NCBI RefSeq assembly: GCF_005049285.1
Contig: NZ_SOSC01000003.1
Location: forward strand, 310,001-374,000
DNA length: 64,000 nucleotides
Source of the DNA: Halorientalis salina
GTDB lineage: Archaea; Halobacteriota; Halobacteria; Halobacteriales; Haloarculaceae
Direction: 5' to 3'
Part shown: positions 1 through 64,000 of the stretch, piece by piece
How the letters are laid out: the number at the start of each line of letters is the position of its first letter
How positions within the stretch are numbered: the stretch's first letter is position 1
The notes under the pieces: generated by a model
The model's database searches: none
Seen by the model: the letters and a program-made list of their open reading frames with translations, nothing else
What the model was told of the DNA's origin: nothing
Position numbers and translations under genes: made by a program

Positions 1-378
1 GCCGGCGCAGGCATCACGACGGTTCGAGCACTCGCCGGCCCGGGCCACGTCATCTACTCGGGCTTTGCGGGCTACTACCTCGGACTGGCGAAGTTCAATC
101 AGGAACATGCCGGCCCCCTCGTCGTGAAGGGTGTCACCATCGCCGCGCTCATCCACGGGGCCTACAACACCTCGGCGACGGTGCTGGTCCCGGCGGTCGC
201 GGAGGTGCTCACGGGCGTCTCGCAGTTCGCCGTCTTCTTCGGGTTCGTCGTCGTCTACGACGGCCTCTTCGGCTATCTGCTCGTCCGAAAGCTCTCGAAG
301 TACAACAACGCCTACCGCGACGCCAGCAGTTCCGACCGGGAGGGCACGATCAGTTCCGAACGCACCGAGTTCGAGTAG
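1..378 (+). CDS. PrsW-family intramembrane metalloprotease, C-terminal part
   Basis: The reading frame is open from the first base of the window, so the 5' end is missing. The visible 125 residues include the segment GHVIYSGFAGYYLG, a hydrophobic stretch, then IHGAYNT and further hydrophobic helices, ending in a charged tail. Conserved His residues in membrane helices of this kind are typical of the PrsW/CPBP type of membrane-embedded zinc proteases, which cut other membrane proteins within the bilayer. The glutamate-rich first motif of the family would lie upstream of the window. The stop codon abuts the convergent riboflavin synthase gene. Family call rests on the pattern HVIYS...GYYLG...HG.YN and is an inference from memory. 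Confidence 0.7.
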   Translation, partial: AGAGITTVRALAGPGHVIYSGFAGYYLGLAKFNQEHAGPLVVKGVTIAALIHGAYNTSATVLVPAVAEVLTGVSQFAVFFGFVVVYDGLFGYLLVRKLSKYNNAYRDASSSDREGTISSERTEFE

Positions 379-1005
379 CTACTCCTCGGCGTACTTTTCG
401 GCGTACGGAGTTTGTGCGTCACCGGCCTCACTGCCCAGCATCGACTCGACGTACTTGGCGACCACGTCCACCTCGATGTGGACCGGGTCCCCGACCGACT
501 TCGCCGAGAGCGTCGTCAACTCGTAGGTCGCCGGGATGATCGCGACGCCGAAATCGTCGTCTAGATCGGCGACAGTGAGACTGATCCCGTCGACCGTGAC
601 CGACCCCTTCTCGACGAGGTACCGTTCGAGGCCTTCGGGAACCGAAAAGCGGAACTCCCAGTCATCTCCAATCTCATCAATCGCGGTCACCTCGGCGGTG
701 CCGTCGACGTGCCCCTGAACGAAGTGGCCGTCGAAGCGGCCGTCGGCCGGCAGCGCCCGCTCGACGTTCACGATGTCGTCCTCGGCGACGGTCCCGAGAT
801 ACGTGCGCTCGACGGTCTCCTGTGAGAGGAAGAGGTCGAACCAATCACTCCCGAACTCCTCGACGGTCAGACAGGCGCCGTTGATCGCGATGGATTGTCC
901 GTGATGCAGGTCGTCCAGGTCGGCCTGGACGCGCACGCGGCGGCCGCCCTCGTCGTCCTCGGTGTCGAGAACTGTCCCAGTCTGCTCGACGATGCCGGTG
1001 AACAT
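379..1005 (-). CDS. ribE: Riboflavin synthase, bacterial alpha-chain type
   Basis: This protein of 208 residues catalyses the dismutation of two 6,7-dimethyl-8-ribityllumazine molecules to riboflavin. It begins with the family signature MFTGIVEQTG and consists of two homologous lumazine-binding barrels, the second opening with FVQGHVDG near residue 95. Length is normal for the family (about 200 residues). Many archaea use an unrelated pentameric RibC-like enzyme, so the bacterial-type enzyme is of note, although I recall it as usual in haloarchaea. The C-terminal 20 residues after the second barrel are charged and probably disordered. Its stop codon lies directly against that of the convergent PrsW gene. 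Confidence 0.95.
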   Translation of the reverse strand: MFTGIVEQTGTVLDTEDDEGGRRVRVQADLDDLHHGQSIAINGACLTVEEFGSDWFDLFLSQETVERTYLGTVAEDDIVNVERALPADGRFDGHFVQGHVDGTAEVTAIDEIGDDWEFRFSVPEGLERYLVEKGSVTVDGISLTVADLDDDFGVAIIPATYELTTLSAKSVGDPVHIEVDVVAKYVESMLGSEAGDAQTPYAEKYAEE

Positions 1006-1056
1006 ACACGCCGGTAGGGGCGGCGGGGCGAAAGGCGTTGTTCATTCCCTGGCGGG

Positions 1057-1467
1057 TCAGTCGGCGTTGGCGTCCTCGAACAGCGACGAGGACCGGTAGC
1101 CGACGATCATCTCGTGGACGAACAGACCCCCGAGGAGAACGGCGGCGAGCCCACCCAGGACGAGTCGTCCGAGGCCGTCGACGCCGTCGATCCCGTCGAC
1201 GACCCCGTACAGCCAGAGTATCCACAGCCCGGAAAAGAGCAGGCTCACGCGGATGCGCGTCCCCGGCGGGACGTTCTCGGTTTCGTCACCCGTCGCCGCC
1301 AGATACAGCTGTGGCAGCAGGAACGGGAGGATCGGGAAAAACAGGACGCTGACGACCGCTCCCTGGGTCGTCCGGAGTCCGACCTCGAGGACGAAGCCGG
1401 CGACGATCAGGAGGCACACCGAGAGGGCGAGTCCGGTGAGGTACACGCGGGTTTCGCGGGAGACCAT
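1057..1467 (-). CDS. Small multi-pass membrane protein, unknown function
   Basis: A 136-residue protein with four hydrophobic segments: residues about 10-32, 38-58, 75-95 and 100-120. I take the ATG at 1467 (MVSRETRVYL) because the codons upstream to 1494 overlap the neighbouring intergenic stretch. The N-terminus is basic and the loop between helices 2 and 3 is acidic (TGDETENV), which fits a membrane protein with the N-terminus inside. No catalytic motif is visible. It lies downstream of the divergent gene at 1564 and ahead of ribE on the same strand with a 51-base gap, so co-transcription with ribE is possible. I do not recognise the family. Confidence 0.7.
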   Translation of the reverse strand: MVSRETRVYLTGLALSVCLLIVAGFVLEVGLRTTQGAVVSVLFFPILPFLLPQLYLAATGDETENVPPGTRIRVSLLFSGLWILWLYGVVDGIDGVDGLGRLVLGGLAAVLLGGLFVHEMIVGYRSSSLFEDANAD

Positions 1468-1563
1468 ACGCGACTCGACGCATCCGGCGAACAAAAAGAC
1501 AGCGCAGTGACTGGATCAGGGGTCGCATCGCTTTTGTCCGCTGGCCCTGAAGGCCACGACGAC

Positions 1564-1824
1564 ATGGACACGGGCATCGTCGGCATGATCACGCAACTGG
1601 GGACCGTCGCCATCGCCGCGACCATCGGGATGATGGGACTCGACTTCTTCTTTCGCGGCCAGCGACTCCTCGGCGGCGGGTTCGTCGCCTTCGCGGTCCT
1701 GATGGTGCTCGTCGAGGAGTACATCACGACGCCGGGCGACGTCGCCGGCGATCTCGCGGCGTCGGTCGTCGGGACGGTCGCGAAAGAACCCGAACGCGAG
1801 TCCGACTCCGAGCGCAGCGAGTGA
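1564..1824 (+). CDS. Small membrane protein, haloarchaeal, unknown function
   Basis: An 86-residue protein starting MDTGIVGMITQLG. It has two hydrophobic helices (about residues 5-25 and 34-52) followed by a soluble acidic tail ending in a run of Glu, Ser and Arg. The start is set by an ATG 54 bases after the 3' end of the divergent gene's start region; the longer upstream frame has poor codon use. The stop codon abuts that of the convergent helicase gene. I recognise the general layout from other haloarchaeal genomes but not a function. Confidence 0.65.
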   Translation: MDTGIVGMITQLGTVAIAATIGMMGLDFFFRGQRLLGGGFVAFAVLMVLVEEYITTPGDVAGDLAASVVGTVAKEPERESDSERSE

Positions 1825-3666
1825 TTACTGGGCCGGGAGCGGCTCTTTGGCTTCCTCGAGCAGTTGCTCGAGGGTCTTCTCACTGGGTTCGTTCTCCAGC
1901 AGGACGTCGACGGGCAGCGTCGGCGCGCCGTCGACCAGCCCTTCGAGCAGGACGAGTCGTTCCCGGGCGCGGCTCATCCCGACGTAGAAGACGCGCCGTT
2001 CGTTGTCGGTCAGCGTCGGCACGGGGTCGGTGTGTTTGGTGAACTCCTCGACGCCGGGGACGTCCCGACCCTCCTGTTCGACGGTCGCGGCCATCTGCTC
2101 GACGACCTTCTCGGTGAGGTCGGTCGCGACGAAGACGTGGTCGGCCTCGCGACCCTTCGCGGAGTGGATGGTGCCCAGGCGCACGCGGGAGCTGTCCATC
2201 CCCCGGTACTCGCCCGAGAAGTACGCGTCGACGGAGCGCTCCTGGAAGTTCGTCACCTTCCGGAGCATGTCCGCGGCCGACCGCGGGTCCGGCATGAACG
2301 GCGCGTACTCGCGGACGAACTCGGGGTCGACGACGATCTCGGCGAGGTCGTCGATCCCGACTTCCTCCTGGCGCTCGTCGATGGCGTCGAAGAAGTCGTC
2401 GCGTTCACCGGTGCCGAAGGCCGAATCGGCCAGCATGTCGGCCAGGCGGCGGGCCTGGAGTGCGGTGACGGGTTCGTCCTCGTCGATCGACTCGACGGCG
2501 TCGACGTACTGGGAGAGGCGGTCGGTCCACATCCGCTGGTCGGTCAGACACTGGAAGGGGATGCCCTCGCCGATGAACTCGTCCATGAACTGGAACATCT
2601 GGTAGCGCGCCCGGAATAGGAGCATGACCGTCCCGTCGGGGTCCTCGTCGACGGTCGCCTTGACGTTGCGCACCAGGTCGAGCATCGACGGCCCGCGGAC
2701 GGCGTTGACGCGCCCGCCTTCCTTTCGGGGTTCGAGGTCTTTCTCCTGGCGTTTGTCGATGTGACTGATCTCCTTGTTGACGACGTTCAGGATGCGGGAT
2801 GGCAGCCGGTAGGAGTTCGGGAGGATGTTGTCGTCGGTCACGTCCTCGTCCAACAGGAGGTCGGGGTCGGCACCCTGCCAGGCGTAGACGACCTGGTCGT
2901 CGTCGCCCGCGATGAGGATCTTCTCCATGTGGGGTTTCCACTCCTGGTAGACGTCGTACTGCAGGGTCGTGATGTCCTGGAACTCGTCGATGACGAGGTA
3001 GTCGACGTTCGGGAGGAGGGAGCGCTGGGTGACCCGTTCGAGCATGTCGGCGAAGCCGACGAGGCCGTTCTCGCCCTGGTAGCCGCGCCAGGCGCGGATC
3101 GCCTCGGGCACGTCGATCCGGTCGTCGTCGGAGGGCCAGGTCGGCGTGTACTTGTTGCCGGTCTGGGCGTTCTCGTCGATTTCCGGCGGGAGGCGGACCT
3201 CCTCGTCGTTCCACTGGAAGGGCACGTCGTACCAGTCGGCCACGTCGCGGCGAGTGCGCTGGAGCCACTGGCTGGTCGCGATGACCTTGTTGCCGATGGT
3301 CGTCGAGCGGGCGCTCCGGCGGCGAGCGCCCTTGTTCTCGTCCTCGTACTCGATGCCGTACTCGTCACAGAACTCCTCCTTGTCGGACTCGCCCACCACG
3401 TCCCCGCGCGAGAGGTTCAGGAGTTCGTAGGCTTTCGCGTGCATCGTACAGACGTTGCCCCGGAGGGCTCGCGGCGTCGTGTCGAGGCGTTCGGCGAGGC
3501 GTTCGCGGATCTCGGCGGCGGCCGCTCGCGTGTACGAAACGACGAGGATGTCCCGTACGTCGGCACCCTCTTCCTGTAACTGCTCGACGCGGTCGAGGAG
3601 CGCAGTCGTCTTCCCACTACCCGGCCCACCGAACAGGCGGACCACTTCTGGCGTCGTGTCGGTCAT
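1825..3666 (-). CDS. UvrD/Rep-type superfamily 1 DNA helicase
   Basis: A 613-residue ATP-dependent helicase. Visible SF1 motifs in order are motif I GGPGSGKTT near residue 12, Q-motif neighbourhood and VVSYTRAAAAEI (Ia), motif II VIDEFQD, motif III GDDDQVVYAW, motif V TIHSAKGREADHVFV and motif VI FYVGMSRARERL. The expected role is unwinding of DNA during repair or restart of forks. The ATG at 3666 (MTDTTPEVV) is chosen over the GTG eight codons earlier because it opens directly into the motif I region. At 613 residues it is shorter than bacterial UvrD (about 720), with a compact 1B/2B region. It stands alone between a convergent gene and the membrane/HTH pair. Confidence 0.92.
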   Translation of the reverse strand: MTDTTPEVVRLFGGPGSGKTTALLDRVEQLQEEGADVRDILVVSYTRAAAAEIRERLAERLDTTPRALRGNVCTMHAKAYELLNLSRGDVVGESDKEEFCDEYGIEYEDENKGARRRSARSTTIGNKVIATSQWLQRTRRDVADWYDVPFQWNDEEVRLPPEIDENAQTGNKYTPTWPSDDDRIDVPEAIRAWRGYQGENGLVGFADMLERVTQRSLLPNVDYLVIDEFQDITTLQYDVYQEWKPHMEKILIAGDDDQVVYAWQGADPDLLLDEDVTDDNILPNSYRLPSRILNVVNKEISHIDKRQEKDLEPRKEGGRVNAVRGPSMLDLVRNVKATVDEDPDGTVMLLFRARYQMFQFMDEFIGEGIPFQCLTDQRMWTDRLSQYVDAVESIDEDEPVTALQARRLADMLADSAFGTGERDDFFDAIDERQEEVGIDDLAEIVVDPEFVREYAPFMPDPRSAADMLRKVTNFQERSVDAYFSGEYRGMDSSRVRLGTIHSAKGREADHVFVATDLTEKVVEQMAATVEQEGRDVPGVEEFTKHTDPVPTLTDNERRVFYVGMSRARERLVLLEGLVDGAPTLPVDVLLENEPSEKTLEQLLEEAKEPLPAQ

Positions 3667-3777
3667 TGGACCACTAGTGGACCTACTCACCCATAAGCAA
3701 CGTGGCTTGGAGTCGGCACCGCGTGCAGGTATTTTTCGCGTCGAGGATCGGCGGTAGGAACGGCGACGGGCGAACGC

Positions 3778-4089
3778 TCAGCGATAGAGCGAGAGATACA
3801 ACATGGCGAACCCCACGATAAAGGGGATCGTCTCGGTCATCTGGAGGAAGATAGCGGTCAGCGAGGAGTCCGTTGCACCGGCTCCGAGCTGGGTGATGAC
3901 GTTGCTGACGGCGACGCCCATACTGATGAAGGCGAACCCGATGAATGCGGTCTGGAGTTTGTCGGACCGCTTCTTGCGATAGGCCTGAAAACTGATGAGC
4001 GTGATCCCGAGCGTCAGACCGAAGGTAATGAGCCGTAAAACGATGAGGAACCCGCGCGCGAGCGCGACCGTGTCAACCATGGACGCCAT
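3778..4089 (-). CDS. Small three-helix membrane protein of a HTH-linked pair
   Basis: A 103-residue protein with three hydrophobic helices (about residues 8-33, 46-66 and 80-102) and a basic cytoplasmic loop YRKKRSDKLQ between helices 1 and 2. It lies 35 bases downstream of a winged-HTH gene on the same strand and is probably co-transcribed with it. A homologous protein with the same loop-then-TAFIGF pattern lies at 51103-51387, also downstream of a related HTH gene. From memory this family carries a domain-of-unknown-function label (DUF7521-like) in haloarchaea. The pairing suggests a membrane sensor or partner of the regulator, but no ligand-binding site is visible. Confidence 0.7.
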   Translation of the reverse strand: MASMVDTVALARGFLIVLRLITFGLTLGITLISFQAYRKKRSDKLQTAFIGFAFISMGVAVSNVITQLGAGATDSSLTAIFLQMTETIPFIVGFAMLYLSLYR

Positions 4090-4124
4090 TCATCACTCGC
4101 CCAATATAAAGTTACGTCGGACGC

Positions 4125-4478
4125 TCACTCGGGGTTGAGTTCGTCCCACAACTGGCTAAAGCGGTCCGGGAGGTTCTCCTCGCGGTAGATCCGTACCTTG
4201 TACTCGCCTTCCTCTTCTAAGGAGATGACAGTGCTGTCGAAGTTCGACTCGTAGATCTTGTAGTGGTTGCCGTCGTCGGCGACCAGCGTCCGGTCTTCGA
4301 TCAGGTCGTGTTCCTCGAGCACCTCGATTCGGCGATAGACGGTCGGCAGGGACAGATCGCACTCCTCGGCCAGTTCCTTGGCCGACCGGGGCTCGATACT
4401 GATGGCAGCCAGTATCTCGCGGGCGTGCTCGTCTCCGATCGTATCGAGGACCTGCTCGATACTGCGTTCCTCGGCCAC
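4125..4478 (-). CDS. Winged helix-turn-helix regulator paired with a membrane protein
   Basis: A 117-residue DNA-binding protein. Residues about 12-75 form a winged HTH: EHAREILAAISIEPRSAKELAEECDLSLPTVYRRIEVLEEHDLI, with the recognition helix at LPTVYRRIEVL, followed by a beta-rich C-terminal half that may bind a partner. I choose the GTG at 4478 because a TATA-like box (4501-4510, minus strand) sits 27 bases upstream, the spacing of a leaderless transcript; the frame continues upstream to 4556 but reads as promoter. It precedes the small membrane protein at 3778-4089. A paralogue at 51526-51861 shares the TCYRRIDEL/TVYRRIEVL helix and layout. Confidence 0.8.
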   Translation of the reverse strand: MAEERSIEQVLDTIGDEHAREILAAISIEPRSAKELAEECDLSLPTVYRRIEVLEEHDLIEDRTLVADDGNHYKIYESNFDSTVISLEEEGEYKVRIYREENLPDRFSQLWDELNPE

Positions 4479-4581
4479 TACGATGAGTTCAGTACACCCC
4501 CGTAAAAAGATATTGCGCACGGTATCACTCCTGAGAAAGTGACCGAGAGCTGTCACCCCAGTGGGTGGAACTGCGCGGTTC

Positions 4582-4609
4582 TTTCAGCGCGTGAAAACGC
4601 CTATAAATA
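4582..4609 (+). promoter_or_regulatory. Promoter of the PadR-like gene with an inverted repeat
   Basis: A good archaeal TATA box, TATAAATA, lies at 4602-4609, with transcription expected near 4630. Immediately upstream (4582-4596) is the inverted repeat TTTCA-N5-TGAAA, overlapping where the TFB recognition element would be. The position is right for an operator used for repression by occlusion of TFB. Whether the adjacent PadR-like protein or the divergent winged-HTH protein binds here cannot be told from sequence. Confidence 0.5.
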
Positions 4610-4695
4610 CCCATTTTCATTCGCGGAAATCGCGGGGGAGCCATTATGTATGCCTACCAGAGAGGAGTGTGTAGATGGAGTCCAAGTGATGTACC

Positions 4696-5190
4696 ATGTC
4701 CGGAGATAATGTGAGCACGAGTCCGCTGGTGAACACGCTGATAGAGGAGCTATCGGCTGGCAAAGACGCTGGAATCGACGCGCCGTCGCCGGACGGGCCG
4801 AGCGCCGGCAGCGAGATCGACCCCGAGCAGGTCCTGTCTTCGGTCATGGAGACGCTCGCCGTCGAGGAGTCGTTCGCGTTCGACGACGAGATCGTCAAGC
4901 AGAACCTCGACGAGATCCTCATCGCGCTGATCGCGCTGCGGGACGGGACCCACGGGAAGGCCCTCATCGACGACCTGTCGCGGCTGTTCGACGCAGAGTT
5001 GAGTCCGGGCACCGTCTACCCGCGCCTCCACGACATCGAGAGCGACGGGATACTCTCGATGCACGAACTCGTCCGAACCAAGGAGTACTCCGTCGACGAC
5101 GGCGACGCCGCGAAAGAGCGGATCGAGCGCGCGATGTACCACCACCTCGCGCTCGGTCTGTTCCTTCACGATTCGCTCGACGAATTATAA
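4696..5190 (+). CDS. PadR-like winged-HTH transcription regulator
   Basis: A 164-residue protein. The N-terminal ~65 residues are acidic and low in complexity; residues about 75-125 form a PadR-type winged helix: ILIALIALRDGTHGKALIDDLSRLFDAELSPGTVYPRLHDIESDGIL, with the family hallmark SPGTVYPRLHDLE. The C-terminal part YHHLALGLFLHDSLDEL is helical and should mediate dimerisation. Start ATG follows the promoter by about 65 transcribed bases. The gene diverges from the HTH/membrane pair, so the two regulators share one intergenic region. The ligand or target set is unknown. Confidence 0.8.
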   Translation: MSGDNVSTSPLVNTLIEELSAGKDAGIDAPSPDGPSAGSEIDPEQVLSSVMETLAVEESFAFDDEIVKQNLDEILIALIALRDGTHGKALIDDLSRLFDAELSPGTVYPRLHDIESDGILSMHELVRTKEYSVDDGDAAKERIERAMYHHLALGLFLHDSLDEL

Positions 5191-5374
5191 AATTCGATCG
5201 AGAACATCCCGCTCCAGACCTCCCGACTGGCATCTCCGTTATCGTTTCTCGGGCACCGTCCTTCCGCTCAAAGAACTCCGGCGCCACAGGTCAGCCCCCG
5301 GTCCGGACACCGCACTCGCGACCGCTGGACGTGACTGGCGGCTCAGTCGACGCGATAAAAAAAAAGACGGACCG

Positions 5375-5557
5375 CTAGTTCTGATTCGGTACCCAGCCAC
5401 ACACCGAGCACTCGGTCGCGTCTGTATCGTGGAGACCGCTACACTCCGGACACTGTTTCTTGTTGTAGCTCTCGTCCCAGCCGACGGCTTCTACTTCGTG
5501 CCCGCGGTCCGACAGGAACTCGTCGAACAGTTCGTCGTTACTCGGTGCTGACGCCAT
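5375..5557 (-). CDS. HVO_0416-type zinc-finger protein
   Basis: A 60-residue protein starting MASAPSNDELFDEFLSDRGHEVEAVGWDESYNKKQ, then a zinc ribbon with CPEC at about residues 38-41 and CSVC near residue 52, ending GWVPNQN. The sequence matches closely what I remember of the HVO_0416 zinc-finger family of Haloferax. The ATG at 5557 is preferred over 5584 because the upstream nine codons lie over an AT-rich stretch with a likely TATA element. Small zinc-ribbon proteins of this kind have been linked by others to swarming and biofilm behaviour in Haloferax; that is family knowledge, not seen here. Confidence 0.85.
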   Translation of the reverse strand: MASAPSNDELFDEFLSDRGHEVEAVGWDESYNKKQCPECSGLHDTDATECSVCGWVPNQN

Positions 5558-5695
5558 ACATGCTATGGTATAACACACCACCATATAGCTCTATTGGTTC
5601 GACACATATTGGCCGGTGTCTCGGGAACGTCAGTCGGGGAGTTCCCGCTCTCGGCAGTAACAGGTTTAGGGGCGGTCGGTGCGTTGGGGCAGGTG

Positions 5696-6016
5696 ATGGT
5701 CGAATCGCTGACGGCAGCCCAGCTTCAGGAGCGGCTTCGAGACGGGTCGGACGTCCAGCTCATCGACACCCGAACCGCGACGAAGTTCGAGGCGGGACAC
5801 GTTCCCGGTGCCGAGAACATCCCGTACCCAGAACTGGCCGAGCGGATCGCGGACATCGAGTGGGGTGAGGAGATCGTGTTGGTGTGTGAGCGCGGCGAGA
5901 GTTCGCTCCAGGCCGCACGCATCCTCGAATCGTACGAGGGCATCGACGAGGGAACGCTGGTCGCCAACCTCGAAGACGGCTACGAGGGGTGGGACGGCGA
6001 CCTCGAAACGGCGTGA
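5696..6016 (+). CDS. Rhodanese-like sulfurtransferase, single domain
   Basis: A 106-residue rhodanese domain, likely moving sulfane sulfur from thiosulfate or persulfide donors. Signature segments are LIDTRTATKFEAGHVPGAENIPYPEL and the active-site loop VLVCERGESSLQAA, with the catalytic Cys near residue 62 carried on CERGESS. Length is normal for a free-standing domain. ATG 5696 (MVESLTA) is chosen because the 34 upstream codons do not resemble the family and contain the promoter. No operon partner is evident; the next gene starts 50 bases on. Confidence 0.9.
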   Translation: MVESLTAAQLQERLRDGSDVQLIDTRTATKFEAGHVPGAENIPYPELAERIADIEWGEEIVLVCERGESSLQAARILESYEGIDEGTLVANLEDGYEGWDGDLETA

Positions 6017-6066
6017 GCGCACGGGCGCGGCTGTAGATACTTGTACGGCACACGCGTATCCCAGGC

Positions 6067-6345
6067 ATGGTTTCACTCGCCGACCTGCCCGAGGCACCGC
6101 TCGACGGAACGTGTACACACTGTGGTGCGTCCATCACCCGCGGGTACGTCGTCGCCTCCGAGACGGCGGAGGGCTACGCGTTCGAGATGGAGACGGCGGT
6201 CTGTGACACCTGCGGGTGGACGGACGTTGGCGCGACGGGCTGTGCACCCACGCTGTCGGACTTCGAGACCGGTGACCTGCTGGTCCGGGTCGAGCGCGAC
6301 GAGGGAGCGCTTCGCCCGGCAGCCGTTACCGACGAGCGGTCCTGA
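6067..6345 (+). CDS. Small zinc-binding protein, unknown function
   Basis: A 92-residue protein with two knuckles, CTHCG near residues 16-20 and CDTCG near residues 46-50, that can form one zinc ribbon, and an additional Cys in GATGCAP. The remainder is acidic. It follows the rhodanese gene on the same strand after 50 bases and converges on the gene at 6353 with 7 bases between stops. I do not recognise a named family. A role as a regulator or adaptor is possible but is not shown by the sequence. Confidence 0.7.
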   Translation: MVSLADLPEAPLDGTCTHCGASITRGYVVASETAEGYAFEMETAVCDTCGWTDVGATGCAPTLSDFETGDLLVRVERDEGALRPAAVTDERS

Positions 6346-6352
6346 CTCCCAA

Positions 6353-6676
6353 TCAGTCGCCGGAGCCGTCGGGCGCGTCAGCGCCGTCGCCGGCCTCGAA
6401 CACCTGCAACTGGAGCTCCAGATCGTCGAGAACGGCTTCGGAGACCTGTAGTTCGACCTGCATCGTCTCGCCCTGGTGGTCACCGGCTCGGTCCGCGAAC
6501 TCGCGTGCACGGTCCGGCGGCATCGACAGCGGGAGGCGAACGTCGCCCCGCATCGCGGCCAGGTGGGCAGTCAACAGACCAGTCACCGCGTCGGCGGACA
6601 CGCCGGCCCGCTCCGCGTCGGCCAGCAGCTCCAACAGTGCCGCCCGGAAGTCGTCGGCGTCCTCGATATCGGTCAT
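6353..6676 (-). CDS. Hypothetical haloarchaeal protein
   Basis: A 107-residue acidic protein from the ATG at 6676 (MTDIEDADDFRAALLELLADAERAG). The N-terminal half is amphipathic helix with alternating Leu and Ala, the centre has MPPDRAREFADRAGDHQG and the C-terminal part is EVLDDLELQLQVFEAG-like before an acidic tail. There is no Cys and no transmembrane segment. The frame extends upstream to 6775 but that part is Arg/Ser rich and unlike haloarchaeal protein. No function can be assigned. Confidence 0.6.
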   Translation of the reverse strand: MTDIEDADDFRAALLELLADAERAGVSADAVTGLLTAHLAAMRGDVRLPLSMPPDRAREFADRAGDHQGETMQVELQVSEAVLDDLELQLQVFEAGDGADAPDGSGD

Positions 6677-6804
6677 CGACGGGTCGCTACGGCGCGTGCC
6701 CTGAAAAACCCGTCCGGTCGGCGATGTCCTCCCACGGGAACGCGGTCTGACACCTCGGCTGGGGCTTATGCTCATGCACGGCGAAGCCCGAAGGGTGGTA
6801 TTCG

Positions 6805-6972
6805 ATGGGACTCCTCGACTCGCTCAAGGAAGCAGTCACGCCAGATCACGAGCAGGCGGTTCGGTACCAGTGTCTGGACTGTCAGCGACAGTTCGCGTAC
6901 CGCGCCGACCTCGACGAGCAGACCTGCCCGTACTGCGATTCGACCGCACTCGAACGGGTGGATCGACCCTGA
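6805..6972 (+). CDS. Very small zinc-ribbon protein (55 residues)
   Basis: An ATG at 6805 opens a 55-residue protein, MGLLDSLKEAVTPDHEQA, followed by a zinc ribbon: CLDC at about residues 23-26 and CPYC at about 42-45, ending LERVDRP. The spacing of two CxxC pairs 15 residues apart is typical of rubredoxin-like or transcription-factor-like ribbons. Codon third positions are G or C almost throughout and the start lies about 30 bases behind a TATA-poor but spaced region, so it looks real. Haloarchaea encode many such short ribbons of unknown function. Confidence 0.75.
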   Translation: MGLLDSLKEAVTPDHEQAVRYQCLDCQRQFAYRADLDEQTCPYCDSTALERVDRP

Positions 6973-6999
6973 AACGCACTCAACGCGCGAACGCGGGCG

Positions 7000-7299
7000 T
7001 CAACCCTCGGTGAACACGTAGCCGCCCGACAGCAGGAACGCGAGGACGGCGATCAGACCGACGACGACGCGACCGCCGGGCAACAGCCCGGAGACCCAGG
7101 CCAGTTCCAGAACCAGGCCGACGACGAGCGCGGCGACGCCAGCGACGCCCAGGAGCGTCGCCGGGTGCGTCGACGGGAAATCGGCGAGCGGTTCCGGCAG
7201 GAATCGCGGCAGGTCCCGCCCGCTGACGTCCGCAGCCGTCTCGACGAGCGATCCGAGTATCAGCAGGACGATGCCGACCGTCATCAGTACTTTAACCAT
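7000..7299 (-). CDS. Small three-helix membrane protein, tandem copy 2
   Basis: A 99-residue membrane protein starting MVKVLMTVGIVLLILGSLVETAADVSG. Hydrophobic helices lie at about residues 3-20, 45-65 and 75-95, with the shared motif LPxFLPEPLADFPSTHPATLL and a terminal PGGRVVVGLIAVLAFLLSGG. It is clearly homologous to the next gene upstream (7292-7621), which it overlaps by 8 bases, so the pair is a tandem duplication translated in coupling. Function unknown; no catalytic residues apart from a conserved HPAT motif between helices 1 and 2. Confidence 0.75.
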   Translation of the reverse strand: MVKVLMTVGIVLLILGSLVETAADVSGRDLPRFLPEPLADFPSTHPATLLGVAGVAALVVGLVLELAWVSGLLPGGRVVVGLIAVLAFLLSGGYVFTEG

Positions 7300-7621
7300 G
7301 GTATCCACTCCCATCTCGGTCCTCGTCGCCGACGATGAATCCCCCGGAGAACAGGAACGCGATGACCGCGATCACGCCCACGAACAGGCGTCCGCCGGGA
7401 AGCGGATTCAGGGTCATCGCGATCCCGAGAACGAGGCCGACGACACCGGCCGTCGCCAGCGCCGTCGCCGGATGACACGGCGGCAGGTTCGACAGCGGCG
7501 ACGGCAGGAACTCCGGCATCGCCTTCTCGCGGACGTCCGCGTACACCTCGACGATGGACGCGACGATCAACGAGAGAATCGAGAAATCAAGCACCACTCG
7601 CGCGATGAAGCTGTCAACCAT
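7292..7621 (-). CDS. Small three-helix membrane protein, tandem copy 1
   Basis: A 109-residue membrane protein starting MVDSFIARVVLDFSILSLIVASIVEVYADVRE. It shares with its downstream neighbour the pattern VE..ADV, P.FLP.PL, P..HPAT.L..AGV..LV.G and PGGR..VG.IAV.AFL.SGG. The start at 7621 gives an N-terminal first helix matching the paralogue; the upstream 36 codons are Arg/Ser rich and not conserved. A TATA-like CTTATAAAT (minus strand, about 7745-7755) lies in the upstream region, giving a leader of about 100 bases. The two genes form a two-gene operon. Confidence 0.75.
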   Translation of the reverse strand: MVDSFIARVVLDFSILSLIVASIVEVYADVREKAMPEFLPSPLSNLPPCHPATALATAGVVGLVLGIAMTLNPLPGGRLFVGVIAVIAFLFSGGFIVGDEDRDGSGYHG

Positions 7622-8005
7622 CGTCTCGGCCTCCAGCACGTCGGTTCCGGCGCGTCTTCGCGGTACCCCCACTCGGCTGTCGCTGCGGTTCGATTCGCAC
7701 TGTGAGTTGGACCCCCATCCTTGGTTCAATGTGACCGTATCTCGTATTTATAAGTATTGGAATATTACAGGTCAGGAGCGGAAGAATCGTCGTTCCGTCC
7801 CCGGATTCTGGCACTTCCAGCAGTGCATTTCGCGGATAGAATCGGCGAGAAGACGGATCGCTCGTTGCAAAAGTAGTGGGCGGCGAGGGCGTTCGTTCGC
7901 CGAGCGAACGAGTGCAACACATGGCTGGTCGGAATCGGCTCCTGTCGGCCACGACACCGAATACCGGGGAAGCGTTCTCTTGCGCTCGGTTCTTGCAGCC
8001 GACAG
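7622..8005. other. Intergenic stretch without a convincing gene
   Basis: About 380 bases between the membrane-protein pair and the band-7 gene. The left part carries the promoter for the minus-strand pair (AT-rich core near 7740-7765). Near 7889-7908 there is a stem TCGTTCG/CGAACGA that may end transcription of the band-7 gene. Open frames across it are shadows with poor codon use. I see no RNA gene or repeat here. Confidence 0.6.
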
Positions 8006-9133
8006 CTACTCCTTCGGTTCCGGTTCGCGGTCGTCTTCGTCGACGGCTCCCTCTACCGTGTCGGCAGTTTCCATGTTCGCGTTCCCATCTTTGACCGCCT
8101 TGGCCTGCTGTTCCAGCGCTGCAACGTCCATCTGTGCGGCTTCGTCGATCTCACCGAGAATCTCCTTGATGTCGTCGAGTCCGAGGAGTTCACGGGTATC
8201 GGCGTCGAAACGCTGGCTGTCCAACTGCTGTCCGTTGGCGGCTACGTCGCTCCCCGTGAGATGCTTGCCGTAGCGCCCCACCAGCGAGGTGAGCTCCTGG
8301 GGGAGGACGAACGTCGTCGACTCGCCCTGGCCGATCTCGGAAAGCGTCTCCATGCCCTTCTCGATGACGGCACGCTCGCCCATCGACTCGGCGGACTTCG
8401 CCCGGAGGACCGTCGAGATGGCGTCACCCTGCGCTTCGAGGATCTGGCTCTGTTTTTCCCCCTGCGCGCGGATGATGTTCGACTGCTTGTCACCTTCGGC
8501 CTTCTCGACTGCACTCCGCCGCTCGCCCTGTGCTTCGAGGATCGTCGCCCGGCGTCTGCGCTCTGCGCCGGTTTGTTGTTCCATCGCCTGTTGGACCTCC
8601 TGGCTGGGGTTGACCTCTCGGACCTCGACCGACTCGACGCGAATCCCCCATTCGTCGGTGGGTTCGTCCAGTTCCGTGCGAATGCGCGCGTTGATCTCCT
8701 GGCGCTTGTTGAGCGTGTCGTCCAGTTCCATGTCGCCGATCACCGCCCGGAGCGTGGTCTGGGCGAGGTTCGAGACTGCCGTCCTGTAGTCGTCGACCTC
8801 CAGGAACGCCTTCTTCGCATCCATCACGCGGAGATAGACGACGGCGTCCGCCGTCACAGGCGAGTTGTCCCGCGTAATCGCTTCCTGCCGTGGCACGTCC
8901 ATCGTCTGTGTGCGCATGTCGAACCTGTGCGTGCGCGAGACGAACGGCGGAACGAAGTTGATGCCCGGTTCGAGCAAGCCGCGGTACTCACCGAACACGG
9001 TGAGTGCCTCTTTGTCGTAGGCGTCGACGATCCGCACCATCTGCCACACCGTCACGATTGCCAACCCCAGCGCCAGCAGCCCAACTATCCCGGGAACGGA
9101 CGTGACACCCTGTAGTGGGGTCGTATGAAACAT
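8006..9133 (-). CDS. SPFH/band-7 (stomatin-like) membrane protein
   Basis: A 375-residue protein with one N-terminal membrane helix (residues about 10-32, VPGIVGLLALGLAIVTVWQMV), then the band-7 domain (LLEPGINFVPPFVSRTHRFDMRTQTMDVPRQEAITRDNSPVTADAVVYLRV...) to about residue 220, then a long alanine/glutamate/glutamine coiled coil with repeated AEGDKQS/AQGEKQS units, and an acidic C-terminal tail. Stomatin-like proteins oligomerise in membrane microdomains and often act with NfeD-type partners or membrane proteases; neither is adjacent here. ATG 9133 is chosen because it puts the hydrophobic helix close to the N-terminus. Confidence 0.92.
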   Translation of the reverse strand: MFHTTPLQGVTSVPGIVGLLALGLAIVTVWQMVRIVDAYDKEALTVFGEYRGLLEPGINFVPPFVSRTHRFDMRTQTMDVPRQEAITRDNSPVTADAVVYLRVMDAKKAFLEVDDYRTAVSNLAQTTLRAVIGDMELDDTLNKRQEINARIRTELDEPTDEWGIRVESVEVREVNPSQEVQQAMEQQTGAERRRRATILEAQGERRSAVEKAEGDKQSNIIRAQGEKQSQILEAQGDAISTVLRAKSAESMGERAVIEKGMETLSEIGQGESTTFVLPQELTSLVGRYGKHLTGSDVAANGQQLDSQRFDADTRELLGLDDIKEILGEIDEAAQMDVAALEQQAKAVKDGNANMETADTVEGAVDEDDREPEPKE

Positions 9134-9270
9134 ATATGAGATATGGTCTCCGTGCGTGAATAGGGGCGACATTTTCATCCACGTCCGGTTTTTGATTATA
9201 CGAGAGACACACTCCGCGAATCTCTTGGAAACAGGGATACACCAGGAACGGTATCGACGAGGGCGGCGAG

Positions 9271-9391
9271 GGATGTCAACTACCCCATCCTACTTAGCTC
9301 GGCCTGACGGCCTCGCTCGTTGAGGGTGTCGCCAGAACTCGGAGAGTTCTGGCTGCTAACCAGAAGTCTGCGACTTCTGGTGATGGGGCTT
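9271..9391 (+). repeat. Stand-alone folded element, likely derived from an IS200/IS605-type right end
   Basis: An outer stem CCCCATC (9283-9289) with GATGGGG (9382-9388) encloses three hairpins: a GGCC/GGCC stem at 9301-9312, a perfect 10-base stem of GCCAGAACTC (9331-9340) with its complement (9344-9353), and another perfect 10-base stem of ACCAGAAGTC (9359-9368) with its complement (9372-9381), each with a 3-base loop. The left side starts GGATGTCAA, the same nine bases that end the TnpB element at 63746-63754, and the outline TCAACTACCCC...GGGGCTTG resembles right ends of haloarchaeal TnpB elements from memory. No transposase is adjacent. It lies between the band-7 promoter and tRNA-Arg. 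Confidence 0.6.
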
Positions 9392-9448
9392 GTCCGTGAA
9401 CTCGGCCTCGAACCCGATGCGTTGCTCACGAATTGTTCGCGACAGCAA

Positions 9449-9521
9449 CGGGCGCTAGGGGATTTGAACCCCTGACATCTTGGTCCGGAACCAAGTACTC
9501 TGTCCACTGAGCTAAGCGCCC
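9449..9521 (-). tRNA. tRNA-Arg, anticodon CCG
   Basis: The minus strand folds as a full 73-base tRNA. Acceptor GGGCGCT pairs with AGCGCCC, the D arm is GCTC...GAGT-like, the anticodon stem CTTGG/CCAAG encloses the loop TTCCGGA, giving anticodon CCG (codon CGG), and the T arm is AGGGG-TTCAAAT-CCCCT. The discriminator base is G and CCA is not encoded. No intron is seen. A 7-base stem (9420-9426 with 9444-9450) overlaps the 3' end and could serve in 3' processing or termination. Confidence 0.95.
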
Positions 9522-9555
9522 ACTTCGTGGGGATTGTCGGGTTTCGTTGCAGAGG

Positions 9556-9597
9556 GGGCGACGAATCCAGGCGTTCTGTCCGCTGAACTAGCCGCCC
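9556..9597 (-). pseudogene. Internally deleted tRNA relic
   Basis: On the minus strand, 35 bases upstream of tRNA-Arg, GGGCGGC (9591-9597) is followed by TA, a good D arm (GTTC...GAAC) and CCTGGATTC, the 5' strand of an anticodon stem. The sequence then jumps to GTCGCCC (9556-9562), which can close the acceptor stem with one G-U pair. The anticodon loop, variable region and T arm are missing, so it cannot be a working tRNA. It looks like a second tRNA gene of a small cluster that lost about 35 internal bases. Confidence 0.65.
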
Positions 9598-9648
9598 TCG
9601 AACCGAACTACTGGAGTCGCAGGTATAACCGTTGTGAACCGCCAGCCG

Positions 9649-10233
9649 TCAGGGCTGTTCGCCCGTTTCGAGGGTGAAATCGGACGTGGGGTAGGCCGTA
9701 CAGGTCAGACAGTACCCCTGCTCCATCTCGTCTTCGTTGAGCGTGTCGTTGTTGCTGTGTTGGATGTAGTCCTGAGCGGGGCCCTCCTCGATGTGGCCGG
9801 CACAGGAGAGACACGAGCCCTCGCGGCAGGCGTAGGGCATATCCCAGCCCTCCTCCTCGCCCATGTCGAGGATGTTCTCGTTGTTCGCGATCTCGATGGT
9901 CTCGCCTTCCTTGGCGAACTCGATCTCGTAGACTTCGACCTCGTCGTCGTCGATCGCGTCGGGGTCGAAGCCCGCGTCCTCTTCCTCTTCACCGCCTTCT
10001 GCCAGTTCGCCCTCGGTTCCGCCGGCGACAGCCCCAGCCGGAGCGCCGCCACCACCGATGGACCGGTTCATCGGCTCGGGGAACTCCGTCTCCGGGACGG
10101 TCGCCGCTCGCTTCTCGATGACCTCCTGGGAGATGTCGTCGTTTGCCTCCCAGCCGGTCCCTTTCGAGTAGTGCATGGCGACCGCCACGAGCGTCAGCAC
10201 GGCCCCGAGCGCGACACCCAATACGTCGACCAT
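9649..10233 (-). CDS. Membrane-anchored 2Fe-2S ferredoxin
   Basis: A 194-residue protein. Residues 1-20 form a hydrophobic N-terminal anchor (VLGVALGAVLTLVAVAMHY). A Gly/Ala/Glu-rich linker follows to about residue 95, and the C-terminal ~90 residues are a plant-type ferredoxin with cluster ligands in ACREGSCLSCAG and in GYCLTC, i.e. Cx4Cx2C plus a distal Cys. Acidic insert DYIQHSNNDTLNEDE matches halophilic ferredoxins. It should carry single electrons, but the anchor sets it apart from the soluble haloarchaeal ferredoxin that serves 2-oxoacid oxidoreductases. Partner proteins are not adjacent. Confidence 0.9.
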   Translation of the reverse strand: MVDVLGVALGAVLTLVAVAMHYSKGTGWEANDDISQEVIEKRAATVPETEFPEPMNRSIGGGGAPAGAVAGGTEGELAEGGEEEEDAGFDPDAIDDDEVEVYEIEFAKEGETIEIANNENILDMGEEEGWDMPYACREGSCLSCAGHIEEGPAQDYIQHSNNDTLNEDEMEQGYCLTCTAYPTSDFTLETGEQP

Positions 10234-10344
10234 ATGCGGCGGTACGGAATACGGGTTTAAGTGAATTGCCTTCTCCTACTCCGCTCTCGGGTCGGAGACC
10301 CTCGGCGCAGAGCCCGTACCCGGAGCCGACCACCGTGAGAGCGA

Positions 10345-11253
10345 CTAGTCGCGCCGCGCGATCTCGTGCCGACCGAAGCCGTAGCGCAGGCGGTTGGCCA
10401 GTCGCCGGGAGAGTCGGCCCTCCCCGTCGCCAGTCGCCCGCGAGTTGAACCGCTCGGTGAGCGCCTGGTAAATGAGCGGCACCGGCACGTCCTGTTCGAG
10501 CGCCTCCTGGACGGTCCACGTCCCGGTGGAGCCGCCGGCGACGTGGTCGGCCACGTCCCCGAGGTCGTTGCCCTCCTCGCGGAACGCCTCCTCACAGAGG
10601 TCCAGCAGCCACGAGCGAATGACCGCCCCGTTGTTCCACGTGCGCGCGACGGCTTCGAGGTCGAGGTCGAATCGGCCGTTCGCGAGCAGTTCGAACCCCT
10701 CACCGTAGGCCTGCATCAGCGCGTACTCGACGCCGTTGTGGACCATCTTGACGTAGTGGCCCGAGCCGGCGGGCCCCATCCGGTCGTGGCCGTCGGGACC
10801 GGTCGCGACGGCGTCGAACACCGGCGTCAGTTCCTCGTAGGCCCACTCGGGGCCGCCGACCATCAGGGAAAAGCCCAGTTCCGCGCCCGCAGGGCCGCCG
10901 GAGGTCCCGCAGTCGAGGTAGGCCGCCTCGGTCTCCTCGGCGCGCCGAAGCGAGTCCTGAAACTTCGAGTTCCCGCCGTCGACGACGACGTCCGAACCGT
11001 CGACGTGGGGCGCGAGTTCCTCCAGCGCGGCGTCGACGGGGTCGCCCGCGGGGACCATCAGCCAGATTCGTTTGTCCTCTCCCAGTTTTTCGGCGAGGTC
11101 CGGGATCGAGTCTGCTGGGTTCGCGCCCGCGTCGGCCGCGTCGGCGACGGCGTCCTCGTCGATGTCGAAGGCAGTCACGTCGTGACCCGCGTCGAGCACG
11201 CGGTCGACGACGATCCGGCCCATCCGTCCGAGTCCGATAACTCCGAGATGCAT
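10345..11253 (-). CDS. gnd: 6-phosphogluconate dehydrogenase, short NAD-type
   Basis: A 302-residue dehydrogenase that would convert 6-phosphogluconate to ribulose 5-phosphate. The Rossmann fingerprint MHLGVIGLGRMG opens the protein, VDGGNSKFQDSL is the substrate-binding segment and GPAGSGHYVKMVHNGVEYALMQAYGEG holds the catalytic Lys and His/Asn region. The length of about 300 matches the short decarboxylating form found in many bacteria and haloarchaea, not the 470-residue form. ATG 11253 is the only start consistent with the GxGxxG motif position. It diverges from the gene at 11357. Confidence 0.93.
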   Translation of the reverse strand: MHLGVIGLGRMGRIVVDRVLDAGHDVTAFDIDEDAVADAADAGANPADSIPDLAEKLGEDKRIWLMVPAGDPVDAALEELAPHVDGSDVVVDGGNSKFQDSLRRAEETEAAYLDCGTSGGPAGAELGFSLMVGGPEWAYEELTPVFDAVATGPDGHDRMGPAGSGHYVKMVHNGVEYALMQAYGEGFELLANGRFDLDLEAVARTWNNGAVIRSWLLDLCEEAFREEGNDLGDVADHVAGGSTGTWTVQEALEQDVPVPLIYQALTERFNSRATGDGEGRLSRRLANRLRYGFGRHEIARRD

Positions 11254-11356
11254 GGCTGACTGCTCGCCGAGTGGAAAGGTAGGGGTTGTGGTTCTCCCCG
11301 AAACTGAACCCAAACGTATCTATACCGAGAGTCGGTACCACCGGCAACGCAGCCCA

Positions 11357-11830
11357 ATGCGTCCCGGTGTGAGAGTCCTCGGCGTCGTCCTGCTCGGCCT
11401 CCTGCTCGTCGGCATGGGGAGCCACTACGACGCGAACTACGAGAACCACTGGCCGTATCCAACCGGGGACGCCCTCGAATCTGACTACGAGACACACGTG
11501 GGCGAGCAGGTGTTCGTGAGTGGGACCGTCCAGGCGGTCGACCGCGGGAACGAGACCGTCGAGATACTGGTCGAAACCGAGCAAGGGGAACTCCCGCTGA
11601 CAGTCAGCGGCGTCAGTCGCGACGTTCAGCCCGGCGGCGCACTGCAGGTGTACGGCACAGTCCGGCCCGATACCCACCTCACGGCGGACAACGTGGTCGT
11701 GGTCAACTCCGCAGGGAGTTCGAGGACGTTCAAGTACGCCGTGTCGCTGATCGGTGCGCTCCTGGTCGTCGTCCTGTTTTTCAGACACTGGCGAGTCGAC
11801 CGCGACGACATCGGTTTCGAGGTGAAATGA
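11357..11830 (+). CDS. Membrane-anchored protein with OB-like extracytoplasmic domain
   Basis: A 157-residue protein with an N-terminal hydrophobic helix (residues about 5-22) and a C-terminal helix (residues about 123-143), and between them a beta-rich domain HVGEQVFVSGTVQAVDRGNETVEILVETEQGELPLTV...LQVYGTVRPDTHLTADNVVVVN. The repeated v.G.V pattern resembles OB-fold domains. No lipobox is present. It ends with a start/stop overlap (ATGATGG) with the next gene, so the two are translated together. Function unknown; an OB-like fold on the outer face could bind a small ligand or partner. Confidence 0.7.
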   Translation: MRPGVRVLGVVLLGLLLVGMGSHYDANYENHWPYPTGDALESDYETHVGEQVFVSGTVQAVDRGNETVEILVETEQGELPLTVSGVSRDVQPGGALQVYGTVRPDTHLTADNVVVVNSAGSSRTFKYAVSLIGALLVVVLFFRHWRVDRDDIGFEVK

Positions 11831-12330
11831 TGGCGGAGCTACTGACACACGTCCTGGTCGCGTACGTCCTGCTGACGGTCGGGAGCTGGCAGATCGACGG
11901 CCTGACTCCACGCTGGGTTCCGATCGGGATGGCCGGCGCGGCGATTCCCGACCTCGTCAAAGTCGGGATACTCGTCGACGAACGGACAGTCGAAGCCCTG
12001 CTCGGATTTCCGTTTTCTTACGGACCGATCAGTACCATCGGTGGCGTCGTCGTCATCGCGGCCGGTATCACGCTGTGTTTCACCGAGGACCGACCGCGCG
12101 TGTTCGGTCTGCTGGTCGCCGGAGGAACGCTGTCGCTCGTCCTCGACGGACTGCGAATGTACGCCGACGGGCAGGCGAGTTTCTGGCTGTATCCGATCTG
12201 GTGGCGACCGCCGACGCCGAGCCTCTACGTGACCTCGGACCCGCGCGTGACCGCGGTCGCGGTCGTGGTGGCCGCCGGCGTGTTCCTGGCAGACAGGGAC
12301 GCGTCGGACGCGCCCTCGGAAAGACGGTGA
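11827..12330 (+). CDS. Membrane protein related to YdjM/DUF457-type hydrolases
   Basis: A 167-residue membrane protein with four or five helices. It starts MMAELLTHVLVAYVLLTVGSW and includes AGAAIPDLVKVGILVD, a layout (H near the N-terminus, then a PD motif after the first helices) seen in the YdjM/LexA-regulated membrane metal-dependent hydrolase family. The start overlaps the stop of the gene upstream by 4 bases, indicating a two-gene unit. The family call is moderate because only the THV and IPDL elements are visible. Confidence 0.65.
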   Translation: MMAELLTHVLVAYVLLTVGSWQIDGLTPRWVPIGMAGAAIPDLVKVGILVDERTVEALLGFPFSYGPISTIGGVVVIAAGITLCFTEDRPRVFGLLVAGGTLSLVLDGLRMYADGQASFWLYPIWWRPPTPSLYVTSDPRVTAVAVVVAAGVFLADRDASDAPSERR

Positions 12331-12341
12331 GAAGCGAAAAG

Positions 12342-12401
12342 TTATACATTCGACCGAGCAAAGCCACGGGTATGGGCCTGATGTCGTCGGTAGTACGTTA
12401 G
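12342..12401 (+). promoter_or_regulatory. valS promoter and leaderless nine-residue micro-ORF
   Basis: A TATA-like box TTATAC lies at 12342-12347. Exactly 27 bases after its centre, at the place where a haloarchaeal leaderless message would begin, is an ATG (12372) opening MGLMSSVVR and a TAG stop at 12399-12401. It contains two adjacent GTA valine codons and ends 63 bases before the valS ATG. A second AT-rich box, TATTTTT, lies at 12421-12427 and could direct a separate short-leader valS transcript. Whether the micro-ORF is translated is not known. Confidence 0.45.
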
Positions 12402-12464
12402 CGCGACGACCAGTCGCACGTATTTTTCGACAGGACCGACCGATCTATCAGGGCAATCTAAATC

Positions 12465-15107
12465 ATGAGTGAGTTACCCGACAGCTACGACCCGGATAGC
12501 GTCGAGCCGAAGTGGCGCGACAACTGGCAGGAGATGGACGTCTACGAGTACGATGGGGATTCCGACACCGACTACGTCGTCGACACGCCGCCGCCGTACC
12601 CGACCGGCAACCTCCACATCGGCAACGCCCTGGGCTGGTGTTACATGGACTTCGCCGCCCGCTATCACCGCCTCCAGGGCGACGACGTGCTCTTCCCGCA
12701 GGGGTGGGACTGCCACGGCCTCCCGACCGAGGTGAAAGTCGAGGAGAACAACGACATCCACCGCACGGACGTGCCCCGCGACGAGTTCCGCGAGATGTGC
12801 ATCGAGCACACCGAGGAGCAGATCGACGCGATGAAAGAGACGATGGGGACGCTCGGATTCTCCCAGGACTGGAATCACGAGTTCAAGACCATGGACCCCG
12901 AGTACTGGGGGACCACCCAGCGCTCGTTCGTCGAGATGGCCGACGACGACCTCGTGTATCGCGACGAGCACCCCGTCAACTGGTGCCCGCGCTGTGAGAC
13001 CGCCATCGCCGACGCCGAGGTCGAGGCCGAGGAGGGGATCGACGGCACGCTCTACTACATCACCTTCGAGGGAGCCGACGAGGACACCGAGGACATCGAG
13101 ATCGCCACGACCCGTCCCGAGTTGCTGGCCGCGTGTGTCTCGATGGCCGTCCATCCCGACGACGAGCGCTTCGAGGATCGGATCGGCGACAGCTTCGAGG
13201 TGCCCCTCTTCGGCCACGAGGTCGAACTCATCGCCGACGAGGAATCGGATCCCGACTTCGGGACCGGCGCGGTGATGATCTGTACCTTCGGGGACAAACA
13301 GGACGTGACCTGGTGGGCCGAACACGACCTGGACCTCCGGATGGTGTTCACCGAGGACGGCCGCCTCAACGACGAGGCCGGCGAGTACGCCGGACTCGAC
13401 ATCGAGGAGGCCAAGGCGGAGATCGTCGATGACCTCGAAGACGAAGGCGTTCTCAACGACTCCGAGCCCACAGAACAGGCCGTCGGGCAGTGCTGGCGGT
13501 GTGACACGCCCATCGAGATCCTCTCGAAAGAGCAGTGGTTCGTCGAGGTCGACCAGGACGAGATCCTGGAGAAGGCCCAGCAGGTCCAGTGGATTCCCGA
13601 CCACATGTACGACCGTCTGGAGGACTGGACCGAGGGCATGGAGTGGGACTGGGTCATCTCCCGCCAGCGCGTCTTCGCGACGCCCATCCCGTCGTGGTTC
13701 TGTGCTGACGAGGACTGCGATCACATCCACATCGCCGGCCCCGACGAGTTGCCCGTCAAGCCGACCGAGGAAGACCCCGACGTCGAGGCGTGTCCGGAAT
13801 GCGGTGGGACCGACTGGATCGGCGAGACCGACGTGATGGACACGTGGATGGACTCCTCGATCACGCCGCTGTACGTCCGCGGCTGGCCCGAGGAGGAGTT
13901 CGAGCCGACCACGCTCCGCGAGCAGGGCCACGACATCATTCGCACGTGGGCATTTTACACCCTCCTCCGGACTTCGGCCATCGAGGACGAGATCCCGTGG
14001 GAGGAGGCGCTCATCAACGGGATGGTGTTCGGCGAGGACGGCAACAAGATGTCCAAATCGAAGGGGAACTTCGTCCAGCCCGAGGAGGCCGTCGAGGAGT
14101 ACTCGGCCGACGCCTTCCGGCAGGCGATGGCCCTGGGCGGACAGCCCGGCAGCGACATCCAGTTCCAGTGGAAGGAGGTCAAGTCGGCCTCGAAGTTCGG
14201 GACGAAGATCTGGAACATCACCCGCTTCGCCACGGGCCACCTCGACGAGGAGGGGGCCACCGCGGAGGACCCGGCCTACCGTGACGCCGACGAGTGGATC
14301 CTCTCCCGGGCCTCCCAGGTCGCCGACGACGTGGCCGAGCACATGGACGAGTATCGCTTCGACGCGGCGCTGCGGGAACTCCGCGAGTTCGTCTGGCACG
14401 ACCTGGCCGACGACTACCTCGAACTCATCAAGGGCCGGCTCTACGAGGGTCGGCCCGGCGAGCGCAACGCCGCCCGGAAGGCCCTGGAGACGTCGCTCAC
14501 CGCTTCGCTCCGGATGCTCTCGCCCTTTGCCCCGTTCCTCACGGAGGAGGCGTACGACGCCATCCCGTCGACGGAGGGCAGCGTCCACGCCGCCGACTGG
14601 CCCGACATCGACATGCGCGACGAGGAGGCCGAACTCGCCGGCGAACTCATCGCCGACGTGGCCTCGACGGTTCGAGGCTGGAAGTCCGACGAAGGCATGG
14701 CACTGAACGCCGAACTCGGCGATATCGAGGTGTACCCCGACGAGACGCCCGAGCGGGCCGTCGACACGTACGACCTCTCGGAGGCCATCAACGGCCCGGT
14801 CCACGTCCGGAAGGGCGAGCCAGCGATCGAACTCGTCCCCGTCGAGGTCGACCCCGACCACAGCGTCATCGGACCGGAGTTCCGCGACCAGGCCGGCCAG
14901 GTCGTCGGCGCACTCGAAGGGGCGGATCCCGCGGAGATCAAACAACAGAAACAGCTTGACGGCGAGATCGAAGTCGAACTCGGCGAGGAGGTCGCGGTCG
15001 TCCCCGGTGAGGCCGTCGAGGTCCGGGAGGAACACCGCGCCGAATCGGGCGAGGAAGTCGAAGTCATCGAGAGCGAGCACGCGACGATTCTGGTCTACAA
15101 GGAGTAG
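12465..15107 (+). CDS. valS: Valyl-tRNA synthetase
   Basis: An 880-residue class I synthetase that charges tRNA-Val. The HIGH signature appears as NLHIGNAL near residue 50, the connective editing domain lies at about 180-370, zinc-binding knuckles CPRC, CWRC and CPECGG are seen, and the KMSKS loop is KMSKSKGNF near residues 528-532. A tRNA-binding anticodon domain follows from about 600. The length and the [10 protein letters not shown] opening match haloarchaeal ValS rather than IleS, and [13 protein letters not shown]-like motifs agree. The start ATG lies 15-20 bases behind the expected TSS of the near promoter. Confidence 0.96.
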
Positions 15108-15156
15108 GCGACCCGCGACCCACCGCTGTTTTGTCGTCCGGGACGCAGGCACAGAC

Positions 15157-16317
15157 ATGGACGAACGCGTACACGCACACGCGGAGACGCTGGTCGACTG
15201 GAGCGCCCGCATCGAGGACGGCGACGACGTGGTCCTCCGGGTCTCGGAGGGCGCTCACGACTTGGCGGTCGCAGTCGCCGAGAAACTGGGGGATCGCGGC
15301 GCGAACATCGTGACCGTCTACGATTCAGCGGAGGTCGGCCGCGCGTACCTTCAGGCACACGACGGCGAGTTCGAGGCCGACCCCGAGTACGAACTGGCAC
15401 TCTACGAGAACGCCGACAGCGTCCTCTCGCTGGGCGGCGGGCGGAACACGACCGCACTGGCCGACGTGCCCGGCGAGCGGCGACAGGCCGCGGGGAAGGC
15501 AAAAGAGGCGATTCGAGAAGCCCGTCTCGATACGGACTGGGTGTCGACGGTCCACCCCACCCGGTCGCTCGCCCAGCAGGCCGGCATGGCCTACGAGGCG
15601 TACCGGGACTTCGTCTACGACGCCGTCCTCCGGGACTGGGAGTCGCTCGCCGAGGAGATGGGCCGGCTCAAGGAGATCCTCGACGACGGAACGGAGGTCC
15701 GGATCGTCGGCGAGGGAACCGATATTTCGATGTCCATCGCGAACCGGGTCGCGGTCAACAGCGCCGCCTCGGTGGCCTACGACTCCCACAACCTCCCCAG
15801 CGGCGAGGTGTTCACCGCACCCGCCGACACCGAGGGCGAGGTCACCTTCGACGTGCCGATGACGATCAACGACCGGCGCGTGCGGGACGTCCATCTCGTC
15901 TTCGAGGACGGCGAGGTCGTCGACTACGCAGCTCAGCAGGGCGAGGACGTCGTCGGGGACCTGCTCGACACGGACGCCGGCGCGAAGCGGCTCGGTGAAC
16001 TCGGCATCGGGATGAACCGCGGCATCGACCACCCCACGGACACGATCCTCTTCGACGAGAAGATGGGTGGCACCGTCCACATGGCACTGGGTCGCGCCTA
16101 CGGCTCGAACTTCCCGGAGGGGTACGAGGACGAGCAGAACGAGTCGGCCGTCCACGCCGACCTCATCAGGGACATGGGCGAGGGGTCGCGGATGGAGGTC
16201 GACGGCGAGGTCGTGCAGCGGGACGGATTGTTCAGGTGGGAGGACGGGTTCGGGGGGAGCGAGGGCGAACAGCGTGAGCCCTCGAAAAGCGAGCGGGGAG
16301 GAACGACCCGCGAGTAG
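15157..16317 (+). CDS. M29-family aminopeptidase with extended C-terminal tail
   Basis: A 386-residue metallopeptidase of the thermophilic aminopeptidase (M29, AmpS/PepS) family. It starts MDERVHAHAETLVDWSARIEDGDDVVLRVSEGAHDLAV; metal-ligand motifs are GEGTDISM, NLPSGEVFTAP, ELGIGMN and GTVHMALGRAYG. These enzymes release N-terminal residues using two metal ions. The last ~20 residues (after LFRWEDGFGG) are not typical: they are the translation of palindromic repeats at 16260-16311. ATG 15157 is 50 bases after the valS stop; the longer upstream frame overlaps valS and is not coding. Confidence 0.9.
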   Translation: MDERVHAHAETLVDWSARIEDGDDVVLRVSEGAHDLAVAVAEKLGDRGANIVTVYDSAEVGRAYLQAHDGEFEADPEYELALYENADSVLSLGGGRNTTALADVPGERRQAAGKAKEAIREARLDTDWVSTVHPTRSLAQQAGMAYEAYRDFVYDAVLRDWESLAEEMGRLKEILDDGTEVRIVGEGTDISMSIANRVAVNSAASVAYDSHNLPSGEVFTAPADTEGEVTFDVPMTINDRRVRDVHLVFEDGEVVDYAAQQGEDVVGDLLDTDAGAKRLGELGIGMNRGIDHPTDTILFDEKMGGTVHMALGRAYGSNFPEGYEDEQNESAVHADLIRDMGEGSRMEVDGEVVQRDGLFRWEDGFGGSEGEQREPSKSERGGTTRE

Positions 16318-16344
16318 CGAGACGCGAGCGAAGTGAGCGTCTCG
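16260..16344. repeat. Three successive palindromes running over the 3' end of the M29 gene
   Basis: Three stems follow one another: CGAGGGC (16260-16266) with GCCCTCG (16278-16284); GCGGG (16293-16297) with CCCGC (16307-16311); and CGAGACGC (16318-16325) with GCGTCTCG (16337-16344). The first and last have 11-base loops of the same form, GAACAGCGTGA and GAGCGAAGTGA. The first two lie inside the coding frame and the third is just past the stop, followed by a short A run. The group may end transcription, and it resembles small palindromic units common in haloarchaeal genomes. Confidence 0.6.
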
Positions 16345-16402
16345 GAAAAACGAGCGGTGAACGGCAGCAAGCCTTTGGATCGAGGGAGCCACACGCCCAC
16401 AC

Positions 16403-16834
16403 ATGACACAGATCGATCTCACGGCGTTCGTCGAGGACATCGTCCACGAACCGACACAGACCGAGGGGGCAGGACTCGACCTGACCGTCGCCGAGGTTCA
16501 CGAGGTGACAGCGCCGGGACGGGTGGACTTCGGCGGGGGCGAACTCGACCCGGCCGAGACCGAGCCACACCCCTCCTCGAAGCGCAACGCCGACGACGAC
16601 TACGAGTGGTGGACGCTCGACGCCGGCCAGTACCTCATCGAGTACAACGAGACGCTCGCGCCGCCCGAGGACGTGCGACTCGTCGTCCAGACCCGCGACG
16701 AACTGCTGGCGCGGGGCGCGTTCCATCCCACACTGCGCGTCAGGGACTGTCGGCAGGTCCCCCTGAGCGTCGGCGGTGCGGGGCTACGGCTCAAGGAGAA
16801 CGCGCGGGTCTCGACGGTCGTCGGGACGGCGTGA
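16403..16834 (+). CDS. dCTP deaminase/dUTPase-fold protein
   Basis: A 143-residue protein with the beta-barrel pattern of the dUTPase/dCTP deaminase family: GAGLDLTVAEVHEVTAPGRVDFGG, YLIEYNETLAPPEDVRLVVQTRDELLARGAFHPTLRV and a C-terminal GAGLRLKENARVSTVVGTA. The QTRDELLARGA segment corresponds to the RSSLxxxG substrate-binding motif of dUTPases. It is shorter than true haloarchaeal dCTP deaminases (about 195 residues) and lacks an obvious A/G-E deaminase catalytic segment, so it may be a dUTPase-like or non-enzymatic relative. Its stop abuts that of the convergent lipoprotein gene. Confidence 0.75.
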   Translation: MTQIDLTAFVEDIVHEPTQTEGAGLDLTVAEVHEVTAPGRVDFGGGELDPAETEPHPSSKRNADDDYEWWTLDAGQYLIEYNETLAPPEDVRLVVQTRDELLARGAFHPTLRVRDCRQVPLSVGGAGLRLKENARVSTVVGTA

Positions 16835-17821
16835 TTACTCCCACCAGTCCGACCGTCGCTCCTCGAAGGTCGCGTCGCGGAACGCCGGCGGCAGGTCCGC
16901 GCGGTCGTCGCTTCCGAGGGCACCACCGAACCAGCGGCCGACGTGCCAGCCCGTGGCCTCGGTCGAGAGGCCGACGACGTAGATATCGGCGCGCGTGTAG
17001 CGCTCGTGGGCCCCGTCGCGGTCGGAGTCGACGCCGACGATCTCGGCACACGACGACGGCGACTCGCCACAGGGCGAGGAGTCGGGAAACGACACGACGA
17101 TGTCGGCGGTGTCGCGGTCGGTCGTTCGCGCGAACGTGACGTTGTCCGGCACGGTTCTCTCCCCACCGTCGTTGTAGTAGTCGATCGCGTGGCCGATCTG
17201 GTCGTCGACGGCCCGTCGCTCGTCGGCCGACAGCGTGTCGTCGTCGACGTAGACCGAGAGCGTCGGGTCGTCCCAGGGGACCGGGCGCTCGCTGGCGTTG
17301 GGCTGTGGCGTCGACGCCAGGACGGTCTCGGCTCGCATCACGGACTGCGGGTCGTCGGTGTGGCCGAGGCCGAGCACGTGGCCGAACTCGTGTCGCAGGA
17401 CCAGGCGCGTCGAGTTGCGGTCGAAGCCGCGCTTGATGCGAACCTCGACGGGGTCGTCCTGTGTCCGGAGGTCCGATAACAAGGGAGCACAGCCGGCGGC
17501 GTGGTCGTCGGTGCCGCACTCGTCGATGCGCTCGACGGGGCGAACGACCAGGTCCGGGTCCTCGGCGTCGGGGTCGACCCGGAAGGTGACGGGATGGCCG
17601 AGGTACTGGTCGGCGTTTGCCTCCCAGTAGTCGGTGGCGTTCCGAAGCGCCGCGACGTATTTACTCCGAGAGTCGTCGGTCCCCGCGTCGAGGCCGACGA
17701 CGAACGTGGTTTCGGACCAGGGGTCGACGGCCGCCGACTCGTCGGGACTCCCCAGTGGGGGCACTGGCAGCGAACAGCCGGCCAGGACGACGAGGGCAGC
17801 GAGGGCGACCGAGCGATGCAT
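16835..17821 (-). CDS. Secreted matrixin-like zinc metalloprotease lipoprotein
   Basis: A 328-residue exported protein. The signal sequence MHRSVALAALVVLAGCSLP ends in a lipobox (LAGC), so the mature protein should be lipid-anchored at Cys 15. The metzincin zinc motif HEFGHVLGLGH (HExxHxxGxxH) lies near residue 143, followed eight residues on by SVMRAE, a Met-turn-like segment. The N-terminal half reads as a catalytic matrixin domain; the C-terminal half (LSVYVDDDTLSADERR onward) repeats some of the same fold pattern but lacks a second zinc motif. Likely an extracellular endopeptidase of unknown substrate. Confidence 0.88.
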   Translation of the reverse strand: MHRSVALAALVVLAGCSLPVPPLGSPDESAAVDPWSETTFVVGLDAGTDDSRSKYVAALRNATDYWEANADQYLGHPVTFRVDPDAEDPDLVVRPVERIDECGTDDHAAGCAPLLSDLRTQDDPVEVRIKRGFDRNSTRLVLRHEFGHVLGLGHTDDPQSVMRAETVLASTPQPNASERPVPWDDPTLSVYVDDDTLSADERRAVDDQIGHAIDYYNDGGERTVPDNVTFARTTDRDTADIVVSFPDSSPCGESPSSCAEIVGVDSDRDGAHERYTRADIYVVGLSTEATGWHVGRWFGGALGSDDRADLPPAFRDATFEERRSDWWE

Positions 17822-17899
17822 CTATCGAGGAATCGGCGTCGACGAGCAAGTGGGTTGTGGCCGTCTCGAACGGTCGCGGTCGCTCGACGCGTCGTGGCT

Positions 17900-18391
17900 G
17901 AGGGGAGTAAGCCCCCTTCTGTTCGGCCCGGCATTCCGCTGAGCATCCGCGCCAGCACCGCCGCCGAGGGTCGCTCGGCAGTGGCGTCCGGGCTACCTAC
18001 GGCGCGGACTTGCACCGGTGAGGATTCGCCGTTCCATCCGTTCTCCGCGGTCAGCGTGCCCGAAGGGCACGGGCGTGGCGGGTCACCGTCACGCCGCTGG
18101 TCCCGATGAGTCGGGACGCGCTCGGTGGGTTAACTTCCCGTTTCTTCGCCGGAAGGCTCGATTCGGGTTCGCACACCTCATCGCTCGCGCGGAGTGGTAT
18201 CGTTTCTGTTCCAGAGCCAGCGGTCTCCCGCTCCGGGTTTGCACCCGGTCACCTGCCCGGCGGGTGGGGGGACTTTCCTCATGCGCGTGCTCCCTGAGCA
18301 CGAATCGGGCTGGCGGTGCAACCGTCAGCTCTGCGCGCCCTGAGCACGTACACGGGAGCCGGGCTCCCTCTGCCAGCCGGACCTACTCACT
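17900..18391 (-). ncRNA. rnpB: RNase P RNA
   Basis: The minus strand carries the universal RNase P RNA core. GAGGAAAGTCC (18270-18280) is the conserved P4/CR-I segment, and ACAGAAGGGGGCTTAC near 17911-17922 is the partner CR-V segment. GAGTAGG at the 5' end (about 18383-18390) pairs with CTTACTC at the 3' end (about 17903-17910) as helix P1. Between them are several long hairpins, including a stem GTGCCC/GGGCAC (about 18058-18073). The size of about 490 bases fits an archaeal type A RNA. The ends are set by P1 and are accurate only to a few bases. The catalytic RNA removes 5' leaders from tRNA precursors. Confidence 0.93.
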
Positions 18392-18497
18392 GCCCGGGAT
18401 TAAGCCGTTCGGTCAGCCGATCGGCTCGCAAATAGTCGCGTTTTCGACGGGAAACTGAATGAACACGTTGAAACCGCTGGTCGCCTAAAGAGATACA

Positions 18498-19103
18498 ATG
18501 CCAGAGGCAGCCGGAGAACTCACGTCGACGGACGGAACACGAGCCGTCGAGCTCGCACGCAACGCTGTCGAGACCTTCGTCGAGAACGGTGCGCGCGAAC
18601 AGCTCGGGAGCATGCGGGACGCCTTCTACACGCGAACGGGTGCGTTCGTCCGGCTGGAGAAGACGCGCGGTCGCGGCCAGCTGCGGGGCTGTGCGGGCAG
18701 CTACGACTGGAACGACCACCTCGGCGAAGCGCTCGTCGACGCCGCCATCGGTGCCGCAAACGAGAACTCCTGTGGATCGGCCGTCGACGCCGCCGAGCTC
18801 GACACGCTGCGCGTGTCGGTCTGTATCGTCGGCAACGTCGTCCTGACCGACGACCCGATGAGCGATCTGGAACTGGGCCGCCACGGCGTCGCCGTCGAAC
18901 GCGGCGACAAGCGCGGCTGGCTCTATCCCACGGTCCCCGTCGAGAACGACTGGAGCGAGGCCGAGTACCTCGACCGCGCCTGCCGGAAGGCCGGGTTGGC
19001 CCCGGGTGCGTGGGAGGACGAGGACACGATGGTCACGCTGTTCGAGGGCCGCGTCTTCCGCGAGCGCGACCCCAACGGCGCCGTCCAGGAACTGCGCGTC
19101 TAA
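18498..19103 (+). CDS. AMMECR1-domain protein
   Basis: A 201-residue protein with the AMMECR1 signature LRGCAGSY (near residue 55) and GLxxxRGDKRGWLYPTVPVENDWSEAEYLDRACRKAGLAPGAW. The family spans archaea to humans; in archaea it often neighbours AmmeMemoRadiSam genes, which are not present here. The function is unsettled. The ATG at 18498 follows a short AT-rich region. The gene begins 107 bases from the start of the divergent RNase P RNA gene, so the two share one promoter region. Confidence 0.92.
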   Translation: MPEAAGELTSTDGTRAVELARNAVETFVENGAREQLGSMRDAFYTRTGAFVRLEKTRGRGQLRGCAGSYDWNDHLGEALVDAAIGAANENSCGSAVDAAELDTLRVSVCIVGNVVLTDDPMSDLELGRHGVAVERGDKRGWLYPTVPVENDWSEAEYLDRACRKAGLAPGAWEDEDTMVTLFEGRVFRERDPNGAVQELRV

Positions 19104-19317
19104 CCCGACACGCGACCGGGAGGTGGAACTCGATTTCTGCGACACCGAACGGGACAGCCGAACGCGCCGCTGCCACCGGTTGAACTGACCAGGTCCGGAC
19201 AGCGCTGTCGCTATCCGAACGATCTCCGGCGAAAAACGAGTCGATAGCGAGTGGATGGCGGCGAGGGCGTCAGCGGGTCGCTGGGCGGTCGAATCCCCAA
19301 GCGGGGGTCGTCGTGCG

Positions 19318-19806
19318 TTACGCGTCGGTCGCGTTGGCGCTACCGTCGTCCGCGGCCTCGGCCGACTGTTCGTCGTCATCCGAGTCGGCGTCCTCGTCAC
19401 CGGCAGCCTGCTCGTCAGCGGAGTCGGCGTCGCTGTCGTCGCTCTCGTCCGGCGTCACGTCGCTGATGGCGTCACCGAGCGAGCCGTCGAGGTCATCGTC
19501 GAGGAACTGTCGAACCAGGTCGTGAATCTCCGTCACGTGATCGGGCACCTGACTCGGCAGTTCGGTCGGCGGGCCGCGGTCGCCGGCGGCAGCCCCGTTC
19601 CCGGCACCGCCACGCTCACCCGCGTCGGCCGAAGCCTCGGCACCGTTTCCGGCGTCCGCCTCGTCGTTCACGTCACGGTCGTCGGCATCCACAGCGGAGT
19701 CGTTCGCGCCGGTGTCCACGGGGGCGTTGCCCGGGAACGCGGCGGCGGTACCTGCGAACACGAGCAGTGCGGCCAGAGCGGCCGCGAGTAGTTTGATAGA
19801 TTTCAT
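19318..19806 (-). CDS. Secreted, highly acidic low-complexity protein
   Basis: A 162-residue protein with a Sec signal peptide MKSIKLLAAALAALLVFAGTAAAFPG, cleaved probably after AAA near residue 23. The mature part is almost all Asp, Ala, Glu, Gly and Ser, with a single ordered-looking helix at about 83-113 (PSQVPDHVTEIHDLVRQFL). There are no Cys residues and no lipobox. The upstream region carries a cluster of AT-rich motifs also found ahead of the gene at 32205. Function unknown. Confidence 0.7.
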   Translation of the reverse strand: MKSIKLLAAALAALLVFAGTAAAFPGNAPVDTGANDSAVDADDRDVNDEADAGNGAEASADAGERGGAGNGAAAGDRGPPTELPSQVPDHVTEIHDLVRQFLDDDLDGSLGDAISDVTPDESDDSDADSADEQAAGDEDADSDDDEQSAEAADDGSANATDA

Positions 19807-19860
19807 TGTTGTCTCCACTCGGGACCAGTCGCTACACCATCTTGAAGGGGGAATACCTCA

Positions 19861-19930
19861 AAGGCGAATTTCGGCGGTTTGAGCGCCAATTAAGCGGATT
19901 TGTCCTCGATTAAACCGAATTAAATCGGTT
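19861..19930 (-). promoter_or_regulatory. Motif cluster upstream of the secreted acidic protein
   Basis: Within 70 bases lie AAGGCGAATT (19861-19870), GCCAATTAA (19885-19893) and AACCGAATTAA (19913-19923), the last being part of an inverted repeat AACCGA-N6-TCGGTT (19913-19930). The region serves only the minus-strand gene at 19806, since the other side is the 3' end of pncB. The same three words, with one base changed in the third, occur upstream of the DUF4382 lipoprotein gene at 33001-33037. This suggests a shared regulator. Confidence 0.5.
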
Positions 19931-19995
19931 GAACCGGGGTGTCGTGCGGGCGAGCGGAGACGGAGGGGGTTCGGCAGGTATCGCGCGCTGGCGTG

Positions 19996-21147
19996 TCACT
20001 CATCGGTGGCGAAGCCGACCCGCTCGCCGTCGGCGGTGGCTCGTTCGCTGGCGGCGTCCAGATCGAACTCGCGGACGATCTCGCCGTCGCGGATCAGCGG
20101 CTCCAGCAGCGCCTCGCCGTCGGCCGGGCCGGACCGGTCGGCCAGCCCCACGTGGTGGCCGCCGTCGGGCGTCCGGTAGACCTGCTTCGTCCCGGAGAGT
20201 TTGCCCCGCTTGGCCGCGGGTTCGCCGTCGACCTCGACGATGTCGAGCGCGAAGTCGATGGGATCGGCGTTGCTGACGTACCCGCCGACGCCGAACCCCT
20301 CGACCACGTCCGAGAGTTCCCGGAGTTCCTCGGGGACGAGCCCGCCGCTGACGAAGATACCCACGTCCTCGAACCCACGAGCGTCGAGTTCCCAGCGGAC
20401 TTCCTTGATGATGTGTCGGAAGTCCCCACGACGGGAACCGGTGGTGTCCAGGCGGACGCTGTCGAGCGCCTCGACGGCTTCGGCCGCCCGGATGCTCTCG
20501 TCTTTCTCGTCGCTGTAGGTGTCACAGAGCGCGACCCGGGGCACGTCCGACCCGGCCGCCTCGTCGAAGGCCTGCCAGGCGGCCTCCTGGTTGCCCTTCC
20601 CGAAACAGATCATCAGGGCGTGGGGCATCGTTCCGCTGGCTTCCCGACCGAGGACGTCGCCGGCGGCGACGTGGGAGAAGCCGTCGAGGCCGGCGACCAG
20701 CGCGCCCCGCTCGACGACGGCCGCGATCGAGGGGTGGACGTGTCGCGCGCCGAAACTCATCACGAGCGAGTCGGGCGCGGCCCGGCGAGCGCGCAGGGCG
20801 TTGGTCGCGATGCCCGACGCGTGGGAGAGAAAGCCCAGCAGCGAGGTCTCGAAGACACAGAAGTCCCGGTAGGTCCCCTCGATGCGGAGGACCGGGCCGC
20901 CGTCGAACAGCTGGCCCTCCCGGAGCGCGTCCACGTCGATGTCGTGGCCCGCGAGCAGGTGCGCGGCGTCTTTGACGCCCGCGAGCACCTCGAACTCGCC
21001 GGTCGGGAACTGGTCGGCGGTGACCTCGGCGACGACCGTCGGATTCACGCCCGCGTGGTCGAGCGCCTCGACGGTCCGGTCGAAGTACGCGTCGGTCGCC
21101 CGCCCCTCGCGGATCGCCTCGGGCGGGACGATGTCGAACTCGGTCAT
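19996..21147 (-). CDS. pncB: Nicotinate phosphoribosyltransferase
   Basis: A 383-residue enzyme that joins nicotinate to PRPP for NAD salvage. Recognisable segments are TADQFPTGEFEVLAG, the active-site MSFGARHVHPSIAAVVERGALVAG, GTMPHALMICFG, DTYSDEKDES and the C-terminal GGLVPEELRELSDVVEGFGVGGYVSNADPIDFALDIVEVDG. These match the archaeal group of nicotinate phosphoribosyltransferases of about 385 residues. ATG 21147 (MTEFDIVPPEAIREG) fits the family N-terminus; upstream codons are unlikely coding. Nicotinamidase (24111) is encoded nearby on the other strand. Confidence 0.93.
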   Translation of the reverse strand: MTEFDIVPPEAIREGRATDAYFDRTVEALDHAGVNPTVVAEVTADQFPTGEFEVLAGVKDAAHLLAGHDIDVDALREGQLFDGGPVLRIEGTYRDFCVFETSLLGFLSHASGIATNALRARRAAPDSLVMSFGARHVHPSIAAVVERGALVAGLDGFSHVAAGDVLGREASGTMPHALMICFGKGNQEAAWQAFDEAAGSDVPRVALCDTYSDEKDESIRAAEAVEALDSVRLDTTGSRRGDFRHIIKEVRWELDARGFEDVGIFVSGGLVPEELRELSDVVEGFGVGGYVSNADPIDFALDIVEVDGEPAAKRGKLSGTKQVYRTPDGGHHVGLADRSGPADGEALLEPLIRDGEIVREFDLDAASERATADGERVGFATDE

Positions 21148-21282
21148 GCTAGAGGGGTCCAGTGGCGCGACGAAAAAGGTACCCGATACGACGGGTCCGT
21201 CATACGGACTGCTGTAGAACGTTTCCGCATCGACCACCCGACATCAGGTGGTCGTCGCAGGAAACAGCGACAGCAACCCGTA

Positions 21283-22599
21283 TCAGCCCGCGTGGTGGAC
21301 GCCCGCGAGTTCGCTGACGGTCGGCGCGTTCACGATTCGAACGCGAGTCCCCTCGCGAGTGATCCGGAAGGCGTCGCCGAACGGGTCGGACTCGGGGAGG
21401 ACGTAGGTGTCCGCGGACGGCTGGCGGACTGCGCGCTCGGCCAGGATGTCCCGGTAGCCCGTCGCGAACTCGCGGGCGTCGGCGCGGCTGTCCCAGGCAC
21501 TCGCCCAGACGTAGCCGTAGCGCTCGCCGTTCCGGTAGGGGACGACGCGGTCCCCGGCCCACCCCGCCGAGAGCGGGTGGTCGTAGTCGTAGGTCGCGTG
21601 CGTGCTGCGGTTGACCTGCCCGTTGGCCCAGAACATCGCGTAGACGCCCGCTTCGCCGACAGTCTCGCCGGCGGGGTCGCGGTCGAACCGTTCCCAGCGG
21701 CCGTTCGACCGGTCGGGAATCTCGACGGTCCGGGGCCGTTCGTCGGGATACGCCTCGGGGTGGATGACCTGTTCGCTGCTGACCGGATAGTCGTCGTAGA
21801 GGGCGTTCACACCGGCCCACCCCGAACGGGCGCGGACGGCCTCGACGAATGCCGACCCCTCGACGTAGGGCGCATAGATCGTCAGGAACAGGCCCTGGTT
21901 GAATCCAGTCGTGTCGCCGCCACCGCGCACCGGCCTGTCGAGACAGTTCCAGGCGTCCACACACCGACGCTCGTAGCGGTCGGCGACGTAGTTCGCGTCA
22001 CCCTCGACGACCCCGTTCTGGCCGACGCGTCGGTCACGCGTCTCGGGATATCCGTCGAGTCCGAAGTGCTGGTCCTGCAGGGCGTGAACGAGTTCGTGGG
22101 CCAGCGTCCACCGGTCGACGGTCGGCGTCTCAGCGTCGCTGACGAGGACGATGGCGTTCTCGCCGGGCGCGTAGAACCCCCTGACGCTCGCGCCGAAGGT
22201 CGGCCCGTAGGCCTCGTCGACGGTCGTGTCCTCGCCGACGAGCAGCAGGGCCTCCCAGACCTGCTCGTCCCAGTGGTCGACGCCGCCGCTCCCCCGGCCG
22301 GCGTACTCCTCGCGGTACTCGGTTCGGGAGATCACCTCGACCGACACCGACTGCTGGAACTCCAGGCCGCGGATGCGCTCGACGCGGGCCATCGTCCGCG
22401 CGAGGACGGCCTCCCGTTCGCTCTCGTTGAGACCGTCGTCGGTCGTCACCGCGACCGGATCGTCGTACCAGTAGCCGTCCTCCCAGCCCTCGCGGTCAGT
22501 GAGCGGGTCCGGGCGACCGTCGCCGGCGGTCGGAGCCGAACAGCCAGCCAGCACGAGGAGGGCAGCGAGGCCGAGCAACAAGAGAAGGCGACGGGTCAC
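21283..22599 (-). CDS. Hvo_1808-type surface lipoprotein with HExxH motif, copy B
   Basis: A 438-residue exported protein with signal sequence and lipobox (LVLAGCSAP, Cys 20). Conserved parts are GWEDGYWYDD, DGLNESEREAVLARTMARVE, TLAHELVHALQDQHFG with a HELVH zinc motif near residue 168, VVEGDANYVADRYERRC, SSEQVIHPE and RIVNAPTV at the end. HExxH followed by E in VVEGDA is consistent with a gluzincin-like site, though activity is unproven for the family. It is a tandem paralogue of the next gene upstream, which ends 3 bases before it begins, so the two form an operon. Confidence 0.85.
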   Translation of the reverse strand: MTRRLLLLLGLAALLVLAGCSAPTAGDGRPDPLTDREGWEDGYWYDDPVAVTTDDGLNESEREAVLARTMARVERIRGLEFQQSVSVEVISRTEYREEYAGRGSGGVDHWDEQVWEALLLVGEDTTVDEAYGPTFGASVRGFYAPGENAIVLVSDAETPTVDRWTLAHELVHALQDQHFGLDGYPETRDRRVGQNGVVEGDANYVADRYERRCVDAWNCLDRPVRGGGDTTGFNQGLFLTIYAPYVEGSAFVEAVRARSGWAGVNALYDDYPVSSEQVIHPEAYPDERPRTVEIPDRSNGRWERFDRDPAGETVGEAGVYAMFWANGQVNRSTHATYDYDHPLSAGWAGDRVVPYRNGERYGYVWASAWDSRADAREFATGYRDILAERAVRQPSADTYVLPESDPFGDAFRITREGTRVRIVNAPTVSELAGVHHAG

Positions 22600-22602
22600 G
22601 GA

Positions 22603-24003
22603 TCAGGAGCCGTCGTGAACGTCGGTCAGGTCCTCGACGGTCGGTGCGTTCACGATCGTAACGGTCGAGCCGTCACGGGTGACCCGGAACGCGTCGGCGA
22701 ACCCGTTCTCACCTTCGGGGATACGCCAGGTGTCGGCCTGACTCGTCCCCTGACCGCCGTAGTACCCGAGCAGTCGGCGATAGCCGCGGGCGAACTCCTC
22801 GGCCTCCGCGGCCGACTCCCACTCGATACGCCAGACGTAGGCCGTCTCGTCGGCCGCGGTGTCCGGGTTGCGATAGACGTGCAGCCGGTCGCCCTCCCAC
22901 CCCTCGGTGACCGGGAGGTCGTAGTCGAAGGGATCGGTCGAGTCGCCGGTGGCGAACTCGTCGCGGTCGATCAGCGCCCCGGCCTCGTCGTCGAAGGCCG
23001 TGTAGGCGAACATCGAACTCAGCACCGACTGGCCGAGCGTCGCGTGTTCGGGTCTGCTGGTCCCGGAACGCTGTGGGTCCGGTCGGACGCGCTCCCAGCC
23101 GTTGGCCGTCGAATCCGACAGGGACACACGGGTCGGGTCGTCCCGGGAGTCGGTGTAGCGGTCGGGGTAAATGACCTGTTCGCTGCTGGTGGGCGCGTCG
23201 TCGAACGCCGCGTCGACGGCGTCCCAGCCGCCCCGATCGAGCAGGGTCGCGACGAAGCCGGGGCCATCGCTGTACGGGAAGTACTCCATGAGCGTGATGC
23301 CCCAGTGACGAGTCCCCCCGGACCCGCCGCTTGACTCGCCCTCGACGCACTCCCAGGTCCCGCCACAGCGGCGTTCGTAGCGCTGCTGGATGAGATTCGC
23401 CTCGCCCTCGACCAGTCCGTTCCGGGCGTTGTAGGCGTCCCGTGTGCCCGCCCGCATCGACGAGAGGTTGTGGCGCTGGTCCTGCATGGCGTGGACGAGT
23501 TCGTGGGCCAGCGTCCCCTCGCCGTCGATCGTCGGGTTCCCGTCCTCGGCGACGAGTTTGATGGAGTCGTTCGCCGGCGAGTAGTAGCCCAGCACGTTCG
23601 AGCCCATGGTCTCGCGCTGGACGGTCAGGGAGTCGCGGTCCTCCCCGACGAAGAACATGGCCTCGAACTTCGCGTTGTCGAAGGTCCGGAACCGGTCGGT
23701 GTAGTTGGCCGTCTGTTCGTTCCGATACTCCTCGCGGCTGATGATCTCGACGCGCACCGACTCCTCGAACTCGGTGTCGCGGACGTACTCGACGCGAGCC
23801 ATCGCCCGCGAGACGACGGCCTCCCGTTCGCTCTCGTTGAGGCCGTCCTCGTTCGACACGTCGAGCGTCTCGTTGTGCCAGTAGCCGTTCTCCCAGCCGA
23901 TCGCGTCGGCCTCGGGATCCGAGGGGGCGGAGGAACCCCCGAGGAAGTTACAGCCCGCGAGAACGACGAGGACGGCGAGCGCCACCCAGGCGGCCTTGCG
24001 CAT
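22603..24003 (-). CDS. Hvo_1808-type surface lipoprotein with HExxH motif, copy A
   Basis: A 466-residue exported protein with lipobox (VLAGCNF, Cys 16). It shares with copy B the motifs GWENGYWHNE, DGLNESEREAVVSRAMARVEYVRDTEFEESV, TLAHELVHAMQDQ (HELVH near residue 170), LVEGEANLIQQRYERRCGGTWEC, SSEQVIYPDRY and VTIVNAPTVEDL. It carries a longer insert (DDEAGALIDRDEFATGDSTD) in the C-terminal part. ATG 24003 is chosen since it gives a canonical short lipoprotein signal; the track upstream is Arg-rich and non-coding. It is first in the two-gene unit and diverges from pncA. Confidence 0.85.
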   Translation of the reverse strand: MRKAAWVALAVLVVLAGCNFLGGSSAPSDPEADAIGWENGYWHNETLDVSNEDGLNESEREAVVSRAMARVEYVRDTEFEESVRVEIISREEYRNEQTANYTDRFRTFDNAKFEAMFFVGEDRDSLTVQRETMGSNVLGYYSPANDSIKLVAEDGNPTIDGEGTLAHELVHAMQDQRHNLSSMRAGTRDAYNARNGLVEGEANLIQQRYERRCGGTWECVEGESSGGSGGTRHWGITLMEYFPYSDGPGFVATLLDRGGWDAVDAAFDDAPTSSEQVIYPDRYTDSRDDPTRVSLSDSTANGWERVRPDPQRSGTSRPEHATLGQSVLSSMFAYTAFDDEAGALIDRDEFATGDSTDPFDYDLPVTEGWEGDRLHVYRNPDTAADETAYVWRIEWESAAEAEEFARGYRRLLGYYGGQGTSQADTWRIPEGENGFADAFRVTRDGSTVTIVNAPTVEDLTDVHDGS

Positions 24004-24110
24004 ACCCCAGCCAGGGAGGCCGACGACAAAAGTCGTCCGCACGCCGACCGGTCTCCCTCGTGACCGCATCCCGGGTAACGGTTTTTTCTGGGGCGTTCGT
24101 ACCATCACGC

Positions 24111-24683
24111 ATGGAGTTCGACACTGATTCGACAGCGGTGGTCGTGGTCGACATGCAAAACGGGTTCTGTCACCCCGACGGGAGTCTCTACGCCCCCGAC
24201 AGCGAGGACGCCATCGACCCCGTCGCCGAGGTCGTCGAACAGGCACGAGAGGCGGGCGCGCAGGTCGTCTACACCCGGGACGTCCACCCGCCCGAGCAGT
24301 TCGAGGGCAACCACTACTACGACGAGTTCGAACAGTGGGGCGAACACGTCGTCGAGGGCTCGTGGGAGGCCGAACTCGTCGCGGAGCTCGACGTCCACGA
24401 GGACGACCACGTCGTCGAGAAACACACCTACGACGCGTTCCACGAGACGGAACTGGACGGGTGGCTCTCCGCACGCGGCATCAACGACCTACTTTTCTGC
24501 GGGACGCTAGCCAACGTCTGTGTCCTCCACACGGCGGGCAGTGCCGGTCTCCGCGACTACCGGCCGGTACTGATCGAGGACGCCATCGGGGCGATCGAGG
24601 ACGACCACCGGGAGTACGCGCTCGAACACGCCGACTGGCTGTTCGGCGAGGTCGCGCCGCGTGCGGACGTCGAGTTCGTCTAG
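24111..24683 (+). CDS. pncA: Nicotinamidase (isochorismatase fold)
   Basis: A 190-residue hydrolase converting nicotinamide to nicotinate. Catalytic triad candidates are Asp in VVVDMQNGFC (near residue 13), Lys in VEKHTYDAF and Cys in GTLANVCVLHTA; metal ligands would come from RDVHPPEQFEGN (the DxHxxxH-like segment here reads DVHPPEQ). It works with pncB (nicotinate phosphoribosyltransferase) about 3 kb away on the opposite strand. ATG 24111 lies about 30 bases past a T-rich TATA-like stretch, so the message is probably leaderless. Confidence 0.9.
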   Translation: MEFDTDSTAVVVVDMQNGFCHPDGSLYAPDSEDAIDPVAEVVEQAREAGAQVVYTRDVHPPEQFEGNHYYDEFEQWGEHVVEGSWEAELVAELDVHEDDHVVEKHTYDAFHETELDGWLSARGINDLLFCGTLANVCVLHTAGSAGLRDYRPVLIEDAIGAIEDDHREYALEHADWLFGEVAPRADVEFV

Positions 24684-24689
24684 ACAGGA

Positions 24690-25136
24690 TCAGTCGTCGA
24701 CGCGGAAGACGCCCTGCCCGGTCGCGATGGACTCCATGTTTCCCTGCGGGGTGCGACTCTCGACCGTGATAGTGGCGATGGCGGAGGTTTCGCGTTTCTC
24801 GACGACCTCGGCGTAGCCCGTCAGGTCGTGGGCCCCATCGTGGAGGAAGTTGGTGTTGATGTTCAGCGGTTCCACGAGGTCGTTGACCGGGTCGTCGAGC
24901 GTCGTCCGGATGGCCAGTTCGCCGGTCTGTTCCATCAGCGTCGCGACGATGCCGTTGTGGATCGTCGGCGGCTCGGCCTCCTGGTCGGTGAACTTCTCGT
25001 CGAAGGGGATCGTCAGCTTCGATTTGCCGTACTGGATGTTCTGCATCTGCACCCCGAGCCACGAGAGGTAGCCGTTCTCGCGCTCGACGGACATCCGCAG
25101 CATCACCGGCGCACCCTCGGGAAGGTCCTTTGCCAT
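24690..25136 (-). CDS. PaaI-type hotdog thioesterase
   Basis: A 148-residue acyl-CoA thioesterase of the hotdog fold. The segment PPTIHNGIVATLMEQTGELAIRTTLDDPVNDLVEPLNINTNFLHDGAHDLTGYAEVVEKRETSAIATITV follows the PaaI pattern, in which HGG...D is the usual active-site motif; here it is HNG with E in the helix (MEQTGE). It may hydrolyse aromatic or medium-chain acyl-CoA. Its 3' end converges on pncA with 6 bases between. The substrate cannot be told from sequence. Confidence 0.85.
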   Translation of the reverse strand: MAKDLPEGAPVMLRMSVERENGYLSWLGVQMQNIQYGKSKLTIPFDEKFTDQEAEPPTIHNGIVATLMEQTGELAIRTTLDDPVNDLVEPLNINTNFLHDGAHDLTGYAEVVEKRETSAIATITVESRTPQGNMESIATGQGVFRVDD

Positions 25137-25342
25137 GGCGTACCGAACCGCTACGATGTCATCTAACTTTTAGTCACTGGTTTCCATATCCAATCTGATA
25201 GGTGTGGCCGTGCGGCCAGAGTAGCCGAGTTCATCCGACAGAGATCGGGCCGGCAAACGCGACCAGTCGGCACGTCGGCGTGGGCAACTGACGGCGAACC
25301 ACAGAAATACCGAAGGCGACGGCGACCGTAGCAATCGGTACG

Positions 25343-25879
25343 ATGGAGTCCGAGACACGTTCGCCGGCCCGAGAGAAGTACCGGGAGGCACAGTTCTTCT
25401 GCCGGAAACTCGAACGATCCGACGACGGGCTGGGCCACGTGCGCAGCCACACCGACAAAGACGAGTTCCGCTTTTACTTCAGCGCGTTCTGTAGTGCCGT
25501 CGGCGACCTCCACAGACAGGTCGGGCAGGCGAGCGAGGACGACCCCTCCTTCGAGTCGTGGGCCGACGACGACGACGTCCGGGACCTGCACGCGTTCTTC
25601 CAGGACCGGTGCCACGACGTGGTCGAGGTGGCCACGACACGGCAGGAATCGGCCGGGGAAACGGACAGGATCGGAACGACGACGCGTGAACCCATCGCTT
25701 CGGGCACCCTGCGGTACTGTCTCGCCGACGATGCGAGCGTCCCGGACGAGTTGGTTCCCGAAGACGCCGACCGGGCCCCGGCGAGCGACCTGGCGCGAAC
25801 GTACCTCGACCACCTCGACGCCTGGCTCGCCGACCGCGAAGCCCGGGCGGAGGCGAGCGACGCGTCGAGCGCGGAGTGA
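25343..25879 (+). CDS. Hypothetical haloarchaeal protein
   Basis: A 178-residue soluble acidic protein starting MESETRSPAREKYREAQFFCRKLERSDDG. It has helices with Cys in FFCRKLE, SAFCSAVGDL, DRCHDVV and RYCLADD, four single Cys rather than CxxC pairs, and a C-terminal helix LARTYLDHLDAWLADREARAE. It is preceded by about 200 bases that hold no gene. It converges on the peptidase gene at 25884 with 4 bases between. I do not recognise a family; RNA or nucleotide binding is not suggested by any motif. Confidence 0.65.
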   Translation: MESETRSPAREKYREAQFFCRKLERSDDGLGHVRSHTDKDEFRFYFSAFCSAVGDLHRQVGQASEDDPSFESWADDDDVRDLHAFFQDRCHDVVEVATTRQESAGETDRIGTTTREPIASGTLRYCLADDASVPDELVPEDADRAPASDLARTYLDHLDAWLADREARAEASDASSAE

Positions 25880-25883
25880 GCGC

Positions 25884-26702
25884 TCAGGCCGGGTCGATCC
25901 GGACCGTCACGGTCTCCCCGACGGCGAACTCCCGGTCCGGGCAGACGAGTTTCACGCCGAAGCCCTCCCTGGCGAGGAACAGCGAGAGCCCGGTGATGGG
26001 GCGATCGTCGGCGAACACCGTCACGTCGTCCCAGGTCACCGTCCGGTCCGCCACGGTGCCGACGCGCTGGCCGGCGACCGAGACGGCCCCGTCCGCACCG
26101 CCGAGCGCGCCGCCGCCCTCGTAGTGTGGGAGGCCGCCGTCGAGGACGCCGTTGCCGGCGTCGACGCCGACGAAGTACTCGCCCGGCGCGGGATGGGCGG
26201 GTGCGTCGAGGACGGCGTACGTCTCGGCGGTCTCGACGACCGTTCCGCGGCCATCCCACGAGCAGGGGCGCACGTCAGCCTCGACCGCGAGCGGGAGCGA
26301 CCCCGAGGCGCGGTACGGGTTGGCCTCGGCCTCGCGAAAGCCCAGGTGGATGTGGTTGTCGACCCAGGGCGCAAAAAAGCCCGAGCGGACGAGCGTCCCG
26401 AGGGAATCGCCGACGGCGACGCTGTCGCCGGCCTCGACCGCCGGGTCGACGTGGAGGAGTCGCGCGACGAACGCATCGGTCTCGACGAGAATTAAGTGGT
26501 CGTGGGGCCCGGCGTAGGGCTTTGGCGGTGCGTCGACGGTCCGGGTGTCGATGACCTCGCCGGCGACCGGGGACGGGGCGGTCCCGTCACCGTCGGGGTA
26601 GAGATCGATCGCACAGCCCGCGTCGTGGGCCGGGTACGGGGAGTTATAGAGCGAGAACCGGGGATAGCGACCGAGCACGTCAGCGCCGAGCGTGACTGCC
26701 AT
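25884..26702 (-). CDS. M23-like (lysostaphin fold) metallopeptidase-type protein
   Basis: A 272-residue protein. The M23 pattern is visible: HDAGCAIDLYPDGDGTAPSPVAGEVIDTRTV near residue 25, then HDHLILVETDAFVARLLHVDPAVEAGDSVAVGDSLGTLVRSG, and the HxH motif DNHIHLGFRE near residue 140. In bacteria this fold cuts peptidoglycan, which archaea lack, so the haloarchaeal members probably act on other substrates or only bind. No signal peptide is present, so it is likely cytoplasmic. ATG 26702 gives MAVTLGADVLGRYPRFSLYN; the longer frame overlaps the ligase gene. Confidence 0.8.
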   Translation of the reverse strand: MAVTLGADVLGRYPRFSLYNSPYPAHDAGCAIDLYPDGDGTAPSPVAGEVIDTRTVDAPPKPYAGPHDHLILVETDAFVARLLHVDPAVEAGDSVAVGDSLGTLVRSGFFAPWVDNHIHLGFREAEANPYRASGSLPLAVEADVRPCSWDGRGTVVETAETYAVLDAPAHPAPGEYFVGVDAGNGVLDGGLPHYEGGGALGGADGAVSVAGQRVGTVADRTVTWDDVTVFADDRPITGLSLFLAREGFGVKLVCPDREFAVGETVTVRIDPA

Positions 26703-26813
26703 CGAACGGAGGGAGGGCGAGGACCGGCTTGAACCCCTCGGCCGCGGCTGGTAAGACGGCAGGCAACGGGTGAAAGCCGTCAGACCCTTACTTTCCGGGC
26801 CCCGAAGGAGGGT

Positions 26814-27524
26814 ATGCGCGTGGTTCGGGGTCGCGGTGACGACATCCAGGCCGACAGGGCAGTCACGAAACGGCTGCTCGCGTGGGCCGGCACCGCCGGC
26901 GAGCCGGCGGTCCGCGTCTGGCGACCCCACCGACAGGTCGCGTTCGGTCCCCGCGACGCCCACAGCGACGGCTACGAGCGGGCCCGGGCGGCGGCCACCG
27001 ACCACGACTACGTCCCCCACGAGCGCGATGTCGGCGGCCGCGCCGTCGCCTACACCGGCGACACCATCGCCTTCGCCCGCATCGAACCCACCGACGACGG
27101 CCGGCAGGGCATCGAAGAGCGGTACGCCACTGTCCGCGTCGACGTTCGTGACGCCCTGCAGGAACTGGACGTCGACGCCGAACGCGGCGAACCCGACGAC
27201 TCGTTCTGTCCGGGCAGTTACTCCCTGCAGGCGGCGGACGGCAAGCTCGTGGGGCTCGCCCAGCGCGTCACCGACGACGCAGTCCTGGTGGCCGGTCTCG
27301 TCGTCGTCGACGGCCACGAGGCCATCGCCGACGTGCTGGACCCGGTGTACGACGCGCTCGACGTGCCGTTCGAACCCGAGACGGTCGGCAGTATCGAGCG
27401 CGCCGGCGGCAAGGTCGACCCCGTCGCCATCATCATGCGCCTCGAAGACGCCCTCGTCGGCGACCACCTCGGTACCGTGGAGTGGGTCGACGATCTGGCG
27501 ACCGTCGAGTGGTCTGGAGAGTGA
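26814..27524 (+). CDS. Lipoate/octanoate-protein ligase family protein
   Basis: A 236-residue protein of the LplA/LipB/BirA ligase fold. VRVWRPHRQVAFGPRDAHSDGYERA matches the RwxP..vv.G..q segment, RDVGGRAVAYTGDTIAFARIEP the RR.sGGgavyHdpg motif, and CPGSYSLQAADGKLVGLAQRVT the KiaG motif. It should transfer lipoate or octanoate to 2-oxoacid dehydrogenase or glycine cleavage proteins, though no acceptor protein is encoded nearby. ATG 26814 is 112 bases past the divergent peptidase start, so the two genes share a promoter region. Confidence 0.85.
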   Translation: MRVVRGRGDDIQADRAVTKRLLAWAGTAGEPAVRVWRPHRQVAFGPRDAHSDGYERARAAATDHDYVPHERDVGGRAVAYTGDTIAFARIEPTDDGRQGIEERYATVRVDVRDALQELDVDAERGEPDDSFCPGSYSLQAADGKLVGLAQRVTDDAVLVAGLVVVDGHEAIADVLDPVYDALDVPFEPETVGSIERAGGKVDPVAIIMRLEDALVGDHLGTVEWVDDLATVEWSGE

Positions 27525-27584
27525 CACTGTTCGGCGAGTAACACCGTCCGCGAGATTTACCACCCACCCGCCCGGAGGGGGCGT

Positions 27585-28997
27585 ATGCTCATTCGGAACG
27601 CGACGCTTCCGGACGGACGGGAGCGGGATATTCTCATCGAGGGGGAAACCATCGCGAAAATCGGCGAGGACATCGAGATGCCCGATTCGGCCGACGAGCG
27701 GTTCGTCGACGCCGACGGGAAGCGCCTCATGCCCGGGATGATCGACACCCACGTCCACTTCCGGGAACCCGGCTACTCCCATAAGGAAACCTGGGAGACC
27801 GGCAGCAAAGCCGCCGCGGCGGGCGGCGTGACGACCGTCGTCGACCAGCCCAACACCGACCCGCCGACCATCGACGGGCCGGCCTTCGACGAGAAGGCCG
27901 ATCTGGCCGAGCAGTCGCTCGTCGACTTCGGTATCAACGGCGGCGTCACCGAGCAGTGGGTACCCAGCGCCCTGCTCGAACGGCCGATGTTCGCGCTAGG
28001 CGAGGTCTTCCTCGCGGACTCGACCGGCGACATGGGGATCAGCGTCGAACTGTTCGCCAGCGCGGTCAAGACCGCCGCCCGACAGGACGCCGTCGTCACC
28101 GTCCACGCCGAGGACGCGAGCGAGTTCGAACCCGGCGCGAAAGAACGGGACGACGCCGACGCCTGGAGCGCCTTCCGCACCGCCCGCGCCGAACCCGCGG
28201 CGATCCGCGCGGCCGCCGAGGTCGCCGACCGCCTGGACGCCGACGTACACATCGCCCACACCTCCACACCGGAGGGCATCGACACCGCCGCCGACCACGG
28301 CCTGACCTGCGAGGTGACGCCCCACCACATGTTCCTCTCGCGGAAGGACCTCGACGAGTTGGGCACCCACGGCCGGATGAACCCGCCGCTGCGCCGCGAG
28401 CGACTCCGCCAGAAGGTGTACGACCGGGTCGTCGACGGCACCGTCGACATCGTCGCGACCGACCACGCGCCCCACACCCGCGAGGAGAAAGACGCCAGCA
28501 TCTGGGACGCCCCCTCCGGCGTGCCCGGCGTCGAGACCGCGCTCCCGCTCCTGCTCGAAGAGGCGCGCCAGGGCAACATCACCTACGAGCGAGTCCGGGA
28601 CCTGACGGCCGCGAACCCCGCCCACATCTTCGACCTGCCGACGAAGGGGGTCATCAAGGAGGGAATGGACGCCGACCTCGTCCTCGTCGACCCCGAGGAC
28701 AGCCAGGCGATCCGCGGCGAGGACAGCCACTCGAAATGCGACTGGACGCCGTTCGAGGGGAAACAGGGGGTGTTCCCGGAGCTAACGATGGTCCGCGGGA
28801 CCGTCGTCTACGAGCGATACGGCCCCGAGACGCTGATTCTGAAAAGCGAGACCGGCGAGACCGAGTCCGAGACCTTCGGCGATCCGGTCGGGACGAACGT
28901 CCGAACCATCGAGCGCACGCCCGGTGAGGCCGACACTGACGACGCCGCCTCGGGCGTGTCTGCGGCGACCGGCGAATCCGACCAGGCCGACGAGTAG
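27585..28997 (+). CDS. pyrC: Dihydroorotase
   Basis: A 470-residue amidohydrolase of pyrimidine synthesis that closes carbamoyl-aspartate to dihydroorotate. Zinc ligands and motifs are DTHVHFREPGYSHKETWETGSKAAAAGGVTTVVDQPN, VHAEDAS, DVHIAHTSTPEGI, VTPHHMFL and VATDHAPHT. The final LTMVRGTVVYERYG is the usual closing beta element; the last ~40 residues form an acidic tail with no family match. Orientation follows the ligase gene with a 60-base gap. Type I (class of bacillar PyrC) features distinguish it from allantoinase. Confidence 0.94.
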   Translation: MLIRNATLPDGRERDILIEGETIAKIGEDIEMPDSADERFVDADGKRLMPGMIDTHVHFREPGYSHKETWETGSKAAAAGGVTTVVDQPNTDPPTIDGPAFDEKADLAEQSLVDFGINGGVTEQWVPSALLERPMFALGEVFLADSTGDMGISVELFASAVKTAARQDAVVTVHAEDASEFEPGAKERDDADAWSAFRTARAEPAAIRAAAEVADRLDADVHIAHTSTPEGIDTAADHGLTCEVTPHHMFLSRKDLDELGTHGRMNPPLRRERLRQKVYDRVVDGTVDIVATDHAPHTREEKDASIWDAPSGVPGVETALPLLLEEARQGNITYERVRDLTAANPAHIFDLPTKGVIKEGMDADLVLVDPEDSQAIRGEDSHSKCDWTPFEGKQGVFPELTMVRGTVVYERYGPETLILKSETGETESETFGDPVGTNVRTIERTPGEADTDDAASGVSAATGESDQADE

Positions 28998-29086
28998 CCA
29001 CCGAGCGGTACCGAAACGTTCGCTTACGCCTTACAGGTCGCCCTCTTCGCTCCATAACTAACGGGACGGCGCGAGGACTGGGACTG

Positions 29087-29881
29087 ATGGTGCGACACTT
29101 GCCGGCGACGCTCTGGTGTAGCGCCAAACACTACGTCCTGCGCCAGCGCGAGCGACCGACCGGTCCCGCCAACGAGGACGCGTTCGCGGAGATACTCGAC
29201 GAGTACGACGAGGACGAGGCGTTCGTCCACGTCGGGTTGAGCGACGTGAGTTCGGCCTTCGAGGGCAATCCCTACGAGTTCGTCCTCGATCACCTGGACG
29301 AGCGGTTCGACTCGATACTCACGCCGGCGTTCACCCAGTCGTTCCGTGACTCCGGGTACTTCCACCGCCAGGAATCGGAACCGGAACTCGGGGCCTTCGC
29401 GAGCCTGGCTTTCGAGGACGCCGACTACCGGACGGCCGACCCGCTCCACTCCATCCAGGTGCTCGGCGACTACCGCTTCGAGGACTGCAACCACCGGGAC
29501 ACGTTCGGCCCCGAGGGGTGTTACGCCGAACTCGACGCCGACGACGTCCGCATCATAAACGTCGGGACGCGCTGGCTCGTCAGCACGCAACTCCACTACG
29601 TCGAGCGCCACACGGACGTTCCCTACGTCGACCGCGTCGACGTGGAGGGGACGGTCCACCACGGCGGCGGCGACCGCGAGTACGTCGCACAGACCAGTTA
29701 CGACAAGAACAACTACGTCTACTACTGGAACCGGCTGAAGATCATGCGCGACCTGCTGGCCGACGGCGTCCTCGACCACTACGACCTGAACGGGCTGACG
29801 GTCATCGCCGTCTCCGCCAGGGACCTCCGGACCGCACTGGAGTCCCGGATCGAAGACGACCCCTACTACATGGTCCGGTGA
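29087..29881 (+). CDS. Aminoglycoside N3-acetyltransferase (AAC(3)) fold protein
   Basis: A 264-residue protein. The pattern AFVHVGLSDVSSAFEGNPYEFVLDHLDERFDSILTPAFTQSFRDSGYFH, LGAFASLAFEDADYRTADPLHSIQVLGDYRF matches the Antibiotic_NAT family: a strand HVGLS..., a catalytic-type His/Asp in RTADPLHSI and a glycine loop. Family members acetylate aminoglycosides or sugar amines from acetyl-CoA; in archaea the natural substrate is probably a glycan or cell-surface sugar. The C-terminal third (DKNNYVYYWNRLKIMRDLLADG) is longer than in AAC(3). Confidence is moderate. Confidence 0.6.
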   Translation: MVRHLPATLWCSAKHYVLRQRERPTGPANEDAFAEILDEYDEDEAFVHVGLSDVSSAFEGNPYEFVLDHLDERFDSILTPAFTQSFRDSGYFHRQESEPELGAFASLAFEDADYRTADPLHSIQVLGDYRFEDCNHRDTFGPEGCYAELDADDVRIINVGTRWLVSTQLHYVERHTDVPYVDRVDVEGTVHHGGGDREYVAQTSYDKNNYVYYWNRLKIMRDLLADGVLDHYDLNGLTVIAVSARDLRTALESRIEDDPYYMVR

Positions 29882-29885
29882 CGTC

Positions 29886-30275
29886 TCAGACTACCCGCTC
29901 GCGCGCCTGGCGGAGTCGTTTCTCGGGAATGGGTCTCAGGATGCCGTAGACGAAACGGTACCCCAGCAGACCGAGGCCGGCACCGACGAAGACGGCCAGA
30001 ACCCACGGCACGGTCCCGGGATCGGCGAGCACGAGAACGAAGACGAGCGTAAAGGGGACGGCGACGAGCAGGGCGATGATCACCGGTTCGCTCGCGACGC
30101 CCGCGAAGGCGTCCCGCTCGGAGAGGTACAGCAGCAACGCAACGACGAGACCGCTGACGAGGGCGAGGAGCACGTCTAGCCAGCCGACCGCCCCATCGAA
30201 GGACAGTCCGGCCACAACGACCGGTGAGAGACCGATTACCGTATCGCCCACCAGTACCTTCCGCTCGGGAGTCAT
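29886..30275 (-). CDS. Four-helix membrane protein, unknown function
   Basis: A 129-residue protein starting MTPERKVLVGDTVIGLSPVVVAGLSFDG. Hydrophobic helices are at about 12-30, 34-50, 64-83 and 87-110, and the C-terminus is basic (PEKRLRQARERVV), placing it inside by the positive-inside rule. There is no recognised motif. The stop is 4 bases from the convergent AAC(3)-like gene. Its promoter lies in the short gap before the gene at 30342, whose 3' end faces it. Confidence 0.7.
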   Translation of the reverse strand: MTPERKVLVGDTVIGLSPVVVAGLSFDGAVGWLDVLLALVSGLVVALLLYLSERDAFAGVASEPVIIALLVAVPFTLVFVLVLADPGTVPWVLAVFVGAGLGLLGYRFVYGILRPIPEKRLRQARERVV

Positions 30276-30341
30276 CGGTCGAGAGTCTACGGGCCACCGA
30301 CTCGGGTGTTTCGGTCCTCGACGATCGGGAAGAGAAAAGCG

Positions 30342-31019
30342 CTAGTCGTCGGCTTCGGCGGTCGTGTTGCTCCCGTGGTCGTCCTCACCGTCGAGTTCGC
30401 CGCCGCAGTGGGGACACTCGTCGTGTCGCAGGGCGGCGCTGTGTTCCCGGACCTCGCGCATGACCTCAGAGATGCGGTCCTCGGCGTCGAGTTCCTCCTC
30501 GACGGAGAGTTCGACGCCCTCGACCTCCAGGAGGAACTTCGCGACCTCGGTGGCCTCGTACATCACGTCGTCGAGTTCCTCGGCGGTGAAGAAATCGCAC
30601 ATCGCGCCGTAGAGGAACGTCGCCCCGGCCTGCCGGACTTTCTCCTCGAAGGAGGCCCGGGCCTGGTTGACCGCCTGGGGCGAGTACGTATCGGTCATGA
30701 AGGGGACGAGTTCGGGCAGGTTCTCGCCGATCTTGGTCATCTCGACGCCGGTCTCGGTGCGGAAATCGGCACAGAGGCGGGCGATGGCCCACTCGCGGGC
30801 GGTGATGTAGGTGCGATCCCGGAGGAACTCGTTGGCGCGGTCGTACGTGCCGCCCTCGATCTTCTTGAAGCGGTCGTACTTGCGTACCTCTTCCGGAACG
30901 TCGGCGTCGCCGACCTGTGGGTCGTCGGCGGCGGTGGCGTCGCTGTCGACGGGTCCGTCGCCGTCGTCGTCCGGCGCGTCCGCAGGGTCGTCCGTCTCCG
31001 ACACCGGGGGATCGGGCAT
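30342..31019 (-). CDS. Haloarchaeal conserved protein with C-terminal zinc knuckle (DUF5806-like)
   Basis: A 225-residue protein. The first 45 residues are Asp/Ala-rich and disordered. The core reads VRKYDRFKKIEGGTYDRANEFLRDRTYITAREWAIARLCADFRTETGVEMTKIGENLPELVPFMTDTYSPQAVNQARASFEEKVRQAGATFLYGAMCDFFTAEELD, which is all helical, and the tail carries CPHCGG near residue 207. From memory this is one of the domain-of-unknown-function families restricted to haloarchaea (DUF5806). EWAIARLCADF is HTH-like, so DNA binding is possible. The ATG at 31019 (MPDPPVSE) is one of two, three codons apart. Confidence 0.7.
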   Translation of the reverse strand: MPDPPVSETDDPADAPDDDGDGPVDSDATAADDPQVGDADVPEEVRKYDRFKKIEGGTYDRANEFLRDRTYITAREWAIARLCADFRTETGVEMTKIGENLPELVPFMTDTYSPQAVNQARASFEEKVRQAGATFLYGAMCDFFTAEELDDVMYEATEVAKFLLEVEGVELSVEEELDAEDRISEVMREVREHSAALRHDECPHCGGELDGEDDHGSNTTAEADD

Positions 31020-31123
31020 ACAGGGCATCTATCCCGCGGGCGAAAAAGCGTATCGGCGGCGTCTGACGCGCGGCGGACGCGCGGGTGCGTGGGTTTTTGG
31101 TCCGGGCGCGCCAGGACTGTGAT

Positions 31124-31492
31124 ATGAACGTCCTGCTGGGCATCGACGGGAGCGACGTGTCGTTCGAGGCGCTCGACGACACGCTCGCCCGGTCGACCGC
31201 GACCGACGACGACCTCACCATCGCCATCGTCGACCGCGACGAGATCGACCTGCGTCCCGACGAGATCGAAGCGACCGTCCGCGACCACCTGACCGAGGCA
31301 GACATCGACGCTCAGGTCCGCCAGCTGGCCGGGCACCCGGGCAGTCGACTGGTCGAGGTCGCCGACAGCGAAGGGTTCGATCGACTCGTCATCCCCGGCG
31401 GGAAACGGAGCGCGCTCGGGAAGATCAAGCTGGACGAGACCATCGAGTTCGTCCTGCTCAACGCCGAAACCACGGTGACACTGGTCAGATGA
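31124..31492 (+). CDS. UspA-fold small protein
   Basis: A 122-residue protein starting MNVLLGIDGSDVSFEALDDTLARS, the opening beta-alpha unit of universal stress proteins. The nucleotide loop usually reading GxRGxxx...GS is modified to IPGGKRSALGKIKLDETIEF, and the closing strand is TTVTLVR. Compared with standard UspA (about 145 residues) it has lost the long helix 3 insertion, so ATP binding is uncertain. It overlaps the acetyltransferase start by 4 bases (ATGA), which points to translational coupling. Confidence 0.85.
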   Translation: MNVLLGIDGSDVSFEALDDTLARSTATDDDLTIAIVDRDEIDLRPDEIEATVRDHLTEADIDAQVRQLAGHPGSRLVEVADSEGFDRLVIPGGKRSALGKIKLDETIEFVLLNAETTVTLVR

Positions 31493-32010
31493 CGGACCGA
31501 TACCCCGACGAGACGGCCGGGGAGTTCCCCCGCCCGCCGGCGACCGTCACCGACAGGGAAGACCGCGAACTCCGGATCCGTACGGCCGACGACGAGGAGG
31601 TCGAATCGCTGGTCGAGATGTACCTCGAATTCGACCCGGCCGACCGCGCTCAGGGGATCCCGCCGGTCCGCGAGGACCAGATCCGGACCTGGCTCGACAA
31701 CCTGTTCGAGCCGGACTGTCTGAATATCGTAGCGCGCCACGACGGGGAACCGATCGGCCACGCGACGCTCGTCCCGGACGTCGACGACAGCTACGAACTG
31801 GCCATCTTCGTCCTCGGGGAGTACCAGGGCGCGGGCATCGGGACGGAACTGCTCGAACGACTGCTCGGGTACGCACAGGACGAGGACGTCGAGCGGGTCT
31901 GGTTGTCCGTCGAGCGGTGGAACGACCCCGCCATTGCGCTCTACGAGAAAGTCGGCTTCGAGATGAGCAGTACCGAGAGCTTCGAGTTGGAGATGGGGAT
32001 CAGACTGTGA
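31489..32010 (+). CDS. GNAT-family N-acetyltransferase
   Basis: A 173-residue acetyltransferase. Residues about 24-60 form the first strand-helix unit (LRIRTADDEEVESLVEMYLEFD), the acetyl-CoA pyrophosphate loop is GEYQGAGIGTELLERLLGYAQ (Q/RxxGxG/A) near residue 110, and the closing NDPAIALYEKVGFEMSS is a classical GNAT motif B. The N-terminal 20 residues are Pro-rich. It is translated coupled to the UspA-like gene. The acceptor substrate is unknown. Confidence 0.9.
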   Translation: MTDRYPDETAGEFPRPPATVTDREDRELRIRTADDEEVESLVEMYLEFDPADRAQGIPPVREDQIRTWLDNLFEPDCLNIVARHDGEPIGHATLVPDVDDSYELAIFVLGEYQGAGIGTELLERLLGYAQDEDVERVWLSVERWNDPAIALYEKVGFEMSSTESFELEMGIRL

Positions 32011-32017
32011 TCACTGC

Positions 32018-32212
32018 CTAGATCGGTCCCAGACCGACTGCACCCAGCAGCCAGAGTGCGAGCACGACGACAGCGACCGCGATGGTGATGCGCCACGCCA
32101 GCGCCAGCACGACGCGACCGACTACCAGCGCGAGCACCACGACGGCCAGCGTCACGAGAACCATCGGCGGGGCCATCAGCGCCCCGAGGGCGAGTACCGA
32201 TGGACTAGGCAT
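32018..32212 (-). CDS. Very short two-helix membrane protein
   Basis: A 64-residue protein, MPSPSVLALGALMAPPMVL then two hydrophobic helices up to the C-terminal GAVGLGPI, with a single short loop (GRVVLALAWR) between. The ATG overlaps the stop of the DUF4382 lipoprotein gene by 8 bases, a coupled arrangement, which is the best evidence that it is real. It may serve as a membrane partner of that protein. No conserved motif is visible. Confidence 0.6.
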   Translation of the reverse strand: MPSPSVLALGALMAPPMVLVTLAVVVLALVVGRVVLALAWRITIAVAVVVLALWLLGAVGLGPI

Positions 32213-32858
32213 CGTCCCCGTTCGTGTCCTCGTACTCGACGCGAGTCCCCTTCGCGACGGGTTGGAGGAGGTACCGCCCGGTACGTCCGCGACGAACCGG
32301 CGTGAAGTCCCCGACGAAGGTGGTCGTCTGGTCCTCGCGGATCTCGAAGCGAGTCTTGAACTGTAGCGGTGCGTTCCCGGGCGTCTCGACCGTGGCCTCG
32401 CCACCGTCGGCCAGCACGCCCTCGACACCGGTGACGTCGAGTTGCAGGAACTCGTACGTCCGGGCTTCGAGTTCGCGCTCGTCGACGAGCTTCGTGTTCC
32501 CGTCCTGCAGTTCCACGAGGTCGGCTTCCTGTGGGTCCTCGAACTCGTGGTACTCCCGGCCGTCGCTCTCGTCGACGTCGCCTTCGTCCTGTTGTTCGAC
32601 CTCGTCTTCCCCGTCCGTGTCGGCCGTCCCCTCGGTCGTCGACTCCGTCGTCTCCTCATCACCGCCTGGTTTGAGCCAGATCCCTCGAATCGTGACGACA
32701 CACGACTCGAAGTCGGAAATGTCGCCGGGTTGGTCGGTGACCTGGGTGGCGAGCGTTCCGGTCGCCGCGTCGGCGCTGGAACACCCCGCCAGTCCGACCG
32801 TTCCCGCTGCTGCGATACCTGTCGCTTTCAGATACGTCCGTCTGTTATACTCAGTCAT
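32205..32858 (-). CDS. DUF4382-type lipoprotein with Tat-like signal
   Basis: A 217-residue exported protein. MTEYNRRTYLKATGIAAAGTVGLAGCSS has an RR motif followed by a hydrophobic stretch and a lipobox, i.e. a Tat lipoprotein signal usual in haloarchaea. The mature part fits the DUF4382 pattern: TGTLATQVTDQPGDISDFESCVVTIRGIWL, an acidic insert rich in Glu/Asp/Thr (residues about 65-105), VELQDGNTKLVDERELEARTYEFLQLDVTGVEGVL and a beta-rich C-terminal part. DUF4382 is an immunoglobulin-like or prealbumin-like fold of unknown function. The upstream region carries motifs shared with the gene at 19318. Confidence 0.8.
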   Translation of the reverse strand: MTEYNRRTYLKATGIAAAGTVGLAGCSSADAATGTLATQVTDQPGDISDFESCVVTIRGIWLKPGGDEETTESTTEGTADTDGEDEVEQQDEGDVDESDGREYHEFEDPQEADLVELQDGNTKLVDERELEARTYEFLQLDVTGVEGVLADGGEATVETPGNAPLQFKTRFEIREDQTTTFVGDFTPVRRGRTGRYLLQPVAKGTRVEYEDTNGDDA

Positions 32859-33000
32859 TGTTTCGAATTACTGCATGTTGGTATGCGATCAGTTCATTCG
32901 GCTGTCGTAAATGCGCTCTCGGTGCGTGCATCACAGTTGGGTCTCAGCTGGCAGGCACTTAACCCCGGGACTCGATAACGCCAGATACAGCCGTGTAAAT

Positions 33001-33037
33001 GCCAATTAACCCCAATGCAACCGGATTAAGGCGAATT
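33001..33037 (-). promoter_or_regulatory. Motif cluster upstream of the DUF4382 lipoprotein
   Basis: GCCAATTAA (33001-33009), AACCGGATTAA (33019-33029) and AAGGCGAATT (33028-33037) lie together 143-180 bases before the minus-strand gene starting at 32858. The only gene served by this intergenic stretch is that lipoprotein, as the other side is the 3' end of a UspA gene. The same words occur at 19861-19930 ahead of another secreted-protein gene. Both are therefore candidate operators for one regulator. Confidence 0.5.
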
Positions 33038-33086
33038 GCCGAACGGGGGCACCGGCCGAGACGGGCTGTCGGAAGCACCTCTGTCA

Positions 33087-33536
33087 CTACACCGACAGGA
33101 CGGGCTGGCTGGCGTACATGAGGACGTACTCGGCGGCCTTCCCGAGGACGTCCTCGGGGTCGCCCGAGACGGGCTCCCGCGGGACGACGAGGAAGTCGGC
33201 ATCGATCTCCTCAGCAGTGTCGAGGACGACGCTCCCGGGATGGTGTGTGAGCTGCGAGGGCATGAACCCGAGCGCCTCCGAGTGGGTCATCGGGACCCCG
33301 TCGTCGGCGCTCAGCCCTTCGACGATCTGCATGAACTCGGCGGTCTCGGCGGCGACGGTGTCGGTCTCGATCTCGCCGGCGTGGAGGCTCCGCGCGACGG
33401 CTTCGTCGAGTACGTACAGCGCGTGGACGGCAGCGTCGTATCGCCTGGCGATGGCAACCGCGTACTCGGCGGCCTCGAGGGACTCGTCGCTCCCGTCGAG
33501 CGGGACGAGAACGCGGTCGATGTCGACAGCGGGCAT
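33087..33536 (-). CDS. Universal stress protein (UspA family)
   Basis: A 149-residue protein from ATG 33536 (MPAVDIDRVLVPLDGSDESLEAAEYAVAIARRYDAAVHALYVLDEAV). The fold is standard UspA up to the C-terminal sheet, but the ATP loop GxxGxxxxGS is not clear: LVVPREPVSGDPEDVLGKAAEYVLMYASQPVLSV has VSGDPEDVLGKAA instead. It probably belongs to the non-ATP-binding type. It is divergent from the next UspA gene at 33632, so the two stress proteins share about 95 bases of promoter DNA. Confidence 0.88.
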   Translation of the reverse strand: MPAVDIDRVLVPLDGSDESLEAAEYAVAIARRYDAAVHALYVLDEAVARSLHAGEIETDTVAAETAEFMQIVEGLSADDGVPMTHSEALGFMPSQLTHHPGSVVLDTAEEIDADFLVVPREPVSGDPEDVLGKAAEYVLMYASQPVLSV

Positions 33537-33631
33537 ACACGCCCTCGCGCGGGCAGGGAGAAAAAGCCACCGAGCGGCCCACGTCCGAATCGACGGCGAC
33601 ATTTATACCGACGCGACCGGTAGCCCCAGCC

Positions 33632-34084
33632 ATGTTCGACACGGTGGTCATCGCGACGGACGGCTCCGAGAGCGCCGAGCGGGCCATCACCGTCGCGCTC
33701 GACCTCGCCGAGCGGTTCGACGCGGCGGTCCACGCACTGTACGTCGTCGACACCGGCGACATCGACGGATCGCCCGAATCCCTCCGCGACGAGATGGAGA
33801 CCGCACTGACGGAGGCGGGCGAGGACGCGCTGGCCGGGATCACCGAGCGAAGCGACCGCGAGGTCGTCACCGCCGTTCGCGAGGGCCAGCCGGCCAGCGA
33901 AATCACCCAGTACGTCGACGAGGTCGACGCCGACGTGATCGCCACGGGCACCCGTGGCCGCCACGGGGAACACTCCTTCCTGCTCGGCAGCGTCGCCGAG
34001 GGAATCGTCCGTCGCTGCCCGGTTCCGGTCCTGACCGTCCGTCAACTCGACGACAGCGAGGAGTCGAAACCCGACGCAGTGTAG
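33632..34084 (+). CDS. Universal stress protein with ATP-binding loop
   Basis: A 150-residue UspA protein. MFDTVVIATDGSESAERAITVALDLAERFDAAVHALYVVDTGDIDG opens the fold; ATGTRGRHGEHSFLLGSVAEGIVRRCPVPVLTVR contains the full Gx2Gx9GS ATP loop, unlike the two other UspA-like proteins in this window. It is likely an ATP-binding stress or signalling protein. The leader between the shared promoter and the ATG is short. The DHH gene starts 54 bases after its stop. Confidence 0.92.
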   Translation: MFDTVVIATDGSESAERAITVALDLAERFDAAVHALYVVDTGDIDGSPESLRDEMETALTEAGEDALAGITERSDREVVTAVREGQPASEITQYVDEVDADVIATGTRGRHGEHSFLLGSVAEGIVRRCPVPVLTVRQLDDSEESKPDAV

Positions 34085-34138
34085 TCGCGAGTCGCCCACA
34101 ACCGAGCCCTTCATTGAGCCCCGCCCGCTGGGAGCCGT

Positions 34139-35248
34139 ATGGACGACTGGCTCATCGACGACGAGCGACTCTCACTCGCCCGGAAATCGGTACTCCCCGG
34201 GGAGGGGTTTTTCCACCCCGACTCATTCGAGGAAGTACAGGAAGAGCGCGAAACCAAAGAGGCAGTGACGGACACGCCGGCGGTCGTCATCGCCGACCCC
34301 GACGCCGACGGACTGGCCTGCGTGGCGCTCGTCCGGGCCGTCGTCGCCGACGCCGCACTGGTGCCGGCCGGTCCCCACGACATGGGCGATGCGATCGAGC
34401 GCGTCTCCGAGTACGTCGACCCCGACGTACCAGTGTTCGTCTGTGACCTCTGTCCCGACTCCGAGGACGACGTCGAGTTCCTCGACACGCTCGCCGAGCG
34501 CGCGGGCGATATCTACTGGTACGATCATCACCAGTGGGACGAGGAGCTGGGGGCGCTCGTCGACGAGTCCGTCACCGACCGCGTCGTCGGCGAGTCCGAC
34601 GAGGAGTGTACGGCCGACGTGGTCGCCCGCTCGCTCGACGGCGAGGTCCCGGCCCACCTCGAAGAACTCGCGGTCGTCACTCGCGACCACGACCTCTGGC
34701 TCCGCGAGGACCCCCGCAGCGACGACCTGGCCGATTTCTCCTACTGGGCCGAACCCGAGGAGTACATCGACGTCGTCGTCGAACACGGCCCAGACCTCCC
34801 CGCGGACGTCGAGGAGTTCCTGGCAGAGATGCGCGTCGAGAAGGAGGCGCTCATCGAGAAGGCCATCGACCGCGCGGAGATCCGCGAGATCGGCGACTGG
34901 TCTGTGGGTGTCACCTACGGCCGCTGTTCGCAAAACGAGGTGGCCGAGGCCCTCCGCGAGGAGGGGACCGACGCCGCCGTCATCGTCAAACCCGCCGGCA
35001 GCGCCTCGATCCGGGGGACCGACGAGTTCGAGCGCGCCCACGAGGTCGCCGGAAAAGTCAACGGCGGCGGCCACCCGAAGGCCGCAGGCTGTAAGCCCGA
35101 CATCTACGACGACATGCTCGACTACGCCCACCACTGGACGACTCGGGGTGCGGTGGCCAAACAAGTGATCATCGAGGCCTTCCACGACGTGAAACGAGAA
35201 GCCAGAGCCGAAGCCGAGGACGAGGAAGGACTGGAGACGGAGCAGTAG
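34139..35248 (+). CDS. DHH/DHHA1 phosphoesterase, archaeal RecJ-like
   Basis: A 369-residue protein. The DHH domain has VVIADPDADGLACVAL (motif I), VFVCDLCPDSEDD (II), YDHHQWD (III, DHH) and VTRDHDLW (IV); the DHHA1 part ends with GSASIRGTDEFERAHEVAGKVNGGGHPKAAG. Archaeal proteins of this layout are single-strand exonucleases or oligonucleotidases related to RecJ/GAN, possibly linked to the CMG helicase. The size is smaller than bacterial RecJ (about 570). The C-terminal tail is a Glu-rich helix. I cannot tell nuclease from nanoRNase function. Confidence 0.88.
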   Translation: MDDWLIDDERLSLARKSVLPGEGFFHPDSFEEVQEERETKEAVTDTPAVVIADPDADGLACVALVRAVVADAALVPAGPHDMGDAIERVSEYVDPDVPVFVCDLCPDSEDDVEFLDTLAERAGDIYWYDHHQWDEELGALVDESVTDRVVGESDEECTADVVARSLDGEVPAHLEELAVVTRDHDLWLREDPRSDDLADFSYWAEPEEYIDVVVEHGPDLPADVEEFLAEMRVEKEALIEKAIDRAEIREIGDWSVGVTYGRCSQNEVAEALREEGTDAAVIVKPAGSASIRGTDEFERAHEVAGKVNGGGHPKAAGCKPDIYDDMLDYAHHWTTRGAVAKQVIIEAFHDVKREARAEAEDEEGLETEQ

Positions 35249-35381
35249 GACGGCGGAACAGACAGGTTCGGTTCCCAATACTTGCGGGGACATACCCGCT
35301 TTCGTTCGGGTAAGATTCGATTACTGTACTGCGATTTTGGTGTCGAAACCGCTTTTACCATCCAGTCGACACAGTCGGCAG

Positions 35382-35597
35382 ATGAGTGGTGCATCATTCA
35401 CTCGAACGGTCGCGAACAATCCGCGTGCGTTCCTCGCGCTCGTGGGGGTCGTCGGAGTCGGTGGGCTGATCATGCAGGTACTGGCGGAGTACGTCCCGGA
35501 CAGCGGGGCGGCCCAGGCCGGCGTGTTCGTCGCGATGGCACTGGTCGCCGCAGTCTACGTCGGGTCGACACACGACGACGCGACGGGAGAGAACTAG
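35382..35597 (+). CDS. Small two-helix membrane protein
   Basis: A 71-residue protein: MSGASFTRTVANNPRAFLALVGVVGVGGLIMQVLAEYVPDSGAAQAGVFVAMALVAAVYVGSTHDDATGEN. Two hydrophobic helices at about 15-35 and 44-62. ATG 35382 lies 25-30 bases behind an AT-rich box (GCTTTTACC), so the message is probably leaderless. The stop is one base from that of the convergent DUF5807-like gene. Function unknown. Confidence 0.65.
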   Translation: MSGASFTRTVANNPRAFLALVGVVGVGGLIMQVLAEYVPDSGAAQAGVFVAMALVAAVYVGSTHDDATGEN

Positions 35598-35598
35598 G

Positions 35599-36090
35599 TC
35601 AGGCGCGTTCGCCGGCGATCCACTTCTGGGAGTAAGCGGTGCCACAGTCACAGAGCGCGTAGGCGTGGATGACGTCGCCGTCGGCGTAGCGGCCGCCGAC
35701 CTCCTCGTTTTCCTCCTCGGCGAAGCCGAAGACGAACCGTGGCCAGTGGTCGCCGTCTTCGTCAGCGTCTCGCGGTTCGGTTCCCTCACCGCTCGACCGA
35801 TTCGCGGAACTCCGTTCCGCGCTGTCCGGACACTCACCGTCCGTGCAGTCGCGGGCGATCTCGGACTCGTTGTGCATCGCCGACCCGGCCAGTTGCATGG
35901 GGTCGACGCCGGTGGCTCGCTGGAACGCCGTCCGCCCCTCCTCGCCGGGGAGGACGATGACGACGCCGTTCTCGACGGCCTCGCCGACCTCGGCCAGGCG
36001 GTCGAGGCCGTCGACGGCCTCCTCGTTGAAGAAGAGCAACACGTCGTCGGGGCGTTCGCCGGCGAGGAACTGCTCGCGTTTCTCGTTCAT
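35599..36090 (-). CDS. Haloarchaeal conserved protein (DUF5807-like)
   Basis: A 163-residue soluble acidic protein. MNEKREQFLAGERPDDVLLFFNEEAVDGLDRLAEVGEAVENGVVIVLPGEEGRTAFQRATGVDPMQLAGSAM reads as an alpha/beta domain of a kind I recall from haloarchaea under a DUF5807 label; the middle has CTDGECPDSAERSS and the C-terminus CDCGTAYSQKW, giving four Cys that could bind zinc. ATG 36090 is selected since the 47 upstream codons do not resemble coding sequence. No neighbour suggests a role; it lies 262 bases from the end of arlJ. Confidence 0.68.
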   Translation of the reverse strand: MNEKREQFLAGERPDDVLLFFNEEAVDGLDRLAEVGEAVENGVVIVLPGEEGRTAFQRATGVDPMQLAGSAMHNESEIARDCTDGECPDSAERSSANRSSGEGTEPRDADEDGDHWPRFVFGFAEEENEEVGGRYADGDVIHAYALCDCGTAYSQKWIAGERA

Positions 36091-36351
36091 GCCCGCATTC
36101 GCCGTTGCGGGCACAAAAGGGACGCGACACGGGGTGAGCGAGGCACGACCATCGGGAGTGCCTCGGAACGGCGAGCGGTACAAACGCGAGCCATGGGTTT
36201 GGGGTACAGTCACGGTGGTTTGGTCCAGCATCCGCGCGCCGTCGGCGCGCGGTTCACTGCTCCGAGCGCCGCTGGCGCGAGGAGCAGCAGTTTTTAGTCC
36301 AGGTTTTTACAAGCGGGGTCGCATCGCGACCCCGCGAAGTAAAAAAGTGGT

Positions 36352-38109
36352 TTAGATAGAGAGGAACGAGCTGACCATGTTCTTCGTGACGATGGAGATG
36401 ATCGAGCCGAGCCACGTGATGAGCACGAAGTGCATGTAGGAGTTCATCTTGTGGCCCCCATCGGTCTCGCGGATCATCAGCGAGGAGAGGAGGGCGTTGA
36501 ACACGATGACGATGATGAGCAGGAACTCGATGAGCGGGATGTTGTAGACCTGGGTGTTGATGAGCGAGCCGACGTCGAACTGGCCCGTGGAGTTGATGTC
36601 GAGGGTCATGTTGGCCAGGATGTTGACGACCTGCAGGCCGATGAAGAAGGCGAAGGTCGAGGCGGCCGAGATCCCGTACAGCAGACCGATGAGGGTCGTC
36701 GTCGCCTGGGAGCGCTTCTGTCGCAACTGCATGACGACGTTCATGTTCGTAGCGATGATCTCCCCAAGTTGCTTGGGGCTCCCACCCATCTCGCGGCCGA
36801 TGAGGTACATCTCGGAGAACTTCTGGATGAGGTAGGACCGGCAGTCGGCGGTGAAGTACCGCCAGGCGGAGGTCGGTTCGATGCGCATGTTCAGCCGCTT
36901 GTAGAGGTCGTCGATGTCGCCGGTCAGTTCCCCGAAGTCCTTCTTCCGGAGGCTCTGGAGCACCATCGAGGAGGTCGCCTGCTTGGCCCCCTCCGCGGCA
37001 CCGAGCGCGCGGATGAAACTGGGGAACTCCTCGTCTTTGGCCTTGATCCGGTTCTCGGCGCGGCGCATATAGATGCCGGGGATGATGAGCGGCGTGATCG
37101 GGATCGCGACGTACAGCGGGAGCGGGACCGGCGAGAGCGGGAGGAGCATCTCGAGGGAGATCGGACTGACACCGAAGAAGCCGCCGATGGAGATGACCGA
37201 GAGGAACATCGTCAGTGCGACCCCGGTCGCGAAGGTGGCGATCATCCACTTGTCGAGGTCGGTCGTGATGCCCTCCGGGTTGTACCACAGGGGGTCGTAC
37301 GGGGCCATCGCACGGATGGCGATGTAAAACCCAGTCTGGACGAAGACGAACATCGCGATGACGGCCGCGACGGTCATGGTCGGGTCAGTCCCAGTGAGGA
37401 CGGGGAGCACGACCGCGAACACGAGCGCGAACGTCATCGAGAGGATCATCGACATGTAGAGGTCTTTCATCACGTCGATGTTGTCGAGCGCGCCGGAGTA
37501 GACCGTCTCGTAGTTCTGCATCACCTGTTCCTGCTCGGAGATCAGGAACTCCTTGAGCGACTGGCCGGCACCGAGGGTGTAGGCCAGGCGGTCGAACACG
37601 TCCGATAAGGCCTCGCTCGGGACCTGTTTCGCCCGACGGCGGAGCGCGTCGTCTAAGCTCTGGTTCCAGGTGTCGACCAGTTGGACGATGCGGCGCATCT
37701 CGATGGTGAGCGCTCCGTACTCGTCTTCCTTCGAGAGCGCGCGGAACACCTCCATGCGGTCGATTCGAGTAGTCGACAGCACGGTCATGTGCGTGATCAG
37801 CAGGTGGAGTCGGTTGTTCAGCGCCTTCCGTTCCTGGGAGAGCAGCACTTTCGGGTAGAAGATCGCAGTCCCGAGCGCCAGCAGTCCGAGCAGCGGTATC
37901 GGGGCCCGAATCATGAAGGCCAGATCGTCGAGGAGGAGGGCGACAACGACGGTGAGCACGAGAAAGCCGATCGACGGCAGCAGGATCATGAGAACGTACC
38001 GCCGCATCGGCATGTTCATCCGCTGGTAGGAATCGAGAAGGTCGCTGAAGAGGTCTCCAACGGACTCCCTGATTTGCTCGGACGTGGCGTCGGATTCCTG
38101 GGAAGCCAT
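36352..38109 (-). CDS. arlJ: Archaellum membrane platform protein ArlJ (FlaJ)
   Basis: A 585-residue integral membrane protein, the platform on which archaellins are assembled, in the TadC/PilC group. Hydrophobic clusters occur at about residues 40-95 (three helices), 240-335 and 490-585, with two large cytoplasmic helical domains between (LSTTRIDRMEVFRALSKEDEYGALTIEMRRIVQ; SFIRALGAAEGAKQATSSMVLQSLRKKDFGELTGDI). These loops bind ArlI. It is the last gene of the motor operon, 5 bases after arlI. Length agrees with haloarchaeal ArlJ (about 575-585). Confidence 0.95.
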   Translation of the reverse strand: MASQESDATSEQIRESVGDLFSDLLDSYQRMNMPMRRYVLMILLPSIGFLVLTVVVALLLDDLAFMIRAPIPLLGLLALGTAIFYPKVLLSQERKALNNRLHLLITHMTVLSTTRIDRMEVFRALSKEDEYGALTIEMRRIVQLVDTWNQSLDDALRRRAKQVPSEALSDVFDRLAYTLGAGQSLKEFLISEQEQVMQNYETVYSGALDNIDVMKDLYMSMILSMTFALVFAVVLPVLTGTDPTMTVAAVIAMFVFVQTGFYIAIRAMAPYDPLWYNPEGITTDLDKWMIATFATGVALTMFLSVISIGGFFGVSPISLEMLLPLSPVPLPLYVAIPITPLIIPGIYMRRAENRIKAKDEEFPSFIRALGAAEGAKQATSSMVLQSLRKKDFGELTGDIDDLYKRLNMRIEPTSAWRYFTADCRSYLIQKFSEMYLIGREMGGSPKQLGEIIATNMNVVMQLRQKRSQATTTLIGLLYGISAASTFAFFIGLQVVNILANMTLDINSTGQFDVGSLINTQVYNIPLIEFLLIIVIVFNALLSSLMIRETDGGHKMNSYMHFVLITWLGSIISIVTKNMVSSFLSI

Positions 38110-38114
38110 CGGAG

Positions 38115-39785
38115 TCAGATATCGCGGTGGATGTCGAACGGAAGTCCTTCGATACCGTCGCGCTGGAAGTTCGCGATCAGATCGTCGACCTCGTGGTAGC
38201 CGAGGATGTCTTCCTGGATCGCGCGTTCGATGATCTTCGCACGGAAATCGAGGTCGTCGTAGATGTCGCGGGTGTCCTCGTACCCCAGCAGCGTCGCGAT
38301 CTGCTCTTCTAAGACGAAGGAGTTGTTCATGCCCTGGAAGACGATCTCGTCCTCGACGGGGTCCCAGTAGAAGGCCTGTCGGGTGACGACCCCGTCCATC
38401 TCCTTGGAGTAGCCTTCGATCTCCTGGACGGAGGTCACCCGACGCAGGACCTGGTCGCCCTGCTTGACCCGGTTCTGGAACAGCGCCACGTCGGCGTTGT
38501 CCATGAACGTCTCCGGAACGTTGATCGGGTCACCAGTAAAGCGCTGGATCATCGAGACGATGTCCGAAGCGTGGAAGGTTAGCATGACCGGGTGACCGGT
38601 CTGTGCGGCCTGGAACGCCATCCGACCCTCTTCACCACGAACCTCGCCCACGATGATGTAGTCGGGGCGGGAACGCAGTGCGGCCGCGACCAGGTCGAAC
38701 ATGTCGACGCTGGTCCCCTCGTCCTCGCCTTCGCGCGTCAGGAGTTGCTGCCAGGTGTCGTGTGGCGGGAGCACCTCGGCGGTGTCCTCGGCAGTGTAGA
38801 TCTTCTCGTCCCGGGGGATGAACGCCATGATGGAGTTCAGGGTCGTGGTCTTCCCCGACGCCGTCTCGCCGACGACGAACACCGTCTGCTCGTTCTCCAG
38901 ACAGAGCCAGAGATACGCGGACAGCCGCGGGGACAGCGTCCCCCACTTGGTAATCTGGAAGATGGAAAGCGGGACGCCTTCCTTCTGACGGATGGTGAGA
39001 CTGGGGCCCTTGACCGAGACGTCGTCGGAGTAGATGAGCGAGAGACGCGACCCGTCGGGCAGCGTCGAGTCGACGATGGGGTCCGAGTCGGAGACGGGGT
39101 CGCCGATGCGTTCGCCCATGTTCCGGAGCCACTGGTCGAACTCCTCGGGGGTCCCGAAGTCGACGGTCGTGTTGAGCATCCCGTAGACCCCGTGGTCGAC
39201 GTAACACTCGTGGGGGCCGATGACGTGAATGTCCTCGTTGGCCGGGTCGCGCATGATCGGCTCCAGTGGACCGAGCCCGACGATGTCGCGGTTGAGGACG
39301 TACCGGATGTCCTCGTAGGTCTCCTGGGAGACCTCTACTTTCCCCATGTCGAGCACCGAGGGGATGCGGTCGAAGACGCTCCCCCCCTCGCTGTCTTTGA
39401 TGCGGGTCGTCTCCTGGAGCAGTTCCTCGATCCGGTCGTCGTACTCGGCCTCGTTCTGCGGGGCGGGCTTGGTGACCGACTTCTGGAGGAGTTTGTCCCG
39501 GACCTTCTCGTAGACGACCTGTTCGGTCTCGTCGAGTTCCGGCTCGACGGTGTAGTACTTGGTGTCCTGCCCGACGTCGCCGTAGATGTGACAGAAGATG
39601 GGGCCGCCGACCGGATAGAGGACGTTCGGCCGATCGGTTTCGTACTCGTCGTCGGCCTCCTCGATGAACATCGGGAACTCGCCAGTGATCTGTTTGATCT
39701 TCCGCAGGTGCTCCTGCAGGTGTGGACGCCTCGCTGCGTACTGCCTGAGTTCGTCCGACGGTTTGGCGGTTCCTTGTTCGGTCAT
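38115..39785 (-). CDS. arlI: Archaellum motor ATPase ArlI (FlaI)
   Basis: A 556-residue hexameric type II/IV secretion-type ATPase that powers both assembly and rotation of the archaellum. The N-terminal domain (to about 225) includes FPMFIEEADDEYETDRPNVLYPVGGP; the ATPase domain has Walker A GETASGKT at residues 306-313, an Asp-box like VGEVRGEEGRMAFQAAQTGH and a His box. It is 12 bases after arlH and 5 before arlJ. Chaperone-like ArlH is coded directly upstream. Every catalytic motif is intact. Confidence 0.96.
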   Translation of the reverse strand: MTEQGTAKPSDELRQYAARRPHLQEHLRKIKQITGEFPMFIEEADDEYETDRPNVLYPVGGPIFCHIYGDVGQDTKYYTVEPELDETEQVVYEKVRDKLLQKSVTKPAPQNEAEYDDRIEELLQETTRIKDSEGGSVFDRIPSVLDMGKVEVSQETYEDIRYVLNRDIVGLGPLEPIMRDPANEDIHVIGPHECYVDHGVYGMLNTTVDFGTPEEFDQWLRNMGERIGDPVSDSDPIVDSTLPDGSRLSLIYSDDVSVKGPSLTIRQKEGVPLSIFQITKWGTLSPRLSAYLWLCLENEQTVFVVGETASGKTTTLNSIMAFIPRDEKIYTAEDTAEVLPPHDTWQQLLTREGEDEGTSVDMFDLVAAALRSRPDYIIVGEVRGEEGRMAFQAAQTGHPVMLTFHASDIVSMIQRFTGDPINVPETFMDNADVALFQNRVKQGDQVLRRVTSVQEIEGYSKEMDGVVTRQAFYWDPVEDEIVFQGMNNSFVLEEQIATLLGYEDTRDIYDDLDFRAKIIERAIQEDILGYHEVDDLIANFQRDGIEGLPFDIHRDI

Positions 39786-39797
39786 ACTGGGCTCCTG

Positions 39798-40559
39798 TCA
39801 GGCGACGCTACGGCTCTCGATGACGATCCCGGTGTCCGACCGGACGGAGTACCCGACGGTGTCACCGACCTGTTCGCCCATCCCCGCGAACCGTTTCACG
39901 GAGATCTGGCGGCGAACGTCGTTCCCGACCTCGACCATCTCCAGTTCGAGGAACACGTCGGCGATCGACCGGAACGGGCCGATGGCCGACTCGTCCAGCG
40001 TCGACGGGTCGACGGTGAGAACGATGACTTTCCCCTGGGAGATCAGATCGCGGAAGAAGCCGATGATCTCCAGGGCGGCCTGCCGTTCCTCGTTCTGTCG
40101 GACCAGCGCCTCGAACTTCGGGTCGTTCCGGAGGATGGAGTCGAACGTGTCGACGATGATGACGTCGGTCGACCACATGACTTCGGCCTCCATCAGCCGC
40201 TTGAGCAGGTCCTTCCGGTCGCTGTCGTCCTCGCCGCCGGTGAGCGTGTTCGTGTCGCCGATGTCGGCGTGCAGGAACAGGCACCGCTCCTGGAGGATGT
40301 GGTCGACCATGTCGTAGGACAGCGAGTTCATCTGATCTAAGAACCCGCCGATCTCCAGTTCGGTCGACAGCATCGTCACGGAGTACCCCTCCTCACAGAG
40401 GCCGTAGGTGAACCGCTGGCTCATCGCGCTCTTCCCGGCCCCGTAGTCGCCCTCGATGAGGACGATGCTGCCCGGTGGAATCCCGCCACCGAGTTCCTTG
40501 TTGAGCCGGTCGTGATCTTCCATGCCTAGCGAATACAGGTTCTGTGTGCCGACACTCAT
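39798..40559 (-). CDS. arlH: Archaellum ATP-binding protein ArlH (FlaH)
   Basis: A 253-residue KaiC/RecA-fold protein that binds ATP and forms a ring around Arl[54 protein letters not shown] contains Walker [20 protein letters not shown] is Walker B. It lacks the catalytic Glu usual in hydrolysing KaiC proteins, as expected for ArlH. Its ATG overlaps the stop of arlG by 4 bases (ATGA), so translation is coupled. Length fits the family. Confidence 0.95.
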
Positions 40560-41014
40560 ATGTGGAATTCGAACACCTCTTCGTCCTGATTGATGATTAC
40601 CTTCACGCGGTGGTCACCGCCGCCGAGGTCCTGGTTCGAGATGTTTATCCTCGCGACCTCACCAGGGCCCCACGTGGACGAATCGCTGACCAGACTCACG
40701 TCCATGTTTTCTACCGATTGATACCTCCCATTGACAAACAGGTCTATCTGAGTAGGCTCCGCCGCCAACGTCTCCGAACCGGTGTTCTTGACGTGGATCG
40801 TGATGCGGTTGTCGTTCTCGTCGTAGACGTTCGTCGACCCGCTGTCGCTGATGATCTCGATGTCCGTGCGGACGTTCTCGCTCACCGAGACGCCTCTGTC
40901 GTCGATGGCCTCGCTCACCTGCGAGATGCTGTCGGTGAACACGCCGACGACGCTCGCCGCGACGACGATCGAGGCGATAAACAGGATCATGTGTGAGACG
41001 GAGACACTCGCCAT
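40556..41014 (-). CDS. arlG: Archaellum stator-type protein ArlG (FlaG)
   Basis: A 152-residue exported protein. An N-terminal helix ([33 protein letters not shown]) resembles the archaellin signal region but lacks a peptidase site; the rest is a beta-sandwich domain [35 protein letters not shown] and [36 protein letters not shown]. ArlF and ArlG form the complex that binds the S-layer and acts as stator. ATG 41014 is used; the 24 upstream codons overlap the arlF stop region. Confidence 0.92.
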
Positions 41015-41069
41015 TACAGGTGCACCTCCGGCGGCCGGGGCGAGCGGTGTCGAACGGTGAGCGAGTCGC

Positions 41070-41534
41070 CTAGCACGAGACATCACCTGTGGGGAACGCA
41101 GTCGCCGCGACGCCCGAGCCGGTTACGACTTTGACCCGGGTGGGGACGGTGTCGATACCGTCCGTCAGCTGGACGGACAGCGGTTGTCCCGGCAGCCAGA
41201 TATCAGTATCGCCGTCATCGTCGACCGTCGCAGCGTCCGCCCAGCCGGTCTGGTAGACGCCGTCGACCAGGATGTCGGTCTCTGCGAACGACAGCGTCGT
41301 CGATCCGTTGTTGGTGACGGTGACATTGACACCACAGCCGTCATCGGAACCCAGTAGCTCGGTAGATGTAACGTTGATGGCTGTTTCTTGGGTCGAATAC
41401 AGCCGCTCGTCCTCCTCGCCGGTGGCCGTCTGGACCTGTTCGACGGTGTTCGAGGTCGCGGTGTAGACGCCACCGAATGCCACGAGCGTCCCGAAGACGA
41501 CGATGGCCATCGACGTGCTAACGCTAAATCCCAT
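41070..41534 (-). CDS. ArlF-type archaellum stator protein, second copy
   Basis: A 154-residue protein with N-terminal helix MGFSVSTSMAIVVFGTLVAFGGVYTATSNTVEQVQTA and beta-rich body AINVTSTELL, CGVNVTVTNNGSTTLSFAETDILVDGVYQTGW, WLPGQPLSVQL. It is clearly homologous to the next upstream gene (41580) with the shared frame MGFS.S.S.AIV..G....FG..Y.ATSN..E. Both are ArlF (FlaF) related. It has two Cys (residues in DDGCGV and the last residue C), not shared. It lies between arlF and arlG. Confidence 0.85.
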   Translation of the reverse strand: MGFSVSTSMAIVVFGTLVAFGGVYTATSNTVEQVQTATGEEDERLYSTQETAINVTSTELLGSDDGCGVNVTVTNNGSTTLSFAETDILVDGVYQTGWADAATVDDDGDTDIWLPGQPLSVQLTDGIDTVPTRVKVVTGSGVAATAFPTGDVSC

Positions 41535-41579
41535 CGCGAGCACCTCCGGAACGGCGCGGGCACTGGGTCGGTCGCACGA

Positions 41580-42029
41580 TCAGAACACCACCAGTGAGTC
41601 ACCGCTTACGATCGCGGTATCGCCGATACCGTGCTCCGCGACGATCTTGGCGCGACTCGGGTTCTCGACCCGGACCGTGACGTTGAGTTGCTCGCCCGGT
41701 GCCCACAGCGTCGTGTCGCGGTCGCCGTTTACCGCCGTCTCCGCGTCGGCGAAGTACTCGTTGTCGACGAACAGATCCGTCTCGTCGACGGCGAGCGCCC
41801 TGGCACCGGTGTTGTTGACCAGGATCGTGAGTCGGTCGGTCGAGTCGATTCGCTCGTAGGCCACGATCTCGACGGCGACGTTTTTTTCGTCGACGATCAC
41901 GTCGGTCTGGTCGGTCTGGGCATCGGTGACACGCTCGAAGCTATTCGACGTTGCGCCGTAAAAAATGCCGAAACTGATGAACATCCCGGCGAAGACGATG
42001 GCCGCCGATCCGCTAATGCTGAAGCCCAT
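41580..42029 (-). CDS. arlF: Archaellum stator protein ArlF (FlaF)
   Basis: A 149-residue exported protein. MGFSISGSAAIVFAGMFISFGIFYGATSNSFERVTDAQTDQ is the membrane helix, followed by a beta-sandwich EIVAYERIDSTDRLTILVNNTGARALAVDETDLFVDNEYFADAET and VRVENPSRAKIVAEHG. The gene starts inside the 3' end of arlCE (17-base overlap), an arrangement for coupled translation. ArlF binds the S-layer protein. A paralogue follows directly. Confidence 0.9.
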   Translation of the reverse strand: MGFSISGSAAIVFAGMFISFGIFYGATSNSFERVTDAQTDQTDVIVDEKNVAVEIVAYERIDSTDRLTILVNNTGARALAVDETDLFVDNEYFADAETAVNGDRDTTLWAPGEQLNVTVRVENPSRAKIVAEHGIGDTAIVSGDSLVVF

Positions 42030-43692
42030 CACCACCACCACGCTGCATGAGCTGCATCGCCGTCGTGTCAGCCCCGTCACCGTTGAGCTGGCTGATGAAA
42101 CGGAGACTCTTGGTGTGGTGATCGATAGTCAGGGTAGCGTCACTGGTACCGGTCGTCTCGTCGAACGCGACCATGAACGAGCGGAGGTCGTCGGCGACCT
42201 CGTCGTCGATCCAGTCGATCCGGTCGTAGTAGTTGATTGCCTGTGAGGCCTCGCGGACGTTCGACTCCTGGATGAGGAAATCGAGCCACTCGACGATGAC
42301 CAGATCGGTCGCGTATCCCTCCGGCAGCGTATCGAGGTACGGTTTGCCCGGCCCGCTGTCGGTCGTCTCGGTCTCGGTCGTCTCAGTCTCGGTCATCTCG
42401 GTTTCGTCGCTGGTCGTTCCGTTCTCGGCCGCCGCCGGCGCTTGCGTCTCGCCGACGTCCTCGACGCCGGACAGTTCCTCCTCGGTATCCGGGGTCTCGT
42501 CTGCCGGCACGACGTCTTCGGCTTCCGCCGCGTCGTCGCCGGGGAGGACGTCGTCGACGTCACCGGACGTGACGACTTCATCGTCGTCGTCCTCGTCTGC
42601 GGACGGGAGGACGTCGTCGGCGTCGCCGGACTCGAACATCTCGTCTCCGTCGTCGTCGAGGTCATCGCCGAGATCGTCGATTCCGTCGTCCATCTCCTCC
42701 ATCCCGTCGGCATCGAGATCGGCAGCGCCTTCCTCGTCAGCCCACTCCGCGTCGCCGTCCTCGTACTCCTCTTTCAACTCCTGGAAGGATTTGGCACCCT
42801 CGCCGCCGCTCTCGTCGCCGTCGTCGAGTCCATCGCCGTCGAGCCCGCCGTCGTCGAGCGGGTCGTCCCCGCCGTCGATGTCCTCCTCGAAGCCACCGTC
42901 GTCGTCGAGCGGGTCGTCGCCGCCGTCGTCGAGGTCCTCGTCGAAGCCGCCGTCGAGGTCGCCCTCGTCGTCGTCGGGTTCGGTCAGGTCGTCGTCGAAG
43001 AACCCTTCAGCGTCGGCGTTGGCGATGTCGTCGTCGATCTGCTCTTCTTCCTCCTCGCCCTCGTCGTCGTCGAAGAGGCCGAAGCCGCCGGCGTCCATCG
43101 AACCGCCGGCACCGCCACCGCCGCCGGCACCCGGCTGGATGTCGTCGGCGAACGGGTTGACCCCGCGCGTGACCATCTCGTAGATGTCGAGCAGCTTTCG
43201 CACGTTCTCCTCGATGTCGGTCACCTGTTCGCCGATCTGTTCGTTCTCGTTCCGGACGGTGTTGACGGTCGACTGGAGGCTTCCGACCTCGTTTTCGAGT
43301 TCGTCGAGACGGTTCTCGAGCTCGTCGGTGGCCGCGCCGCCGCCACCGCCGCCACCCATGTCACCGAGGTCGTCGCCGTCGTCGTCGAACCCGCCGAAGT
43401 CGTCGTCGCCGCCGCCGAGCCCGCCGAGGTCGTCCAGGTCGTCGTCTCCTTCCTCGGACATGAGACCACCTCCGTCGCCGCCGCCACCGAGGTCGTCTCC
43501 GCCGAGTTCGTCCCCGTCGCCTTCGTTCTCGTCGGACATGATCGAGTCGAAGACGTTTTTGATACTCATTCCCACAGCGCCGCTGGCGAATGCAACCAGG
43601 ACGGGTACCAGACTCTCCGGTACCGGGGAGGCCGTTTCGCTGACGGTCTGAAGGACGAGCACGACGACGTGGCTCGCGGCGAGACTGCTCAT
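42013..43692 (-). CDS. arlCE: Archaellum switch protein ArlCE with long acidic linker
   Basis: A 559-residue protein that links taxis signalling (through CheF) to the motor. Residues about 1-45 hold two hydrophobic segments (ASHVVVLVLQTV; VPVLVAFASGAVGM), then MSIKNVFDSIM. A helical coiled part (about 125-170, ELENRLDELENEVGSLQSTVNTVRNENEQIGEQVTDIEENVRKLLDIYEMVTRGVNPF) is ArlC-like; a long stretch (about 55-120 and 185-430) is almost wholly Asp, Glu and Gly; the C-terminal ~110 residues (KPYLDTLPEGYATDLVIVEWLDFLI...) are the ArlE-type domain. The ATG at 43692 is preferred; 43569 (MSIKN) is an alternative lacking the hydrophobic N-terminus. Confidence 0.9.
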   Translation of the reverse strand: MSSLAASHVVVLVLQTVSETASPVPESLVPVLVAFASGAVGMSIKNVFDSIMSDENEGDGDELGGDDLGGGGDGGGLMSEEGDDDLDDLGGLGGGDDDFGGFDDDGDDLGDMGGGGGGGAATDELENRLDELENEVGSLQSTVNTVRNENEQIGEQVTDIEENVRKLLDIYEMVTRGVNPFADDIQPGAGGGGGAGGSMDAGGFGLFDDDEGEEEEEQIDDDIANADAEGFFDDDLTEPDDDEGDLDGGFDEDLDDGGDDPLDDDGGFEEDIDGGDDPLDDGGLDGDGLDDGDESGGEGAKSFQELKEEYEDGDAEWADEEGAADLDADGMEEMDDGIDDLGDDLDDDGDEMFESGDADDVLPSADEDDDDEVVTSGDVDDVLPGDDAAEAEDVVPADETPDTEEELSGVEDVGETQAPAAAENGTTSDETEMTETETTETETTDSGPGKPYLDTLPEGYATDLVIVEWLDFLIQESNVREASQAINYYDRIDWIDDEVADDLRSFMVAFDETTGTSDATLTIDHHTKSLRFISQLNGDGADTTAMQLMQRGGGDGLQH

Positions 43693-43930
43693 CACTGTAC
43701 GTATACTAACTTGAGTAACTTCAACTTAACGCCGCTAGCTTCACAAATGATACTGTCTGAGCGTTTCATGTGGAGATTTACGCCGTAATTGGCTGCAGAG
43801 AACGTGTCTATTATCATCATTAGAAACGCTATTTGCAGGCGATATCATATTGATTGTAGTCGGCGATTACGGAGACCGTAGCCATCTATTGACTCCGTCA
43901 GACGGGTGGCTGTCACGCGGCGGTCGCCCG

Positions 43931-44449
43931 TCAGATGATCTGGCTGCCCTTGTTCGCGCTCTTGACGGTCAGGTCCCCCGAGTTCCCGTCGAGTTTGAGC
44001 GAGCGGCCGTGGTCTCCCCCCACGTCCTGGCTGACGATGGGGATGTTCAGGGAGTCGAGCGTCTCCTCGACCTGTTCGACGTTCCGGACGCCGATCCCCG
44101 AACCGTTCTGCGAGAAGTCGAGCATGTCGCTGCCGCCGGCGACCTTCGCCTCGATGTGTCGAGTGGACGCCCCGGCCCGTTCCATCTCGGAGACCAGCAG
44201 TTCGATGCCGGTGTCGGCGAACTTCGCTTCGTTCGTGTCGTCGACTTCGTCTGCCGAGGGCAGCATGACGTGAACCAGGCCGGCGACGCCGGCCGCCTCG
44301 TCGTACATCGCGATCCCCAGACAGGAGCCGAGACCGCTCGTCGTGAGGTTGGCCCCCGAGGTGGTCACCTCGTACTCGGCGATCCCGACCTTGAGACGCT
44401 CCTGTTGGGATTCCGTACTCGTCCCGCTCGACCCATCGTAGACCTTCAT
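43931..44449 (-). CDS. cheD: Chemoreceptor glutamine deamidase CheD
   Basis: A 172-residue enzyme that deamidates receptor glutamines and binds CheC. The catalytic triad is in place: Thr37, Cys43 (TTSGLGSCLGIAMYD) and His60 (GLVHVMLP), with the same spacing (6 and 17) as in the well-studied bacterial enzyme. The start ATG lies 6 bases after the cheC stop. The C-terminal KSANKGSQII is basic. Downstream is a 236-base gap before arlCE, rich in A and T, which holds the arl operon promoter. Confidence 0.95.
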   Translation of the reverse strand: MKVYDGSSGTSTESQQERLKVGIAEYEVTTSGANLTTSGLGSCLGIAMYDEAAGVAGLVHVMLPSADEVDDTNEAKFADTGIELLVSEMERAGASTRHIEAKVAGGSDMLDFSQNGSGIGVRNVEQVEETLDSLNIPIVSQDVGGDHGRSLKLDGNSGDLTVKSANKGSQII

Positions 44450-44454
44450 TGTTG

Positions 44455-45663
44455 TCAGAAGATCTTCTCGACGTCGGCCTCGGTCTCGTCCTTTCGTTCG
44501 ATCTCCAGGTCGTCCAGTGCCTGTTTCAGTTCCGCGTCGTCGGGCAGAGCGTGGATCTCACAGCTGAAGTCCAGGTCGTCGGTCTGCATCCGCGACTCGA
44601 TGATGAAGGCGTGAGTCTGGTGCTGTCCAACCTGGGCCGCCAGCGGGTCCATGATCGCCTGGCCCATGTCGTGGACGACTTCGGGAGGCGTGTGTTCGAC
44701 GGAAGTCTGCAGGACGTTCGCCCACCCGTCGACGAACCCGCTGGTCATGATGTTGCCCATCTCCTCGATCGCGCTCTCGTGCATCGAGGTGAACCCCTCG
44801 CCGTCGGGTTCCATCGGCATCAGCGCCTCGGCGACGTTCATCGCCGACGTCTCGTCGAACAGGATCGACAGGTATCCCGACGGCGTCCCGTCGAACTCGA
44901 CGACGGTCCCCACGTAGGACTTGCTGTCGACCTGTTTGGGCACGTCCTCGATGGGTGCGAAGCTGATCTGGGTCACCTCCGCATCCGTCTCGATTCCAGT
45001 CATCGCAGTGACGTTCTCGGCGGCCTTCTGCGTGCCTTCCCTGGTCATCTGGTTGAACACGGAGAGTTTGTCGACCGGGATCGCGTCGGATTGGGTGTCG
45101 GCGTTGGCGGCCATCACCTCGGCCATCTCCGTGTACTCCGGTAACATGTAGATGTAGAAGTTCAGGTCCTCCCCGGGCCAGTCGATGTGGCTCTTGAAGA
45201 CGAACACCTGTTCGGAGCCCACACCATCGGCACTGGGTAACACGTCCGCGCCCGTCGCCTCGATGTACTCCGGCGGCGAGTGTTCGATCGTCGTTTCGAG
45301 GTAGTCGGCCCAGCCGTCGATGAACCCGCTCATCATGATGTTGCCGATCTCCTTGACGCTGCTTTCGGCCATGTCACCGTCGGACGAACCGCCCGGAAGC
45401 GCCTCGACGATCGGGTCCCGGCAACGCTCTTCGAAGACGAGCGTCGTATCCCCGTTCAGCACGCCCTCCATGCCGAACTGGATCCCGACGAATGGCTGGC
45501 CGGCGAGTTCCTCACCGACGTCGGCCCGGTCCATGAGGGTGATCTTGGTGACGTCGACGGCGGCGTCGATGCCGGTCATCTGCGCCATCATCGCCGTTGC
45601 CTGTTCGGCACCTTCGTAGGCCAACTGGTTGAACGTCTCCAGCGACTGGATATCGACTTGCAT
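44455..45663 (-). CDS. cheC: Double CheC phosphatase
   Basis: A 402-residue protein of two tandem CheC domains. CheC removes phosphate from CheY-P and is activated by CheD. Both halves carry the full phosphatase motif [DS]xxxExxN with a Pro 23 residues later: SSVKEIGN...HSPP and ESAIEEMGN...EHTPP. Both therefore look active, unlike fusions in which one half is degenerate. The ATG at 45663 (MQVDIQSLETFNQLAYEGAEQA) begins the first domain. The gene lies 8 bases after cheY and 6 bases before cheD, forming one unit. Confidence 0.94.
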   Translation of the reverse strand: MQVDIQSLETFNQLAYEGAEQATAMMAQMTGIDAAVDVTKITLMDRADVGEELAGQPFVGIQFGMEGVLNGDTTLVFEERCRDPIVEALPGGSSDGDMAESSVKEIGNIMMSGFIDGWADYLETTIEHSPPEYIEATGADVLPSADGVGSEQVFVFKSHIDWPGEDLNFYIYMLPEYTEMAEVMAANADTQSDAIPVDKLSVFNQMTREGTQKAAENVTAMTGIETDAEVTQISFAPIEDVPKQVDSKSYVGTVVEFDGTPSGYLSILFDETSAMNVAEALMPMEPDGEGFTSMHESAIEEMGNIMTSGFVDGWANVLQTSVEHTPPEVVHDMGQAIMDPLAAQVGQHQTHAFIIESRMQTDDLDFSCEIHALPDDAELKQALDDLEIERKDETEADVEKIF

Positions 45664-45671
45664 CGCGAGCT

Positions 45672-46031
45672 CTAGGCCCCGACGGCGTCCTCGATTGCCT
45701 CGATAACACTCGGTTTCTGGAAGGGTTTCGTGATGTATCCGTCCGCCCCGGCCTTGACGGCCTCTTTCATCTTCTCTTCCTGCCCGACGCTGGTACACAT
45801 GATGACCGTCGCGTCCGGGTCACCGCTTTTGATCTCGTCCGTCGCCTCGATTCCATCGCGGATGGGCATCACGATGTCCATCATCACCAAGTCGGGCGAC
45901 TCTTCTTTGTACACTTCGACTGCTTCGACACCGTTCTCGACCTCGCCGACGATTTGGTGATCCTCCTCCAAGATCTCCCGCAGGAGGTTCCGCATGAACT
46001 CCGAATCGTCCGCAATCAGTACCTCTGGCAT
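45672..46031 (-). CDS. cheY: Chemotaxis response regulator CheY
   Basis: A 119-residue single receiver domain. Acidic pocket DD at residues 8-9, phosphate acceptor Asp52 (LVMMDIVMP), Thr/Ser at CTSVG and Lys in ITKPF are all present. It is phosphorylated by CheA and, in archaea, contacts CheF and ArlCE rather than FliM. The first gene of the cheY-cheC-cheD unit, with an AT-rich promoter stretch at 46032-46100. Confidence 0.96.
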   Translation of the reverse strand: MPEVLIADDSEFMRNLLREILEEDHQIVGEVENGVEAVEVYKEESPDLVMMDIVMPIRDGIEATDEIKSGDPDATVIMCTSVGQEEKMKEAVKAGADGYITKPFQKPSVIEAIEDAVGA

Positions 46032-46196
46032 AATCTGCTCGTCAGTTCCTTACCCGAATATCCCAATAAACGCTTCCCACGGATTATCGCGATTGATAGC
46101 ACTGGCGGAGGGTTTTCGACGGCAAGCACTACGTCTGACGCGGCGAAAGCGGTCCGACAGTGCGAGTTTCAGCGTCGAAATCGGCCCGGGGACACG

Positions 46197-46691
46197 TCAC
46201 CGGCCGACGGAGACCGTGGCGTTGCGTCGGTAGACGACCGTATCCGTCTCGAAACTCTGGACGCGGACCACGATTTCGGCGCGGTAGGAATCGTTTGTGA
46301 GCGTTTCAGGTGCGAACGCACGGTCGGAGAGCGCCACGCGCATCCGCCCCGTATCATCCGGGCTGAGCATTTCTGACGTCGAATCCGTGTAGTCGAGTCC
46401 GGGAACGGTGACCCGGTAGGTGAGCCTGGGACGACCGTCGATCGCAGCGACATCGACGACCGCCGGAGGCATCCGAAGGTAGTACACGCCAGTTCCGAAC
46501 CGGCCGCGGTCGATCCGGAGGTCCGACGCCGGGTCCGAGGCCATGCTGACGTTGGCCGAACCGTCGCCGAGGCTGTCGGGATCACGTTGTTCGGGCGTCA
46601 GATCGACGAGTCCCACGGCCGGCCCCGAAATCAATAGGACAAACAGCATGAACCCGAGTGTCAGGACACGGATGCGCCACACGAAATCCAT
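46197..46691 (-). CDS. Exported protein of unknown function in the taxis island
   Basis: A 164-residue protein with a strong N-terminal signal or anchor helix (MDFVWRIRVLTLGFMLFVLLISGPAVGLVDLTP), followed by a beta-rich domain: RIDRGRFGTGVYYLRMPPAVVDVAAIDGRPRLTYRVTVPGLDYTDSTSEML, MRVALSDRAFAPETLTNDSYRAEIVVRVQSFETDTVVYRRNATVSVGR. The pattern is that of an extracytoplasmic beta-sandwich. It lies between cheY and the gap before the archaellins. Its place suggests a cell-surface role linked to motility, but this is only inference. Confidence 0.65.
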   Translation of the reverse strand: MDFVWRIRVLTLGFMLFVLLISGPAVGLVDLTPEQRDPDSLGDGSANVSMASDPASDLRIDRGRFGTGVYYLRMPPAVVDVAAIDGRPRLTYRVTVPGLDYTDSTSEMLSPDDTGRMRVALSDRAFAPETLTNDSYRAEIVVRVQSFETDTVVYRRNATVSVGR

Positions 46692-47392
46692 CTCGTTTGG
46701 GGTTGAGAAGCCAACTACCTAAAATACTCGGCCAGCCGACTGGATTGATATTCGACATGGTAATGACTGTTGATGGATGGGAAAATCATCTAACGTACAG
46801 CTAGGGCACTGGTTTGGGACCGGCACGTACAGGCGATACGCCAAAACAGAGAGGCTTTTATTAGTATCGAGGGGAGAATCGGCCCGTTTTATCGCTCAGC
46901 GAGGAATGAATGACACCGCTGGTAACCTTACGCAGCCACACCGCTATGTGGAAAGAACGGAATGAGAGATATCGGTTTATACGTGAAGTAGCAGCGCCAA
47001 AGCCTATCTGGAGAGATACTGTACGCGGTCGAAAGCAGATGGCTCTGGGTGTGAGCTCAGTAGATGGGAGTATTCGGATTCAGCGGCATATACTCAGATC
47101 CACAATATTTTGTGTTCAATCACGGAATAACCATGGCCCGGTCTATGGGTTTCTGGCATCCTTACGAATGCTCATATTCCATATAGGTTGTGAGTTCGTC
47201 CGAAGTACATCCCTCCAGAAACCCGTTTCTCCGTGGCCCTGTCCTTCTCAGTACGGGAACCGAAGGGTCGTCGATGGGACGTGTTCTCTAGGCTCTGTTT
47301 AAACAGGTAATTACAATTATAGCGGTCCGTGCCCCAGCGTTAGTCTTCAATCTGTTTCGATGCTGCCGTGAAAATGGCCCAGTGACGCAGTA
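46692..47392. other. 700-base gene-poor gap within the taxis island
   Basis: This stretch has visibly more A and T than its surroundings and no frame on either strand has haloarchaeal codon use. Near its right end is the perfect 12-base palindrome CTGTTTAAACAG (47295-47306) inside TAGGCTCTGTTTAAACAGG, similar to the terminal repeats I recall for IS6-type elements, but no transposase piece or second end is visible. It may be the scar of a lost element. The right edge carries the 3' end of the gene at 47393, which is on the minus strand. Confidence 0.5.
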
Positions 47393-48085
47393 TCAGAGCT
47401 CTAGTCCCTGATTCTCCTTGACTTCCGCCAGCAGGTCCGCGATGGTGTCGTCGGCCGAGAGGTTCGTCGACTGGAGCGCACTTCGAAGCGCCTTGGTCGG
47501 GTAGCGGATCGGCACGTTCGCCTCCATGAGCAGGATGCCCAGGACTTGGCCCACCGGCGTGTTGCGGTCGACCTGCTGGGCGTACCACATCACGAGCGTC
47601 TCGAAGGTCGTAACGACGTCGTTCGAGACCATCCGCTGCTGGGAGACGTTCCCCCCGAAATTCGCCGTGACATCGAACGCGTAGTCGGAGTTCGATGCCT
47701 GCAGATCCTCGGACAGCCAGTTGTGAACCGAGCGCGCGTCGAGCGACTGGGACTGTGGTTGTGGCTGCGACTGAGACGGTGACTGTGATGCGGACGGCTG
47801 GTCGGCCTCCGTGTTGGGAGCCGATTCGAGGGGCGTCGGATCGTCGTTGTCGATCGCCGGGTTCGGTCCGGTCTTGTACTCGTCGCTCGCCGGGGTGTCG
47901 GCCTGTCCCGCCTCTAGCTCGCCGGCCGGATCGGTTTGCTGGTCGGTGACAGGGCCGCCCGAGGAAACGACGTAGCGACCGTCGTCGATCTCTTTGACGC
48001 GCTCGTCGTTCGAGATGTCGAGCTCTTCAGGGGAGAGAACCGGCCCCTCTTCGATGTCCGCATCCTCGTCCAGGCCCGAGGGCAT
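47393..48085 (-). CDS. Haloarchaeal conserved protein downstream of the archaellins
   Basis: A 230-residue soluble protein. The N-terminal half is disordered: acidic up to residue 75, then a Pro/Ser/Gln run (SQSPSQSQPQPQSQS). The C-terminal half is a folded helical domain: SVHNWLSEDLQASNSDYAFDVTANFGGNVSQQRMVSNDVVTTFETLVMWYAQQVDRNTPVGQVLGILLMEANVPIRYPTKALRSALQSTNLSADDTIADLLAEVKENQ. I recall similar proteins near archaellin genes in other haloarchaea under a DUF7500-like label. It is the next gene after the last archaellin on the same strand and may be co-transcribed with it, though it has an AT-rich box of its own at about 48104-48114. Confidence 0.7.
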   Translation of the reverse strand: MPSGLDEDADIEEGPVLSPEELDISNDERVKEIDDGRYVVSSGGPVTDQQTDPAGELEAGQADTPASDEYKTGPNPAIDNDDPTPLESAPNTEADQPSASQSPSQSQPQPQSQSLDARSVHNWLSEDLQASNSDYAFDVTANFGGNVSQQRMVSNDVVTTFETLVMWYAQQVDRNTPVGQVLGILLMEANVPIRYPTKALRSALQSTNLSADDTIADLLAEVKENQGLEL

Positions 48086-48177
48086 AGTGTGGTAGTCAGT
48101 GACGAGCGAATATAATTCCGTTGGTTGGAGCTACATAGGTAGCATCTTGGTACTAAAAGGGAAAGCGTCGCGTACGG

Positions 48178-48876
48178 TTACAGCCGAACTGCCGTCTTTC
48201 CGCTCAACGATTCGGGCACAGTCAACTGGACGGTCGATGCGGTCCCAGATGACGTCGTAATGCGGAGCGAAGTCGTACTGCCCTCGTTGAGGCCACTGCC
48301 CCGAATAGTATTATCGTCGGTGATTGATTCGCCGTATGCGTTGCCAATGGCGTTATCCACACCATCCTCGGAGTCACCAACATCGATCACGATGTTAACA
48401 CGGTCGTCACCACTGTTAATGACCGGTGAACCGCTACTACCAGAGAGCGAGTCGTCTTCATCCTTTATTGCATTGTGGGCGAACGCCCCGTCAACGTTTC
48501 CATTTCCATCGAAGTTGTCTTCGTGAACTAGGTCGTACGTGCCAGAATCATCGACCCACTGCATGGTGAGGCCAGTCAGATCGATATCTTGAGCACCAGG
48601 CCCCTTCGTCGCGACGAGGATGACACCACCGATCGAAGTATCACCGTCAGTAGTTGTCTTTACCCCACTAGCTTGGAGAACCTGCAGTCGATTCGTCACC
48701 TGATCACCGCTCTGTTGTCCAGTCTCCTCTGACTTGCTCTGCAGGAAGCCTGCCGTGTTGATCAGCACGCCGGCCGCAATCGCTGCGACCAGTACCATCG
48801 CAATAAACACGATCAGTGTCCCGATCCCGACCTGGCCTCTGAGCCTCTCTTTCGTTTCGTCGTCTATATCAAACAT
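48178..48876 (-). CDS. Archaellin (flagellin), copy 3 in order of transcription
   Basis: A 232-residue filament subunit. The class III signal is [17 protein letters not shown] before [54 protein letters not shown]; ArlK peptidase should cut at QVG|IGT. The following helix packs in the filament core; the C-terminal part is the exposed beta domain ending [14 protein letters not shown] 48876 was chosen by matching the N-terminus of the two paralogues. It is the most divergent in its upstream leader of the three but shares their promoter words. Confidence 0.94.
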
Positions 48877-48916
48877 AGTATGTCTCAACCGTCCGAACGG
48901 CGAAGAGCCACCGAAT

Positions 48917-48955
48917 CGGACTCTATAGTCTTAATAAAGGGTAGCGATGATAAGT
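48917..48955 (-). promoter_or_regulatory. Promoter and leader motif of archaellin copy 3
   Basis: On the minus strand, ACTTATCATC (48946-48955) is a TATA-like box and AGAGTCCG (48917-48924) follows 30 bases on. A second AT-rich word, TTTATTAA, lies between the two (48931-48938), so the box in use is not certain. The AGAGTCCG word occurs at the same spacing ahead of the other two archaellin genes. Confidence 0.5.
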
Positions 48956-49137
48956 GTAACCCGCAAATTATCGCGATCTGAATAGTGAATTCCTTTGTGT
49001 TGTCACTTTTTCGATTTCTCAGACCTTTTTGATCGAACACTCGGGGGAAAACTAATCTACGCGAATCTTCAGTGACAAATCTGCCCTCAGTAGCCACTCT
49101 CGAATGACAGATCTGCGAAAAAAGCAGTATCAGACGT

Positions 49138-49860
49138 TTACAGGCGAACTGCCGTCTTCCCGCTCAGCGATTCGGGCACGACCAACTGGACAGTCGATGC
49201 CGTGCTGGACGCAGTTGTGATGCGGATCGAGGCTGTCTCGCCTTCCTCAAGACCGCCAGAATTCTCACGGAGGATTGTTCCGTCAGTTTCAGTAGTAGGA
49301 TCGGTTTCATATGCGCTCAGATCGGATCCCGACCCACCAACGTCTTTCGCACCAACGTCAATAACGATGTTGACGCGGTCGTCGCCACTGTTGATAACCG
49401 GCGATCCATCCTCGCCAGTCGCGTCCCGAATCGATCCGTCCTCGTCTTTGATAGCCGTTTGTGCGAAGGCCCCATCGACGTTACCCTCATACTCGTGTTC
49501 GTGGACGAGGTCGTATGTCCCAGTGTCATCAACCCACTGCATCGTAATACCTCGCAGTGCGATGTCTTCAGCACCCGGGGCCTTCGTCACGACCAAGTTC
49601 ACAGCGCCGAGTCTTGGACTGGAGTCAAACGAAGCCGACGTTTTCTCACCGCTGGCCTGAAGGACTTGCAGGCGGTTCGTCACCTGTTCGCCGCTCTGTT
49701 GTCCTGTCTCTTCTGACTTACTTTGCAGGAACCCGGCCGTATTAATCAGGACGCCCGCAGCGATTGCGGCGACCAGCACCATCGCGATAAACACGATGAG
49801 TGTCCCAATTCCGACCTGGGCACGGAGCTTCTCTTTCGTTTCGTCGTCTATGTCGAACAT
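49138..49860 (-). CDS. Archaellin (flagellin), copy 2
   Basis: A 240-residue filament subunit. [17 protein letters not shown] is the signal segment, followed by the same [36 protein letters not shown] core as copies 1 and 3, then a variable exposed domain with [17 protein letters not shown] and [26 protein letters not shown]-terminus [11 protein letters not shown]. It has its own TATA box and leader. Between it and the next archaellin are about 210 bases on each side, so the three archaellin genes are not an operon but separate units. Confidence 0.95.
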
Positions 49861-49901
49861 GGGTATCACGTGCGCCCGGGAGGACAACCGCATTGTCGAC
49901 C

Positions 49902-49940
49902 CGGACTCTATCTATAGGGAGCCAGACAAAGGGTATAAAA
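49902..49940 (-). promoter_or_regulatory. Promoter and leader motif of archaellin copy 2
   Basis: On the minus strand, TTTTATACCC (49931-49940) is a good TATA box and AGAGTCCGGG (starting at 49909) lies 31 bases downstream, at about +4 to +5 of the expected transcript. The last 20 bases before the ATG match those ahead of copy 1 at all but one or two positions (GGGCGCACGTGATACCC versus GGGCGCATGTGATACCC). Confidence 0.6.
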
Positions 49941-50069
49941 TTGACCCAGACATTATCACCGATGAAAACAGAGATTTTAGACACAGATCACCGTCTATCC
50001 CAAATAGATCAGCAAAAAACAATACCAGAGTGCAACTCCATCCGGTGTCCCGCAAAGATAGTCAGACGA

Positions 50070-50819
50070 TTACAACCGCGCTGCCGTCTTACCGCTCAGA
50101 GATTCGGGAACTGTAAGTTGGAGGGTAGTCGCGGTTCCCGACTGCGTTGTGATTCGAATCGAGGCTGTCGATCCCTCTTCAAGTCCGTCTTCGCTATCGC
50201 GGATTATTCGTTTGGCAACTCCCTTGTCCACATCCAGATCATCAGGGTAAGAATAATCATCTAATTCATTGTATGCATCAGCAATTCTCTTTGTTTGCTC
50301 AACAGTACTAGATTCATCATAGTCCGAGTCCCCGACGTCGATAACGAGCCGGACGCGATCATCGTTACTGTTGATCACAGGAGAGTCTTCGCCTATCGAA
50401 CCGTCAGTATCTTTGACCACTGACTGAGCGAACGCCCCGTCAACGTTTCCTGTATAGACGTTTTCATGGACGAGATCGTAGGACCCAGTATTATCAACCC
50501 ATTGCATCGTAATCCCTTCTATCGCAATATCCTCAGCACCCGGTGATTTCGTTGCGACCATCTCAACCCCACCGATCACGGTAGAGTCATCCTGACCAGT
50601 TTTCATACCAGTCGTTTGAAGGACTTGCAACCGATTCGTCACCTGTTCGCCGCTCTGTTGACCTGTCTCTTCGGACTTACTCTGCAGGAAGCCGGCCGTA
50701 TTGATCAGGACACCGGCCGCGATCGCCGCGACCAGCACCATCGCGATGAACACGATGAGCGTCCCGATACCGACCTGCCCCCGGAGCTCCTCTTTCGTTT
50801 CGTCGTCTATGTCGAACAT
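50070..50819 (-). CDS. Archaellin (flagellin), copy 1 in order of transcription
   Basis: A 249-residue filament subunit. [17 protein letters not shown] then [29 protein letters not shown], a shared N-terminal core, and an exposed domain differing from copies 2 and 3 ([23 protein letters not shown]..., [59 protein letters not shown]). The last region carries a longer insertion than the other two. C-terminal [11 protein letters not shown]. It is the first archaellin of the set, 283 bases from the divergent-facing gene at 51103. Confidence 0.95.
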
Positions 50820-50862
50820 GGGTATCACATGCGCCCGAGTGAGCGGGAAACCGCTATGAACC

Positions 50863-50900
50863 CGGACTCTACTTGACGGTTCGAGAGCGTGATGATAAAA
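50863..50900 (-). promoter_or_regulatory. Promoter and leader motif of archaellin copy 1
   Basis: On the minus strand, TTTTATCATC (50891-50900) is a TATA box and AGAGTCCGGG (starting at 50870) lies 30 bases downstream, near +4 of the expected transcript. From there a leader of about 45 bases reaches the ATG at 50819. The end of the leader, CGGGCGCATGTGATACCC, is nearly the same as in copy 2. Confidence 0.6.
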
Positions 50901-51102
50901 TCACCTTTCTAAATATCATAACTGAAAACAGAATTAATGAGAATCGGACGATGGGTCAGAGAGCCATCCAGGAGGAGGAATAGTACAGATCCCGTGATAA
51001 GCTCGACTGATAACCAGAAGGTGTTTTTCGACAGTATCAGGAATCGAATCCGCTATCAGGGAGAAAACTGGCACTCACCGACGCGGGAAAGTGGCTGTCG
51101 GC

Positions 51103-51387
51103 TCACTCGTACGTGACCAGACTGTACATCACGAACAGATACCCGAAGGTCGTCAGTCCGCTGTTGACGAGCAGGAGTCGCTTTGTCCCGTCGAACTCGG
51201 TGAGAAAGGCACTGATCATCGTCGCTGCGGCCCCGGCGACTGCCAGCGAGAACCCGACCGAGAGGTGTAACATCGCATTACGTGACGTTTGGACGTACGC
51301 GCGTATCGCCATCCCGACCATGGTCAGGCCGGCGACGACGAAAACCAGGGTCGACACGGCGTAGAGGACCTCGATAAGTGCAACCAT
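51103..51387 (-). CDS. Small three-helix membrane protein of a HTH-linked pair, taxis-island copy
   Basis: A 94-residue membrane protein, MVALIEVLYAVSTLVFVVAGLTMVGMAIRAYVQTSRNAMLHLSVGFSLAVAGAAATMISAFLTEFDGTKRLLLVNSGLTTFGYLFVMYSLVTYE. Three or four helices with a basic loop YVQTSRN between helices 1 and 2. It is related to the protein at 3778-4089 (AYRKKRSDKL.TAFIGFAFISMGVA versus AYVQTSRNAMLHLSVGFSLAVAGAA; terminal LYLSLYR versus YSLVTYE). Like that one, it lies downstream of a winged-HTH gene on the same strand. Confidence 0.7.
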   Translation of the reverse strand: MVALIEVLYAVSTLVFVVAGLTMVGMAIRAYVQTSRNAMLHLSVGFSLAVAGAAATMISAFLTEFDGTKRLLLVNSGLTTFGYLFVMYSLVTYE

Positions 51388-51525
51388 CGTTCAATAGACC
51401 ACCGTAGAGACCGCCGTCTCTTAAATCCACGCTTGAAAATATCTCTGCTGATAATCCCTGGTTACACCGAGAGAGAAACCGCCGGAGGGAACGCGGGAAC
51501 AGTACAGGCGGGCACAGTTGAAACC

Positions 51526-51861
51526 TCAGCTCTCCGAGAGGGTACGCCAGGCCTCGTCGAGTTTGTTGGTCACTTCCGACCGCTCCTCGACCGTCACCGA
51601 CAGCTCGTTGGCGAAGTCGACGGTGATCTCCTCGACGTTCCGGCGGTACACCTTGATCCGTCGACGGTCGTCCGAGAGGATGTTGTCGTGGAGTTCCAGC
51701 AGGTCGTGTTCGGTCAGTTCGTCGATGCGCCGATAACACGTGGCGATCGGAATGTCGAGTTCCTCGCTGAGTCCCTGGGCCGACTGGGGCTCGTCTGTCG
51801 CCTCCAGGATCTCTGCACTGTACTTGTTCCCGAGGGTCCGGAGTATCTCAGCTGGTGGCAT
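51526..51861 (-). CDS. Winged-HTH regulator of the taxis island, paired with a membrane protein
   Basis: A 111-residue protein. EILRTLGNKYSAEILEATDEPQSAQGLSEELDIPIATCYRRIDELTEHDLLELHDNILSDDRRRIKVYRRNVEEITVDF shares its plan with the HTH at 4125-4478, in particular IATCYRRIDELTEHDLLE against LPTVYRRIEVLEEHDLIE. The rest is a helical C-terminus. The ATG at 51861 is 30 bases from a TATA box (TTTTATAC, about 51888-51896), so its message has little or no leader. It is 138 bases ahead of the membrane protein gene at 51103 and next upstream of the archaellins. Confidence 0.82.
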   Translation of the reverse strand: MPPAEILRTLGNKYSAEILEATDEPQSAQGLSEELDIPIATCYRRIDELTEHDLLELHDNILSDDRRRIKVYRRNVEEITVDFANELSVTVEERSEVTNKLDEAWRTLSES

Positions 51862-52023
51862 CTATTATCAGATAATGAATTTTCTAAAGTATAAAATTGA
51901 CGGGTCAGACGGACAGAATAACGGACCCATACGCCGGGTCGTAAGGAGAGTTTTCGGAACCGAAAAACGACGTATCGGTCGGTTACGATCGTTATCGAGG
52001 GTAATAACGGTGTGTCAAAGGGG

Positions 52024-52749
52024 TTAGATGGGCGATTCCTCTTCGCTCATCATCGAGAAGGCACTGGCGTTCTCGTGGACCGTGATGCCGCCCTGTTCGA
52101 TCTCCATGGGGAAGATGTCGGTCTCGATGTTCTGTTTGCGCATCTTCGCGACCCAGACGTACCGGTTGACGCCGGACTCGGTCGGCGTCTGGATCAGGTA
52201 GATGTTCCCGTCGGTGAGGTAGTTCTCCAGGCCGATGTCGGTGTCGGGGAACATCGCGCCCTGTTCGTTGGTCATCAGCGTCGTCAGTTCGTTCTTCCGG
52301 AGGATGTCCGTGAACTTCAGCAGGTAGGTCCGCTTTTCTTTTTCGTTCTCGAAAAAGAGCTGGAACATCGTCAGCGAGTCGAGGACGAGGCGCTGGTAGT
52401 CCTCGCCCTGGATGTCGTCGAGCAGGATGTCGAGTGAGGAGGAGAAATCGTTCTCCCGGAGCAACACCTGTTTGTCGTAGACCTTGATGTCGCCGCTCTC
52501 GACGTAGTCGTCCCAGTCCTCGAAGCCGATGGACTCGGCGGCCTCGCGGATGTCCTGGGCGTTTTCCTCGAAGGAGAGATAGATCCCTTTCTCGTCGAAG
52601 TGTTTGACGCCGTTGTAGATGTACTGGAGTCCCAGAATGCTCTTCCCCGCCCCCGGGTTGCCGCTGACGAGCGTCGTCGAGTTCGTCACGATCCCACCGT
52701 TGAGTATCGAGTCGAGCCCATCGATACCCGTCTTGGTTAGCTCTACCAT
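52024..52749 (-). CDS. KaiC-like RecA-fold ATPase of the taxis island
   Basis: A 241-residue single KaiC-type domain. MVELTKTGIDGLDSILNGGIVTNSTTLVSGNPGAGKSILGLQYIYNG holds Walker A GNPGAGKS (residues about 30-37); LVLDSLTMFQLFF is Walker B; YLSFEENAQDIREAAESIG contains the catalytic EE pair, and MTNEQ is the sensor region. In contrast to ArlH, the EE pair is intact. A KaiC-like protein at this place is a feature of haloarchaeal taxis loci; its function there is not settled. It lies about 97 bases ahead of the cheW 3' end. Confidence 0.85.
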   Translation of the reverse strand: MVELTKTGIDGLDSILNGGIVTNSTTLVSGNPGAGKSILGLQYIYNGVKHFDEKGIYLSFEENAQDIREAAESIGFEDWDDYVESGDIKVYDKQVLLRENDFSSSLDILLDDIQGEDYQRLVLDSLTMFQLFFENEKEKRTYLLKFTDILRKNELTTLMTNEQGAMFPDTDIGLENYLTDGNIYLIQTPTESGVNRYVWVAKMRKQNIETDIFPMEIEQGGITVHENASAFSMMSEEESPI

Positions 52750-52846
52750 TGGTTGGTTGGACGGGTATACGAGTCGGAAATTAAAAAAGCATCCGTCATC
52801 GACCTGAAAAATCGACGGGCATCGATGCCGACGGTTGGCGGCGGCG

Positions 52847-53311
52847 CTAGCTGTGAACGGCCTGGGGGTCGACCCAGATGACGAAGCTGTCGTCGTCGGT
52901 GTCGCCGTGTTTGATGACGCCGCGAACCGCTTCGCGACCGCTTTCGGGCGCGTCTTCGACGGTCTCGTCGTCGAGTTTGACGACCTGGTACACCTCGTCG
53001 ACGAGCCAACCGGCCGCCTTCCGGTTGGCGATGATGTCCGGGTCGAAGACGATGATGCGCTTGCTGTCGGCCGACGTCTCGTCGATGTCGAAGACGGTTT
53101 TCGGATCGACGATGGCCGTCGTTCGACCGCGCAGATCCATCACGCCGTCGACGTAGTCGGGTGCGTTCGGGAGGTCGGTCAGGTCACCGACGTCGACGAT
53201 CTCGGTGACGTAGTCGATATCGACGCAGTACGTCTCCGAGCCGAGTTTGAACTCCAGTACCTGCCCGGTCGCATCGACGTCGTCCGTGTTCGTGGGTGTC
53301 GCCTGTGACAT
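52847..53311 (-). CDS. cheW: Chemotaxis coupling protein CheW
   Basis: A 154-residue SH3-like protein joining receptors to CheA. VLEFKLGSETYCVDIDYVTEIVDVGDLTDLPNAPDYVDGVMDLRGRTTAIVDPKTVFDI contains the family core (v.GviNlRG..ipviDl) in the form VDGVMDLRGRTTAIVD. A C-terminal KLDDETVEDAPESGREAVRGVIKHGDTDDDSFVIWVDPQAV is somewhat acidic. It diverges from cheB with about 280 bases between starts. One CheW only is seen in this window. Confidence 0.93.
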   Translation of the reverse strand: MSQATPTNTDDVDATGQVLEFKLGSETYCVDIDYVTEIVDVGDLTDLPNAPDYVDGVMDLRGRTTAIVDPKTVFDIDETSADSKRIIVFDPDIIANRKAAGWLVDEVYQVVKLDDETVEDAPESGREAVRGVIKHGDTDDDSFVIWVDPQAVHS

Positions 53312-53467
53312 ATCCGTTCACCTCGACCGCGCCCGCTTGCGGTCGTTCTCCGTACCGATTCGGAGAGCCGAACCGAACTTAAGACTGACCCCTGGGCTAT
53401 CACATTTGATTACGGGGGCGGTGTCTTTATTGGTCGCTCGCGGGTACGATAGCAACAGAACTAAAGG

Positions 53468-53590
53468 ATGGCGTCAGCCCTGGCACGTGAGAGGCAGAGT
53501 CACCACGTCGAACGACAGTCGGTCGTGTGGCCGGCGGTCGGTTCGGAGGGCGTGGACAACGACTGGATCGGGCACGCGGGGACGGCGTAA
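53468..53590 (+). CDS. Possible 40-residue protein coupled to cheB
   Basis: An ATG at 53468 opens MASALARERQSHHVERQSVVWPAVGSEGVDNDWIGHAGTA and ends with TAA at 53588-53590, whose last A is the A of the cheB ATG (TAATG). A TATA-like CTTTAT lies at 53425-53430, about 40 bases before the ATG, so this frame is the first one on the transcript. The stop-start overlap suggests coupled translation of CheB. The peptide resembles no family I know; the single-frame stretch has fair codon use only. It may be a small protein or merely a leader frame. Confidence 0.4.
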   Translation: MASALARERQSHHVERQSVVWPAVGSEGVDNDWIGHAGTA

Positions 53591-54729
53591 TGGCGAACGC
53601 GTCAGCCGGCGTGACACGGGCAGTCGTGACCGACGATTCACACTTCATGCGAAGCGTCATCTCCGACATCCTCGAAGACGGCGGCGTCGAGGTCGTGGCG
53701 CAGGCGAAAAACGGTCTGGAGGCGGTCGAAGCCGTCGAGCAACACGACCCCGACGTCGTGACGATGGACGTCGAGATGCCGGAGATGAACGGGATCGAGG
53801 CAGTCGAGCGCATCACGACCGAGCACCCGACGCCGGTGCTCATGCTGTCGGCCCACACCGACGAGAACGCCGACGTGACCTTCCAGGCACTGGAGAGCGG
53901 TGCCGTGGACTTCTTCACGAAACCCGGCGGCGAGGTGTCGATGGAGATGTCCCGACTGAAAGATCAACTCGTCGACATGGTCACCTCGGTCGCCAGCGTC
54001 GACGTGTCGGTCGGGTCGGCCACCGACACGACGTCACCGGACGAAGCATACGCACAGGCCGTCGAAACCGTCGAGCAGGGCACCGAGACGGAGACGAGTT
54101 CGGCCAGCGGTGAGACGGCCGTCGAAACGACCGACCGGTCCTACGTCGAGAACCCGACGCTACTCATCGGTTCCTCGACCGGCGGACCGACCGTCGTCGA
54201 GCAGGTCCTCTCGGAACTGCCGCTCGAGGCGGACTTCCGCGTCCTCATCGTCCAGCACATGCCCAACGGGTTCACGGGCCGGTTCGCGGAGCGGCTGGAC
54301 AACCGAAGCGCCTACGACGTGCGGGAGGCGAGCCACGGCGACCGGATCGGCGGCGGCGAGGCGCTGGTCGCCCGGGGCGGCGAACACATGGTGGTCTCGA
54401 ACTACGCGAGCGGTCGGCTGCGAGTCAAACTGAACGAAGAGGAGCCGGTAAACAGCGTGCGCCCGGCCGTCGACGTGACGATGAAGTCGGCCGCAGAGAT
54501 CATCGACGGGCCGATGACGGCGGTCATCCTCACCGGGATGGGGGCCGACGGCGCCGACGGAATTCGCGCGGTCAAGGCGGCGGGCGGGCGGACGATCGCC
54601 CAGGACGAGGAAACCTCAGCCGTCTACGGGATGCCCCAGCGGGCCGTCGAGACGGGCATGGTCGACGAGGTTCTGCCCCTGTCGAAGATCACCGACGGGG
54701 TTTTGGATACGATCACGGAGGCACACTAA
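53590..54729 (+). CDS. cheB: Receptor methylesterase CheB
   Basis: A 379-residue protein with an N-terminal receiver domain (DDSHFM; phosphate acceptor Asp60 in VTMDVEMPEM; Lys in FFTKPGG) and a C-terminal methylesterase domain: LLIGSSTGGPTVVEQVL with the catalytic Ser, LIVQHMPNGFT with His and TGMGADGADG with Asp. It removes methyl groups from receptors after phosphorylation by CheA. The linker (residues about 130-185) is Glu/Thr/Ser rich. cheA follows 2 bases after the stop. Confidence 0.96.
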   Translation: MANASAGVTRAVVTDDSHFMRSVISDILEDGGVEVVAQAKNGLEAVEAVEQHDPDVVTMDVEMPEMNGIEAVERITTEHPTPVLMLSAHTDENADVTFQALESGAVDFFTKPGGEVSMEMSRLKDQLVDMVTSVASVDVSVGSATDTTSPDEAYAQAVETVEQGTETETSSASGETAVETTDRSYVENPTLLIGSSTGGPTVVEQVLSELPLEADFRVLIVQHMPNGFTGRFAERLDNRSAYDVREASHGDRIGGGEALVARGGEHMVVSNYASGRLRVKLNEEEPVNSVRPAVDVTMKSAAEIIDGPMTAVILTGMGADGADGIRAVKAAGGRTIAQDEETSAVYGMPQRAVETGMVDEVLPLSKITDGVLDTITEAH

Positions 54730-54731
54730 CG

Positions 54732-56738
54732 ATGGTTGACGAACAATATCTCGACGCGTTCATTCGCGAAAGCGAGGAAGCGATCACGGAACTGAACAAC
54801 TCACTGCTGGATTTAGAATCCGATCCCGACAACCAGGAGGCGATGGACTCCATCTTCCGGACGGCCCACACGCTGAAGGGGAACTTCGGGGCGATGGGGT
54901 TCGACGACGCCAGCGATCTGGCCCACGCCGTGGAGGACCTCTTGGACGAGATGCGCGAGGGGGACATGGAGGTGACGCCGGAGATCATGGACATGATCTT
55001 CGACGGCGTCGACCAGATCGAGGTCATCGTCGGCGAGATCGAAGCCGATGGCGAATCGTCGACCGATACCTCGGCGATGGTCGAGGAGATTCGAGGGGTC
55101 CTCGAAAACGGAGCGCCGGACGGCGAATCGGCAGCCACCGACGATGGCGGCGACGAAGACGCGGGCGGCAGTTCCGACGCGGGCAGTCCCGACGACGCGG
55201 CGTCGGCGGCCGACGGGAGCGACGTCGACGTCGACGAGTCGGTGTTCGCCGAGGCGGGCGTCGAGGCCGATTCGGCCCACCACGTTCGCGTCGAGATGGG
55301 CGACAGCGACATGAAAGGCGTCGACGGCATGCTGGTCGTCGAGGCCGTCGCCGAGACCTTCGAGTTGCTCGCGGCGTCGCCCGACCGCGCGGACATCGAG
55401 AACGGCGAGTACGAGACGGGGTTCGACCTGCTCGTCGACGCAGACGACACCGCGGCGGTCGAGTCCGAACTCGACAGCACCAGCAAGCTAGACGAGTACG
55501 GCGTGGTCGAGATCGACGACATCGGTGCGAGCGAGAGCGACGACAGTGGCGGCAGCGACGGAACGAGCAGTCGGTCCGCCTCGTCGGCGGACTCGTCGGT
55601 CGACGAGATCAAGTCCGTCAGGGTCGACGTCGACCAGTTAGACGAGTTACACGGCCAGGTCGAGCAACTCGTCACGAGTCGGATCAAGCTCCGGCGGGCC
55701 ATCGAGGAAGAGGACGTCGACAGCGCCAGCGAGAACATCAACGAACTCGACAAGATCTCGGCGAGCCTGCAGGACACGGTCATGGACATGCGGCTCATCC
55801 CGCTGAAGAAGATCGTCGGGAAGTTCCCGCGACTGGTCCGTGACCTCGCGCGCGAACTGGACAAGGAGGTCGACTTCCAGATCGAGGGCGAGGACATCGA
55901 ACTCGACCGGACCATCCTCACCGAGATCTCGGACCCGCTGATGCACATTCTGCGCAACGCCGTCGACCACGGTATCGAACCGCCCGAGGAACGCGAGCAA
56001 CTCGGCAAACCGCGCGAGGGGCGAGTCGAGTTGCGCGCGACGCGGGAGCGCGACCACGTCATCATCGAAGTCGAGGACGACGGGGCCGGCCTCGCCGTCG
56101 AGGACATCCGCGAACAGGCCATCGAACACGACTTCAAGACCGAGGAAGAACTCGACGAGATGGACGACTCGGACATCTACGATCTGGCGTTCCACCCCGG
56201 CCTCTCGACGAAAGAGGAGGTCACCGACACGAGCGGGCGCGGCGTCGGGATGGACGTCGTCCACGACACCGTCACGCAACTCGACGGCTCCGTCAGCGTC
56301 GACAGCGAACCCGGCGAGGGGACCACCGTCTCGCTGCGCCTGCCGGTGACGATGGCCATCGTCAAAGTCCTCTTCGTCCAGGTCGGCGACGAGCAGTACG
56401 GCATCCCGATCAAGAACATCGACGAGATCAGCCAGAAAAACGACGTCAAGGTCGTCAACGGCGAGGAAGTCATCGAACACAACGACGAGATCTACCCCAT
56501 CGTCAAACTCGCCGAGGCGTTCGACGTGCCCGACGCGAAGATGAACGGCGAGGGGATGCTCGTACGCATCCGCGAGTCCGAACGCCAGGTCGCACTCCAG
56601 TGTGACGCCGTCACCCAACAGGAAGAGGTCGTCGTCAAGCCGCTCGAAGGCATCCTCAGCGGGACGCCCGGCCTCTCCGGGACGGCCGTCCTCGGCGACG
56701 GCAACATCGTCCACATCCTCGACGTGGTGTCGCTGTGA
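54732..56738 (+). CDS. cheA: Chemotaxis histidine kinase CheA
   Basis: A 668-residue kinase. P1 has the phosphorylated His46 in FRTAHTLKGNFGAMGF; the P2-like part (about 130-290) is acidic and flexible; P3 helices include VDQLDELHGQVEQLVTSRIKLRRAI; the ATPase domain shows the N box LRNAVDHGIEPPEERE (near 405), DDGAGL and GRGVGMDVVHD; the CheW-like P5 domain runs from about 545 (IVKVLFVQVGDEQYGIPI) to the end. All motifs are intact. It passes phosphate to CheY and CheB. Confidence 0.97.
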   Translation: MVDEQYLDAFIRESEEAITELNNSLLDLESDPDNQEAMDSIFRTAHTLKGNFGAMGFDDASDLAHAVEDLLDEMREGDMEVTPEIMDMIFDGVDQIEVIVGEIEADGESSTDTSAMVEEIRGVLENGAPDGESAATDDGGDEDAGGSSDAGSPDDAASAADGSDVDVDESVFAEAGVEADSAHHVRVEMGDSDMKGVDGMLVVEAVAETFELLAASPDRADIENGEYETGFDLLVDADDTAAVESELDSTSKLDEYGVVEIDDIGASESDDSGGSDGTSSRSASSADSSVDEIKSVRVDVDQLDELHGQVEQLVTSRIKLRRAIEEEDVDSASENINELDKISASLQDTVMDMRLIPLKKIVGKFPRLVRDLARELDKEVDFQIEGEDIELDRTILTEISDPLMHILRNAVDHGIEPPEEREQLGKPREGRVELRATRERDHVIIEVEDDGAGLAVEDIREQAIEHDFKTEEELDEMDDSDIYDLAFHPGLSTKEEVTDTSGRGVGMDVVHDTVTQLDGSVSVDSEPGEGTTVSLRLPVTMAIVKVLFVQVGDEQYGIPIKNIDEISQKNDVKVVNGEEVIEHNDEIYPIVKLAEAFDVPDAKMNGEGMLVRIRESERQVALQCDAVTQQEEVVVKPLEGILSGTPGLSGTAVLGDGNIVHILDVVSL

Positions 56739-56816
56739 TGGCGGCTCGAACCCGTCGATCACCGCGCAATTGCGTCCCCGATCGACAGCCAGGCACCCCC
56801 CGAACCCATCCCACCA

Positions 56817-57635
56817 ATGACAGATAGTAGACAAGATTCGCCGGACGCGTTCGAGCGGTTACTGACGTACATCGAGACGGACGTCGGTTTCGAGACGGGG
56901 TTTTACAACGACGCCTATCTCGACCGGCGGATCACCGCGCGGATGCGTCGGACCGGGGCCGACAGCTACGCGGAGTACCTCGATCAGTTGCAGACGGTCG
57001 AGGAGGAACCGGAGCAGTTGCTCGACTCGCTGTCGATCAACGTGACCGGTTTCTTCCGGAACCCCGAGGCATGGGAGGGGATCCGGTCGGTCCTGCGAAC
57101 GCTGACCGAGGAGCGTCGCGACGTGCGGATCTGGAGCGCGCCCTGTGCGGACGGGCGCGAGCCGTACTCGCTGGCGATGCTGTCGCTGGACGACCCGGAG
57201 ATCGACGAGCGACGGGTGTCGATCCTCGGGACGGACATCAGCGACGACTCCCTGGCGGTCGGCCGCGCCGGCGTCTACGAGACGTCCCAGACGACCGACA
57301 TCGCAGAAGAGCTGGCACCGCTCGACGACTACGAACCGTACGTCGACCAGGACGGCAACCGCTTCGAGATGCGCCAGGCGGTCAAGGACCTCGTCACCTT
57401 CGAGAAACACGACCTGATCCGCGGGGCGTCCAAGCGGAACTTCGACCTGGTGCTCTGTCGGAACCTGCTGATCTACATCGACACGGAGTTCAAGGTACCC
57501 ATCTTCGAGACCATCGAGGGGTCGCTGCGCGAGGACGGCTATCTCGTCATCGGCATGACCGAAACGCTCCCCCACGAGTGTCGGGACACCTTCGAGGCCG
57601 AAGACAAACGACATCGGATCTACCGGAAAGCATAA
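56817..57635 (+). CDS. cheR: Receptor methyltransferase CheR
   Basis: A 272-residue S-adenosylmethionine-dependent enzyme that methylates receptor glutamates. N-terminal helical domain: FERLLTYIETDVGFETGFYNDAYLDRRITARMRRTGADSYAEYLDQL; catalytic domain: IWSAPCADGREPYSLAML (SAM-binding loop, with CADGRE in place of the bacterial CSTGEE), ILGTDISDDSL and FDLVLCRNLLIYIDTEF. The stop overlaps the ATG of the HEAT-repeat gene by one base (TAATG). Confidence 0.95.
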   Translation: MTDSRQDSPDAFERLLTYIETDVGFETGFYNDAYLDRRITARMRRTGADSYAEYLDQLQTVEEEPEQLLDSLSINVTGFFRNPEAWEGIRSVLRTLTEERRDVRIWSAPCADGREPYSLAMLSLDDPEIDERRVSILGTDISDDSLAVGRAGVYETSQTTDIAEELAPLDDYEPYVDQDGNRFEMRQAVKDLVTFEKHDLIRGASKRNFDLVLCRNLLIYIDTEFKVPIFETIEGSLREDGYLVIGMTETLPHECRDTFEAEDKRHRIYRKA

Positions 57636-58882
57636 TGTCACTGTTCCAGTTCGAGCGGGAAGGCGACGTCGAGAAACTGTTGAGCGTCACCAGGACCAGT
57701 GACAACGCCGAAGTCAAGGCCCGAGCGGCGCGGATCCTGGGCGATTTCGACGAGGAGACACGCGAGGGCCACGACGTGATCGGGCGACTGGTCAAGATGG
57801 TCGAGGAGAGCGAGAACAAGAAGGTCACCGCCGCCTCCATCGACGCCCTGAACGAGATCGGCCAGCCCGCGATCGAGGAGTTGATCTCCGAGTTGGCCGG
57901 GATCGACCTCGGCGACGACCAGCAGGCCGACTGGGCGAAGGCCAAAGCCTTCTCGAAGGCGCTCGACGCCGATATCCCAGAGCTCCGGATGGCGGCGGCC
58001 AACGCCCTGGGCGAACTCGGAAAAGAGGACGTGCTCCCGCAGTTACTGGAAACGCTCGACGACCCGGACCCGCGGGTGCGTGCCCGAGCCGCCCGGGCGG
58101 CCGGTCGGATCGAGGACGCCAGGGCCTGTGACGCGCTCATCGAGCGCCTCGGGGACCCGAAGGCGGCGGTCAGACAGGAGGCCGCCGAGGCGCTGGGGGC
58201 GATCAGCAACCGGCAGGCGCTGAACGCCCTGTTGAACATGTTCGACGACGACCGGGCGGTGATCCGGCGCATCGCCGTCGGCGCGATGGGGAACTTCGGC
58301 AACGCGAAACCGGTCGACGGCCTCATCGAGGCGCTCTCCGACGACAACCCCTCTGTCCGGCGGACGGCCGTCTACTCCATCATCGAGTTGCTCTCGAACG
58401 TGCCGACCGAGCAGAGTCACCAGATCCGCGAGACGGTCGTCGAGAAGTTGAACGAGACCGACGACAAGAGCGTCATCGTCCCGCTGGTCGACATCTTAGA
58501 GGAGAGCACGCAGAGCCGACAGCGACGGAACACCGCCTGGTTGCTCGGGCGGGTCGCGGGCGAGAACAGCGACGGGTACGTGCGCGTCGTCGACGCGCTG
58601 GTCGAGACGCTCACCGACGAGGACCAGATGACGAGCCAGTTCGCCGCGACGAGCCTCGCCGAGATCGGCGGGACCGAGGTCGAGACCAGGCTGCTCGAAA
58701 TCGTCGACGACACGACGAACGACGACAACGTGCGAGCCCAGGCCGTGTTCACGCTCGGGAAGGTCGGTGGCGACCGCAGTCGGAAGCGACTCGACCGGCT
58801 CATCGACAAGACCGACAACGAGCAGATGCGCAAGAAGGCCTTCTCGGCCATCTCGAAACTCGGTGGGAGAGGGATCCAGTGA
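57635..58882 (+). CDS. HEAT-repeat protein of the taxis island
   Basis: A 415-residue all-helical solenoid. MSLFQFEREGDVEKLLSVTRTSDNAEVKARAARILGDFDEET starts a run of about ten HEAT (PBS-lyase type) repeats, such as RMAAANALGELGKEDVLPQLLETLDDPDPRVRARAARAAGRI and AVRQEAAEALGAISNRQALNALLNMF. From family knowledge, a HEAT-repeat protein encoded next to cheF in Halobacterium was found in the CheF/Che protein interaction network, but its role is open. It overlaps cheR by one base and lies 98 bases before cheF1. Confidence 0.88.
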   Translation: MSLFQFEREGDVEKLLSVTRTSDNAEVKARAARILGDFDEETREGHDVIGRLVKMVEESENKKVTAASIDALNEIGQPAIEELISELAGIDLGDDQQADWAKAKAFSKALDADIPELRMAAANALGELGKEDVLPQLLETLDDPDPRVRARAARAAGRIEDARACDALIERLGDPKAAVRQEAAEALGAISNRQALNALLNMFDDDRAVIRRIAVGAMGNFGNAKPVDGLIEALSDDNPSVRRTAVYSIIELLSNVPTEQSHQIRETVVEKLNETDDKSVIVPLVDILEESTQSRQRRNTAWLLGRVAGENSDGYVRVVDALVETLTDEDQMTSQFAATSLAEIGGTEVETRLLEIVDDTTNDDNVRAQAVFTLGKVGGDRSRKRLDRLIDKTDNEQMRKKAFSAISKLGGRGIQ

Positions 58883-58979
58883 GCGGACCGACCGAGTGGG
58901 GCCGGGGTTCGATCGTTCGAGTAAGAAGAAAGTTAATACCAGTTCGGGGCATATATCCCGGTAATCCCGGCACAGACGC

Positions 58980-59846
58980 ATGAGCGAGGGTGAGCACAAA
59001 CTAGCCGATTCGCAGGGAAAATTCGCCCAGGTAGTGAAAAACGGGCGCAAACTCAACGACATCGACTGGAAGAACGGTCGGATCCTGCTCACGAACAAAC
59101 GCATCGTGCTCGTGAGCAACGAGGGCAAGCGGACCATCCCGCTCTCGAACCTCGACGGCCTGAAAGGCCGCGTCGACGTCAATCAGACCATCGCACAGGT
59201 CTCGGGCTACCTCTCGCTCCAGTTGGGGAAAGACGTCACGCTCGTCGCCCCGAACGACACCGAGTCGTTCAAAACGAAGCTGTTCAAGGCGCTGCTGGAC
59301 CAGAGCATCATTCTCGCGAAACACCCCGCCGTCAAGGGCGGCGTCATCCAGGAGAGCGAGTGGCAGAAGGGGCGGTTGAAAGTCGACGACAGCGAAGTCG
59401 ACCTCGCGCTCTCGGACGGCAAGTTCATCGAAGTCGACCTGGACGACATCGGCGGCGTCGAACAGGGCGAGCGGACGGTCATGGACCAGGAGCGACTCGT
59501 GCTGGAGGTCGAACACACGGAAGGAGAGAACACGAGCGTCCAGACGCACCTCTCGGGCAAACGCCGGCACATGTCCTTTCTCCACAGTCTCCTCCGCGAG
59601 GGCGAACAGCGCGCGGAGGTCAACGCCGACCTCAGCGAGCGCGAACACGAGGTGTTGATGGCGCTGTACTCCGGCGTCTCCCCCTTCGAGATCCCGAACT
59701 TCGTCGACATGGACGTCGACCGCGTCGAGGAGGTGTACGACCGCCTCATCGAACTGGAGATCCTAGAGGAAGTCCGGACGCGGAAGGAAGTCGCGCTCAA
59801 AGCGCGCGGTCGCAACATCGCGAGCGACGCGATCAACGAGCGGTAA
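58980..59846 (+). CDS. cheF: Chemotaxis-archaellum adaptor CheF (first copy)
   Basis: A 288-residue archaea-specific DUF439 protein. MSEGEHKLADSQGKFAQVVKNGRKLNDIDWKNGRILLTNKRIVLVSNEGKRTIPLSNLDGL; the C-terminal domain has LSEREHEVLMALYSGVSPFEIPNFVDMDVDRVEEVYDRLIELEILEEVRTRKEVALKARGRNIASDAIN, a winged-HTH-like end. CheF carries the CheY signal to ArlCE. It meets cheF2 head to tail; the stop codons touch. This order, HEAT gene-CheF-CheF, is as I recall it in Halobacterium. Confidence 0.94.
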   Translation: MSEGEHKLADSQGKFAQVVKNGRKLNDIDWKNGRILLTNKRIVLVSNEGKRTIPLSNLDGLKGRVDVNQTIAQVSGYLSLQLGKDVTLVAPNDTESFKTKLFKALLDQSIILAKHPAVKGGVIQESEWQKGRLKVDDSEVDLALSDGKFIEVDLDDIGGVEQGERTVMDQERLVLEVEHTEGENTSVQTHLSGKRRHMSFLHSLLREGEQRAEVNADLSEREHEVLMALYSGVSPFEIPNFVDMDVDRVEEVYDRLIELEILEEVRTRKEVALKARGRNIASDAINER

Positions 59847-60716
59847 CTAGGCGTTGACGTCTTCGAGTTTGCTGCTGACGATGATCCGACCTTTGGCAGT
59901 GAGTTGCGTCGTCTCCCCGCCGTCGCGGATCAGGTCCTTCTCGATCAGGTCGTTGAGCATCATCGTCACCTGACTGGGCTCCTTGCCGAGAACGCTCGCC
60001 AGCGAGACGCCGGGGTCCGAGGAGTAGACGGCGACGAGCAGTTCGGTTTCCTCCTCCGAGAGGTCGACGTCTTCGAGGTCCTCGATGATGTCGCTGTACT
60101 CCAGTCGGAGGTACCGCCCGAGGAGGCTCATCTTCCGCGCCGAATCGATGGCGGCCAGCGAGGTGACCGCCTGCCCGCCGTCCATGTGCCGAACGGACAG
60201 GACCTGCCGGGTCGAGCCGGCGATCTCCCGCTTTTTCTCCTCGAAGTTCGTCACCGTCGAGAGGTCGACGGTAAAGGCGGCGTCGGTGCCCGTGAACTCG
60301 ACTTTGTGGCGCTTGAGCGTCAGTTTCGCGCTGTAGAAATTCTCGCCGGTGACGCGGCCACCGACCTGGGCCGGGTGTTTGACCATCATGGTCGTCCCGT
60401 TCAACAGCGCCTTGAACAGGACCGTCGAGAACTTCTCGATCTTCTCGTCGCTGGCCTCGACGGCCGCGATGTGACGGTTCCCGTTCGTGTTGAAGGCGAT
60501 GGTGACCGTCGAATCGAAGAACGCCCCGAAGTCCTGTGGGACCTTTCCGACCGCGACGTCGAACACGTTCGAGAGCGGGACCGTCAGTTTGTCGCCGTCA
60601 GTCGCCAGCACCAGCCGCTTCTTGCTGAGGAGGACCCGACCCTGCACCGGTTCGGCCCGCCCAGCGGTGCTGGTGTTGAATTTGCCGACGAAATCCGCGA
60701 TCACTGATTCCGACAT
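59847..60716 (-). CDS. cheF: Chemotaxis-archaellum adaptor CheF (second copy)
   Basis: A 289-residue paralogue of the previous protein. MSESVIADFVGKFNTSTAGRAEPVQGRVLLSKKRLVLATDGDKLTVPLSNVFDVAVG shows the same N-terminal PH-like plan, LFKALLNGTTMMVKHPAQVGG matches LFKALLDQSIILAKHPAVKGG of the first copy, and the C-terminus LSEEETELLVAVYSSDPGVSLASVLGKEPSQVTMMLNDLIEKDLI is the winged helix. Two CheF proteins with different roles are known in Halobacterium. The promoter lies in the 160 bases before the insertion sequence. Confidence 0.92.
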   Translation of the reverse strand: MSESVIADFVGKFNTSTAGRAEPVQGRVLLSKKRLVLATDGDKLTVPLSNVFDVAVGKVPQDFGAFFDSTVTIAFNTNGNRHIAAVEASDEKIEKFSTVLFKALLNGTTMMVKHPAQVGGRVTGENFYSAKLTLKRHKVEFTGTDAAFTVDLSTVTNFEEKKREIAGSTRQVLSVRHMDGGQAVTSLAAIDSARKMSLLGRYLRLEYSDIIEDLEDVDLSEEETELLVAVYSSDPGVSLASVLGKEPSQVTMMLNDLIEKDLIRDGGETTQLTAKGRIIVSSKLEDVNA

Positions 60717-60876
60717 GATGTGCGAGACCGGGTGATACGCACCGTTCGTCTGGCCGAGTATTGAGCGTTACGTGCCCCGGTCGGTATCAGGTGACAGTAC
60801 TGCAACAGTTAAAAGCGTTCGGCGGATATTGCGGGCCGAACTCCCGAGAGACAGTTACAGAAGTTCGAGGAGAAAG

Positions 60877-60901
60877 CCCACGAGTTTACAGTAGTTGCTG
60901 A
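60877..60901. repeat. Left terminal inverted repeat of the insertion sequence
   Basis: Twenty-five bases matching the other end of the element at 23 of 25 positions; the two differences are adjacent (TT here, AA in the partner). It lies 212 bases beyond the transposase stop codon. Confidence 0.8.
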
Positions 60902-61088
60902 TTCGACTGCGAGAATTGCTGAAGAGGAGTTGCGTTCTCGGCTCTGTTCAAGATCGACGTCACCGTCTGGGAGAACGGTAGCTGACTGCCGGCCAAGAAC
61001 CTCCGACGAGGACTGTTCTGACAGTCTTGCCAGTAGCCCGGGGCGTCTGACTCGGGCGGACGGCCCGAGTCAATCGCCGGGTGCAACC

Positions 61089-62207
61089 CTACCCGTCCGG
61101 GATGGGACCGAGAAAGTGCCGGAACAGGGCGGTCGGGAGGACTGATGTTCTCCCGACCGCCCGATCTGGCGCGAGTAGCAGGTTCGTCAACACCCACAGA
61201 TTGTACAGCGCCACAGCAAACAGAAAGTAGAACAACCGCACAGAGAACGTCGGTGACGATGTTTTCGGAAGAAACTCTGTGACTTTCCGGTAAGACGTTT
61301 CGATGCCCCAACGGCGGCGATAGGCTTCTGCGAGTGGCTGAGCGACGTCACCTGTGACGTCGCGGTTAGTCACCAGACAAAAATGATCGTCCTCACGGGA
61401 ACGATGTGGGACGACGACGAGCCGGACTGTCGTCCGGCCCGTCGGTGGGTTTGATCGCGCCATCTCGTACTCTGCGACGAACGTGTCTTCGTCGTGGTCG
61501 GCGATGAATCGCTGTACTTTCCGTGTCTGTGGCGCACGCATCACGAACTCAACGTCCAACTTCTCCAGCGTCAACGCGAGATGGACGCGATAGAAGCCAC
61601 GATCGAGGTAGACACGGTTTATCTCGACGTATTCCCGTGCTTGAGAGACGAGTTGGCGGATCGCCTCCGCCAACTCGTCGGTGCCGTTTCCATCCAGTGC
61701 GACCCAACCAAGCGTGAATCGGACGCTCGGATCAACGATACAGATGGTGGCGAACTTGTATGCGGAGTCTGTTCCTCGGTCGGGATCAATCCGGGAAATA
61801 TGCGGTGTGTCGCTGTCACTGTAGTACAGCCAGTCGTGAACGTCGATTGCGACGTCGACTGGCTTTGTGAACAGCCGGTTGCGGGCTGCTTCGGCGAGGA
61901 CAGCATCGCGGACGCGGTCGAACTGGTTGTCGACCGCGTCCGCGTCAAGTCCACGAAGATGGTATAATAGTGCTCTCGCCAGCGGATTCCGTGACTCGAC
62001 TCCAACGTCTACGTCGTTACCACGAGCGAGTTGGTAGGCTTTCGCGCCAGCGTTGGCAAACTCATTGTCGAAGGCAATCCGAGCGAGGACTCGCTGGAAG
62101 TCCTCGCTCGGATAGGTGCCGTTGTCCGCAACATCGAAATCAAGATCCGGAAACAGCATCGACGAGGCGGCACGACTCACCTGTTTTGCTTCGGCTGTCT
62201 CGACCAT
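61089..62207 (-). CDS. DDE transposase, ISH3/IS4-like
   Basis: A 372-residue transposase. VDVAIDVHDWLYYSD carries the first catalytic Asp, INRVYLDRGFYRVHLAL the second, and AYRRRWGIETSYRKVTEFLP the Glu with the Y-R-K signature of the IS4 superfamily. The N-terminal part (NPLARALLYHLRGLD) is helical and binds DNA. The C-terminus LFYFLFAVALYNLWVLTNLLL is the usual closing helix. ATG 62207 (MVETAEAKQ) is favoured; a longer frame starts 16 codons earlier. No internal stop or frameshift, so the element may still move. Confidence 0.88.
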   Translation of the reverse strand: MVETAEAKQVSRAASSMLFPDLDFDVADNGTYPSEDFQRVLARIAFDNEFANAGAKAYQLARGNDVDVGVESRNPLARALLYHLRGLDADAVDNQFDRVRDAVLAEAARNRLFTKPVDVAIDVHDWLYYSDSDTPHISRIDPDRGTDSAYKFATICIVDPSVRFTLGWVALDGNGTDELAEAIRQLVSQAREYVEINRVYLDRGFYRVHLALTLEKLDVEFVMRAPQTRKVQRFIADHDEDTFVAEYEMARSNPPTGRTTVRLVVVPHRSREDDHFCLVTNRDVTGDVAQPLAEAYRRRWGIETSYRKVTEFLPKTSSPTFSVRLFYFLFAVALYNLWVLTNLLLAPDRAVGRTSVLPTALFRHFLGPIPDG

Positions 62208-62248
62208 ATCGAGACAATGACCGCGACGACAATCGATTCTCTCCCGCT

Positions 62249-62273
62249 TCAGCAACTACTGTTTACTCGTGGG
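62249..62273. repeat. Right terminal inverted repeat of the insertion sequence
   Basis: Partner of the repeat at 60877-60901 on the opposite strand. It lies 42 bases upstream of the transposase start, and the transposase promoter must overlap or border it. The outermost bases CTCGTGGG also resemble the hairpin arm of the adjoining TnpB element. Confidence 0.8.
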
Positions 62274-62374
62274 ATGAATCCGCCACTCCGACAATCAAAC
62301 CACACGAACCAGCCAACCTGAGTCTCCCACGTAAAACCAAACACTTAGATATTCTCAAATAATACATATAACGT

Positions 62375-63706
62375 ATGAAGCGAGCCAACCAGTTCAACGT
62401 TCGCCTCTGCTCTAAGAAAGAGCGGGAGGTGTTCAAACACTGGTTGGACGCTTCTGCAAGTCTCTGGAACGAGACAAACTACGCTCGCCGCCAAGCCTTC
62501 CTCGAAGACAAAAGCGTCTGGGACGTTGACACCGGCAAACTCGAAGGCAAATACAAAAACGTTCTCAGCAGTAGTGTCGCCCAGCAAATCATCCGGAAAA
62601 ACTCGGAAGCGTGGCGCTCGTTCTTCTCCAGCAACGAAAAATACCATGCTGGAAAACTCGAAGACAAACCCAGCCCACCCGGTTACTGGGGTAACGAAGA
62701 AGACGGACGTGTCCTCCGTTCATACGTCCGAAAAGACCAGTACACCATCGAGTTCGGGGAGCGTTCCCGACTTGAAATCCCGATTGGTTCCGAGTTGAAA
62801 GACAAACTTGGGTTAAATCGGAACGAGCGCCTTCGTGTTGAAATCGCTGGCGACCCAAAATGGCATGGCGAGCAAAACCGGTTAGAACTCGTGTACGACG
62901 AAACCGCTGACACGTTCAGGGCTTTCCAACCAGTCACCGTTGATGATTCTCGACTGGATTCACCACTGGCTTCGGAAGAAGCCGCTCTGGACGTTGGCGC
63001 GAACCACCTCGTCGCCTGCACAGTCTCGACCGGCACTCAATACCTGTACGAAGGGCGTGACCTGTTTGAACAGTTCCGTGAAACCACGGAACAAATCGCG
63101 GACTACCAGTCACTCCTCGACAACCAGCGCGAGTCCAGCAAGCGCATCGACCGGTTATACCGGAAACGCACGAACTGGCGCAACCACGCCCAAGACAGTC
63201 TTGTTCGTGACCTCGTAGAACGCCTGTACAATGAAGGTGTTTCAACGTTGTACGTGGGCGACATCAAGGGCGTCCTCGATACACACTGGAAACCGCGTGT
63301 GAACGCGAAAACGCACAATTTCTGGGCGTTCAGACGGTTCATCGACCGCCTCGAAGACGTGTGCGAAGAGTACGGCATCACGGTTGCAGAAGAATCCGAG
63401 GCATGGACAAGTCAAGAGTGTCCGGCGTGTGGCGAGCGAGAAGATACAATCCGCCACGAGGATTCGTTAACGTGTCCATGTGGATTTGAAGGGCATGCTG
63501 ACCTGGTAGCGTCGGCATCGTTCCTGAGACGGCAGACGAATGAAGTCGGGTCGATGGCACGGCCTGTGTACCTCAAGTGGAACAATCACGAATGGCGGGA
63601 CCATCATAGCCCGCCCTCTCCGGTGGAGACAACAGCCAACGAGGAATACACAAACCAGAGTACCACGGAAAGGAATATCGCTCTCGGCGCGTCTCAGACT
63701 GACTGA
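62375..63706 (+). CDS. tnpB: TnpB-family RNA-guided nuclease (lone TnpB element)
   Basis: A 443-residue protein. N-terminal helical part [43 protein letters not shown]; Ruv[16 protein letters not shown] with the catalytic Asp; RuvC-II reads [13 protein letters not shown], having Gly where the family usually has the catalytic Glu; a zinc knuckle CPACG...CPCG; Ruv[18 protein letters not shown] with the last Asp. A Glu cluster before the knuckle ([11 protein letters not shown]) may take over the missing acid. The tail to [13 protein letters not shown] overlaps the expected guide RNA. No TnpA is present. Confidence 0.9.
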
Positions 63707-63754
63707 GACTCCCACGAGAGGAATCCCACGAGTTCACTCGTGGGTGGATGTCAA
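63707..63754 (+). ncRNA. Right end of the TnpB element and probable guide-RNA scaffold end
   Basis: Just after the tnpB stop, an 8-base stem CCCACGAG (63725-63732) with CTCGTGGG (63737-63744) and loop TTCA is followed by TGGATGTCAA, the usual end of haloarchaeal TnpB elements from memory. In related elements the reRNA covers the 3' part of tnpB and this hairpin, and the guide is read from the flanking DNA just beyond (here starting near 63755). The RNA's 5' end cannot be placed by eye. Confidence 0.6.
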
Positions 63755-63999
63755 CCGTCCAGATCGCGGGCGATCGACGAGAGGCTCTCGCTGGGCGGTT
63801 CCGTCGCCTCGTAGATCGCTCGCTCGCCGGGTGCGCGCAGTCCGACGGTGTACCCCGACGTGACGACGTCCAGTAGTACCGAGTCACCGACGGCGACGCC
63901 GGTCGACCCGAGCCACTCGCCGAGGGCGTCCTCGCCGTCGCCGGGCGAGCGGGCCAGCGTCGGCGTTCGGTAGGCGCCCTTAAAGACAGGCGTGCCATC
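63751..63999 (-). CDS. Unknown haloarchaeal protein, C-terminal part
   Basis: The minus strand carries an open frame from the window edge to the stop at 63751-63753; the 5' end is missing. It reads DGTPVFKGAYRTPTLARSPGDGEDALGEWLGSTGVAVGDSVLLDVVTSGYTVGLRAPGERAIYEATEPPSESLSSIARDLDG, with GDSVLLDVV and YTVGLRAPGERAIYEA suggesting small beta domains. I am reminded of a haloarchaeal DUF7112-type family but cannot confirm it. The stop codon itself lies within the last bases of the TnpB element, so the native C-terminus may have been changed. Confidence 0.65.
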   Translation of the reverse strand, partial: DGTPVFKGAYRTPTLARSPGDGEDALGEWLGSTGVAVGDSVLLDVVTSGYTVGLRAPGERAIYEATEPPSESLSSIARDLDG

Positions 64000-64000
64000 C

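Follow-up and report, generated by a model that had tools for sequence, protein, structure and literature searches.

The window analyzed here, a 64,000-nucleotide stretch of the Halorientalis salina genome, carries a tRNA-Arg (CCG) gene on the minus strand at 9448..9522. Downstream of it, at 9275..9415 on the same strand, lies a remnant of an IS200/IS605-type (tnpB) element that consists of 3′ codons of tnpB (G F E A E F T D K P H) and a right end with an insert; its frame matches ordinary right ends in the same genome and in relatives (L034, L035, L037, L041, and L052). Folding of positions 9261-9400 gave −64.1 kcal/mol on the plus strand (z = −3.48) and −61.5 kcal/mol on the minus strand (z = −5.24), and 0 of 200 shuffles were as stable on either strand, in line with a preliminary description that judged the stems too regular for chance. 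The fold given there is present in all its parts: a predicted 7-bp outer stem (on the plus strand, CCCCATC at 9283-9289 pairing with GATGGGG at 9382-9388), two 10-bp stems without mismatches that each close a 3-nt loop, and a third, smaller hairpin. A tnpB reading frame is absent nearby, as that description also stated.

By its sequence, the element at 9271-9391 is a composite: the minus strand holds a truncated right end of IS200/IS605-type tnpB origin, and inside this sits a smaller, twin-hairpin (DH) element. Read on the minus strand, it begins with a tnpB C-terminal coding remnant of 32 nt (GGGTTCGAGGCCGAGTTCACGGACAAGCCCCA, 9384..9415), which is supported by comparison with other right ends and by an alignment of 14 loci (A3). 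The DH core follows (55 nt, 9329..9383, minus strand), reading TCACCAGAAGTC-GCA-GACTTCTGGT TAGCA GCCAGAACTC-TCC-GAGTTCTGGCGA and recognized by its fold and by a covariance model, R1. The distal part of the right end (9275..9326, minus strand), identified by comparison of right ends and by the 14-locus alignment, has its own terminal hairpin, the closing strand AGGATGGGG, and the end GTTGAC. The core is flanked by the dinucleotide CA on the left (9384..9385, minus strand), a duplicated target or cleavage site, and by CA again on the right (9327..9328, minus strand), as judged by comparison with DH-free right ends and other flanks.

The outline of a TnpB right end had been recognized correctly, but not its strand. 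At other places in the same genome the sequence reads TCAACTACCCCACCCTAAGCGCCTTCGGCGCTTTGAGGGTGGGGCTTGTCCGTGAACTCGGC..., and on the opposite strand there the tnpB gene ends (...GFEAEFTDKPHP...) and leads into the right-end stem and GTTGAC. The minus strand of the window has the same frame, with tnpB codons at 9415-9384 and the right end running on to 9275 and ending in GTTGAC, and the frame TTCACGGACAAGCCCC ... GGGGTAGTTGAC is common to ordinary right ends of this genome and its relatives. The remnant overlaps tnpB 3′ codons and closes the right-end stem, as expected of an IS200/IS605-type tnpB right end. A link proposed earlier between GGATGTCAA at 9271 and the TnpB element at 63 kb does not hold; this motif is a plus-strand right-end terminus at 63 kb but is formed at 9271 by the minus-strand GTTGAC and neighboring base pairs, and the likeness is a coincidence of strand. 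Directly before the 63-kb TnpB (62375-63706), a 388-amino-acid transposase-like frame occupies 61089-62255 on the opposite strand.

Neither a left end (LE) nor a tnpB body was found at the locus; no tnpB open reading frame lies at 9-10 kb, and a tRNA-associated spacer follows the remnant directly. Further right ends in the same genome (G000:C4 near 2610-2735 and C19:224500-224556) retain about 70 nt of tnpB or next to nothing of it; 5′-truncated remnants of this kind are thus common.

The point of insertion can be read from right ends that lack a DH. In the window, the core at 9383-9329 sits between CCCCA and CCCTC, whereas in the DH-free right ends L034, L035, L037, L041, and L052, CCCCA (CCCAT in L041) is directly followed by CCTC or CCCTC. 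Removing the 55-nt core leaves CACA in place of the single CA of these homologs, which therefore lack exactly the core plus 2 nt. In an alignment of 14 right ends from different genomes, the DH lies at the identical point. Their stem pairs are kept (98.3% of cells standard, with 6 cells changed on both sides and most pairs invariant), a covariation signal weaker than that of the DH model set and in the same direction.

The DH itself recurs widely. The repeat unit is 57 bases long, a 55-nt core that starts with T and ends with A, flanked by a repeated dinucleotide that is mostly CA or CG. Of 18 chosen genomes, 8 contain copies that match an exact pattern for it, against 0 matches to the reversed control pattern. 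Among the nine copies from which R1 was built, 98.3% of pair cells are standard and 17 cells are changed on both sides, compared with 26-44% paired in slid controls. Of 146 genomes from the family, R1 matches at least 101, in at least 20 of 22 genera (E ≤ 0.001), counts that are lower bounds, with at most 37 candidates per genome scored; in H. salina it marks about 20 places, many of them given on both strands. Searching GTDB r220 for exact matches returned 44 copies in 43 stretches, every one with a haloarchaeal record title. At the level of the phylum, 61 of 392 genomes match the model (E ≤ 1e-6), all within the order to which H. salina belongs, and none of the 392 has a match outside that order. 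The exact pattern occurs 0 times in viral contigs, and the element had no match in phage and viral collections. The hairpins also occur in longer runs, with up to four at the same right-end point in genome G066, where loci L278 and L279 hold four-hairpin arrays of about 110 nt.

Judged from these sequences, DHs are a real dispersed family throughout haloarchaea; the second copies and conserved pairing whose absence would have refuted the preliminary description were both found, with covarying pairs in the hairpins. We found no account of such a family in the titles and abstract beginnings of the papers listed from the open-license PMC literature, and it is apparently undescribed and clade wide. 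The earlier label of a non-autonomous element fits the inserted twin hairpin but not the composite, which was found only once within its own genome.

Many copies lie in tnpB genes. By hand reading, 17 of the 44 exact copies are in a tnpB open reading frame or right end: six in right ends (L146, the second copy of L159, L177, L179, L181, and L185), eight at a site we call A, at the codon ...QS|GF... (L145, L154, L160, L163, L166, L172, L176, and L184), and three at site B, ...|HR.LP or HRSIP... (the first copy of L159, L178, and L183). An automatic count of tnpB context, which includes matches of read-through hairpins, gave 19 inside, 7 near, and 18 other. Six genomes of about 25 Mb together hold 93 matches to the tnpB Zn ribbon, or roughly 0.5% of their length at an assumed 1.4 kb per tnpB, against which 17 of 44 is a large excess. 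DH subtype tends to follow landing site, which indicates that landings are inherited or site specific; random transposition would not predict that each site tends to have a subtype of its own, and this counts against the movement in trans proposed below. At site A the insert brings 3 extra nucleotides, not 2, which also counts against it. In H. salina, one tnpB gene carries two DHs (G000:C19:84520 and 85125), and a related tnpB at C17:156348 has a single DH, whose position matches that of the second of these.

Internal guide bases read the cleavage site in IS200/IS605 elements, and the DH flanks hint at something similar. Left and right flanking dinucleotides are equal in 54 of 61 distinct main-type copies (shuffled mean, 37.2; maximum, 47 in 2000) and unequal in the other 7. 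The purine of the flank equals the purine of the spacer in 58 of 61 (46 A/A, 12 G/G, and 3 G/A), with a Fisher P value of 2.6e-10 that is too small because DH copies are related by descent. A CA flank goes with TAGCA in 46 of 46 copies, and a CG or GG flank goes with TGGCA in 12 of 15. This match suggests IS200/IS605-like reading of the target, which a C:G plus R.R reading would fit. DHs are probably non-autonomous palindromic repeats moved in trans via single-stranded hairpin DNA; the two hairpins would act as the element ends, the spacer T-R-G-C-A-R may read the target dinucleotide C-R, and TnpB elements would be favored landing sites. Dependence on a Y1 transposase was considered and is unsupported: PF01797 (E ≤ 1e-5; some genomes incomplete) is present in 12 of 18 genomes rich in DHs and in 12 of 19 that have none, and is thus missing at this threshold from 6 of the DH-rich set.

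The missing Y1 dependence also lends some weight to a different mode of movement, in which a DH would be a cut-and-paste (DDE-type) miniature element with the terminal inverted repeats TC(A/G)CCAGAA ... TTCTGG(C/T)GA, and a putative transposase would duplicate a CA/CG target of 2 bp (sometimes 3 bp). The nearly perfect inverted ends, the excess of equal flanking dinucleotides over the shuffled mean, and empty sites that hold one copy of the target all agree with such an element. Terminal-repeat transposition has no need for a spacer base that matches the flank base, however, and we regard this mode as an unlikely alternative to movement as a single-stranded hairpin.

The surroundings of the remnant bear on how it arose. 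In seven relatives from the genus, this place is taken by a tRNA-Arg(CCG) whose sequence is of the GGGCGGCTAGTTCAG...AATCCCTCGCCGCCC type, and the tRNA-Arg of the window is unlike theirs in sequence. Comparison with the relatives shows parts of the usual gene: a 31-nt remnant of its 5′ half at 9567..9597 (minus strand) and, at 9261..9274 (minus strand), ATCCCTCGCCGCCC, which is identical to its 3′ end and would serve the right end as its "guide" side. Both ends of the usual gene thus persist around a different tRNA-Arg, as in a replaced gene at an apparent integration site. Several relatives have tRNA 3′-end fragments repeated behind tRNA-Arg, and in G003 and G004 (L127 and L128) the spacers are TTGCTGTCGCGAACAATTCGTGAGC-like. 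Downstream of tRNA-Arg, loci L127, L128, L130, and L131 have tandem GGTTCAAATCCCTCGCCGCCCG-like tRNA 3′-end fragments that resemble leftover attachment sites. On the minus strand of the window, the 31-nt tRNA remnant comes first, then the different tRNA-Arg, the TTGCTGTCGCGAACAATTCGTGAGC-type spacer, what is left of tnpB, and finally ATCCCTCGCCGCCC, an order that fits a tnpB element landing in a tRNA 3′-end repeat and then losing its body. The element would have stood in the tRNA-Arg 3′-end repeat with the DH already in its right-end stem, and a deletion, perhaps via a short match around CGGGTTC, may have removed the LE and the tnpB body. We consider it fairly probable that this explanation holds as a whole, from the truncated right end with its DH insert and the deletion of the body to the spread of DHs in trans as single-stranded hairpins.

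DHs also interrupt other genes. In five paralogs of Halocatena pleomorpha (L153, L156, L162, L165, and L173), a 55-nt DH with an in-frame TAA lies at the same codon, between W and C. These diverged paralogs belong to a 185-amino-acid family that is DH free in L175 and L199 and to which Pfam and NCBIfam searches gave no name. The halves on either side of the DH are open in all five, and pn/ps is 0.03-0.29 upstream (ps 0.31-0.60) and 0.11-0.15 downstream (ps 0.37-0.50). The five DHs differ in their loops only, which suggests recent, precise landing rather than long residence. In tnpB, seven of the eight site A copies are frameshifted by a 58-nt insert, and one 57-nt copy is in frame; L160, L163, L166, and L176 are otherwise intact, and L154, L172, and L184 are not. 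At site A, L163 versus L166 gives pn/ps of 0.12 before and 0.26 after the DH; at site B, L159 versus L183 gives 0.48 before and 0.25 after. Open, in-frame DHs of 57 nt occur in L109, L190, L242, and the second copy of L062; the one in L190, at 1981, lies in a gene that we take from its motif to be acyl-CoA-synthetase-like. Rickettsia palindromic elements are known for inserts that always stay in frame; the idea that DHs do likewise was rejected, as inserts of 53, 55, and 58 nt are found.

A codon-bias screen for DHs in coding sequence was weak, with 0 of 158 in its first version and 8 of 163 coding on both sides in its second (6 of these 8 in the same strand and frame, three in phase 1 and three in phase 2), and a homology screen returned 56 frames, mostly spurious or hairpin on hairpin, of which the known tnpB frames, the Halocatena family, and L190 were retained.

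Such genes raise the idea that DHs are archaeal skipped mobile inserts, tolerated passengers homing to fixed points between codon positions 2 and 3, which the ribosome bypasses from one synonymous codon to the other or which are spliced out, leaving the protein intact and the host gene functional. In its favor are the open halves and low pn/ps on both sides of the DH in the Halocatena paralogs despite the in-frame TAA, the otherwise intact genes among the frameshifted site A copies, and four sites at which the insert falls between codon positions 2 and 3 so as to give the pairs GGU/GGC, CAU/CAC, CAU/CAC, and UGU/UGC. Yet the DH copies resemble one another far more closely than the codons around them do, so insertion may postdate divergence and selection may predate insertion. 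Several DH-bearing tnpBs have decayed (L154, L172, L184, L111, and L083), L107 and L110/L111 misfit the codon rule when read by eye, and L109, L145, L190, and L242 are open and in frame and need no skipping. We consider skipping improbable. An archaeal bulge-helix-bulge intron, assessed by eye, was provisionally set aside: exon pairing is seen for one Halocatena copy, but its paralogs do not preserve it.

The preliminary description also raised an orphan guide-RNA scaffold that is still transcribed, a reading that finds no support. As a working omega-RNA, the right end would be transcribed with tRNA-Arg and would guide a TnpB made elsewhere to sites like ATCCCTCGCCGCCC, the tRNA-Arg 3′ end; the right-end stem and GTTGAC end are intact, the genome is rich in TnpBs (27 Zn-ribbon matches), and ordinary right ends of the same frame exist there. 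However, the tnpB 3′ sequence left on the 5′ side of the insert amounts to just 32 nt, an LE was not seen, the element matches no Rfam family at the gathering threshold or at E ≤ 5, including omega-RNAs RF02656 and RF02657, and the guide-like sequence is no longer in the present tRNA-Arg. With the LE, the tnpB body, and most of the scaffold gone, a working orphan guide RNA is very unlikely. Less likely still is a regulatory RNA or processed tRNA-Arg trailer with its own function: the element folds strongly, follows tRNA-Arg immediately on its 3′ side, and shares its strand, but the composite is found in 0 of 7 genus relatives within 420 nt after tRNA-Arg, and conservation of the hairpins tracks the dispersed DH family. 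The composite in the window is most likely a relic without present function, an ordinary one hosting one representative of a repeat family of haloarchaea that is apparently undescribed.

Paired hairpins that move, and that are also found inside genes, are known from REPIN/RAYT pairs and from mitochondrial double-hairpin and byp elements. These occur in other domains of life than DHs, and REPIN/RAYT pairs differ further in that DHs show no link to a Y1 transposase (PF01797 in 12/18 DH-rich and 12/19 DH-free genomes). The closest known kinds, to which the DH family is related in kind, are dimers of CGTC-tagged REP repeats and the SMR-A repeats of Haloquadratum, the latter compared by description only. 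According to the available part of their description (Di Nocera 2013, PMC3733652), CGTC REPs resemble DHs in their hairpins, which are short, perfect, and tagged on the outside by a CGTC-like sequence (CGTC or CATC in DHs), in being mostly head-head dimers, in having intragenic copies, and in having no dedicated transposase known. DHs are likewise dispersed paired hairpins with the tags outside (CG/CA plus T on the left and A plus CG/CA on the right). The window DH has 10-bp stems and 3-nt loops, compared with 8-9 bp and 4-5 nt in CGTC REPs; DHs do not follow the CGTC rule that the first two stem positions are complementary A/T (the DH stem foot is ACCAGAA) and, unlike CGTC REPs as described there, have a fixed spacer, TRGCAR, tied to the flank (PMC3733652). 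DHs are archaeal, while in the accessible text of that paper archaea are named in the reference list only, and its author reports no Y1 link for CGTC repeats (PMC3733652).

SMR-A of Haloquadratum walsbyi, as portrayed in the available part of its report (Dyall-Smith 2011, PMC3119063), is transposase free with inverted ends and is inserted inside near-terminal palindromes of IS605-type elements, a setting shared by the DHs of the 14 aligned right ends and of 6 of the 44 exact copies. Its mobilization is called enigmatic there (PMC3119063). By description, SMR-A (HqIRS42/43/55) is about 110 bp long and is said to make no target duplications (PMC3119063), versus 57 bp with CA repeated in the window DH; the four-hairpin array of G066 at the same right-end point is close to it in size. 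PATEs, which include terminal-only IS605-type remnants, resemble the composite as short IS605-type ends without tnpB; they have palindromes near both termini, whereas the composite has a right end only, with no LE between tRNA-Arg and the tnpB remnant (PMC3119063, in the part available). Like the sotRNA or omega-RNA of haloarchaeal tnpB (RF02656 and RF02657), as given in the available part of PMC12558985, the composite overlaps the tnpB 3′ end and the right end, but it has no Rfam match, and its scaffold is truncated and DH interrupted.

Together, these observations point to minute mobile hairpin pairs in haloarchaea that favor TnpB elements, relatives of Cas12, and sit inside their guide-RNA ends. 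The match of spacer and target offers a testable rule for site choice by a gene-less 55-base element and may bear on how SMR-A and CGTC repeats spread, and the DH-bearing genes that are apparently conserved on both sides allow the skipping of an insert in archaea to be tested directly.
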